Assembly (NCBI RefSeq): GCF_029962835.1
Contig: NC_080577.1
Coordinates: 28,254,501 to 28,318,500 of the forward strand
Source of the DNA: Magnolia sinica
Taxonomy: Eukaryota > Streptophyta > Magnoliopsida > Magnoliales > Magnoliaceae
Length of the DNA stretch: 64,000 nucleotides
Direction of reading: 5' to 3'
Below are positions 1-64,000 of this stretch, in pieces. Made by a program: the position numbers and the translations under genes. The notes under the pieces are model-generated. The model saw nothing but the letters and a program-made list of their open reading frames with translations, had not been told where the DNA came from and ran no database searches. Within the stretch, counting starts at the first letter, position 1, and each line of letters starts with the position of its first letter.

Positions 1-660
1 GTGGGTTTGCATATTTATATAATCCTCAAATATTACATATGTATAGTATTTTTACGGATATTTGGAAAGAGAAAACCAGATTAAATGCTTCAACCTAGGG
101 TTTGGGTCAAGGGTCGTCAGAACCTATCCAACACATGAAGTTTATAAGGATAGTTGGAAAGAGAAAATCCAATTAACCTAGGATTTGGGTCAAGGGTCGG
201 ATCTCACCTCTTAGTTGATTCTAGCGAACAACAAAGGAGTTCTTAGGCTATGATTCTAGCGAGGCACATGCATGAATCATAGCATAAGACTTTAGTACTG
301 AAATTTTCCGAACGGTTTATCTTCCGGTTCTCTTTGTGTTAGTTGTGTCAGGACACATGCATGCGGCCATAGCTACGAAAATTGGAAGAGAGCTCGAATT
401 TGTTACCTTTTATTAGCCACACTTCGCATCTGCTACGGTAGGACCGAGGTCTCCGGCGAATACACCCACACACACTTCGTCCATGTTGCTGGAATTGTTG
501 TAGGAGTGAGTGAAAGAGAGGGTTTAAAGGGTTTTATACCCTAGTTTTAGGTCAGTTGGCCCCGGCTTTCGCTAATTCACCCAAATGGCCTTGTTGGACT
601 TTATTCCGGTCACCATTTCTCAATCAAATGTCAGATTTGACTGCCCCGCTGCAAGGACAT
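1..660. other. Intergenic, no gene seen
   Basis: No coding segment is supported here. The only structure seen is a short imperfect direct repeat: about 50 bp starting near 61 recurs near 153, both containing GGAAAGAGAAAA followed by TTTGGGTCAAGGGTCG. It may be remnant retrotransposon or promoter-like sequence; nothing decides this. Confidence 0.5.
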
Positions 661-1056
661 ATCTTCAATATTCAAAGTGTAAATTTAGGAGGGATTGGAA
701 GTTAAATCCCGGGATTGGCCGGGCGTGCCAAACAGAGTTGGTGATCTGATTCCAATCCCACCGATCTTAAGACAATCCACTGACAACATCATCATTACCT
801 TTAAATCCCATCCAATCCATCCTAATCCGTTAAAATTTGCCAGGGACGTGTTTAGTTCGAGGGATTGGAAGGGATGGGAAGGTTTAATCCCGGGATTGGC
901 CGGGCGTGCCAAGCAGACTGGATGTAGCAATCCAGGGATATAGCAATCCCATGGATCTCAAGACAATCCACTGCCAACACCATCATTACCTAGAAATCCA
1001 TGCCATCCACCGTAATACCATTCAATCCCTTCCAAACCACCCAGCCAAATGGGCCC

Positions 1057-1248
1057 TAAAATCAGTGGGGCAAACTAGAATATCAGCGGGGGACACTACA
1101 AAAACAGCGGGGCAAACTAGAATATCAGCGGGGGACACTATAAAATCAGCGGGGCAAACTACAAAATCAGCGGGGGAAACTGAAAAATCAGCGGGGCAAA
1201 CTACAAAATTAGCGGAGGAAACTGAAAAATCAGTGGGGGAAACTATAA
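1057..1248. repeat. 21-bp minisatellite, locus 1
   Basis: Roughly nine tandem copies of a 21-bp unit, TCAGCGGGGCAAACTACAAAA with variants (GGGGGAAACT, GGGGGACACT). Because 21 is a multiple of three the + strand stays open and reads as a seven-residue repeat (SAGQTTK-like). I treat it as non-coding because the same unit is read in another frame at later loci. Confidence 0.85.
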
Positions 1249-1661
1249 GGGCCCGTTTGGCCAGTCGGATTGGAAGGGACTGGATGGTATTGGAAGGGAT
1301 TGGAAGTTAAATCCCGGGATTGGCCGGGCGTGCCAAACAGAGTCGGTGATCTAATCCCAATCCCACCGATCTTAAGACAATCCACTGACAACATCATCAT
1401 TACCTTTAAATTCCATCCAATCCATCCTAATCCGTTAAAATTTGCCAGGGACGTGTTTGGTTCGAGGGATTAGAAGGGATGGGAAGGTTTAATCTCGGGA
1501 TTGGCCGGGCATGCCAAGCAGACTGGATGTAGCAATCCAGGGATATAGCAATCCCATGGATCTCAAGACAATCCACTACCAACACCATCATTACCTAGAA
1601 ATCCATGCCATCCACCGTAATACCATTCAATCCCTTCCAAACCACCTTGCCAAACGGGCCC
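1249..1661. mobile_element. Tourist-like (PIF/Harbinger) MITE
   Basis: 413-bp element with perfect 13-bp terminal inverted repeats, GGGCCCGTTTGGC at 1249-1261 and its complement at 1649-1661. It is flanked by the 3-bp target duplication TAA (1246-1248 and 1662-1664). The TIR sequence and TAA target fit Tourist-type elements. No coding capacity. The duplicated copy to the left keeps the right TIR (1044-1056) but has lost the left one. Confidence 0.8.
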
Positions 1662-2000
1662 TAAAATCAACGGGGCAAACTAGAATATCAGCGGGGGACA
1701 CTACAAAAACAACGGGGCAAACTAGAATATCAGCGGGGGACACTATAAAATCAGCGGGGCAAACTACAAAATCAGCGGGGGAAACTGGAAAATCAGCGGG
1801 GCAAACTACAAAATCAGCGGGGGAAACTGGAAAATCAGCGGGGCAAACTACAAAATCAGCGGGGGAAACAGGAAAATCAGCGGGGCAAACTATAAACTCA
1901 GCGGGACAAACTACAAAATCAGTGGGAGATACTAGAAAATCAGTAAGGCAAACTACAAAATCAGCGGGGAAACTGTAAAATCAGCGGGGCAAACTATAAA
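1662..2000. repeat. 21-bp minisatellite, locus 2
   Basis: About 15 tandem 21-bp units of the TCAGCGGGGCAAACTACAAAA type, following the second MITE copy directly. Alternating GGGGCAAACT and GGGGGAAACT units suggest partial homogenisation as a 42-bp dimer. Confidence 0.85.
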
Positions 2001-2029
2001 TCTAGAATTTTTGCATGTCTATCATTTTA

Positions 2030-2275
2030 TGGCGTGAGCAAAAGAACGGATCAAATCTAAAGTTCAAGTGAACTCCACCATTTAAATAGTGGACAGTGAC
2101 ATCCACCGTTCGAACTTCTAAGGGCCACGGTAGTTTCCAATAAAGCTAATAATTGTTTTCATATCATCTATCTCTATGTTATCTTATGAATAGGTTGGGT
2201 CTCAAAATACATAAGGGTGGGCCCAATTTGAAAAACATTTGGCCCATTGATGTGGCCAATTTGATATACATTAGC
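2030..2275. mobile_element. MITE fragment (magnoliid-type family)
   Basis: Degraded internal part of the abundant MITE family: it keeps the segment for 'AAGTTCAAGTGRACYCCACCA', the 'GGGCCACGGTAG' segment and the 'ATCTTATGAATAGGTTGG' segment in family order, but no termini. The rest to 2935, including a short GT run near 2508-2522, shows no gene. Confidence 0.5.
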
Positions 2276-2935
2276 TTTGACATTACTATATGATTGCACG
2301 TCTAGGTGCCCATGTCCAAGTTCTTTATCTTCAATATCATTTACTTCCCCTCGCTTCCTCAACTCTTCACGCTCCTCCTCCATCACAAAACATCCCCTCC
2401 ATGTACGACTACATTCCTTCTCCTTAATAAACTCTTCTCTCTCATTCACTAACTTTTCCTATTTTTTGTTGTGCATGTTCCATTGTATTAATTTCCTGTT
2501 TTCTTGATGTGTGTGTGTGTGTGCAAAGAGACAATTTCGGCCGATATGAATCCTATAATCTGATACGCCCAGTATCGTATCATTTTAGGGCCTGGCTGAT
2601 ACAGTCACAGCATTATTTAAAACCTTCCTCAGAAGTCAGAAATCCTTCTTTATCATTTGAAGCAGCAATCTCGTGATGTGCTAGCCTGACACTCATGGAA
2701 ACTTCATTGTCCAACATTACCCAATTGGACCTCCATACTCCATGGAGTACTAATCAAGTGATAAAATGGATGTTATTTACGGTTTTGGTTTAATGGAGCT
2801 AACAGAGTTGAGTCAACTCCAGTGTCTCTCCATTGCCTAATCTCTAATAAACTCAACCAATCATCGTGGCTCTTACCTACGTTTATGCTTTAGCCCCAAT
2901 CCTTCCATCCCATTCATCCATCGCCACTTTCAAAT

Positions 2936-3330
2936 ATCAGCGGGGGAAACTAGGAAATGAGCGGGGCAAACTAGAAAATCAGCGGGGGAAACTAGAAAAT
3001 CAGCAGGGCAAACTAGAAAATCGAAAAGAAGTGGTAGTATCAACAAGAAGATGTTGTTTTCATCTACATTTATAGTTGGTGAATTGGTCATATTTTCTTT
3101 TTCAAGAGAGTTGTCATCTTTAAAGAGGCATGCCTAAACCCTTTTATAAAAACATAATAGTCAGCGGGGAAAACATGAAATTGAGGAGGGCAAACTAGAT
3201 AATCAGCGGGGCAAACTACAGATTCAGCAGGACAAATCATTAAAATCAGCGGGGCAAAGTAGAAAATCAGCGGGGGATACTAGAAAATCAGTGGGGGAAA
3301 CTAGGAAAATCAGCGGGGCAAAGTAGAATA
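2936..3330. repeat. 21-bp minisatellite, scattered blocks
   Basis: Two short runs of the 21-bp unit (about 2936-3020 and 3163-3330) in the form TCAGCGGGGGAAACTAGAAAA, separated by about 140 bp of unrelated sequence. Units are more diverged than at loci 1 and 2, with indels that break the 21-bp phase in the second run. An isolated related motif is visible near 3558. No gene is seen between 3331 and 3746. Confidence 0.7.
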
Positions 3331-3746
3331 TTCGTCGCCTGCAGAAATGAATTGAAAAACATATCAAACATAAAATTCATAAGATAAACATAGTGTACAA
3401 AATTGGAATCATTTCTAAAAACAATGTAGCATTTCATTAATTTGAGCAAGCTTCATATCAAATATAAATAGAAAATGAGCAAGGAAATACCAAAAATTGG
3501 ACGGAGACAAACAATCAACATAAGCTATACATTGATCGGAGCTAACAAGAAATTGGAAATTGAACAGGGCAAGCTGGACATTTTACCAAGTTCAACGTTG
3601 GCCAGTTTAGTGAACATTTATAGTGGTAGTATCAACAACAAGATGATATTTGCAACTACCTTTATAGTTGGTTCATTGGTCATATTTTCTTCTTGAAGAG
3701 AGTTGTCATCTTCAAAGAAGCAGGCCGAAATCATTATGCCCACTGT

Positions 3747-6700
3747 TTTCATCGCAATATGTATACACCAAAGCCCCATATGTGGAAGGGAACCTAGACA
3801 TTGAGGGTGGACACCTAGACATTCAGCGGGACAAACCTGAAATTGAACGGGGCAAACTAGAAGATGAGCGGGGGAGACTAGAAGATCAGCGGGGGAGACT
3901 AGAAGATCAGCGGGGCAAACTAGAAGATCAGCGGGGGAGACTAGAAGATCAGCGGGGGAGACTAGAAGATCAGCGGGGCAAACTAGAAGATCAGCGGGGG
4001 AGACTAGAAGATCAGCGGGGGAAACTAGAAGATCAGCGGGGGAGACTAGAAGATCAGCAGGGCAAACTCAACAAATAATTTCGTAGCTTGAGCCGAAAAA
4101 TCTAAACATATCCAATGTTCAAATGGACCACACCACAAGAAATTTTGAGTTGAACTTCTAATGTTGATCATTTCTTAGGGGCCACAGAAGTTTTGGTTCA
4201 AGCTTACAATTGTGTTTTCTATTAATCCATATATGTATGATCTTGTGAATAGGTTTGATAACAAACAAACATCACTGTTGGGTCGGCTATGGTTTCGGTG
4301 GTAGAAATCATTATGCCCACTCTTTCCCACGGTATGATCCACTTGATCTTTTGATATGCTTCGATTTGGGGGCTAGACCCCTCAAAATAAATGAAGAATC
4401 GGATGGACTGTGTGGATATATTACATACATTCATTGTGGGCCCAACTGAGTTTACATAGTACAATGGGAACATACTACTAACTCAGTACGCAATCCGATT
4501 ACGCTTGCTACGCCCCATGATGGTGTTTTATTTGTAATACATCATGTTCATCGGATTATGTAATGTCCATCCGTTTTCATCGCAATATGTATACACCAAA
4601 GCCCCATATGTGGAAGGGAACCTAGACATTGAGGGTGGACACCTAGATATTCAGCGGGGCAAACTAGAAGATCAGCGGGGGAGACTAGAAGATCAGCGGG
4701 GCAAACTAGAAGATCAGCGGGGGAGACTAGAAGATCAGCGGGGCAAACTCAACAAATAATTTCGGAGCTTGAGCCGAAAAATCTAAACATATCCAATGTT
4801 CAAATGGACCACACCACATGAAATTTTGAGTTGAACTTCTAATGTTAATCATTTCTTAGGGGCCACAGAAGTTTTGGTTCAAGCTTACAATTGTGTTTTC
4901 TATTAATCCATATATGTATGATCTTGTGAATAGGTTTGATAACAAACAAACATCACTGTTGGGCCGGCTATGGTTTCGGTGGTAGAAATCATTATGCCCA
5001 CTGTTTCCCACGGTATGATCCACTTGAACTTTTGATATGCTTCAATTTGGGGGCTAGACCCCTCAAAATAAATGAAGAATCGGATGGACTGTGTGGATAT
5101 ATTACATACATTCATTGTGGGCCCAACTAAGTTTACAGAGTACAATGGGAACGTACTACTAACTCAGTACGCAATCCGATTATGCTTGCTACGCCCCATG
5201 ATGGTGTTTTATTTGTAATACGTCATGTTCATCGGATTATGTAATGTCCATCCGTTTTCATCGTAATATGTATACACCAAAGCCCTATATGTGGAAGGGA
5301 ACCTAGACATTGAGGGTGGACACCTAGACATTCAGCTGGACAAACCTGAAATTCTGTGGGGCAAACTAGAAGATCAGTGGGGGAGACTAGAAGATCAGCG
5401 GGGCAAACTAGAAGATCAGCGGGGGAGACTAGAAGATCAGCGGGGCAAACTAGAAGATCAGCGGGGCAAACTCAACAAATAATTTCATAGCTTGAGCCGA
5501 AAAATCTAAACATATCCAATGTTCAAATGGACCACACCACATGAAATTTTGAGTTGAACTTCTAATGTTGATCATTTCTTAGGGGCTACAGAAGTTTTAG
5601 TTCAAGCTTACAATTGTGTTTTCTATTAATCCATATATGTATGATCTTGTGAATAGGTTTGATAACAAACAAACATCACTGTTGGGCCGGCTATGGTTTC
5701 GGTGGTAGAAATCATTATGCCCACTGTTTCCCATGGTATGATCCACTTGATCTTTTGATATGCTTCGATTTGGGGGCTAGAGCCCTCAAAATAAATGAAA
5801 AAACGGATGGACGGTGTGAATATATTACATACATTCATTGTGGGCCCAACTGAGTTTACATCGTACAATGGGAACGTACTACTAACTCAGTACGCAATCC
5901 GATTATGCTTGCTACGCCCCATGATGGTGTTTTATTTGTAATACATCATGTTCATCGGATTATGTAATGTCCATCCGTTTTCATCGCAATATGTATACAC
6001 CAAAGCCCCATATGTGGAAGAGAACCTAGACATTGAGGGTGGACACCTAGACATTCAGCGGGACAAACTTGAAATTGAACGGGGCAAACTAGAAGATCAG
6101 CGGGGGAGACTAGAAGATCAGCGGGGGAGACTAGAAGATCAGCGGGGCAAACTAGAAGATCAGCGGGGCAAACTAGAAGTTCAGCGGGGCAAACTCAACA
6201 AATAATTTCATAGCTTGAGCCGAAAAATCTAAACATATCCAATGTTCAAATGGACCACACCACATGAAATTTTGAGTTGAACTTCTAATGTTGATCATTT
6301 CTTAGGGGCCACAGAAGTTTTGGTTCAAGCTTACAATTGTGTTTTCTATTAATCCATATATGTATGATCTTGTGAATAGGTTTGATAACAAACAAACATC
6401 ACTGTTGGGCCGGCTATGGTTTCGGTGGTAGAAATCATTATGCCCACTGTTTCCCATGGTATGATCCACTTGATCTTTTGATATGCTTCGATTTGGGGGC
6501 TAGAGCCCTCAAAATAAATGAAAAAACGGATGGACGGTGTGGATATATTACATACATTCATTGTGGGCCCAACTGAGTTTACATAGTACAATGGGAACGT
6601 ACTACTAACTCAGTACGCAATCCGATTACGCTTGCTACGCCCCATGATGGTGTTTTATTTGTAATACATCATGTTCATCGGATTATGTAATGTCCATCCG

Positions 6701-7760
6701 TTTTCATCGCAATATGTATACACCAAAGCCCCATATGTGGAAGAGAACCTAGACATTGAGGGTGGACACCTAGACATTCAGCGGGACAAACCTGAAATTG
6801 AACGGGGCAAACTAGAAGATCAGCGGGGGAGACTAGAAGATCAGCGGGGCAAACTAGAAGATCAGCGGGGCAAACTCAACAAATAATTTCGTAGCTTGAG
6901 CCGAAAAATCTAAACATATCCAATGTTCAAATGGACCACACCACATGAAATTTTGAGTTGAACTTCTAATGTTGATCATTTATTAGGGGGCACAGAAGTT
7001 TTGGTTCAACCTTACAATTGTGTTTTCTATTAATCCATATATGTATGATCTTGTGAATAGGTTTGATAACAAACAAACATCACTGTTGAGCCGGCTATGG
7101 TTTCGGTGGTAGAAATCATTATGCCCACTGTTTCCCATGGTATGATCCACTTGATCTTTTGATATGCTTCGATTTGGGGGCTAGACCCCTCAAAATAAAT
7201 GAAAAAACGGATGGACGGTGTGGATATATTACATACATTCATTGTGGGCCCAACTGAGTTTACATAGTACAATGGGAACGTACTACTAACTCAGTACGCA
7301 ATCCGATTACGCTTGCTACGCCCTATGATGGTGTTTTATTTGTAATACATCATGTTCATTGGATTATGTAATGTCCATCCGTTTTTATCGCAATATGTAT
7401 ACACCAAAGCCCCATATGTGGAAGGGAACCTAGACATTGAGGGAGGACACCTAGACATTCAGTGGGACAAACATGAAATTGAACGGGGCAAACTAGAAGA
7501 TCAGTGGGGGAGACTAGAAGATCAATGGGGTAAACTAGAAAATCGCGAGGGAAACTAGAAGATCAATGGGCAAACTAGAAGATCAATGGGAGACTAGAAG
7601 ATCACGGCAAACTAGAAGCTCAATGGCAAACTAGAAGATCGCAGGCAAATTGAAAAATTAGCGGGCAAACTAGAAAATCAATGGGCAAACTTCAGAACGG
7701 GAGATTTTTGAAAATCAACGGCAAACATGAAAATAGTGGGGCAAACTTAACAAATAATTT
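3747..7760. repeat. Tandem array of ~0.7-kb units with 21-bp minisatellite core
   Basis: Units begin with TTTCATCGCAATATGTATAC at 3747, 4575, 5256, 5979, 6702 and (TTTTATCGC) 7383, giving periods of 828, 681, 723, 723 and 681 bp. Each unit has three parts: a unique ~90-bp leader; a block of 21-bp repeats (core CTAGAAGATCAGCGGGGCAAA); and the right half of a MITE ending in CTCAGTACGCAATCCGATTA. The period differences are exactly 42 or 147 bp, i.e. 2 or 7 minisatellite units. Block sizes are about 10, 3-4, 5, 5, 3 and 2 repeats. The sixth block decays after about 7540, with indels. The open + strand frame in each block reads LEDQRGK/LEDQRGR. Confidence 0.9.
3842..4077. repeat. Largest 21-bp minisatellite block
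   Basis: About ten tandem copies of the 21-bp unit in the first 0.7-kb unit, alternating between GGGGCAAACTAGAAGATCAGC and GGGGGAGACTAGAAGATCAGC types. The + strand is open throughout and ends at a TAA shared by all array units. There is no upstream splice or promoter context that would make it a gene. Confidence 0.85.
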
Positions 7761-7789
7761 CGTATCTTGTTGAAAATTTTAAACATATC

Positions 7790-8143
7790 CAAGGTTGAAA
7801 TGGAATGTTAAAATTGACCACACCACATGAAATTTTGAATTGACCTTCTAATGGTGCTCGTTACTTAGGGGCCACAGAAGTTTTGGATCAAGCTTATAAT
7901 TGTGTTTTCTATTAATCCATATATGTATGATCTTATGAATAGGTTTGATAACAAACAATCATCACCGTTGGGCCGGCTATGGTTTCGGCGGTAGAAATCA
8001 TTATGCCCACTGTTTCCCATGGCATGATCCACTTGATCTTTTGATATGCTTCAATTTGGGGGCTAAACCCCTTAAAATAAATGGATAAATGGATGGACAG
8101 CGTGGATATACTACATACATTCAATGTGGGCCCAACTGAGTTA
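7790..8143. mobile_element. Terminal MITE half-unit of the array
   Basis: Last copy of the MITE half found in each array unit, more diverged than the others (for example CATCACCGTTGGGCCGG, and ATGGATAAATGGATGG in place of the usual spacer). It ends at GTGGGCCCAACTGAGTT next to the following MITE. Confidence 0.7.
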
Positions 8144-8153
8144 AATATAAAAG

Positions 8154-8686
8154 GGAAATGGATTGGCTACTCCCCGCCACTAGCCTCGTGGTCAGTGGTC
8201 GGTGCTCTGTGGGCCCTACCATGATGTATGTGTTTCATCCATTCCGTTCATCCATTTTTAAAGATCATTTTAGGTCTTGATCCCAAAAATGAGAGGTATA
8301 TAAATCTCAGGTGGACCACACCACAAGAAAACAATAGTGATTGGAAATCCATCATTTAAGTCCTCCTAGGCCCACTGTACTGTTTGTTTGACATCCAATA
8401 TGTTGATTAGGTCATAAATATCCAGATGAAGGGAAAAAAACAAAGATCAACTTGATCCAATACTTTTATGGCCCCAAAAAGTTTTTAATGGTCGAAGTTC
8501 ATTTAACATTGTTTCCTGTAATGTGGTCCCCTTGAGACTGATATATATCTCATTTTTTGTTTATTACTATAAATTGATCTAGAAAAATAGATGGACGGAA
8601 TGGATGAAAAACATACATTATTATGGGGCCCACAGAGCACCGACCACCAGCCATTGGCTGGCATTGGGAGTAGCCAATCCGTTTCC
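8154..8686. mobile_element. MULE-like MITE with 9-bp TSD
   Basis: 533-bp non-coding element. Inverted termini are GGAAATGGATTGGCTACTCC at the left and GGAGTAGCCAATCCGTTTCC at the right. It is flanked by ATATAAAAG (8145-8153) and ATATAGAAG (8687-8695), an 8-of-9 match. A 9-bp duplication is characteristic of Mutator-like elements. The interior has the family core (GGGCCCTACCATGATGTATG, CCATCCATTTTT motif and their complements), so the whole element can fold into a long hairpin. Confidence 0.75.
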
Positions 8687-8699
8687 ATATAGAAGGTGG

Positions 8700-8870
8700 G
8701 GTCCTTAATATTGCTAGGGTGGTCACGTCTCAGTAGTTTCAACTCCCGGTCAGGAGTTCGAGTGCCATGGGTGGTGAAATTCCACCAGCGTGAGTGTGCG
8801 CGGTGTGTGTGCAGCGTGAGTTTGTGCGGTGTGTGTCTGTCCGTGTGTAATAATAATAAAATAATATATA
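8700..8870 (+). mobile_element. Possible tRNA-derived SINE
   Basis: Contains a B-box-like GGAGTTCGAGTGCC at about 8751 and a GTGTGTG-rich tail running into TAATAATAA and an AT run. The layout resembles the better-supported SINE at 46497. The A box is unclear and no target duplication was found. Confidence 0.35.
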
Positions 8871-9744
8871 TATATATACCTGTCTTGTGTACTTTCTTCG
8901 CTGGACCCACCGTTTCAAGAAGAAAAGATGAAATGCTGATAAGGGGCCGACAAAAAGGGTGTTTTTTTGGGTCTTTCTACGGGAAATGCAGTGGGGAAAT
9001 GGGGGTGAAAGCAACGGCAGGGAAAGCGGCAGCAGAAAGGGAGGGGAAAAGCAAAGAGAGGAAATGGAGAGGAAGAGTCGTTTCCGTCAGGAGGAGGGGT
9101 ATTTTCGTCCTGAAATTCCGACTCCGTACGAGGAGGTCCAACTGCGTATTCTAAGTTTGTATTGCTTCAAAAAAACCGCTGGATAAAAGGTGGGGTCCAT
9201 AGTCGTAAATTTCTCTCGGATGAGCTCCAGGGCTTTCGTGTCGTCCTTAGGCAGGACGAGTGGGGCCCATCTTTCAATAATCATGACCCTATTCTAATCG
9301 ATCGCATGATGGATGGATTATTATCAAGTACTTCCTATATTGATAGACTTTAGCCACCAAATTCTAGGCTTTTTATTAAAAAAAAATATTTTTAGTTGAA
9401 TATGGACCGTTGGTATTTTTTGTTCTTAACCGCATATTTCTAGACCACAAATCAAATAGATAATATGATCTTCTCGACCATAATTTTCTTACACACTCCA
9501 TCTATAATGGGATGCAACATTCCAATGGTCTGGATTACTGAAGAACGGGCCCACATATGCAAAAAAGATCAGTGGTGTACGTCCGTCCTCTAAGCCCTTC
9601 TCCATCCATATTTCCTTTCGATGACCGTATACGGCCCAAATCCAACTGAACTCGTACGTACCTAAAACGAATACGTCGAGACGTACTGTACAAAACTTTA
9701 TACCCCTGGGAGCGGAATAGGTGCCGCCGCCGGCTCCCACAAAA
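8871..9744. other. Intergenic, no gene seen
   Basis: Purine-rich stretch near 8990-9090 and several GGGGCCCA or GGGGTCCA motifs reminiscent of MITE edges (9190-9270). No coding exon or complete repeat could be delimited. Confidence 0.4.
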
Positions 9745-10175
9745 CGGCTCGGCACTTACTGTGGGGCCCACCTTGATTTATGTATTAAATATCCATGCCG
9801 TCCATCTGCTATGCTTGATCATTTTATGGCATGAACGCAAATTTGAAATGAATCCAAATCTCAAGTGGACCATATATAAAAAATAGTGATAATTGATCAT
9901 TAAAATTTTTTTAAAGGTTACGAAAGTTTTATTTGAAGCTGATATTTGTATTTTTTTCTTAGATTTGTGTGACCTTATCAAGAGTTTGGATGTCAAATAA
10001 ACATTAGTGCTAGTAGGTCTTTAATGGTGGGGCATTTAATCATCATTGTTTCTTATACTATGGTACCCTTGAGATTTAGATTTGGTTAATTTTTTAGGAT
10101 CATCTCCTAAAATGATCCGGCGAAATAGATGGATGGTATGGACATGGAATATATACATCACGGAAAGGGCCGCAA
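9745..10175. mobile_element. MITE copy (GGGGCCCACC family)
   Basis: Starts with GTGGGGCCCACCTTGATTTA and proceeds through the family segments in order: TCCATGCCGTCCATC, CAAGTGGACCATA, ATTTGTGTGACCTTATCAA, AATAAACATTAGTG, and the mirror motif GATGGATGGTATGGAC. No exact target duplication was found. Confidence 0.65.
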
Positions 10176-10374
10176 CTAATCTACTGCATGAGTTACTACA
10201 TTCATACTACATGGACTAGTTTTAAATTCCGTTAATTTTTAGGATCATGTCCAAAATGATATGGCAAAATGGATGGACGGCATGGATATGGAATATATAC
10301 ATAAAGGTGAGCCCTACGGAAAGGGCCGCAGCTAACCCGCTGCATGATTTACTACATTCATATCACGTGGACTA
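10085..10374. repeat. ~150-bp tandem duplication of MITE end
   Basis: The block ending in ACTACATTCATACTACATGGACTA (about 10085-10219) is repeated with substitutions to about 10374 (GGCATGGATATGGAATATATAC through CATATCACGTGGACTA). The second copy includes a few extra bases (AAAGGTGAGCCCTA). Confidence 0.7.
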
Positions 10375-11199
10375 TTTTTGCGCGAACGCATGTGAACCCC
10401 CGCACTCCGCCGGAGAGTAAAACGGCAAAAAGCAGGTTCTCCGCGGGTTACCGGAGCGAAATCGTAGTCCTGCAACTGCCCATTCTGAGTAATGTGGATC
10501 CGTGTAAGACCCGCTTAGGAGGCGGGGCCGATATGGATTGGCAATGGTTGGATTGGGTGGTGATACCAACACCACACGGTATGGGGCCCACCGTGATGTT
10601 ACAAGCCCTTTATTTTGCCAGCCAGAACTCGTGTGTACCTTTGCATATATGTTACAGGCACAAAATCGGAATGGTCAATGTGCATAAATGAAAGGAGGAA
10701 ACTGTTTTCCTTTTGATACGGCTCATAAGAGTTTTGGATCAGGCTAAAATTCAGGCCATAGAAGTTTAATGGGGGTATCACATTACATGGACCGTTTAGA
10801 TTTTGTGTCCATGGCACGTGTACAAAGGTGTGCACGAGCTGTGATAATTTTCCTCTCTCCATGTGAACTAATAGCAATCCATGTCTAGCCCCAACTTGCC
10901 GCCCTTGATAGGTCAATATTAAATAGAGGAACTTCGATATTCGGGTAGAGTGTGATGGATGATACACCGTTACTAAAAATTGCTTAGAACTTACAAAAGT
11001 GGAATACTAATAATTTAAATTAAACTATTTAATAGTAAAACTCGTAATTTAGATGGATAATGGACTAAAAAATTACACCTATTTTGTCATCTAATCATCG
11101 GCTTAGTGAACATTTTTTCAATAGCCTTAGATGAAATATGTCCACAAATTAGAGGTTAGGATTGCTCAACTAATCTAATATTGAGACTGTCGCTTATCA
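10375..11199. other. Intergenic, no gene seen
   Basis: A CpG-rich stretch (about 10380-10520) is followed by a weak MITE-like piece starting GGTATGGGGCCCACCGTGATG near 10579 and then AT-rich sequence. The longest open frames have no recognisable domain and no splice context. Confidence 0.4.
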
Positions 11200-11625
11200 A
11201 ATGTGTGGTCCACATCGTACGCGGATTTCCTGGAGAGCCTGTGCAAGGATGATGGGTGGGGCTCATCGAGATATTTATGGGAAATCCATTCCATCTATCT
11301 ATCTTGCGAGCTCATTGTATATTATGTAATAAAAAATGAGGTGGATCCAAAGCTCAAGTGGGCCATGGGAGGGCATAAATTGCCAAAAGAAATTGGGAAA
11401 AGAAAGGCCTATTGCTGAAATCTTCCTCCTAAAATTAAACTTAATGTTTATATGTAGTCCAAAACACCTGGATGAAGTGAAAACACAAAGATTTTAACAT
11501 ATATAAAACTTTTATAGCCTTGAGAATGTCTTCATGGTACCCACTAAATTTCCTAAGTTTCCTCTCATATGGCCTACTCTAATTTTGGATCTACCTCATT
11601 TTGTACCAATGTCCTAGAAAGTAGG
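11200..11625. mobile_element. Degraded MITE copy
   Basis: Family-order segments are present in diverged form: GGTGGGGCTCATCGAG, CCATTCCATCTATC, GGTGGATCCAAAGCTCAAGT, CACCTGGATGAAG, and the mirror segment TTTGGATCTACCTCATTTTG. Ends are not well defined. Confidence 0.5.
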
Positions 11626-12130
11626 GATGAAGGTGGGGCTGGTTCAACCTGGCCGACCCAACATTGGATTGGGCTTGGGCAGGATATATTGGGTTTGATC
11701 TTAAGCTTGGGTTATACAAACACCAACCCAATTAAACTTGGGTCGGGCTCTGGTTGAGGTCTCGGGTTGCCCGACTTAACATCAGTCCATGTCATGACTC
11801 AAGCTAACAAGATACGTTGGATTTCTGTGTACTAAAAAGATTGTGTGCTACACAACACGACTTTTAAAGAAATAGTAGTCTTATATTTTAACTTGTTTGT
11901 TTAGAAAAAATGAAGTTTTCTTATAATAAATAACTATATATATAATTAATAAAATCATAAATAAAAAAATAAAACATGTATTGAAATATAATATATTAAT
12001 GCAATAATGAAAATATTAGCCTGTATTCATTGACCAATCTGATGGAGCTAGCTTGGGTTGAGCGTGCTGTGGTTGAGTTGGGTTGGGTTGAGGCATAGGA
12101 ACCGTAGATTGGGCTAGGGTTGAGCACCAA
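11626..12130. other. Repetitive GGGTTGGGCTTGGG-type sequence
   Basis: Two arms rich in TTGGGTTGGG / CCAACCCAA motifs (11630-11770 and 12045-12130) surround a very AT-rich centre. This resembles the layout of the hAT-like elements found elsewhere in the window, but I could not match termini or a target duplication. From 12131 to 12735 nothing gene-like is seen apart from a short direct repeat GCATGCTAAAGGCT near 12240-12270. Confidence 0.35.
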
Positions 12131-12735
12131 CCGTACCCCACCGGCGGGGCTTTCAGCCGTACGAGAAAGAGCTCGCGAAACGGATGGACGGATGAATTTC
12201 TCGTAATGGGACCACTCAGCGTCCTTGCGCAGGAACTTCATGCTAAAGGCTGTTCCTGCATGCTAAAGGCTTTGGCAGGAAATCTGCGTCCGGTCCATAT
12301 GTCGCACGTATAATATGGGAGTGCAAGCGTGTCAAGGGTGCATGAATATCCAATCTCTCAAAAGACGTTTGATAGTTACACACGCGTCTGGTGCTCCGAC
12401 CATCCAAACGCAGCACACGTCGCACTATGGAATGCATGGCAAGATCCGAGCTTTTAAACAATGGCTACATCTTCTTTGTAAAAAAGTAAGCAGTTTTCAC
12501 TTCCCAGGTGGGCCACAGTGTATGAAGTAAATATCTGACCGTCCATTTGTTTTGCATGTTCTGCTTCCCATGATGCTTGAAATAGTTTTATTTTCAGGTT
12601 GAAAGATCTAAAAAAGTATTCTACGTGATGAACAGATCCCATCAATCACACGTGTTGAATACTGGCAGGTTTGCTTGCGTCTGATGAATAGATTGGTCTC
12701 CGAACGCGTAGCAAATCTTCAAAAGCGCGGAATCG

Positions 12736-13265
12736 GGAGAGGATTAGGTGCGGCCCCGGCCTAACCAAAGACGGTGCGGCCCTTACCATGGCCCCACTTC
12801 GATGCGTATTTTATATATCCACTCTGTCCATCCGTTTTTAAAGATTTTTTAGAATATGATCTCAAAAATTAAGAAGATCAAACTCTCAGGTGGACCACAC
12901 TCTAGGAAATAGTGTTGATTGAATTATTTACCATTAAAAAAATTACTAGGGCCCACCAGAATATTTTTGTAATGTTTAATTGTAATCCAACCAGTTGATA
13001 AGGTCACATAAACATTAATGAAGGGAAAAAATAAATATCAGCTTGATACAAAACTTTTGTGGCCCATTAATGGTCATTAACAACTATTTCCCATGATATG
13101 GTCTAATTGAGAATTTTATCTTCTTATTTGGTATGATTATACTATAAAAGGCTCTTTAAAAACGTATGGACGGTGTGGATATAGAATACATGCAGAAAAC
13201 GTGGGCCCCACGATAAGTGACGCACCAACTTGGGTGAGGCTGGGGCCGCACCTAATCCGCTCCAA
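12736..13265. mobile_element. MITE in the VPS2 promoter region
   Basis: Inverted termini GGATTAGGTGCGGCCCC (12741) and GGGGCCGCACCTAATCC (right end near 13257) bracket the usual family core. Flanks GCGGAATCG and GAGGAATCC match at 7 of 9 positions and may be an aged target duplication. The element ends about 240 bp before the VPS2 start codon, leaving a short pyrimidine-rich leader/promoter between. Confidence 0.7.
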
Positions 13266-13501
13266 GAGGAATCCGCGTTCTTCCTCTCCCCGTCTTTTTT
13301 CTCTCCGTCCTTCTGTTTTCAAACAAAAAGATCATTCCCTTTCTTTTCCACGCGCCTTTTTTTTTTTTTTTTCCCTTTGATTCAGTTTATTAATTCCTTC
13401 TTCTCCTCAATTTCGTGGAATTTAATTTCCTCAAAATTCTTGGGAATTCGATACTTCTCTTCAAAATCTCCGTTTCTGCAGAGAAGATCCAACGATCGAA
13501 G

Positions 13502-14107
13502 ATGAACATCTTCGCGAAAAAGCCCACAGCAAAAGGCACGTGATCTAAGTCTCCCACTCTTTCTCTTCTTTCAGATAATAATTCTAGAATTCCACGTCTT
13601 TTTTTCTTCTTCTTTTTTTCTTTCAAAAATTCCATCTCTTTTCATGCCCTCTTACATTTGACCTTCATATTCATTGAATTTTCGGTTCTACTGGTTTTGC
13701 TGAGATTTGTAGGGTTTTTCACTAACACATTCGATCGATTTGTTCTCCTTTTCTTATTATTATTATTATTATTTTTACTTGATTTCATTTCAGAGGCGAT
13801 TCGATCGAGCAAGAGAGAGATGGCAAATGCAACGAGAGGTATCTTCTACTCATCTTGAAATCCGAAATTCAGATTTTTTTCCATCTTTTGGAATTTTCTA
13901 GAAGTAGATTTTGATATGTTCTTTTAAGTGCTAACGAGTCTTTGGGGATTCTTTTTTATTTAATGCTTGATTTGTGTATCCTTAATTTGCTGCGAAATAG
14001 ATTTGGAACTTTAATACAGGGGAGTAGAGAGGTAGTTCTCAGGTGGGGACCACCCGGTAACGGTGCTCGCATGAGTAGGATTAGAATCTCACTTGTGGGG
14101 ACACACA

Positions 14108-14146
<39 letters not shown>

Positions 14147-17100
14147 TAGAATCGAATGTGTGAGTGTGATCAGGTACATTCATCAGGTGGTTCCCATCAT
14201 ATGTGTGCCCTGGCCAAAATATCAGGCCGATCCATTCATCTAGTAGGCCCCACTGTAAATGAGCCATGATGGGGAAATCTCATTGCTAGGACAATGTTAA
14301 TAATCTGATCAGTTACCTTCAAATTGATGATAGAAAGGAATGTTTTAGCAACAGAAAACGTTACTGGAAAAGCCCACTGATTGAGCTGGCAGGAATGTCA
14401 AAGCCATCCGATTTTCAGGGAGTGGCCCATCCAAGATGGGACCCACCCAATGGCATGCATCATGTTCTGTCGACGCGCAAAAGATATAAGATCTACATAC
14501 TGCCGCTCACAGGCTAGAAAAGCTCTTGCTGATGACTCCTCCTCTGAGTGCTTACTGCTGCATAGTGGAGCTCAAGCGATGACAAAGCCTAGTTGTTGCT
14601 CTGGTGAATATCCTTACAATTCAAGTGGGCTCATGCAAAATCAAACTGAGATATATTTCTGTTCATTTGGAGAAAAAAAAAATGGTTTCTCATGAGAAGG
14701 GAGTTCCAATTTGCGGCATTTGGGTATTTGGGAAGGCAAGTTGGTCATCATTACATCCTTGATAGGGGTTGATGGCGAGTTCTGACATGGGATCTTGAAT
14801 GGTTGTTACAGCTCGTTAAGGTAGATAAACAACCAATGGACTATGGTAATAATATGCTTGCTTAGAATCAACAAGAATTCCTGGCAGCTTCTATCATTTT
14901 CTTCAGGTTGGGGATTGCGGCATCACACCATATTTCAGTTTGACAGAGATTGTGCATGTTGCATGAATGAATACATTTTATTAACCATGTTGAATGAATG
15001 GGCATATTCTTTTCTATCGAGAAATAGACTTTTCTGGGAACTTAAGTGCATCATTGTCTCTGTTATTCTTGCTGCCGCTGATGGCATGGCGTGTTGTTTT
15101 ATTCTAATTTTCGTTGTTGTTATTATGCCCATTCATCTCAAAGATGTGATATTTTATGGAGAAGAATTTGCAAAGAAATTTCTTCCAACCCTGGAATTCT
15201 TTTCTTTTTTTTTTCTCTCAAGTCACTACGCTTTCATTAATTTTGGATGTGAGGCAAATTCGATGCTCATCCCAAGTTTCTTATTTTTTGTCATGTTTCA
15301 GGGATCGAGAGGGAGATTGGAGCACTGCAGCTAGAAGTATGTTAAGAACTTGGAATTGAATTTTGATACAATGTCATGCATTCCTAGGATACTTTTAGAT
15401 TGGATTAGATTTAATTTAAGCTATCATCGTGGCAGGAGAAAAAGCTTGTTGCTGAAATAAAGAAGACCGCCAAAACTGGAAATGAAGTAGGTTTTTGTTT
15501 ATGTTTGCTTGATTAGTAGATTGTGTTTCTCCTTTCCTAGGAGGCGAGGAGTGTCCATCATTGAATCCATTGTCAATGGTTATGAAGTACTCTTGTTTCA
15601 AATGAAGGATTACTAACTGTATTTTTGTTTCATTTACAGGCTGCGACTAAAATTTTGGCACGTCAACTTATCAGGCTTAGGCAACAAATTGCTAATTTAC
15701 AAGGTAGTCGAGCTCAGATGCGAGGTATAGCAACTCACACACAGGTGAACCAACACTACCTCATTCAGTGGGTTTGTTGTCAGATTGACTCCTTTTTCTT
15801 TTTTTTTTCCTGGATGTGATTGTTTGCTTAAATTGTTTTGTTTAATCCATTGCAGGCAATGCATGCCAATACTTCAGTTGCTAATGGCATGAATGGTGCA
15901 AGTAAGGCGATGGAAGCCATGAACAAGGTCTAGAAACTACACACACACATTAATTGAAGGCTACTGTTAGATCTCTTTAATATTCCGTGCTTTATGACTC
16001 GAAAGAAATTACCTTTGTTACAATGAACATGTCTAGTGGATATTTCGTTGGTGTCTAGGCTTCAGTTACCATAAAGATCTGGCCTAAAGTTGTAACTTCA
16101 TCTGGTTTTTCTCGTGTCTCCTTTTTCCTTGCACCTGACTAAACTATCTAGAACTTATTTTCAGCAAATGGCACCTGCAAAGCAAATGAAGGTGATTCAA
16201 GAATTTCAGAAGCAATCAGCACAAATGGATATGACGGTAAGATATTATCTTTTATTTCAATTGCGAAATACTGTGGTGTTGTTACTGACAAATGACAATG
16301 TCAAAGTCCCATGGAAGTTTATTCTACTGTTCTGTAGCTGTTACCATTCATTGGGTTACATTCATGTGTGAGTGGAGTCTCTAAAAAACATGTGTGGGTG
16401 GAGTTGTCTTCCCCGCTTGCCAGTTCATATTAATTGCCTTTGCACAAGATAACCAAACTGAAGCTCCATGTCTGCAATTTCCTTTTGCTGAAGAATTTTT
16501 CTTTCATATTGTCAATAACTTCGATTTTTTAATTTCATGTTTCTGTGACTAAGCCATCCTTCATATCTTTGTTGCTTGCATGGGCTTCTGTTAAATATTT
16601 CCTACATTTTTTCCTTGCCTCGAGAGGCGAGCATTTTAAAAAATCTTTTTGGCATTTTCCATGTATGCATGCATCTTCTGGTGGTAACCTGTTCCGTTAA
16701 CCAATAAAAAAATGAATTTTTATGAGCAATTTAGGCAAGCCAAATTGCAAATTGCACCAGGGCATCGAACCTTAGGCTATTGGGCAGAATTTCTTACATT
16801 TATGTTGATTCATTTTGGCTGCTTCTTTGTAAATCTGTAGAGCATCTATTGTTCATCTTAAATCTTTACTAATACCATTTACTCTCTCTCTCTCAAAAAA
16901 AAAGAAAAAACATTCTATCAAAGAGGAACAACATTATTGCATCAAGGAGCCACGGATCCCAAAAACAAGTATCTGCTCTTGATACTCTCTCATAAACATG
17001 ATAATTGCAAAGCCAACAACATCTCTACCCACATGGTTAAGTGAAGTATCTAACCCGGTTGAGGAACATAAAAAATTAAGGCCCTGCTGCCATTGAGTTG

Positions 17101-18635
17101 ACCTTCAATGACTTGCTCATAAAATGCTATTTTCACAGTTTTAGAGACTTCTTTGTCATGATGGAGGAAAATGTAATGTTTGTTTGGTTTGTGAAGTTAC
17201 GATATTTACCTGTTTTCCATTCCTATATGCAGAGTGAGATGATGTCAGAATCGCTTGACAATGTCTTAGATGATGATGAGGCCGAAGAGGAAACTGAGGA
17301 ACTGACTAACCAGGTAAACGTCGCCTTTATTTAATACCGGAATCTGCTCTATGGAGCTAACCATGTCATGAGTGTTTCAGAAGTAGAGGATGGGATTAGT
17401 AGTTTTAATCAGTACACTGCATTGATTAACAATTTATTCATTGTTGTCTTTAGATATTCTGTCAGTAATTTCATGCTTTGCTGGCCCCAAATATCTGGGA
17501 CGGGCTACAATGATAATCTTTAACTTCATTGCTTACTCTTTCTCAGGTTCTAGATGAAATCGGTGTTGATGTTGCATCACAGGTAGGCTTCAGCATTTGT
17601 CTAGGCTCTTTTGATATTTGTTTAGTTTACAATGTTTTAACAAAGCTGACTCCGGTTACCTTGAAATTCTTAACAGTTGTCTTCAGCTCCCAAGGGAAGA
17701 ATTGCAGGGAAGAAGAGCGAGGATGTTGGAAGGTATACCTACTTTGTAATTTCTTATTTGTTTCTTTGTTTTGTTATTGAGGAGTCTAGCTTACAATACT
17801 TGCTGGGAACTATTCCTCTGGTCTCAATAAGCTATGGTGTGCTAGTGATAAAGAGATTTACTTTGGTTTCAGCACAGCCCTCAGTTAGGATTAGTAAATT
17901 ATTAAATGGAAGTAATTCATAATTATCTGGTTAGGATCGATCTAAACCAGCCCTTTCTGTTTATGATTTAGCATGCTGACTGTTAAACAATTTATTAGAA
18001 ACACAAGGCAGCCGATAAGAAGTGTTGCGAAGTCTGCAGCTCTTTGAGGATTTCGTCAATGTTGAGGAATATGTACGACTCGTTCAGATCATGAGCTATA
18101 ACAAACGAGACAATTTTCCCATATCAATGTCTGGTACCAATAAATAGGATAGAATGAAAGAACTCCATTCACTATCAATAAAAAAAAATTTATCTTATAC
18201 CTCTATAGTATGGAATTTATGGTTTCCACTGGTGCAAATCCAATCACGTTGATTTGAGATGAAAAGCAATTCCCCATTCATAGCAATGGTAATCCATTAA
18301 GCAGGGAAAATGGTATTTAAGAAAAGGAAAGTTCATGCTTCTACTCTTGCAAGACCAAACTAACAGGGTTATCTACCTAGCCAACCTTGATAATTAAATG
18401 CCGTCACTGTATGAATAAATCTCATTGTGAAAAGACCTATGCAACAATAAGAAGGAAAAGGATTTGAATTGAGGAACTCCTGAGCATTTGGTGATCTTAG
18501 ATGTGTCCATCTCAATGGAACGGGTGATTCATTATAATTGAATCATTTCTAGTCCACTCAGCCATCTCTCCCAGTTACAAAAGGATAATTCATATGTGAT
18601 GTGTGAGGTAATGATTGATAAAAGTCATTCTTTAT

Positions 18636-18701
<66 letters not shown>

Positions 18702-21700
18702 TTTTATCAGCAATTCCATTTAGATAACAATTTGAAAACAGATATCCTAATAGAAAGAGTACCTCTTTGATTTTGTACGAAAGGTTCTTTCACTCCCCCG
18801 TCTCATTTATATTGTGAGTCTGGTCATGAGGATGCAGCCTGTGTTACTATAGTATATAACTGGGTTGTGAATCTTGTCATTTAGGGCCTGTTTGGACCTC
18901 TGGATTAAATGGTATGGAATTAACACCATTGTTGCACAACGATTATATGTCTAGGAATACCATGGTGTTTTCACCTTCCAATCCCACGTTTGGGATCAAA
19001 TTCCTCCCTTGGGAAATACACTGGATTAAGTGAAGCCCGTGTTTGGTGGACCATGGAATTGTAATCAACAGACCACATTTCACAACTGATGTTGGTCACC
19101 TATACACATGCAACTTGAATGTCACGTGTAAAGGGCACATATGGATGGATGATGTGGATAAAACACATGCGTCAATGTGGGGCCCACAAATGTAGTGGAT
19201 CTCAAAATCCACCAGAAATCCAACAGTATCTACTATTGGCTCTAGATGATACAATACCAGGATTAAGCCAATCCTTCCCATTGTTTTCGAATGCCGGATG
19301 AAATTTACATGGGATCCAAATGTTCCACACCACCTAATTCCACCTTATACCACGCACCGAACAGGCCCTTAGGAATGACCTCCACACCAAATATGTCATT
19401 TTGTGCATGTGCAAGCATCACCTTGATGGTTTGTTTCATTGTCTTTGCACTTCTTTTAGATTAACTTCTTATTTGTAATAAAAAAATCCATGAATATTAA
19501 TAAAGAAATGGACAACAGATAAAAAATGCAGCACTAGTTTGATAGTGAAGGACTGGTTTATGATTTAGCTTCAAAGAACCACTGAGCTACTTGTCGCAAA
19601 GAATGACGCCTTTAGGTAATAATGCAAAAAAGTTAATATTGGTTCAAATTCCTTGTCTCCAACCTTCCACAAGACCCTTGTAAAAGCAACTTGAAAGATC
19701 TGTTCAAAGTAGGGCTGTCAAGGGGCTGGGCCTGGGCCTAGCAAATGCATAAAGTTTCAATAGGTCTGGTTTGATGGTCTGGCCCAAACAGTTCAAAATC
19801 CAGGCCTAAGATCCCCGTAGGCCTTACCCGTTTACAAGCCTAGTTCAAAGGTATTGGGCAGATAGGGGAGATCATGATATCAAGGGACAGATTCTAAGAA
19901 GTTCATGGTTTTGCATTTGTTACGGTGAGCACAGAAGAAGCTACATTGGAGTTCTTGGAAGAGCTCGATGGCTTCAAATGGGGAGGGAGGATTTTGAGGA
20001 TCCAATAATGGGCAAAGTTTGCACCGGAGGTGTTGCTGAAGGTTAGGCAGAGGGGCATCCTGGAAACGGGACGACCGAGGATCCTCACAATTTCATCTTA
20101 GTGGTCCTTTGTTTGCAGGGCCTCGGCTTTGTTGCAACTGCTGGAACCATCCCCGTTCTGTTAGTCATGTCCCTCCTGAATTCTTCGGGTTTTAGGTGCT
20201 ACAGTGATGTCGTTAAGCTTGGTGCAGGGAAAACAAAGGGTGTTTGGGTCATAGAGGAACATGGTTCTAAATCAACAAGGATTGGGATTGCGAAGGAGAG
20301 AAGGAAGTGGTTATTGTTAAGTGTGGTGGGGATCCTTTCTTGGTAGAGAGTCATTACAACCAAAGTAGAGAGGTGGATCACGGATAGATGGGGATCCAAA
20401 CCCTTAATCCAAAATTGAAGAAACTAGGGAAAATGAAGGCATGGATTCAATTATATCATATGGTGTGGTAGAGGACGAGCTACTCTCTAGGGGAGGGAGA
20501 ATCTTTGATGTTCCTTAGTTTAAAATTCCTTGATAGTTGGAGATGGAGAAGTAGGGCAAGGATCAGGCTAGATGGCTCCGCTTCCATAACACCCCTCTCA
20601 TCACTTGGGTTGGGAATCAATCTCATCCCTAAGTGAATGCTTTAGGGTAGTGGAGGAAATAAATCCAAAGTCTCTAGCAATGAAGAACTCAAATTTGCTA
20701 TGGTTAAAGTTCACAGCAACTTGGTGTGGGAAGGTAAGCGGAACATCAATCTTTGGATTGAGGATCACTCTGTGTTGTGGAGTTGCAGATCAAGTAGGAT
20801 TTTGGTGTTGATTCACAAGGTTCTCGGTGAGTGGAGGAGAAGAACAGGGCTTCAAGCCTCACCAGCTGCCATGGTGAAGAATTCAGGGGAAGAAGCCTGC
20901 TGAAGCCTTGGAGGAGCCGGAGATCATTCATATTGGCAATGTTGATTAAGTTTGAGCCTTTCGAATAATGGTTGCAAAAGGAAAGATGGCGGTGGACTGA
21001 AAGGCACTGAGGAAGATTGACCAGCAGTTTTAGTGATCCGTGAACTACTAAACCCTGATGGAGGAGGGATGACCACATGGCAAGTTGGCAGCAAGGCAGG
21101 GCATGGTTAAAAGGTGACGGGACAATTTCAAATTTTAGAAGCTACAACGACCTTCAATTGTCAAGCATATGTCAAGGTGGCATGGGGTTTTGGGGTTGGA
21201 ATTATGTGGCAGGATGATCAGGCTTGTGCCTTGTACTAGAAGTGTGTGGGTCCCATTTTGCAATTATTGGAGGTGTTAATCAAGAAACTGGGGACACGTG
21301 CTGCACTAGCAAGGAGGGCAATACAGTAAAGGAGGTGTAGAGGCTGAGGACCTTGTGTCATTTCGTAAATTCCAAGCTATTATCAACAGGTCTTTTATTA
21401 TAGACCATGCAAGTCGATGTTACTAGGAGAGAAGCTTAGCTTTTCAAGTTCAGAGGATTAGTGACTGGGAGTTTGGGTGTGGGGAGTGCTGATGTTGGAT
21501 CTAATTCAAAATTATCTTCCCAGAGATGTCCTGAAGTTCCACCAACGGTGAGTGAGCACCGAACACACCTATCAACCAATGCATTTCTGCAATAGCTTCA
21601 AAATGTACTAGGTTGGTAACAAGAAGTGTGGTGGCAAACGAGAACACTTATAGATTGTAACGAATTTTAGATGGTGAGGAGGAATGTAGGATGTGTTGGA

Positions 21701-24700
21701 TTCATCAGTCCACAATCAATGTTGGGAAAGCAGTCGGTTTGTCCTTTGGAGAAGAGGATTTCTATTCTCTGTAAAAACTGAGGATAAAGAGAGGTAGAGA
21801 CGCTAGAATGAGGGCTTTCTCTCAACCAAGAAACAAAAAGTTATGCGGGAGCTTTTGAACTGGAATTCCTCAAATTAATTACATGGCACAAGAGGGAAAC
21901 TAGGGTGAGTTTAATAGGCTGATTTTGGGTGGAGTTTAGTAGGTGTGGTTAATAAGGGATGCCCTATAGTGCAGTGGTGGTGATTTTCATGCGGCCTGTT
22001 TTTACTTCGAAAAAGGGGTGATGGTAGAATCATCCCATGCATGTGTAATTTTTCAAAATGGGTCGATAAACGTGTTAGTTGATCTTTCCTTTTGGGTGGA
22101 TGTCATTTCATCTAGTCAAACAATCAAGTTAATCTAAGTATGTCTTGCCTCGACAAGTTTTTGATTTATTTATTTATTATTATTATTTTTATTGTAGAAT
22201 GGGAAGAACACTAGCGTTAACCATTGGTGTTACTAGAACGATAGGAGCAACCGAGTGTTGCTGTTGAAGCTTCTATAGTGAGAAGCTTTGCCTTGGTACC
22301 AATGGCTTTAACTTCGAATTTCCATGCTCTCCACATTTCCCCTCATCTTAAGGGGGAATCCTTAGTTGCTTGAACAACTCCCGGTTTCTCCTTCTAAACA
22401 CAATGTTCTGAGACCAATTTTGGATCATTGCCCAATAACCTTGGAGCTAGTGGAGTCATCTTGGGTATCCATTCCTTTTTGCTTCAAACTCATGTGGCTC
22501 CAAGAGGAGACTTCATGGAGAAGGTCAAAGAGTGGTGGGCTTCCTTATCGGTTGGAGGCTGGAAAGGGCATAGGCTAATGGTAAAGTTGAAAAGAATAAA
22601 ATAAAATTTGAAGGACCTAATTAAAGACAGGGAGAGTGACCATTTTGACCTTCTCAAGAAGGTCAAAGACAATCATACAAAACATTCATGATCTTTACTA
22701 TAAGGAAGAATTAGGCATGCTAACTTCTTCTCTTTCTTTTTTTGAAAGATAGAATTAGGCATACTAACCATGGAGAAAGAGTTAAAAGGGATTCCCTCAA
22801 ACTTCAAAGGTTGGCAAGGTGGGGATCAAATGGCAAGAAAGATCAAGGGCATATTGGTAGGGGAATGGACGATAGTTTTCACGGGATTGCAAATGCAAGA
22901 GAGGAAATAATAGGATTCAAAGTCAATGATTGATGGGAGAATTTTGACAACCAAATAAGATATTTGTTGATGCTACTGTGGACTTCTATTCTAAGCTTTT
23001 GTTGATTGGCTTAATCTTGATAAGATGCAGTTTGATCATATTGGTGAGGCAAAGGCAGATTAGCTGGAATATATGAGGTGAGAAGGTATAATGTGCCTGG
23101 TCTAAATGTCCATCTTATTGTTTTTTTTTCCAGTGTTTCAGGAAGAAGTCAAAGGAGACATCAATAGTTCATTTTTGTCTTTTACTTGAGGGGAGACCAT
23201 TTGAGGATTTGGGAGCTTCCTTCATTTGCCTCGTACCGATGGTTAGAGGAGTTAAATGATCATAGGCACATTAGAGTCTATTGGAAGCCCCTACTAGATC
23301 TCATCGAAGGTGTGCTTGTGGGAAGGCTAAGGTCAGTTCTGGGTGGAGTGATTCCCAAGGCCTAAGATGCTTTTCTTCACAGAAACAGATCATGGATGGA
23401 GCATTGATAACTCATGATTGTATTGACTCTAGACTAGAGGATAAATCCACATAATATGCAAATTGGATATGGAAAAAAGCATATAACCCTGTGAATCGGG
23501 ATTTTTTGCAGTTTATGTTTTGTTGTTTAGGTTTCATGTGAGTTAGTGGATGTTCGAATGTGTTTCCTCTGCTCACTTGTTGGTCATTGTTAATGGATCC
23601 CTGAAAGGCTTTTTTGAGAGACTATACATGTGTAAGAGTGTGACCCTCTCCATGCAACAGCTTCTGGTTGTGGTCGAGGCCCTAAGTAGGATGACAAGCA
23701 AAGGTCTCGAGAGACGCTTGGTCAGCGGTTTCAAAGTGGGTCAGGATGATATGCATGTGGCATGCCTACACTATGTTGATGACACAGTTCTGTCTATGAA
23801 GCAAATATTGATTAGGTGGCTAACTTAAGGGTCCTAAGATATTTTGAAGCCACTTTTGGTTAGAAAATAAACATGTGCAAAGTGAGATGATTGGGTTCGA
23901 TTGGGGGAGGATGGGATGAGAGCCTTGGCAGACGTATCTGTGGCTTTAAGGTGGGCAAACTCCCATTGCCATGTCATGGGCATTCTCTATCTTGGAAGGC
24001 CAACTAAGTGCTTCTACTAGGGGTGCACACGGTTCGATTTTGGGGTGAAATCGAAACCGAACCGTTCCCTACGGTTCTAGGATTTTTGGAACCGGAACCA
24101 GACCGTTAGCACCCTAGAACCGAACCGGAATCGGACCGTGAAAACCGGTTTGGTTCCGGATCGGCTCCACGGTTCTGGTCGTAGGCTTATGCCATATATG
24201 AAGAGTCTACACCCTATGTTAAATGGTGGTAACCTAACAAAGGAGGCTTATCCTAGCAAGTACTTAAAAATCGGAGACACCAAAGGAAGGAAGAGAAGGG
24301 AGATGGTGGACGCGGTTTGGCTAGTGACGCTGCCACCAGCCTGGTGGCTAGTTGTCGGCGCTATGTGGACCCCACCATGATGTATTTGTTTTATCCACGC
24401 CGTCCATCCATTTTGAAAGATAATTTTAGGGCTTAAAGCCAAAAATGAGGTAGATCTAAGTCTCAAGTGGACCACACCATGGGAAAACAGTATCGATTGA
24501 CTGTCCACCATTAAAAACCTCCTAGAGCCCACTGTAATGGTCATTTGACATCTAACCTGTTGATTAGGTCATACAGACTTCGATGAAAGGAAAATATATA
24601 TATCAGCTTGATCCAAAACTTTTGTGGCCCCCAAGAAGTTTTTAACGGTGGTCGTTCAATCAAAACACTGTGCGGTCCATTGAGATTTGGATCAACCTCA

Positions 24701-27700
24701 TTTTTGGGTTCATACCATAAAATGATCTGGAAGAATGGGTGGATGGCATGGATGAAAAACACACATCATGGTGGGTCCCACAGAGCACCGACTACTAGCC
24801 ATTGGCTATTGGCAGGGTGAGTAGCCGATCCATTTCCGGAGATGGCACAAATGCATGATAGAGCTGTCACTCACATGCTATGATGATCAGTCCTTTCAAA
24901 GCCCACGTGGCAAGGTAAACTGTGGATCCAAACCATCCTTCTACGGGATCCTACCCCAAATGGCCTATTTTCAGAAGTTCCGCCAAAAAGCATGGTGCTG
25001 AGTATTTTTATGCGTGGCAGCAAATAGAGTTAACGGTCACAATTTAGATTGGGAAGTTGGGAGAAGCGGATGGCTAGGATTCTCCTATCGATGTGGTTTT
25101 TTGTTCATGGACCATTTGGGGCACAACCCACTAGGTGGTAGGATTTGATCCATTATCTTCCCTTCCACGTGGACGGTGGAAGGGAGCTATGTTTATCATT
25201 AACACGAAGGAACGGGGACTACAATCTCTCGAGTGATCTCGGCTCACGCACGAAAAAGAACTCTTTTTAAACTCTAGCCCAATTACGGTGGGACCTAGGA
25301 AGTTTTTAACGGTGGGTGTTCAATGAGAACTGTTTCCTGTGGACGGCGTGGATGTGCAACACATACATAAAAGTGGGCCCCATAATGAGGGAAACACCCA
25401 CTAACGTGTTCCTCGGGTGCCACCTAATCCGCTTCTTGATTGGGAATAAACGTCCCACCTTGATTTTAAAATAGGATCTTCCTACGTGAGAGCATCCATG
25501 AAGGGTTCCCATCATCCGATCACCAAACATGGGCCCCACTTTTACAAACTCAAGGACCTAACTTCCGACGAGAAGGATCTTAGATTCTACAATCTTGTTC
25601 GTCCAATCTCTTGCCCTTTTCAGTTCAATAAGGACCATTGCTACACTTCTCCACAGTTTGGATCCATGGTTCGTGTCACGGTTCGGATCTACAGTTCGTG
25701 TAATGGTTCGATTCTATGGTTCGGTTCAGTTCTACAGGGCCCTAAACTGGAACCGATCCGTAATCAACGGTTTTGGGAATTTTGGAACCGGAACTGGACC
25801 GTTAGCACCCTAGAACCAGACCAAACCGGACCGATCCAACGGTTCCGGTCCGGTTACACAGTTCCAACCGTTCAATGTGCACCCCTAGCTTCTATGCTCG
25901 GTTGTGGAGAGAGTGGAGCATAACCTTTATGCATGGAAGAGCCAAGTGCCTATCCTCTTATTAAAGCCGCTTTGCGAAAGATGCCCCATTTCGTACAGGT
26001 TTTTATTCCAGTGCTCGTTGAGTGTTAGCAATCAAATAGAAAAACTTCAAAGAGATTTCCTTTTGCAAGGAAGGGAGTGAAACAAGTGCCACATAGTGGG
26101 GTGGAAGGAGGTGAGCTAAACTCAATCTTAAGGGGAGTAGGAATTATGGATATCAAGATTATGAATCACATGATTCTCAGAAGGTGGTCATGGAGGTTTT
26201 GGAACAGAGGAGGATAGCTTTTGGAAATGGATAATAGCTAGTAAGTATGATGTTTAACAGGGAGGATGAACTACACTTGTGTCATCAATCTATAGGGCTT
26301 TGCAATTTTGAAGGTAGTTATCTGTGGGATGGGCAAGTCATGGAAGGGGTGGAATTTTATGGTTGGGGGCAACTCCAAAATCAGGAAGTGGGTGGGTTTG
26401 GTCTCAAAGATTTCATAGGCACCGGGGGTAGGGAGAGAGTGAAGAGTTCCCTTTTTTTTTTTTTTTCTCAGTTGAGTGGGGATTTTCTGTCCCTCTTTAG
26501 ATAGTGCAGTTGGTGGTGGAAACTTGAGCCCTCTAGCACCTTTATGGTGAAAATTTTCTATTAGCTCCTTTAGAATGGATTTAATAGGACATATCAAGCT
26601 TAGTGGCCTTGATTTGACAACATTATTCTGGGCCTCCGAAGGTGATAGCTTTTGGGTGGCTCATTGTGGAAAAGAAGATCCTCATAATTGACAACTAAGG
26701 AACATGGTATTTACAAATGGTTGCAAGTAGCTTTGTTAATGAGGGCGAATCTATTGATCACGTCCTTGTGCATTTTGAGGTATCTTCTGAGGTTTGGAGA
26801 AATTCCTGGCCCTTCTAGGCATGAATTGGGTCTTACATGGATGTACTGGTGACTTATTTGCTGCCTGGAAGTGGAGGCTGTTGGGAGAAGAAAACTTATG
26901 GCAGCTTGCTCTATTGGCAGTGGTGCGGTCGATGTGGAAAGTGGAATAATTGCACACAACATATCAGCTTCCTTCCAGGACATCTTCCTTTGTGCTAAGG
27001 GTAGAGTCATTTCCTGGGTAATGGACCATAAGCTATTTGCGAAATGTAATTGGGAGGATCTTCTATGCTATTTGGAGAAGGTGCTGTAATTTTGTTATGT
27101 GAGCGGAGAAGTTGGATTGCCTCACTTTTCCCTTCTCCCTGTTGGTTACTGGATAAGGGTAGGGCCGGTCAAGCCCTTCGGAGACAGTTGACGTTGTAGC
27201 TGCAGTCTGGTCTAGAACATCAAATCATATCAGTTGTGTCAGGATGCATTCTGTGATTACATATGATGAAACCAAACGAGTTACTTCTGAGTTATGGTTC
27301 TGGAATACAGGCATTGAGCTTCCACTGATGAGAACTCTGAGTAGTAAGGCTTCGTCTTCTGCGTAAGCATGAAAGTGCTTCTGAGTAGGCTAGGCCTCCT
27401 TTTTTAAATAAAAGAGGAGTTGCAGTAATCTGGTAGATGTTGTTTGTTTGGTTTAATAACATTTCTACTAAAAAGAAGAAAGAAAATTAGACATGAAAGC
27501 AAGATTAGGATGCACAATAAAAATCAACGTAAAATTTCTTTTTGAAGGATTAAAAAAAACAACATAAATAAAAACGAAAAACATTAAAAAAAAATGCGAT
27601 AGCTTGTGTGGTCTTAGAGTGAATATGGACAAAAGGGCGATGGTAGGTCATAGGTATGGCTGTGAGCGAGGAGGCGGTCCAAGCTTTGGCTAAGGGCTTG

Positions 27701-30087
27701 GGGTGCAAAAGTATGTCTCTTCCTTTCTCTTATCTTGGGCTTCCTCTAGGGGTTTACCCTAAAACAACCTACTTTTGGTATCCAATGATTGAGAGAATGA
27801 AAAAAGAAGTTAGCCAAGTAGTAAGGGTGGTCATATATGTCATTAGGAAGGAGAATTACTGTTGTTAAATAGGCTCTCTCAAATCTTCTGATATATTTTT
27901 CTAAGTTTAAGATCCTAGTGGTGATGGTCCAGAAGACTAAATCAATCCTTTGTAAAGGAATTTCTTTTGGGAAGGGAGAGGAGAGGGAATTAAATTCCAT
28001 CTGAAAAATTGGGAGGGCGTCTAAAAGCTGATAGAGGGAAGGGACGGAGTCAGAGAAATGAATTGAATGTTGTTGCCTAAATGGTGGAGGAGACATGGGG
28101 AGGACTCGAATTCCTTGTGGAGGGGGGGACAATGAACAGGAGTACGGTGAATCATTGCGGGATTGGCTCTCGAGCTTACCCTCAAGGAGGTCAGGATCGG
28201 ATATTTGGAAAGCGATTAGCAAGCTAGGTAAAAATTTTGGAGAAGCAGGTAAGACATTCTCACAAGGTGGGTGGTGTGGAACAGACCGGCAAAATGCACC
28301 GAAAGGAATGTGGCAAAAAAGATTTTTTTAAAAACGGTTTATGGAGTTGCCACTTTCCAAAATCGCAGAATCTACGGTAAGCTAGATGTCATAGAACCAT
28401 GATGACCCAAGGAATCAAGATGTGCGGTTTTGATGTAAATAATTCCACGTAGTCTGCGTCCATAGATGCCGAGTAAGGGCCTTGATTATGGGGAAGGAAG
28501 GAGTGAGGCACTCTTCCCCCTATACAAATGTATGGTCTCTAGTTTATGGGATATGAGATTATCGGGATTTTAGCTCTAGATTATTGCTTATAAATAAGTG
28601 AAGTAATAAACCAGAACTACAAGCGGGGAGTGTATAACAAGGGAAACAAAAATCAATGTGAAGGAAAGAAGTAAATGAACCTCTAGGATTAGCTGAGGGT
28701 CTAGAGATGTGAGTGGAGAGGGAAGAACTTTGACACTCCTTTGAGAAAGAAGATGATCGGAGCTCTTAAATCTCCAACTCTACTATGCAAAATCTTTAAT
28801 TGCAAGATGGCCGACCCTTATCAAAGATGTGAGCTGGGAAGGAAGAACAATAGCACTTCTTGATTAGAGAATATAACTAGAGCTCTTTGATTCACTCCCT
28901 ACCCTTATGACCCTCTCACATGGAACTTGAGGGAGGAGAATATCTCAAAGCGAGGAGAACATTTCACCCTTTTTCCAAAGCTTCCTCACCTAGACTTGGA
29001 ACTTAGGAACCTAGGATGCCAGTCCTCAAAGAGAGGAACATTTCACCCTTTTCTCTAAGGCTTCCTTCTACCAAGGCTTGTTGGTGTGTGGAACTAGGAG
29101 AGGAGGGATATTTATAATTGAGGGTGATAGCATTTTGGTTATTAGTGGGCAGGTGAGGGGGCAAAACACCGCATGGCTTGTTGTGATTGGCTCTTGGAAG
29201 CTCTTGGATGCATGTCACCTTCTCATTGGAGACTTGTAATTTTGGTGAAGTTTGTGGGTGGAGATGTAAAGTGATTTTTTTATTTTATTTTATTTGGGGG
29301 GGGGGGGGGGGTTGGGATGGAATGACAAGATTGGAACAGTCAATAAAATGGACCCTAATTCATCTAGAACTGGAGGTGTATGCTCCAGTCTGGTATGCTT
29401 TCACCAATTTCTAAATGATGATAATGCAGTCACAATCATCCAATGGATTCCATTAAGCAAATTGCTTCCAACAGTTAAGAGGACCAGAGTCTGCTGCAAT
29501 ACAGAAATAATAATAATATTATTATTATTTAAATTTTTTTTAAAAAAAAAAAACAAAGTCTGCTGTCTGCATAAAGATTGTGACATTTTAGAATTTAGAA
29601 TATTCAGGGCATTTAGGAGTGGGGCATGGCTAATTATCGATGTCAATTAAAGGCATTTCCGGTATGTTTTCTTAAAAACATGCTTTCAGAAAAGCAACTC
29701 CTGTCAGTCGATTCCTAGTATGGACTGCTAATCTACACTGTCAGTTCCATGAAGGTGTTTGCTTGTCCTCTCTGTTATCCACCTATTTCATTCAGTGTTT
29801 GGAAATTTACTGAACTGACCTGTTTGTATAATACAATTAGACAACATTCTGCTGGAACTGCTGTGCTTCGGGAGCCATCCAGTGGGTTTGTGTTCTTTTT
29901 TCCTTTTTTGTATGATCTGAACTGTTCGTTTTATTACCATCATCATTGCCACCTGCTTCTTATGATACTGTCTCTTTTGTTTTTGCATCTTTGGTTGTTA
30001 TCCGACTCCCATCTTTTATTGCTTTTGATTTGCAGTTCGGACGTGGATGAGCTTGAGAAGAGGTTGGCAGCCCTTAGAAATCCCTAA
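13502..30087 (+). CDS. VPS2: ESCRT-III subunit VPS2 (CHMP2B-type, VPS2.2/VPS2.3 clade)
   Basis: ESCRT-III subunits polymerise on endosomal membranes to drive multivesicular-body budding and recruit the VPS4 ATPase. Exons: 13502-13535, 13794-13838, 15302-15336, 15436-15486, 15640-15744, 15856-15927, 16165-16236, 17233-17313, 17547-17582, 17677-17732, 30036-30087. They total 639 nt, i.e. 212 residues plus TAA, close to the ~210-220 usual for plant VPS2 proteins. The product starts [20 protein letters not shown]. It then has the basic helical core ([33 protein letters not shown]), an acidic linker ([12 protein letters not shown]), and a C-terminal MIT-interacting motif [12 protein letters not shown]. 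That motif is the VPS4-binding MIM1 pattern. Introns are GT-AG except intron 1 (GC-AG). Intron 10 is 12,303 bp and full of transposons. A 45-nt in-frame cassette at 29841-29885 may add 15 residues. A pyrimidine-rich leader precedes the ATG. The 3' UTR begins at 30088; I saw no AATAAA in it. Confidence 0.93.
13536..13793 (+). other. VPS2 intron 1, non-canonical GC-AG
   Basis: To keep the reading frame, exon 1 must end at AAAAG (13535) with the intron starting GCACGT and ending TTTCAG at 13793. The joined codon is G|AG (Glu), giving AKEAIRSS as expected for the family. The nearest GT (13540) puts exon 2 out of frame with either nearby acceptor. GC-AG introns are a known minor class of about one percent in plants. 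Confidence 0.75.
14101..14143. repeat. (AC)n microsatellite
   Basis: About 20 AC dinucleotides with one AAAC interruption, in VPS2 intron 2. It lies between fragments that resemble MITE sequence (GTGGGGACCACCCGG at 14044, GGCCCCACTGTAAATG at 14247). Confidence 0.9.
18636..18699. repeat. (CT)n(AT)n compound microsatellite
   Basis: About 16 CT units followed directly by about 15 AT units, in the last VPS2 intron. Confidence 0.95.
18884..19368. mobile_element. Tourist-like MITE, TTA target duplication
   Basis: 485-bp non-coding element. Left end GGGCCTGTTTGG, right end CCGAACAGGCCC (11 of 12 inverted match), flanked by TTA at 18881-18883 and 19369-19371. The TTA target and GGGCCTGTTYGG terminus fit Tourist/PIF-Harbinger. 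It is distinct from the copy at 1249. Confidence 0.8.
19710..19842. mobile_element. 133-bp hAT-type MITE
   Basis: Starts TAGGGCTGT and ends ACAAGCCTA, flanked by a perfect 8-bp duplication GTTCAAAG (19702-19709 and 19843-19850). The interior is rich in GGGCCTGGGCCT / CAGGCCTA motifs. 8-bp duplications are the hAT signature. Confidence 0.8.
24307..24837. mobile_element. MULE-like MITE with 8-bp TSD
   Basis: 531-bp copy of the abundant family, flanked by perfect GGAGATGG duplications (24299-24306 and 24838-24845). The right terminus GAGTAGCCGATCCATTTCC matches the termini of the copy at 8154. The interior carries GGACCCCACCATGATGTATT and its mirror CATCATGGTGGGTCCCAC. Nested inside the hAT-like composite. 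Confidence 0.8.
25270..25440. mobile_element. MITE fragment (right part)
   Basis: Only the right half of the family is present: GGTGGGACCTAGGAAGTTTT, then TGTTTCCTGTGGACGGCGTGGATG, then AAGTGGGCCCCATAATGAG, ending GCCACCTAATCCGCTTC like the promoter copy at 12736. Confidence 0.6.
27585..28260 (+). pseudogene. Second LINE reverse-transcriptase fragment
   Basis: Broken translation keeps LINE features: [20 protein letters not shown] followed by IERMKKE (post-RT thumb segment), then a WWR(R/F)HGEDSNSLW-like segment near 28085. It covers only the 3' part of ORF2, with stops and frameshifts. It is separate from the larger LINE upstream and sits in the same VPS2 intron. Confidence 0.65.
28261..29300. 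other. Possible LTR-derived sequence
   Basis: AAACGGTTTATGGAGTTGCCAC near 28333 resembles a motif seen in plant LTR retrotransposons (from memory). The 28690-29090 part holds imperfect direct repeats (GATGTGAG..GGAAGAAC at about 28706 and 28826; GAACATTTCACCCTTTT at about 28957 and 29036). No LTR pair or termini were established. A G run of about 17 follows at 29296-29312. From 29313 to 29840 nothing else is seen apart from an AT-rich low-complexity stretch at 29505-29555. Confidence 0.35.
29841..29885 (+). other. Candidate 45-nt cassette exon of VPS2
   Basis: Flanked by an acceptor-like ACAATTAG, with CTGAC and a T-rich stretch upstream, and by a GTTTGT donor. Its length is a multiple of three and the phase matches both neighbours. 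Including it would insert [16 protein letters not shown] into the variable linker before the MIM1 motif, in place of one Ser (a net gain of 15 residues). Arabidopsis VPS2.2 also has a longer linker there. Sequence alone does not show whether it is used. Confidence 0.4.
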
Positions 30088-30738
30088 GATGAGTTTCTTA
30101 GTAAGGTGACCATGTGATTTCAGTAACAACGCTCTGTTACTGTTGGATCTCCTCAAGTTTGTATAGAACAATCTTTTGCATATCTACTTCAATTACACAT
30201 CTCCTCTTCTGGTTTGTTTAAGGAATGTATGGGTTTTATCTTTACTTTTTCATTCTTTCAGTTTGGTCAACATGTGTAAGATTTTGTAGAAATGATTCAA
30301 AACAATATGAATGTCAGGTCGTTGATCAGTGTCTCCGAATTGCAAATGGGCGGTATCAAAAGTAGTAGGAAAAGGTTTGTCTGATTGGATGGTCTGCATT
30401 GTCAGATTGGATTGACTTACTGCTGTACATGGGCACCTTCATGGTGGGGTCCACTGGATGAACATGATCATGCTAATTTCATGTTGGTGATCCCAATAGT
30501 TGTGCATCCGACCACCGGCTTTCAGTGAGGTGCACCTCATAACCACCTTTCCCTATATAACAAATGAACTATACCCCTAGGGTAGAATGTTGTATCTGAT
30601 TTGGGAGCATGGCAGGTGCATGCATGAGCAATGACTCGCTATGAATGCTTCTCGACCTTGTTCGGGTGCATACTCTCTGTTGGTCCCACGTGGATTACTT
30701 ATGGCCCCAGAATCATCAAACGCGGATTGCTTACTGAC

Positions 30739-31290
30739 TAGGGGTGTACATCAAGCTCAGCCACTGGCTGACCTCAGCTTGAACTCGGCTCGGCTCGGCT
30801 CGGTCCTTGAGCCTGACTGGCCAGCTCGACTTGGTTTGGTCAGCAGCTCAGCTGAGTTTGAGCCAAGATTGAGCCGAGTTCGCCATTTAGGCATTTCCAC
30901 AAACACCTGGACTGCACCTTCAAAATCCATCCATGTGTAAAACAAAAGCAATGGTTTTACAGGTAGTCCCTTGACTCTCATGCATGAAAGATTCACCCAA
31001 GTAAGTTCTTCTTACACATCTTCTTGGTAAGGAAATCCTCTTGCATGCTAGCATGTTGAGTCATTTTATCAAACACTTGGTGAGCAACATCAATGGCAAA
31101 GTAACCGAGTCACCGAACTGGTTCTATCTGAGTTCGATTCGAGCTGGATTGATCCGAGTTGAGTCGAGCTGGGGCCTGCTCGAACTCGGCTCAAACTCAT
31201 TTTCGAACTAAAAAAATCAGCTCGACTTGGCTCGAACGCAAATCGAGTCAAGCGAGCTAACCAAGCTAGCTCAGTTTGTGTACACCCCTA
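30739..31290. mobile_element. hAT-like non-autonomous element, perfect TSD
   Basis: 552-bp element, ends TAGGGGTGTACA and TGTACACCCCTA (perfect 12-bp inverted), flanked by TTACTGAC at 30731-30738 and 31291-31298. Interior is made of GAGCTCGG / CCGAGTT-rich sequence in both arms with an unrelated centre. No coding capacity. It lies between the two convergent genes. Confidence 0.85.
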
Positions 31291-31309
31291 TTACTGACAC
31301 TGCTGGTAG

Positions 31310-31480
31310 CAACTCGCTACTGAACAGTGCTGTGGGCCCCACCATGATTTTTGTGTTTCTATCCATGCCATCCATCCATTTTGGATAATTACTTTAGGCC
31401 ATGAGCCCGAAAATGAGGGTTGGAGCACACCAAAGGAAACAGTGGTGATTGAACACCCACCATTAAAAACACAGATCATT
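31310..31480. mobile_element. MITE fragment (left half)
   Basis: Begins CAGTGCTGTGGGCCCCACCATGAT, continues CATGCCATCCATCCATTTTGG and GAAACAGTGGTGATTGAACACC, then stops. Only the left half of the family is present. From 31481 to 32500 there is no gene or delimited repeat. Confidence 0.65.
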
Positions 31481-32508
31481 GGAGCAGTCCAGTAGTGGCA
31501 TGGCTACAGGCAGTGTCAGTTTGCAATCCGTTTCTCTAATCATCATGGTTGACGAGAGCCTTGACGCTCTTTTAGTAACCATAGCTGCTATCAAGCTGAC
31601 TTTGTTAAATTCCCATAGTTGGGTTAGCACTTTGGGTAAATCTATGATAGAAGTGGGAGGGCTGGCTGACTGGGTTGGGATTGGTCCTATTCCGGTTGGG
31701 TAATGTATAGATGATTCCCACTAAATACTTCATCAATTCACCAACTCGGTTTTCAGATACCAGCAAGAGCTGAGTCAGGACTCATACCTTAAACCCGGTC
31801 CACACCATCACTGTTGCTAAGAAAGTACATAAAGTTAAAAAGGTTTTTCGGTGGAGCCCATGGTTCAGTGATCCATTTCGTTACTATAATGGGTCCATCC
31901 TCAATGGCACATGGTACATTGATGCCCCAGACTGAAAGATCCTAGCTATTGAACGTTTAATCTTTTTCTCCATGAATGTGAATCACTACCTTCTTATCTG
32001 CTGGGCCACTGTTTGACTAATATTTTCCATCTAGATGATTTTAGGCTAGTTATCCAGGCCAAGTCCTCGCATCAATTGGGTGGATGGTGGTAGGTTCATG
32101 CAGCTTGCACCCACCCATATTGTGGTTCATGGGGCATTGATTTCTTTGAAACGTGGGGTCAGGAAAGCTAATTAACAGGCATTCAATAGGTGGATATTAC
32201 CAATAGCTGACCTGAGGAGCATGCCTGGGCTTGACCCACCATGATAACTGGTGCCAAAAAAATCAGGAGACCCACTCACAAAGAAGGGCTGCATGTGAAA
32301 GTAGAGTCAAAGCTGCAAACGGTTTGATTAGAACCTTTCATTGCTTTCAAAGGTGACTTCATCCATCATCAATTGTCTGGACCATCTAAGACAGGACAGG
32401 TTGGCCCGTGTGCTGGGATCATCCCTCATTACGAGTAACATAACAATAGAAAAAGAAACATGTTAGTCACAGAAGAGAATCAGTCGATCGAGCAAAAACC
32501 AACAGGTA

Positions 32509-32514
32509 TTTATT
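32509..32514 (-). other. Candidate poly(A) signal of CKL
   Basis: AATAAA on the - strand about 450 nt beyond the CKL stop codon, a plausible near-upstream polyadenylation element. It would place the (ATC)n microsatellite inside the 3' UTR. Confidence 0.45.
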
Positions 32515-32535
32515 AATACAAGGAATAAAAAAAAA

Positions 32536-32564
32536 GATGATGATGATGATGATGATGATGATGA
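32536..32564. repeat. (GAT)n microsatellite
   Basis: About ten GAT triplets (+ strand), probably within the CKL 3' UTR on the opposite strand. Confidence 0.9.
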
Positions 32565-32961
32565 AGTAACAAGAAGGTTCTCATATATCAACAACAACTC
32601 CTCCAAGTGAACTCTTCCTTTTTGCTTCCTTGAATGAGTGTCACTCTAAAGCACACCATATAACAGTGCTCAAAGCCTCAGAAAGAGAGATCAACTGGAA
32701 ATGTTCTTAAAACCTGACACTTCCTATATCATGAATTGATGATACTAATGCCAACTTCAGCTGTGATGAAGAGTCGCAGAGAGATTGGATGATTGCATAT
32801 ACATGTATTACCACCATCTGGATTTTAAGGGAAAAAAGGGGGTGCTGGAGTAACAAATGCTGAGAAGGAAAAGCTCAAACAAGCAGTGATGGGATATGTG
32901 TTTCCCTTTAGAGAGCAGCAATCTCTTACCAACTGCCCTCTCTGTATTCTTCCTTCTCATT

Positions 32962-56737
<23,776 letters not shown>

Positions 56738-57253
56738 GATCTAATCCAGTTAAAAAGAAGCTGAATCCAATCGGATCCACAAAGGATTGCCACCAGATCC
56801 TTCTCTTAGTTGATTCCAACCTAATCCACGAATAAATCTCCAATTCCTATCTCAATAAATCCCTAAACTTCCCTCACCAATGTAGAAAATACCAGAAAAA
56901 TCTCTCAGTTCAGCGCCAATTAAAGCAAAGACCGGACCTTTCTCCAACTATCCACCCAAAAATGCTCCCAAATCCTCCCAATATACCAGAAAAGACCCGT
57001 CAAACCATGTAAATTTCACCCCACAGCACTAAACAATCAAAAACCTCACTAATCACTACCTTCTACGATAATCAACCAAAAAAATCCCAAATCTCCAAAG
57101 AGAAACGCACAAAACCTAAAAATCTCGATTCCAATCGAAAAAATACCAACCACTCTTCGATTGTCTACCCAAAAAAAAAAAAAAATCTCCAAACCTCCAA
57201 ATGTTAAAGGAAAAAAACTGAGAACCCTAATAATCACCTTCAGCTCTCATTTA

Positions 57254-57310
57254 AAACCCTAAATCAACCAATTTCCTAATCATCCGTCAACCTCAAATCG
57301 AAAACCCTAA
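57254..57310 (-). promoter_or_regulatory. Telo-box motifs in the CKL 5' region
   Basis: Two perfect AAACCCTAA motifs (57254-57262 and 57302-57310) and a GAACCCTAA near 57222-57230 lie 490-570 bp upstream of the CKL start codon. Telo boxes are common near transcription starts of broadly expressed plant genes. The 56738-57780 region has no other gene and probably holds the CKL leader, perhaps with a 5'-UTR intron. Confidence 0.5.
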
Positions 57311-58024
57311 ATCTAGAATACCGAACGAATCGACACACCAAATCTCCGGCTACCGCCGTATCGCTATCCCTAATTCTCAGAAAACAAAGAGAAATTCGTA
57401 GAATGCGATGGAACGGATTCTGAATCAAGATGCTTCGATCCAGAAGAAAAATGCAGAAAGAATGAGAACTTTTTACCGTGAAGAAAGACAAAACAGAATC
57501 AAATGCGGCGAATTTCAAGGGGAAAAGGGTGTGGAAATTTCGATCTCTCTGTCAGCAGATCTGAAGACGAAAGGAGACGATTTCGCCTCTCAAATTTCGG
57601 AAAATTTTCAGGGGTTTTATCGGAAATGAATGTAATGAGAAAGAGAGAGAGGAAAAGAAGAAAAGAGAGAATGATGAGGGAAAGCTGGCGAGATTTTTCT
57701 TTTTCCCATTCTCCGTATTTTGCTCTTACAAGGATTCCCAGGGCCCACAGGCAGCACCTTTACACGCGGCGCACGTGTTAAACATCTCAGCCGTGCATGG
57801 CATGGGACTCACCAGATGATAGGCCGTTTTCAGTTTTTCTTGAATCAACGGTTTTGATCTTCGCATTTGGCCGGTTAAACAACCGGGGCCGTCTTCATTG
57901 GACGGTGCGGTCGACCTCGGTCTTGCGCTCACGTGCTCAACGTGTGAAGTTACGCGTAGAAACGTGGTGGAACTTTCGCGACGCGGGTTGTCTGAACTCA
58001 CTAGTCACCACGCAAGAGCGAGCT

Positions 58025-58340
58025 GAGTAAGCACTGTGGGGTCCACCTTGATGTATGTGTTTTATCCATGCCGTTCATCCGTTTTTTCAGCTTATTTTAG
58101 TGCTTGAGTCCAAAACGGAAGAACATCAAAAGCTTAAGTAGACCACACAATAAGAAACAGTGGGAAGTGAATACCTACCGTTGAAATCTTCCTTAGGCAG
58201 AAGTTTCGGATCAAGCTAATATTAGTGTTTTCCGTTCGTCCATGTCTGCTGACCTTATAGCACGTTGGATGATAAGTAAATATCACTGTAGGCTTTAGGA
58301 AGGTTTCAACGAGCTTCGTGTGGAAGAGATTGCATCCTAT
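58025..58340. mobile_element. MITE copy, truncated
   Basis: GCACTGTGGGGTCCACCTTGATGTATG followed by CATGCCGTTCATCCG and family segments to about GGAAGGTTTCAACG. The right end is missing. Confidence 0.6.
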
Positions 58341-58364
58341 ACCGTCCTTGTCTGAAATCCGTTC

Positions 58365-58600
58365 AGTTAGGGGCTACCATGGTGTATACGTTTTATCGAC
58401 GCCGTTCATCCATCTTTTCAGATCATTTGAGAATATGAGTATAAAAATGAGATAGATCCAAGGTTCAAGTGGACCACACTCAGGTTAACAAGGTCATGTG
58501 TACTAGGATTAAGTGGAAAAACAAATGTAAGATTGTTACAAAACTTGAAAAACAAATGTCAGATTGGAACAAAACTTCTGCGGCCCGAGTTTAATCCCTA
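58365..58600. mobile_element. MITE copy, truncated
   Basis: GGGGCTACCATGGTGTATACG, GACGCCGTTCATCCATC and AAGTGGACCACACTCAGG. Includes a 34-bp imperfect duplication (AAACAAATGTMAGATTG) near 58520-58570. It ends just before the following complete element. Confidence 0.55.
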
Positions 58601-58614
58601 CATAAGCCTAGAAT

Positions 58615-59153
58615 GGAAAACTGATTGGCTACTCCCACCGCCACTAGCCCCGTGATTGATGGCCGGTGCTCTTCTGGCCCCACCACAAAGTACGTCTTTT
58701 ATCCATGCCATTATCTATTTTTACGTATCATTTTAGAGCTTGATTCCAAAATTGAGAGGGATATAGATATCAGGTGAACCACATTACAAGAAAATAACAA
58801 TGATTGGATATCCACTATTAAAATCCTCCTAAGGCTCATTGTATTGTTTATTTGACATACAATATGTTGATCAGGTCATACAAACCGAGATGAAGGGAAA
58901 GAACAAGGATCAGCTTGATCCAAAACTTTTATAGCTCCCAAAAAGCTGTTAATGGTTAATGTTCAGTCAACATTGTTTCCATAAGGTGATCCACTTGAGA
59001 TTGGGATATACATCATTTTTGGGCTCATACCATAAGTCGACCTGAAAAAATAGATGAACGGCGTGGATGAAACACATATATCATGGAGGGGGTCACAGAG
59101 CACTGACCATTAGCCATTGGCTAGTGGCAGGGGGAGTAGCCAATCGGGTTTCC
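58615..59153. mobile_element. MULE-like MITE, complete
   Basis: Termini GGAAAACTGATTGGCTACTCC and the complement of GGAAACCCGATTGGCTACTCC match those of 8154-8686, as do the subterminal CCGCCACTAGCC / GGCTAGTGGC. The target duplication is not clear. Confidence 0.7.
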
Positions 59154-59609
59154 TTAAAATAATCTTCCAAATATATGACACGGATAAACAAAGGGGAAAT
59201 GGATGAACGGCGTGGATATTTTATACTTAAATCATAAAAAGCCGCATGAGATCAATCTACGTCTCTTTATATGTTCCCACATGAGTTTGCAATCCCATGG
59301 TATCTTTTCCAAACATAACTTTACTCCAATCCTGCAAGATAAAAGTTAATCCCATATCTTTCAAACATGACATTAAAAAACATGGGATATACTAAATCCA
59401 TAGACAATACCTTACACATGCATTAATTGCCACCTTTTCAATTCCTTCCACTTTAATACCACCTAATGCAAGTGGCCAAACGGACCTTAAAGTAGGCCCT
59501 ATAGAGCCCCTGCTTTGACTGATGCAATTTTGCTGTTCGCAAGACGCAATCCACTTCCATTTATTGTGGTGGAACACAGATTGTGTCTACTCTTGGCTGT
59601 CGCTCGCAT
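59154..59609. other. Intergenic with a Tourist-like right end
   Basis: Contains AAGTGGCCAAACGGACCTTAAA near 59470, like the right end of the Tourist MITE at 1249, and repeated CATGGGAT/AATCCCAT motifs. The matching left end was not found. No gene. Confidence 0.4.
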
Positions 59610-60060
59610 CGAATGGGCATTTCTGTTGGTATGCCCATTGTGATGTTTCTGTTTATCCACACCATCTATTCTGCCTCTCATCTATGTGCACAAAAATAAG
59701 ATAGATTAGTGTCAAGTAGACCACACCAAATGTTAACCTTAAGTTGTATTAAATGCACAAATCATAAAAGATGGCAAATTTCCTGTAAAAGCCTTTCCTA
59801 ATAAATTTATGCACTGGAAGCTTAGATGGGGCCATTATAATATTGGTGAGAAACCTACTCCAACCATCCATTTTTTGAGCTCATTTTAGGATATCAGCCC
59901 AAAAATGAACCGGATACAATAATTGAGTGGACTGAAAACATAAGGATTGATATTCGCCAGGTTACATTAGTTTTGAATTAGGGTACTATCTGTGTTTTCA
60001 ATTCATCCCAATATGTTATGAATTACTATTGACAGGGATTTTTCCTAAACACTTTTCACC
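59610..60060. mobile_element. Degraded MITE copy
   Basis: GCCCATTGTGATGTTTCTGT, CCACACCATCTATTCTGCC, AAGTAGACCACACCAAATG, and the segment TTTTGAGCTCATTTTAGGATATC are present in disrupted order, so this may be two overlapping fragments. Confidence 0.45.
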
Positions 60061-60207
60061 CATCTGGGTCTTGGATTCTTCTCACTTGTGTTCTAAAGTC
60101 CTAAGATGATATAAAACAAGGATTGCAAGAGTGATTTTTTATTTTTTAACAAAAATCATTAATTGACTCACTTCGTTTCCAGCACAGGAACTCTCCTAAA
60201 GGAAAAG

Positions 60208-60722
60208 GGATTGCCTACTAGGTAAGCCCCGTTAGGTTTACTATGATTTATGTATTGTATCCACTTCGTCTGTTCATTTTATCATATAATTTTAGGGCTT
60301 GAACCAAAAAATGAAGAATATCCAAATATCAAATGGACCACGCCATAGTAAATAATGTGAATTGAACTTTTACCATTGAAAATTTCTTGGAGGACACTGA
60401 AGTTTTGTATCAAACCTATATTTGTTTTTTTTTTTTCCTTCATCTATGTCTGTATGATCTTATGAATATATTGGATGACAAATAAACATCAATGTGGGAC
60501 CTAGAAAAGTTTCAATTATGGAAATAAATGTTCCCACTATTTCCTGTGGTATGGTCCACTTGAGCTTTGGATTTACTTCAATTTTGGTCTCAACCCTTTA
60601 AATGAGCTGAAAAAAATGTACGGACATGGTGGATAAACCATATACATTCATGGTGGCCCAACTATGTCCACTCACTACAATAAGAGCCTACTCTAGTAAC
60701 CCTTATGCAACTCGATTTCTTT
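60208..60722. mobile_element. MITE copy (GCGTACTGAG-related type)
   Basis: Core segments TTTACTATGATTTATGTATTG, CATATAATTTTAGGGCTTGAACC, GGATGACAAATAAACATCAATG and GGTATGGTCCACTTGAGCTTTG occur in the order seen at 37125-37643. The right end GTAACCCTTATGCAACTCG is a worn terminus. Confidence 0.65.
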
Positions 60723-60997
60723 TCAAAAAAAGGCTTTTCCAGTGAATCAAGTCCTGCAAATTGCATTAAGTGCGATAAATTGGTGTGATCCACTAGTCCC
60801 TGTTTGGCACATGGAGTTTAGTTGGATCCGTCTTATTTTTGTTCTCATACTAAAAAATGACACGACAAAAGATAAGAAAGTATGGATGGGCGTGCCCTGC
60901 CCGTTCGTGGCTATAAACGGGCGGGATAGGACACAGTCGGCATCCACTGTGATGGATGTACTTTAATGACTCATGCGTAAAATGATTTGGAAAAGTA

Positions 60998-61425
60998 GGG
61001 GCGCAGCTGGGTGGATCTCTAACTATGGGGCTGCTGTGATGTACATGCCTTACATCCACACCGTCCATCCTCTTTGACATTTTATTTTAGATCACAACTC
61101 TAAAAGTGAGACAGATACATTTCTCATTTGGACCACACCCAAGGAAACAATGGTAATTGATCATTAAAAACTTCTTATAAGCTACATAAATTTTAGATCA
61201 AGTTGATATTTATGTGGCTCTTCTTCATCCATATCTTTTTAACCTTATCAACAAGTTGGATGAAAAATATTTCCCTATTACAAACTTTCGAAACAAATTA
61301 ACAACATACATTTAAAGTAAGTTCCACAATCAAGGATCCACCGAAGCCACACGCAAATGGACAGTGTGAATAATGACACGTATCACAGTGGGCCATACAG
61401 AGTTTACACTGTGAGTTACACTCAA
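60998..61425. mobile_element. MITE copy, partly deleted
   Basis: TGGGGCTGCTGTGATGTACATG, CACACCGTCCATCCTC, TCATTTGGACCACACCCAAGG, and a shortened right side CAGTGGGCCATACAGAGTTTAC. Confidence 0.6.
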
Positions 61426-61563
61426 TGCAGGCCGAACTTTTATGGCCCGATTAGGCAGGCATTTCTGCACAACCTTTTCAGTACTAGTGTTGTGGCCCAG
61501 TGTGATCAGTGGGGTTAGCAACACCCAAAACGTTCCTGTGGTCAGGAGCTAAGTAGAGCATAG

Positions 61564-61832
61564 AAATCCACTCCGTTCATCTGTTTGCGGCTTATGATGG
61601 AACATGGCTCATTTTGTGAGAAATCCACTTCGTTCATCTGTTTGTGGCTTACAATGGAACATAGCTCATTTTGTGAGAAATCCACTCCGTTCATCTGTCC
61701 GTGGCTTATGATTGAACATGACGCATTTTGTGAGAAATTCATTTGTTTGCCGGCTTATGATGGAACATGGCCCATTTTGTGAGAAATCCACTAGGTTCAT
61801 TTGTTGGCTTTCGATGGAACATGGCCCAAAAA
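61564..61832. repeat. 57-bp minisatellite
   Basis: About five tandem units starting AAATCCACTCCGTTCATCTG at 61564, 61621, 61678, 61735 and 61784. Periods are 57, 57, 57 and 49 bp. Since 57 is a multiple of three, frames stay open on both strands across the array; there is no sign these are expressed. 61833-62234 holds only weak MITE-like fragments. Confidence 0.9.
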
Positions 61833-62234
61833 ATAAGGCAAGTCCAAACTCAAATAAGACACGTGATGGGAAAATATGGGCATGGAAAAACTGTGGGTTA
61901 CTGTAATGCTTTATGCCATTTATATGTTTTATAAACTTAAAAATAATAGTCTCATTGAAACCTCCAATAGCCCTACAAAGATTTCAACGGTGGATATTAG
62001 CCTTATTGAAACCTTCAATAGCCCCACTTTAGTTTTAGACGTGCCTCATTTTTAGTTTATGCATTAATATAAGCTAGCAAAATGGATGGATGAGGTGAAT
62101 TTGCCGCAAATATCATGGTAGGCTTTACCTAGATTCTTACCAGGGGAACATTTGTACAGGGTGTATCAAGCAATCTGCCTTCCCTGTCAAAGATGAGTAT
62201 GAGCTTGACCGTCAACCTTGCTTCATCCAGTACA

Positions 62235-62725
62235 GTGTTGTCCTGACCATGGGTCTACCTTGATGTGTATTTTGTATATCTACATTGTTCTCGTCTTTCA
62301 GCTCATTTTAGGGCATGAGCCAGAAAATGAAGCGCATCCAATTTTGTACTAGACTATGCCATAGGAAATAATGAAGAATAAAGGCCCACAACCTATTGAT
62401 AGGAAAGAGTGTTGATTGAACGTCCACAACCTATGCTTACTGAAATGTTTACCATAATTTTTTTGCCATCCAACATATTGACGAGGTCACAGAGACCTCG
62501 GTTAAAGAAAAAATAAATATCAATTAGATCTAAAACTTTTGTGGCCCATGAGAAGTTTTTAATGGTAAATCACCACTATTTCATGTGTTATTGTCTACCT
62601 GATATTTAAATCTGCTTTGTTGTTTTTTTTACTGTACCTTAAAATGAGCTAGCAAAACAAATAGATGGTGTTGATATTCAAAATATATGTCAAGCCGGCC
62701 CTACGGTTATCGTGTTGGGTGATCA
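62235..62725. mobile_element. MITE copy
   Basis: CCATGGGTCTACCTTGATGTGTA, CTCATTTTAGGGCATGAGCCAG, GTTTACCATAATTTTTTTGCCATCC and GTCAAGCCGGCCCTACGG. Contains an internal short duplication (GCCCACAACCTATTGATAGG / GTCCACAACCTATG) near 62385-62435. Confidence 0.6.
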
Positions 62726-63260
62726 ATCTGTGAAAGATAACGACCCCAAGTGCAAGGCTGTGATGTAGTTCTAACTCGGTGAGGCCGATATCGAATCCTC
62801 TGGACTTATATTAATGTGTTCTCAAAATACTTTTGAGCTATAGCTAAAACTAATACTAACTATGGAATTTGAATTAGAAAAAACAATAACGAAATTTTAA
62901 GTAATATAGATAGAAAATTAATCAAACAAAACACTATAATGCCAAGGATTCACTTATAGCCATTCTCAATACTTAAATCAATTGATTTAATTAGATAATA
63001 CAACTGAAATTTCAATCATATCCTATCCAGTCGGATAATAGAGCGGTTAATTCAAAATTCACAAACCAAAACAAATATGAACTTCAATTGATTCAATTCT
63101 CACATGAAGCAATAAGTTATTAATCGCATGTAATCTAAAGTATTTATTGTGCTTGTAGTTTATGATAAATCCATGAATTTTATGGATTAATCCCTTGCAA
63201 AATAGATAAGCCAATAATTTTAGTCTTCCTAAGCATCCAAAGTTTATAGAGTTGATAATT
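62726..63260. other. Intergenic, AT-rich, no gene
   Basis: GATAACGACCCCAAGTGCAAGG..TCGGTGAGGCCGATATCGAATCC near 62738 looks like plant retrotransposon sequence, but no domain or terminus was found. The rest is AT-rich without coding signal. Confidence 0.4.
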
Positions 63261-63261
63261 G

Positions 63262-63590
63262 TAGACACCCCACTCAGGCTAGCAACTTGATAAGGCATGG
63301 ATGATCCTTAGGAACTGAACTTGAACCCCACCTCCTATCCCAAACCTCAGCCAAACCAAACCTACCCATTACCCAAAAAGCCCCAAAACCCAAAAAGCCC
63401 AAGAAGCCCAAAAGCCCAGAAAGCCTAATAGATACCCCAACCAGGCTAGCAGCTTGATAAGGCATGGATAATCCTTAGGAACTGAACCTAAACCCTACCT
63501 CCTACCCCAAACCTCAGTCAAATTAAACTTAGGTTACCCATTACCCAAAAAGCCCAAAAACCCAGAACGCCCAAAAGCCTACACCCAGAG
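63262..63590. repeat. ~168-bp tandem duplication
   Basis: TAGACACCCCACTCAGGCTAGCAACTTGATAAGGCATGG.. (63262) recurs as TAGATACCCCAACCAGGCTAGCAGCTTG.. (63430). Each copy ends in a run of CCCAAAAAGCCC-type motifs. Confidence 0.85.
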
Positions 63591-63904
63591 CCCAAAATAA
63601 AGCCCGCCAGCTGAAGTTTGGAGTCAACAACATCTGGGCGTTAATCGTACTACCCCCGGCGGTAATCTGATTACCACCCTCTCTCGACAAATGTGCGCTC
63701 TAAGCATACAGTTGTTCCTCCCTCCCAAAGTCAACTCTTCCATAAAATTACCACCAAAATTCACCTTATTTACCATATACCAAAGCCCAGGGACTAATAA
63801 GAGAGTGTCATGTGGCATTACCCTTCCTTCAACCAATCTCAAGTTGTCACGTCATCATTCACTCTTCAAAACCCTTAGAATTACCAAAATGTCATCCCAA
63901 AAGG

Positions 63905-63914
63905 CTATATATAG
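63905..63914 (+). promoter_or_regulatory. TATA box candidate
   Basis: CTATATATAG followed about 30 bp later by a CA-rich initiation-like stretch and an AGAGAATGAGAGGGAGAAAG leader. It would drive transcription rightward out of the window, either of an LTR element or of a gene beyond the edge. Confidence 0.5.
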
Positions 63915-64000
63915 CATTCACTTCTCTTCATTTTCAAAAATCACAACAATCAATCAAGAATCAAGAGAATGAGAGGGAGAAAGAAAGAGAGTGAGTATAA

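Follow-up and report, generated by a model that had tools for sequence, protein, structure and literature searches.

A two-level tandem array in the right part of a 17.3-kb Mutator-like element, probably built before the element family spread

The window, by which we mean the whole 64,000-nucleotide stretch of DNA analysed, contains a tandem array of six units on the forward strand, of which U1–U5 were delimited by head anchors and by measurement of the unit parts. The head anchors lie at window positions 3761, 4589, 5270, 5993, 6716 and 7397, giving unit periods of 828, 681, 723, 723 and 681 bp, all five of which fall in one residue class modulo 21. U1 thus occupies positions 3761–4588 (828 bp), U2 positions 4589–5269 (681 bp), U3 positions 5270–5992 (723 bp), U4 positions 5993–6715 (723 bp) and U5 positions 6716–7396 (681 bp). 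Each of these units has a block of 21-mers, which in U1 extends for 306 bp from the head anchor, and a unit body. Since the bodies are constant in length (522 bp in 5 of 5), while the blocks vary (306, 159, 201, 201 and 159 bp in U1–U5), all period steps are located in the 21-mer block. The five bodies are 96–99% identical among themselves, and the third and fourth units of the window are 99% identical.

The terminal unit, U6 (7397–8144, forward strand), was placed by an alignment of all six units. It is diverged and has decayed 21-mers: identity to U4 is 92.3% over 339 bp, the block measures 350 bp with a 21-mer spacing of 18–20 bp over much of its length, and the end of the unit is missing, so that U6 stops early at 8144. 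A previous, sequence-only reading of this locus had claimed that the units differ by whole 21-bp steps and are nearly identical outside the 21-mer block, and had named a six-unit alignment as a check. In that alignment, the length differences among U1–U5 are whole 21-mers, and the stepwise pattern is borne out for these five units by their periods and constant body length; near identity outside the block likewise holds for U1–U5 but fails for U6. An account of the 21-mer as coding heptads (QRGKLED) was rejected as the main explanation, as the repeat is open in a second frame too and the variation by column shows no codon pattern.

A Mutator-like element (MULE) of 17,273 bp contains the array in its right third. 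Its right part occupies window positions 1–9215 (forward strand); its left end (GAGAAATTTACG), placed at C5:28246443 by comparison of ends after reading of the flanking DNA, precedes window position 1 by 8,057 bp. The right terminal inverted repeat, recognized by an inverted-repeat match, spans 9079–9215 (forward strand). The inverted ends are about 138 bp long, of which 79 bp match at 93.7% and the outer 59 bp were read in the alignment. The element is flanked by a 9-bp target duplication with 8 of 9 bases matching; its right copy, TCGGATGAG, lies at 9216–9224 and its left copy, TCGAATGAG, lies outside the window. No transposase frame was seen in the window copy, which we take to be non-coding; it does retain 281 bp (91.8%) overlapping with the 3' end of the transposase frame of a relative on contig C9, described below. 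Pfam searches with four frames of the window copy that lie left of the window gave no ULP1 or DUF1985 match, and a fifth peptide, inside the window, gave no match. A single AgrB match in a frame of the window copy outside the window (19.9 bits, with a cut-off of 23) was taken as chance. We found no extra internal copy of the terminal repeat in the window element.

The unit body 3' of the 21-mer block is 71–74% identical, over about 390–420 bp, to MITE-like sequences elsewhere in the window, located at about 37.2, 42.0 and 60.3 kb. One of these copies (37121–37642) has 20-bp inverted ends, and its right terminus is the same as that in the unit. The description of the unit as half a MITE plus a minisatellite is roughly right: the body matches most of a MITE-like sequence of which there are also copies at about 37.2 and 42.0 kb. 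By eye, each unit had also suggested two abutting MITEs with a 9-bp joint; this idea was dropped because, as the more complete MITE-like copies in the window show, what looked like a second end is the right terminus of one and the same MITE.

Directly to the right of U6 lies another MITE (8154–8686, forward strand), identified by its 21-bp inverted ends and by comparison of loci; it is flanked by ATATAAAAG and ATATAGAAG, a 9-bp duplication with 8 of 9 bases matching, and is absent from 5 of 20 other loci. To the left of the array, tandem 21-mer blocks are present on the forward strand at 1058–1245, 1663–2000 and 2936–3022, with an irregular one at 3161–3328. Another tandem duplication, about 605 bp in length (369 bp at 96.7%), lies at window positions 690–1850 in the same element; it joins a 21-mer block to a MITE-like piece that ends in GGGCCCGTTTGG. 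Extra 21-mer blocks also occur in the left half of the element (1489–1944, 2950–3160 and 5724–6100 of sequence L029), the first two in inverse orientation.

Elsewhere in the window, we observed a tandem duplication of a 295-bp sequence (50847–51438, 99%), a tandem repeat of 57 bp in 4.8 copies (61562–61825), and a match to the plastid rps12 3'UTR RNA family (18221–18316; 83 bits, with a cut-off of 78), which is perhaps plastid DNA in the nucleus. An open frame of 171 aa at 39649–40164 resembles, by eye, what we take to be a piece of a hAT-type transposase.

Two relatives of the window element were read to both outer ends: C9:75007416–75030605, of 23,190 bp and flanked by AATATGCTA and ATTATGCTA, and C19:7795528–7806746, of 11,219 bp and with TTAAGTTAC at both sides. 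Their 137-bp terminal repeats are 98.5% (C9) and 96.4% (C19) identical to the right end in the window, and 9-bp target duplications are present in all three copies for which both outer ends were read (8 of 9 bases matching in the window copy, 8 of 9 in C9 and 9 of 9 in C19). Pairs of facing ends 4.2–16.6 kb apart were rejected as whole elements, as a constant flank pointed to one end being internal. The left ends of the C9 and C19 copies were placed further outward; five further end pairs in which one end, having a constant flank, was taken as internal were left out of the target-duplication count.

The C9 copy contains an open frame of 811 aa with the MULE transposase domain (PF10551, 7.8e-20), the MuDR DNA-binding domain (PF03108, 9.9e-15), PF00872 (9.1e-12) and a SWIM domain (PF04434, 1.9e-6). 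The strand opposite the transposase encodes a ULP1 protease domain (PF02902, 2.1e-21) and DUF1985 (PF09331, 1.1e-8), the latter at 35.5 bits with a cut-off of 35.1. Transposase_32 matches in C9 (16.4 and 18.2 bits, with a cut-off of 45) and a DUF4820 match under its cut-off were not relied on. The family thus combines long inverted ends, a 9-bp target duplication and a member with a MULE transposase, the features by which MULEs are recognized.

Both relatives carry in their interior an inverted copy of the right arm, of 2.48 kb (96.7%) in C9 and about 1.8–1.9 kb (94%) in C19. Set against foldback elements, whose inverted arms are kilobase-long and hold internal tandem repeats, C19 has its 1.8–1.9-kb inverted arms in the right part of the element and an outer inverted match of 137 bp. 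Each of these C19 arms contains one unit and one 21-mer block; therefore, single-unit arms exist. We also note that in L031–L033, the sequences of the C9 and C19 copies, the inverted internal right arm with its unit and 21-mer block forms a large imperfect palindrome.

A 954-bp array query was searched against the genome from which the window comes (1.84 Gb, 127 contigs), yielding 217 matches, with 35 of 5775 candidates scored. Among the matches listed, the array is present at 35 places on 16 contigs. In 14 of 20 further loci fetched, the right end of the element, TTTCTC (window 9215), is the limit of homology, beyond which the flanks differ; of the remaining loci, four stretches stop before 9215 and two lose homology earlier. 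The right end was found at 24 of the 35 places (19 plus five more that were read). At five further places a transposase match was present without the right end being seen, one locus (L016) keeps homology up to window position 9199, and at five places neither an element end nor a transposase was seen in the DNA examined. Among 42 of the 67 transposase matches, a C9-type transposase match lies no more than 30 kb upstream of the array, on the strand of the array, in 15 of the 35 arrays, with 0.0005 expected by chance per array; in the other 20, none was found among the same 42 of 67. The number of head anchors per locus, determined for 21 loci, ranges from 1 to 9 in a strict search and from 4 to 11 in a loose one. 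Long arrays of very many monomers, as in satellite DNA, were not seen in these 21 loci, with 35 of the 5775 candidates scored genome-wide.

Upon comparing the lengths of the repeats at these loci, we determined that 36 of the 78 periods measured in 20 further loci fall in the same modulo-21 class as those of the window, and 46 of 78 lie within 1 bp of it, while an even spread over the 21 classes would put about 4 of 78 in that class. Residues 9–11 account for 18 of 78 periods, which we ascribe to bodies shortened by about 53 bp; body lengths are 466–472 bp in 24 of 95 units and 521–523 bp in 55 of 95. Residue 20 (9 of 78) fits a 1-bp change. The 21-bp step is thus no strict rule in the family. 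In the last regular unit, the length of the 21-mer block lies on a ladder of 138/139, 158/159, 181, 201–203 and 222–224 bp in 15 of 21 loci; the six loci off this ladder have blocks of 172, 189, 191, 257, 286 and 328 bp, of which 286 and 328 are whole 21-bp steps from 202. Because of the modulo-21 periods and the block ladder, change by whole units and change by 21-mers can be separated. The proposal that two levels of change are superposed is supported by this ladder, together with differences of whole units in arrays that otherwise keep the same order.

To relate the units of different loci, we compared 95 bodies from 21 loci, of which 91 remained once four long-branch outliers were dropped. 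Median body identity is 0.967 within loci and 0.960 between loci. In 15 of the 21 loci, the nearest relative of the last unit at another locus is itself a last unit; when a random unit was called last, the mean was 4.6 and the maximum 13.2, and none of 2000 shuffles reached 15. Six of the 21 last units have no last-unit match elsewhere. The units of four loci (L009, L010, L017 and L020) stand in the same order as those of the window, though in different numbers. Between L009 and L010, five of six units pair one to one, and the fifth unit of L010 is a slightly closer match to the sixth of L009; the two loci are separated by 0.18 Mb on the same contig, and their likeness may reflect a segmental copy. 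Because units match by position between copies, most of the array appears to have formed before the copies spread, and to be older than that spread. About 25 of 91 units (24.7, with ties shared) have their closest relative at their own locus; before removal of the outliers, the count was 25 of 95, as compared to a shuffle mean of 4.0. Since such own-locus relatives exceed those obtained with shuffled labels, some local duplication or conversion took place after insertion, and local turnover of units continues to some extent, most clearly at locus L018.

We propose, with a probability of roughly 0.86, that the window element is a non-coding 17.3-kb member of a large MULE family and carries the array as an inner component of its right part, and that the array was built beforehand, spread by transposition and later changed at the level of both the unit and the 21-mer. 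The sequences show the ends of the element and its target duplications, the spread of the array over many sites, the match of units by position, the order of events and length variation at two levels. In the ancestor, most of a MITE-like sequence and a block of 21-bp repeats would have formed one unit, which would then have been duplicated head to tail inside one arm, so that the array was already in place when transposition distributed it over the chromosomes. The non-coding copies may have been moved by a transposase of the family, for instance that of C9. Whole units would later have been gained or lost by unequal exchange, or by template switching during gap repair with units out of register, and the 21-mer blocks may have changed by whole repeats through slippage or unequal exchange.

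The sequence-only reading had instead placed the events at this locus, as a local tandem duplication of a half-MITE and minisatellite chimera followed by slippage. The likeness of U1–U5, their tandem arrangement and the 99% identity of U3 and U4 would suit such an origin, as would the roughly 25 of 91 units elsewhere that are closest to neighbours at their own locus. However, the same array recurs at 35 sites among the matches listed and, here, lies between the defined ends of an element; for 15 of 21 last units the closest match at another locus is a last unit too, and identity within loci (0.967) barely exceeds that between loci (0.960). Local duplication is thus contradicted as the origin of the array and is very improbable as an overall account, although single units may still be explained in this way.

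It is hardly more probable that the element captured a pre-existing satellite array, or landed next to satellites, which would make the association a secondary one. An event of capture has been suggested for a CACTA element (PMC8978399), and 21-mer blocks do occur in other contexts elsewhere in our element, but the right end of the element lies just downstream of the array at 24 of 35 sites, the C19 arms have a single unit and 21-mer block, and no long free array was seen among the matches listed (35 of 5775 candidates scored). Tandem repeats are also difficult to assemble, and collapsed or expanded repeats could in principle mimic variation of this kind; because the array recurs at 35 listed sites with different unit numbers, and its sequences also differ at many sites, assembly error is extremely unlikely. 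Alongside the preferred reading of a pre-built, transposed array, we consider more tentatively, and as rather unlikely, that the array is a working part of the element: within one arm, units and 21-mers might serve as a series of binding or promoter sites, raising recognition or expression, with array size tuned in each copy and the family scattering self-expanding 'satellite seeds'. An increase in binding sites has been suggested, in the account of Tetris, for both Galileo and Tetris (PMC4079207).

A higher-order tandem array is here tied to a transposon family with many copies in one genome, among them a member whose transposase frame is open. The origin of satellites from transposons is usually inferred afterwards, whereas in this family the units of dispersed copies can be paired individually; because of this, the rates of whole-unit and 21-mer change should be separately measurable. 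The case also illustrates that mobile cargo can be taken for something that arose on the spot when tandem repeats are read in their local context.

Several components of this system are known already, as described in the respective accounts: tandem arrays located in the arms of DNA transposons or close to them (PMC4079207; PMC8978399), MULEs with extra terminal repeats (PMC3310237) and MULEs bearing ULP1 (PMC2528002). Among open-licence papers, mostly judged by title, we found no MULE with a two-level array, which says little about whether one has been described. A minisatellite has also been reported within a small mobile element, a Porphyromonas gingivalis MITE (PMC4596501), which, unlike the window family, is bacterial. 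KAONASHI and other ULP1-bearing MULEs (PMC2528002) resemble the C9 copy, in which ULP1 is accompanied by DUF1985; KI-MULEs are described there as non-TIR elements, however, whereas the window family has inverted ends and falls outside that definition. The same source mentions ULP in TIR-MULEs of melon and grapevine. The multi-TIR MULEs described by Ferguson and Jiang (2012, PMC3310237) share long inverted ends and a target duplication with the window family, and their solo additional repeat is comparable to the extra internal arm copy in C9 and C19. What is described there, however, is a duplicated terminal repeat, whereas in the window family an arm carries an array of units of about 0.7 kb with an inner 21-bp repeat.

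In the Drosophila virilis foldback transposon Tetris (PMC4079207), repeats of different arrays intermix, and unequal crossing over has been proposed for its arrays. As described, its repeat has a single level, its coding parent was not found and it gave rise to long satellite arrays; the window family, in contrast, has a two-level repeat and a coding member in C9, with no long satellite array among the matches listed. Like the window element, the Chenopodium quinoa CACTA element (PMC8978399), of 16,523 bp, is a large DNA transposon of a plant; it has a tandem array close to its 3' end, which is common to several copies. It belongs to another superfamily, however, and its array consists of a single-level 171-bp monomer described as captured, in contrast to the two-level array of the window family.
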